A stretch of DNA of 5,134 nucleotides, taken from contig JAJRTK010000219.1 in NCBI GenBank assembly GCA_024278345.1, forward strand, positions 1 to 5,134. The letters run 5' to 3'. The notes under the pieces are model-generated. The model saw nothing but the letters and a program-made list of their open reading frames with translations. It was not told the origin of the DNA and did no database searches. Source of the stretch: a bacterium. Lineage in GTDB: Bacteria; CSSED10-310; JAJRTK01. Both the position numbers and the translations under genes were made by a program. Shown one piece after another: positions 1 to 5,134 of the stretch; the stretch's first letter is position 1; every line of letters begins with the position of its first letter.

Positions 1-80
1 AACCCGGCGACTGGCGCGAGCAGGCTTGCACGCGACAGGAGCGGACCTCAGCAAAAAAAAGGAACCACGCTCCTCAGTAG
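1..80 (+). CDS. Possible 3' end of an upstream gene (partial)
   Basis: The third forward frame is open from the left edge and ends at a TAG at 78-80. It reads about 25 residues, beginning PGDWREQACTRQ and ending KKRNHAPQ, a hydrophilic, charged tail that would suit the C-terminus of a protein. The stop lies 14 bases before the ATG at 95, and the ribosome binding site of that next gene (GAGGG, 85-89) falls in the gap, which is typical operon spacing. Nothing here identifies a family. The alternative is that this is untranslated leader and the open frame is chance; 25 codons without a stop is weak evidence by itself. Confidence 0.4.
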   Translation, partial: PGDWREQACTRQERTSAKKRNHAPQ

Positions 81-84
81 AAAC

Positions 85-89
85 GAGGG
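85..89 (+). promoter_or_regulatory. Ribosome binding site deciding the start at 95
   Basis: GAGGG lies 5 bases before the ATG at 95. The same frame is open further upstream, with a possible TTG at 26, but that codon has no comparable site. Initiation at 95 also puts the hydrophobic anchor at the very N-terminus. Confidence 0.6.
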
Positions 90-94
90 TTGCC

Positions 95-2098
95 ATGGGC
101 AAAATGCGCATCGCCTTTCCTTACTTGTTGTTCGCTGCCATGGCCGCGGGAGTCGTCTGGTCCAACGTCGGACCAGCTCCAGTGAGCGATGGAGCCCGGG
201 TTGCCTCTGAACGGGCGGAGGGGTCAGAGACGCAGCGCCACTGGATCGATCCCGTTTGCAGGATGGAAGTGAACCCTTCCTGGGGTTTCGTTCACGAGCT
301 CGACGGTCGGCGCCGTTATTTTTGTTCCAAGCGTTGCCTGGCGGATTTTGCCGCCGATCCCGGGAAAGTTCTGGGTCGCCGTTGCATGGTTTGCCGAAAG
401 GGGCTTTCGGGAGACGTTCCTTGGGTCGCAACCTACATGGACCGGAAGTTCCAGTTTTGTTCCGCCGCCCATCGCGCACGATTCAAGGTCGATCCGGCGG
501 GCTTTTTCATGCATCGGATGTGGGGAATCCCCGATTGGCTCTACTACCTCTCCATCGCCATTGTCTTGCTTGTATCATTCGTGATGTTCGAGGGTCGAGA
601 GCTCTTTTCGCGCCGGCGGAGCGCATCTCCGGGCGGCATTGTTTCGGCGGTGGCCCTCTTGGATCCGCCTCCGGTACGGGTGGACATCTTTCGATGGGGG
701 TTGGTGCGCCGGCTTCTTCTGTCGCGAGTCTTCCGCTTTAGCCTTCAATTCGTGGTGGGTTCCTTCTTTTTTTTGATCCTGGCAGCCGGGCTGTTTGGGA
801 ACCAAAACCCGGCCCTGAACGTCGCACCGCTCTTGACCTGGACGGTTTGGTGGGGCGGGTTGGTGGTTCTCATCATGTTTGCGGGGAAGGCCTGGTGCTA
901 CGTCTGTCCGTGGGACGCCGTGGCCGGGTGGTTGGAGAAATGGAGCCTTTGGAGGAAAACCAAGGGTACGGGGCTGGAGACGAAGTGGCCGCGGTTGATT
1001 CGAAACGTGGCGCTGGCGACCATTTTGTTCGTGGGTCTGACCTGGATAGAGCTGGGGTTTGGCGTGACGATGAAGCCAGAGGTAACGGCATGGCTTGGGA
1101 TCGGGATGCTTGTGATGGCGGTGGTTTCGGCTTTTCTTTTCCACCGAAAGAGCTTTTGCCGGTACGGATGCCTGGTGGGCCGCGTGAGTGGGCTCTATGC
1201 GATGTTTTCCGGGATCGAGGTTCGCCCGCGCCACAGCGACACCTGCCAGTCTTGCCGAACGAAGGAGTGCGTTCGCGGAAGTGAGACGGCTTATGGCTGC
1301 CCGACCTTCCTTTACCCGGGCGGGCTCCAGACGAACACTTACTGCATCCAGTGCGCCGAGTGTCTTCAGGCTTGTCCTCACGATAATCTGGCCGTGAACC
1401 TCCGACCGTGGGGCGCGGATCTGGCCGTTGAAGGGCGGCCTCGGACGGATGAGGCCTACCTGGCCCTGCTGATGTTGTCCATAACAGGGTTTCACGGTCT
1501 CACCATGACGCCGGTTTGGCAGGAGTTTCTAAAGGTTTTGGAGTCAGGGTTTTCCATGGGTTCCATGGGGAGTTTCAGCTTGGGAATGGCGGTGCTCATG
1601 CTTGCGCCGATCCTTCTCTATGCAGCCCTCGTCTGGATTTCCTACCGAATCGCCGGGGGGCGGGGGTGCCAAGCCAAGCGGAGGAACGGGAAGATCGGCT
1701 ACCACAACTACTTCGTTCGGTATGCTTATTGTCTGTTGCCCATCGCCCTCTTCTACCATTTGGCACACAATCTCGAGCACCTTCTGATGGAGGGCCCGAA
1801 AGTCGTGGCTCTCTTGAGCGATCCCTTCGGTTGGGGTTGGAACTTGCTGGGAACAGCTTCGTGGAGAATTCCACCCCTCGTTTCTCTGGACGTCTTATGG
1901 GTGCTACAGGTCATTTTGGTGGGGGTTGGCCATGTCTACAGTTTATGGGCAGCCCGAAACATCGCTCGCAGGTTGTTCCCCGACAAGGTGATGGCTTCCA
2001 GGAGTCAGTGGCCGATGCTCATCGGAATGATCGCCTTCAGTGTTTTGAGCTTGTGGCTCCTGAAACAGCCCATGGAGATGCGTTCTTCGGTGATGTAG
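95..2098 (+). CDS. Membrane polyferredoxin (NapH/NosR-type) with two N-terminal YHS metal-binding modules
   Basis: A 667-residue inner-membrane protein that probably moves electrons across or along the membrane. Residues 5-22 form an uncleaved anchor. Two YHS/TRASH-like modules follow: 52-93 (DPVCRM, then FCSKRC; Cys55, 77, 81) and 97-138 (Cys97, 100, 122 and His126). A helix at about 149-165 ends in RRR, so the YHS pair should be periplasmic. Further helices lie near 215-235, 246-265, 303-322, 329-349, 453-475, 494-517, 539-560, 599-620 and 640-657, with basic loops consistently on the cytoplasmic side. Fe-S motifs are Cys268-x2-Cys271-Pro, Cys355-x3-Cys359, and a ferredoxin insert with Cys384, 387, 392, 402 and Cys417, 420, 423, 427. 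This is the NapH/NosR/CcoG superfamily, which hands electrons to periplasmic reductases or reduces metals. The C-terminal helices carry His467, 555, 558, 562 and 613. NosR itself is unlikely because no FMN domain is present. The family call is firm; the substrate is unknown. A nitrous-oxide-reductase-type context is a guess from recalled relatives. Confidence 0.88.
   Translation: MGKMRIAFPYLLFAAMAAGVVWSNVGPAPVSDGARVASERAEGSETQRHWIDPVCRMEVNPSWGFVHELDGRRRYFCSKRCLADFAADPGKVLGRRCMVCRKGLSGDVPWVATYMDRKFQFCSAAHRARFKVDPAGFFMHRMWGIPDWLYYLSIAIVLLVSFVMFEGRELFSRRRSASPGGIVSAVALLDPPPVRVDIFRWGLVRRLLLSRVFRFSLQFVVGSFFFLILAAGLFGNQNPALNVAPLLTWTVWWGGLVVLIMFAGKAWCYVCPWDAVAGWLEKWSLWRKTKGTGLETKWPRLIRNVALATILFVGLTWIELGFGVTMKPEVTAWLGIGMLVMAVVSAFLFHRKSFCRYGCLVGRVSGLYAMFSGIEVRPRHSDTCQSCRTKECVRGSETAYGCPTFLYPGGLQTNTYCIQCAECLQACPHDNLAVNLRPWGADLAVEGRPRTDEAYLALLMLSITGFHGLTMTPVWQEFLKVLESGFSMGSMGSFSLGMAVLMLAPILLYAALVWISYRIAGGRGCQAKRRNGKIGYHNYFVRYAYCLLPIALFYHLAHNLEHLLMEGPKVVALLSDPFGWGWNLLGTASWRIPPLVSLDVLWVLQVILVGVGHVYSLWAARNIARRLFPDKVMASRSQWPMLIGMIAFSVLSLWLLKQPMEMRSSVM
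1552..1569 (+). repeat. Perfect 9-bp tandem duplication inside the polyferredoxin gene
   Basis: TTCCATGGG occurs twice back to back and keeps the frame, encoding the SMGSMG stretch in the periplasmic loop before the helix at residue 494. It is probably a neutral in-frame duplication. Confidence 0.7.
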
Positions 2099-2127
2099 CA
2101 GGTAACGAGCGGGCCTTGAAAAAAACG

Positions 2128-2198
2128 GGCCTCACGGCCAAGGAGAGTGATTCAGGCTACTGCCACAGATTGGGTTTCTGGAGGCCGTGATCAGGGCC
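2128..2198 (+). other. Imperfect inverted repeat in the 119-bp spacer
   Basis: TCACGGCC (2132-2139) is perfectly complementary to GGCCGTGA (2183-2190), and an outer GGCC pair (2128-2131 with 2195-2198) could extend the stem past a bulge. The loop is 43 bases and there is no T-run, so this is not an intrinsic terminator. It lies just upstream of the ribosome binding site at 2205 and could be an mRNA fold or a protein-binding site. No convincing promoter boxes were found in the spacer. Chance is a real alternative in GC-rich DNA. Confidence 0.35.
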
Positions 2199-2204
2199 AG
2201 ACTC

Positions 2205-2211
2205 AGGAGGG
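2205..2211 (+). promoter_or_regulatory. Very strong ribosome binding site of the beta-helix gene
   Basis: AGGAGGG, a near-perfect anti-16S match, lies 6 bases before the ATG at 2218. It is the strongest such site among the three main genes and suggests that the secreted protein is translated independently and at high level. Confidence 0.85.
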
Positions 2212-2217
2212 TTAACC

Positions 2218-4188
2218 ATGAAGATCGAAAGTGATAGGGTGCGTGTTCTTTCAGTCTTGGGCATTGTGGCGAATCTGTTGGCGGTGCCCTTGACGGCGAA
2301 TGGGGCCACGTTCAACGTGGGCACGGGAGCGGAACTTTCCAGTGCCCTAGCCAGTGCGGCAAGTAACGTAGAGGACGATACCATCGTGCTTGCGGCCGGG
2401 ACTTACGCTATTTCCGCGACTTTGCTCTATAATTCGAGCGAAGCGAGAGCCTTGGCGCTCAACGGAGCGGGAATGGGCGTCACCGTTTTGGACGGGGGAA
2501 GCGTGCGGCAGATCATGAGTTTGGTGGCCACTGCCGCGGGGGCCTCGATTGCGGTTTCGAACATGACCTTCCAAAATGGTTCGACCTCTGGCTCTGGCGG
2601 GGCATTGGCCGCGGAAACGACATCGGGGACATTGACCATCGACAGATGCGAGATCACCGACAGCAAGGCAACCGGTGGGGCTTCGGTGGGGGGCGCGGCA
2701 AACTTGTTTTCAGATACCGGAACGATCCTTGTCACGGGAAGTTTCTTTCGCCGGAATAGTTCGGCGGGGAATGTTGGCGGTCTCTACGCAGGGACGACCA
2801 CCGGCGCAATCCAGTTTGTGGATTCGACATTTGAAGACAACTCGGTGGTGAACTCCGGCGGCAGCATCTATTTTGGTGATGGCGGTGGCGCCATGGCCTA
2901 CAATGACGGCGCTGGCGCTCAGATCCTGGTCCAGGGATGCACTTTTCGCAACAACACCGCCGCCGGCGGCGACAACCCGGACGGCGGAGGGTTGATGACC
3001 TACCAGCTCGGCTCTGGTGTCTTGGCGACATTGGAGAACAATCTGTTCACTGGGAACCAGGCCGGTCTTGGCGGTGGCGGTTGCATCATCCGGATGAATG
3101 TCAGTGGGACAGTGGAGTTTCATGGCAATCAGTTTCAGGGGAACTCCACGACTCTCGGGACCGGCGGCGGTGCTCTGATTTACGTGAACAATGCCACGGT
3201 TCGGCACACGGGAAACAGCTACAGCTCCAACCAGGCGGGAACCGATGGCGCTGGTTTGTGGCTGGAGCAGTTCCAGGGGCTCGCTGAAGTCAAGTCCAAC
3301 ACATTTCGGGGCAACATGGCCGGGAACAACGGTGGTGGAGCAGGAATCGCCGTCGAAACGGCGACGGTCACCTGGACCCGAAACCTCGTATCAGGAAACA
3401 GCGCCACGGGCGTTGGCGGGGGTCTTTCCTACGCCACGAACAGCGGTTCGCTCCAGGCGTCGAACAACACCTATTACGGGAATTCAGCTTCCGGAGATGG
3501 AGGCGGTCTCTATCTCTACTTCGATCAGACCACTGCCCAGTTTGACATAGCTAACGACATCCTATGGAATGATTCTCCCAATGAGCTTGCCTATTCCTCG
3601 GGCACGGGAAGCGGGAGCGTGAGTCTGCGTTATTGTGATGCCAGTGGGAGTTCTGAGGAGACCTGGTTCGGCACCGGTTGTCTGAGCGCCGATCCGCTTT
3701 TTGCCGATCCGGGGAACGGTGATCTCCGCCTGACCTGGGCGAGCTTTCCCACAACGGACACGACGAAATCACCTGCGATTGACACGGGAGATCCGATTTC
3801 TTCTTTGGATCCTGATGGAACCCGGGCTGACATGGGAGCGATCCCTTTCAACCAGAACCCCTCTTCAACACCGACACCTTCTCCGACGCCGCCGTCCCAG
3901 GCCACATCGACCCCGACATGGACAAACACGCCACCTCCCACAGCCACTCCAACGCCCCGGTCCTGCGCCATTTGCGTGGACACGGACTACGACGGAGTGC
4001 CGGACTGTTGGGATCTCTGCCCCGATACGGGATCCAGGCGGTATGTTAACACCAACGGCTGTACTGGCTCTGGAGTCGCCAGCCATTGGGAACGGTGGGG
4101 ACTTCTCTTGTTCCTCCTGCTGGTTTTTGCGGCCCACGTCCGAAAACGGAAGCAAATGTCCAAAAAACCCAGGCACCAGACTCCGTGA
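2218..4188 (+). CDS. Secreted, surface-anchored right-handed beta-helix protein with Pmp-type repeats
   Basis: A 656-residue exported protein with no recognised enzymatic residues. Residues 1-29 are a signal peptide (basic start, hydrophobic core, likely cleavage after ANG). Residues 30 to about 450 form a parallel beta-helix of roughly 11 rungs. Copies of [ST]-[FY]-x-x-N followed by a Gly-rich GGG-[AL] turn start near 117, 145, 175, 204, 242, 276, 305, 334, 362, 390 and 418, mostly 28-30 residues apart. This is the FxxN/GGA pattern of polymorphic outer-membrane protein repeats. Residues about 490-544 (ADPLFADPGNGDLRLT, SPAIDTGD, DPDGTRADMGAIPF) match the ending called choice-of-anchor Q. A Pro/Thr/Ser linker (547-581) leads to a five-Cys module with DTDYDGVPD and then a membrane tail (about 627-641) followed by RKRK. 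It is probably exposed at the surface, in adhesion, matrix or envelope structure. NosD is unlikely because of the tail and the Gly-rich rungs. Its role beside redox genes is unknown. Confidence 0.85.
   Translation: MKIESDRVRVLSVLGIVANLLAVPLTANGATFNVGTGAELSSALASAASNVEDDTIVLAAGTYAISATLLYNSSEARALALNGAGMGVTVLDGGSVRQIMSLVATAAGASIAVSNMTFQNGSTSGSGGALAAETTSGTLTIDRCEITDSKATGGASVGGAANLFSDTGTILVTGSFFRRNSSAGNVGGLYAGTTTGAIQFVDSTFEDNSVVNSGGSIYFGDGGGAMAYNDGAGAQILVQGCTFRNNTAAGGDNPDGGGLMTYQLGSGVLATLENNLFTGNQAGLGGGGCIIRMNVSGTVEFHGNQFQGNSTTLGTGGGALIYVNNATVRHTGNSYSSNQAGTDGAGLWLEQFQGLAEVKSNTFRGNMAGNNGGGAGIAVETATVTWTRNLVSGNSATGVGGGLSYATNSGSLQASNNTYYGNSASGDGGGLYLYFDQTTAQFDIANDILWNDSPNELAYSSGTGSGSVSLRYCDASGSSEETWFGTGCLSADPLFADPGNGDLRLTWASFPTTDTTKSPAIDTGDPISSLDPDGTRADMGAIPFNQNPSSTPTPSPTPPSQATSTPTWTNTPPPTATPTPRSCAICVDTDYDGVPDCWDLCPDTGSRRYVNTNGCTGSGVASHWERWGLLLFLLLVFAAHVRKRKQMSKKPRHQTP
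3856..3960 (+). repeat. Low-complexity Pro/Thr linker coding region
   Basis: Residues 547-581 of the beta-helix protein are almost entirely Pro, Thr and Ser (STPTPSPTPPS, TPPPTATPTP), encoded by ACN/CCN-rich DNA. Such linkers separate a surface domain from its anchor and are prone to length variation. Confidence 0.8.
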
Positions 4189-4191
4189 GAA

Positions 4192-4221
4192 CCAGCTCCT
4201 TCACGCTTGTTTTGGGGCTGG
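4192..4221 (+). other. Intergenic hairpin after the beta-helix gene
   Basis: CCAGCTCC (4192-4199) pairs with GGGGCTGG (4214-4221) to give an 8-bp stem with one G-U pair and a 14-base loop, 3 bases after the stop codon at 4186-4188. The following bases (CTTCCGCTC) are not a T-run, so a classical intrinsic terminator is not supported. It could stabilise or process the upstream mRNA, or attenuate read-through into the ferredoxin gene. Confidence 0.45.
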
Positions 4222-4256
4222 CTTCCGCTCATGGTGCGCGGCTCAAATTCTTGTCC

Positions 4257-4260
4257 AGGA
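4257..4260 (+). promoter_or_regulatory. Ribosome binding site deciding the start at 4267
   Basis: AGGA (in AGGAAAG) lies 6 bases before the ATG at 4267. The frame is open back to a TTG at 4207, but that start lies inside the hairpin at 4192-4221 and would add 20 residues unlike NapF N-termini. Confidence 0.6.
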
Positions 4261-4266
4261 AAGCTC

Positions 4267-4845
4267 ATGACGAACCTATCAAGGCGCGAGTTCTTCACGG
4301 GGTGGCGCGAGCTTTTATCGTCGCGACTGGAAAAAGTTCGGCAATCTAGCGTGCCAGGGGAGAAACGCCAGCCTCAGCCCTTTCTTCGGCCGCCAGGCGC
4401 CCTGCCGGGAAAAAAATTCTTGGAGCTTTGTCAGCAGTGCCCCGACTGCCTGGTGGCCTGCCCTAAGGAAGCGATCCGCTTTCTTGGGCACGAATTTGGG
4501 AAACTGGCCGGCACGCCAGCGGTGATCCCACGGGATTCTCCATGTTGGCTCTGCAAAGATCTTCCCTGTATCGCGGCCTGCACCACTGGGGCGCTTCAGC
4601 CCGTCGAAGTGGCGGAGGTAAAAATGGGCAAAGCGCGGATCAACTATGGCGCGTGCTACGTTTCCACGGGGCAACCTTGCGACTACTGCGTGATGCGCTG
4701 CCCCCTCAAACCCAGTGCTGTTCGATGGGGGAATCAGAACTTGCCAGAGATCGATGTCGATGCCTGTACAGGTTGCGGGGTTTGTGACTATCTCTGTCCC
4801 GCCAATGCCATTGAGATCGCCCCGGCTTCCTGGTTCGATTGGTAG
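4267..4845 (+). CDS. NapF-like cytoplasmic ferredoxin with four [4Fe-4S] cysteine sets
   Basis: A 192-residue soluble iron-sulfur protein. It opens with LSRREFF (residues 4-10) and has an RPP at 41-43, both typical of ferredoxin-type NapF. The Arg pair resembles a Tat motif, but no hydrophobic stretch follows, so it should stay in the cytoplasm. Sixteen Cys form four sets: 55, 58, 61, 65 (followed by Pro); 93, 96, 101, 105; 130, 138, 141, 145 (followed by Pro); and 167, 170, 173, 177 (followed by Pro). The wide spacing of the third set (C-x7-C) also occurs in NapF and related NapG/MauM proteins. NapF is known to interact with the cytoplasmic precursor of the NapA nitrate reductase and help its maturation. 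Here there is no NapA in view, and the likely partner is the polyferredoxin at 95-2098. NapG is less likely because there is no signal peptide. The multi-cluster ferredoxin call is firm; the NapF assignment is probable. Confidence 0.85.
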   Translation: MTNLSRREFFTGWRELLSSRLEKVRQSSVPGEKRQPQPFLRPPGALPGKKFLELCQQCPDCLVACPKEAIRFLGHEFGKLAGTPAVIPRDSPCWLCKDLPCIAACTTGALQPVEVAEVKMGKARINYGACYVSTGQPCDYCVMRCPLKPSAVRWGNQNLPEIDVDACTGCGVCDYLCPANAIEIAPASWFDW

Positions 4846-4941
4846 GAGAAAAGTTCAAGATGCCGATGCCAACGACCTTTGGCCCCTATTTGCGCTCGAA
4901 GAGTTGGAGCCGTTATCCTGGCCCTTGTTTTCCGTATTGCC

Positions 4942-5134
4942 TCACCGATTCCACCCGACACCGACCTTCTTGGAGGACCGTTGCCATGAAGCTGGGTCGT
5001 GCTCTTCTTTTAGGGCGGAGTTCTCGGCAAACCCTTTGTCTTCTTCGTGTTGCGTTCCGCTCCCATCGGTCGCCATCCGACGCCCGCTGCTCGCCATTAT
5101 CGCCGCCTTCGTCATCCATTGCCCTAGGGCTGGA
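4942..5134 (-). CDS. Candidate C-terminal end of a convergent gene (partial, hypothetical)
   Basis: On the - strand one frame is open from the right edge to a TGA at 4944-4942, about 63 codons. An internal ATG at 5115-5113 would give a 57-residue protein. The product is hydrophilic and balanced in charge, with stretches such as MTKAAIMASSGRRM, THEN-type charged runs like HEEDKGFAENSALKEEH, and the ending KKVGVGWNR. It reads more like real protein than the Arg- or Ser-rich translations of the other frames, and the - strand is purine-rich here, as coding strands often are. No domain is recognised. If real, transcription of the ferredoxin gene and this gene would converge. The main alternative is non-coding spacer. 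Confidence 0.3.
   Translation of the reverse strand, partial: PALGQWMTKAAIMASSGRRMATDGSGTQHEEDKGFAENSALKEEHDPASWQRSSKKVGVGWNR
4986..5134 (+). CDS. Candidate start of a downstream gene (partial, doubtful)
   Basis: GGAGGA at 4972-4977, 8 bases before the ATG, is a strong ribosome binding site, and the first residues (MKLGRALLLG) look like the start of a signal peptide. The frame then turns Ser/Arg/Pro-rich (SSRQTLCLLRVAFRSHRSP) and runs off the window. Either the gene is real with a frameshift or sequence error early on, or the site is accidental. It conflicts with the - strand candidate at 4942-5134; at most one is likely to be real. Confidence 0.2.
   Translation, partial: MKLGRALLLGRSSRQTLCLLRVAFRSHRSPSDARCSPLSPPSSSIALGL

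Follow-up and report, generated by a model that had tools for sequence, protein, structure and literature searches.

A membrane polyferredoxin with two N-terminal YHS modules from a family linked to a NapA-like molybdoenzyme operon

Results

The locus and its features

The window analyzed here is a complete contig of 5134 bp (G000:C143), whose features are collected in Table 1. It encodes a protein, P0001, in which a signal anchor is followed in a single chain by a pair of YHS/TRASH modules, a membrane helix and a polyferredoxin core of the NapH/NosR type. This layout, which had been proposed from the sequence in the original prediction, was confirmed by Pfam, by profile comparison and by an AlphaFold2 model, and is not a chance pattern. 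The region that had been singled out, positions 248-508, corresponds to codons 52-138 of ORF 95-2098 and spans both YHS modules. Downstream, at positions 2218-4188, lies an unrelated ORF, whose product is a secreted protein of the right-handed beta-helix type with a Pro/Thr linker and, at its C terminus, a hydrophobic segment followed by a basic tail; it parts the YHS gene from its NapG neighbor here, which is not so in the relatives examined. Assignment of this ORF as NosD was rejected, as there was no NosD match and its position is not conserved.

Table 1. Coordinates of the features identified in the 5134 bp window.
Feature	Position	Strand	Basis
ORF of the YHS-YHS polyferredoxin P0001, 667 aa	95..2098	+	230 relatives by tblastn; alignment of 30 YHS-bearing homologues
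N-terminal signal anchor/TM1, residues 2-24	98..166	+	AlphaFold2 helix 2-24 and hydropathy
YHS module 1, residues 49-93, ligand set D52/C55/C77/C81	239..373	+	Pfam YHS above cut-off; ligands in 30/30 homologues
YHS-like module 2, residues 94-139, ligand set C97/C100/C122/H126	374..511	+	Profile-profile match; Pfam YHS in 8/12 homologous modules; secondary structure
TM2, residues 147-176, periplasm to cytoplasm	533..622	+	AlphaFold2 helices and topology prediction
NapH/NosR-superfamily polyferredoxin core, residues 195-445	677..1429	+	Fer4_5/Fer4 and NapH models below cut-offs; Cys conserved
C-terminal membrane half, residues 451-667; H467, M471, H555/H558/H562, H613, tail PM660xM662R	1445..2095	+	Conservation; predicted topology
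NapG/MauM-type periplasmic ferredoxin, third NapG of the operon	4267..4845	+	NCBIfam NapG E 1.3e-29, below curated cut-off

The YHS modules and their ligands

Both YHS folds proved to be real, the first by Pfam and the second by profile comparison. Module 1 (residues 51-91) matches Pfam YHS (PF04945; E 1.6e-8, 34.8 bits with a cut-off of 30.3), and this is the only occurrence of the domain in the whole genome. Module 2 of P0001 falls under the Pfam YHS cut-off and gave no match for this copy; the profile of its homologues matches that of module 1 (hhalign 97.9%, E 3.3e-13), and Pfam calls YHS in eight of 12 module-2 sequences of relatives (best 7.4e-7). In the AlphaFold2 model (67 sequences in the alignment, mean pLDDT 90.7, pTM 0.91) the two modules show the same order of strand, strand, helix and helix, at residues 66-69, 72-75, 79-87 and 89-93 in module 1 and at residues 110-114, 117-121, 124-132 and 134-138 in module 2.

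The ligand set of module 1 (D52-x2-C55-x21-C77-x3-C81) is invariant in all 30 homologues, and that of module 2 (C97-x2-C100-x21-C122-x3-H126) has identical spacing; the putative ligand types are Asp-Cys3 and Cys3-His, respectively. Of the 24 homologues having the second module, none lacks C97 or C100, and 23 have H126; the sole deviant is the protein of locus L007 (loci of relatives carry L numbers), in which C122 is replaced by Asn and H126 by Cys. A third module, N-terminal and of the CxxC...CxxxC type, is seen in many relatives. A YHS domain with an Asp and three Cys has been reported to respond to Cu2+, and this residue set was proposed to bind copper (PMC4626032).

Core cysteines and membrane topology

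The core of P0001 holds 12 Cys (C268xxC271P, C355xxxC359, C384, C387, C392, C402 and C417xxC420xxC423xxxC427), of which 11 are invariant across 67 homologues, while C387 is replaced by His in Chloroflexi. Matches of the core to family models are weak: Fer4_5 of Pfam scores 19 bits against a cut-off of 22, the Fer4 match is also weak, and the best NCBIfam match, NapH/MauN, reaches 39.5 bits against a cut-off of 213. Searching the PDB by sequence returned PsaC-like ferredoxin matches only, and whole-model Foldseek and VIA-align searches gave no useful match, a result that does not show a new fold.

Topology was derived from the model helices and from Lys/Arg counts of the loops and is a prediction only. 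It comprises 11 transmembrane helices with the N terminus inside and the C-terminal tail outside; each of the short outer loops has 0 to 2 Lys/Arg, and each inner loop of at least 16 residues has 4 to 12. The YHS modules and the Fe-S Cys motifs are thereby predicted to lie on opposite sides of the membrane, the former outside and the latter inside, which supports the earlier proposal that the Cys modules face the periplasm rather than the cytoplasm. The membrane half also carries a conserved set of His and Met: M471, H555, H558 and H562 occur in 54 of 54 non-Chloroflexi homologues, and M660 and M662 of the tail motif PMxMR in 53 of 54. All are predicted to be on the periplasmic side, where a role in binding copper or heme is conceivable, as is one in quinone chemistry.

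The operon of the NapA-like enzyme

Gene neighborhoods were compared in 80 of the 230 tblastn relatives, many of them from uncultured Planctomycetota. In those with YHS, the gene is preceded by genes for a multiheme cytochrome c, a NapA-like molybdoenzyme, NapG-type ferredoxins and a polyferredoxin resembling NapH, which has an HHxxGxPHYxYxxxYPQ domain; NapG-type ferredoxins number two or three in the operon as a whole. Of the 25 YHS-bearing relatives whose flanking DNA is long enough, 24 have this operon next to the YHS gene, and only L040 has the YHS form without it. The NapA-like gene itself is found in 23 of the 24 YHS loci for which 5.7 kb or more of upstream sequence is available, and also at L018, judged by a copy at the end of a contig whose length agrees with that of the L018 contig (50,974 bp); copies at least 70% identical are present in the genomes of the fragmentary loci L003, L004, L011, L023 and L024. 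Directly 3' of the YHS gene, a NapG-sized gene of the same cluster is found at L007, L010-L012, L015-L018, L029, L031 and L037. Genes for molybdenum cofactor recur among the 77 neighboring proteins scanned (MoaA-type, 4; MoCF_biosynth, 2), as do hemerythrins (7). In searches of the open-access literature we found neither a YHS polyferredoxin nor this operon described.

In the genome of P0001 itself the operon is split over two contigs, and the break falls exactly between the polyferredoxin and the YHS gene. One end of contig C457 holds the NapA-like gene (its product is 78% identical to the L002 copy), two NapG genes, the gene of the second polyferredoxin and a cytochrome c with ten CXXCH motifs, together with a cytochrome b (ExtP/ExtQ-like), a component seen in this genome, and a ferredoxin-linked NAD(P) oxidoreductase. 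This second polyferredoxin ends 25 bp from the contig end. C457 and C143 do not overlap; we infer that they are adjacent because of the synteny with relatives.

The NapA-like enzyme is Tat-exported, aligns best to solved periplasmic nitrate reductases and conserves the Mo-ligand Cys and the Met that follows it. Since the L002 copy scores only 306 bits with the curated NapA cut-off at 904, the enzyme is better described as a NapA/NasA relative than as an assigned NapA, and nitrate as its substrate would be a guess from sequence. The NapG-like and NapA-like neighbors both fall below the curated equivalog cut-offs.

Several other features of these neighborhoods should be noted. The second polyferredoxin (positions 26-1570 of L106 on C457, minus strand) combines an Ig-like domain with the motif HHxxGxPHYxYxxxYPQ, which is conserved; at L022 the HHxxG domain stands alone as a protein, cleavage of which would leave an N-terminal His, as in the Cu-binding His-brace proteins. 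The model of the neighbor P0006 is poor (pLDDT 67.9), and the resemblance of its Ig-like C-terminal domain to CrdA (E 5e-4), and also to complement C5 domains, is a lead only. A long molybdopterin-like and Fe-S protein follows the operon or the core gene at L031, L033, L035, L037, L039, L054 and L059, an arrangement that recalls Alternative Complex III; the protein of L031 is QrcB/QrcC-like.

Distribution of YHS and NosL on the core family

In the tree of the core the YHS-bearing proteins fall into one clade of 34 rows (SH-aLRT 99), and the presence of YHS requires no more than two changes. The modules number none, one, two or three. They were lost in the subclade of L030, L032, L034 and L036, of which the first three keep the NapA-like gene; YHS is therefore not essential to the operon. 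It is conceivable that the modules are structural, zinc-holding and treble-clef-like, and serve without redox role as docking platforms for the NapG-type ferredoxins or the molybdoenzyme: the full Cys3-His site of module 2 would suit this, and the variation from one to three modules together with the loss in one subclade suggests an adaptor role. We consider this quite unlikely given the strong invariance of the ligands and the retention in module 1 of the Asp and three Cys set linked to copper sensing (PMC4626032).

Links to copper were found among relatives without YHS. A NosL domain occupies the position of the YHS modules in archaeal L045 (PF05573, E 1.2e-9) and, by motif, in L044, both from archaeal MAGs. 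Genes for SCO1, PCuAC, YtkA-like and cupredoxin-like proteins lie beside L048, and the neighbors of L074 include cupredoxins, a YHS Cu-ATPase and a PCYCGC protein. In L040, L044 and L048 nosZ is present in the genome but on other contigs; the same search gave no match in the genome of P0001 (88% complete), in which NosL was not found either, and NosZ was not detected in any of the 19 searched genomes that have the NapA-like operon. Among the 25 families listed for the 77 neighboring proteins, none related to copper is recurrent.

These data bear on a function of the CcoG kind, in which P0001 would be a periplasmic reductase or chaperone of copper or another metal whose Fe-S core reduces Cu(II) held by YHS and the His/Met residues and hands Cu(I) to a cuproprotein. 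The NosL fusions, the copper genes beside L048 and L074 and the conserved His/Met set of the core all speak for such a role, as does the precedent of CcoG, which reduces Cu(II) and has two Fe-S clusters (PMC7558416). Against it stand the failure to find a recurrent copper family in the neighborhoods listed, NosZ in the 19 operon genomes searched or NosL in the genome of P0001, and the use of molybdenum by the linked enzyme; it is rather unlikely, but a serious rival of the reading preferred below. The suggestion that the protein couples electron transfer to copper reduction or delivery was not supported for the YHS clade, where neither recurrent copper genes nor NosZ were seen, but may still apply in view of the NosL domains and copper neighbors of the relatives without YHS and of the His/Met set. 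The associated expectation that homologues would be linked to a metalloenzyme was strongly borne out, in that the NapA-like molybdoenzyme accompanies 24 of 25 loci, with the difference that in this clade the enzyme is neither a copper enzyme nor NosZ.

A further role, in which the modules sense periplasmic metal and gate the flow of electrons to the enzyme, has a parallel in an adenylyl cyclase gated with Cu2+ by its YHS domain (PMC4626032). It is highly improbable here, no metal-homeostasis family being recurrent among the same 25 families.

Three further observations concern other relatives. L056 has a CXXCH (cytochrome c-like) segment fused to the core where YHS would be; L084 and L086 have large ORFs in which, judged by eye, a related polyferredoxin core is fused to an AAA+ region that is sigma54-activator-like; and positions 3628-5079 of L040 encode a membrane protein that by eye resembles a subunit of heme-copper oxidase or NO-reductase and has no NCBIfam match.

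Discussion

The reading that we prefer, with confidence evenly balanced, is that P0001 is the membrane electron-transfer subunit of a NapA-like respiratory system, with a metal held by YHS at the outer face. Electrons from quinol or from the cytoplasmic side would pass through the core of P0001 to the periplasmic face, where a transition metal bound by YHS and the His/Met residues of the core may form a contact or relay site from which the NapG ferredoxins and the NapA-like enzyme would be supplied. Counted in favor are the link to the NapA-like operon, the recurrent molybdenum cofactor genes, the invariant YHS ligands and the single YHS clade; counted against are the loss of YHS in the subclade of L030, L032, L034 and L036, the YHS form of L040 without operon and the split of the operon over two contigs in the genome of P0001. 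The Fe-S motifs, with their predicted position on the cytoplasmic side, do not by themselves account for a path of electrons to the periplasm, a difficulty shared with NapH. YHS sites usually hold a sensing or structural metal, and we know of no redox-active one.

Because related cores carry from one to three YHS modules, NosL or neither, the periplasmic metal module of these polyferredoxins is taken to be exchangeable. A wider proposal, which we put forward tentatively, is that the members of the polyferredoxin family share one chassis for delivering electrons, onto which different periplasmic metal modules are plugged (YHS, NosL, cytochrome c or a separate cupredoxin), and that each member delivers electrons to the metal held by its module; the YHS version would then reduce or load a metal for, or relay electrons to, the new NapA-like molybdoenzyme.

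P0001 is a new arrangement of known parts and not a new kind of system. Its interest lies in the unsettled question of how periplasmic enzymes receive electrons from polyferredoxins of the NapH and NosR type, which have their Fe-S clusters at the cytoplasmic face; for this question a family that keeps its core and swaps its periplasmic module (YHS, NosL or none) is a natural experiment. It also points to an uncharacterized and largely undescribed NapA-like respiratory cluster in many Planctomycetota and some other phyla.

Among known systems NapH is the best curated family match; like P0001 it is a membrane polyferredoxin encoded together with ferredoxins of the NapG type and an enzyme of the NapA kind, and NapGH has been proposed to act as a quinol dehydrogenase that feeds NapA (PMC12780646). 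P0001 differs in its low NapH score, in its added periplasmic YHS modules, in having 11 predicted transmembrane helices rather than four, and in its Cys motifs: the two CX3CP motifs of NapH (as defined in PMC5928378) are absent, and all 30 aligned YHS-bearing homologues have a CX2CP, as WCxxCP, and a CX3C lacking the Pro, as FCRxxxC. Canonical NapH was rejected because the paired CX3CP is missing.

NosR (anatomy in PMC7660919) and RdhC (PceC) have a comparable layout of signal anchor, periplasmic cofactor module, transmembrane helix and NapH-type membrane core, which in NosR is a polyferredoxin, and the FMN domain of RdhC, at the position of the YHS modules, has been proposed to pass electrons on (PMC5928378). 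P0001 lacks the FMN motif [ST]G[AS]T (defined in the same work), which led us to reject NosR, and has no NosR model match; its family is linked to a molybdoenzyme, and no NosZ was detected in the operon genomes searched. The view that YHS replaces the flavin domain of NosR is hence correct as to position, but nothing in the tree points to an FMN-bearing ancestor, and by HMM the core is nearer to NapH than to NosR. A transcription regulator, the old annotation of NosR, was likewise rejected, no DNA-binding domain having been found.

CcoG resembles P0001 as a membrane Fe-S protein with copper chemistry, and its C-terminal Ig-like domain has a counterpart in the neighbor polyferredoxin; P0001 differs in its YHS modules, and no cbb3 link was seen. 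NosL, which takes the same N-terminal position in the two archaeal relatives, belongs to a domain family other than YHS. The Cu2+-responsive YHS domain (PMC4626032) has the same Asp and three Cys at nearly the same spacing, and differs in that the modules of P0001 stand in tandem, are predicted to be periplasmic and are carried by a polyferredoxin.
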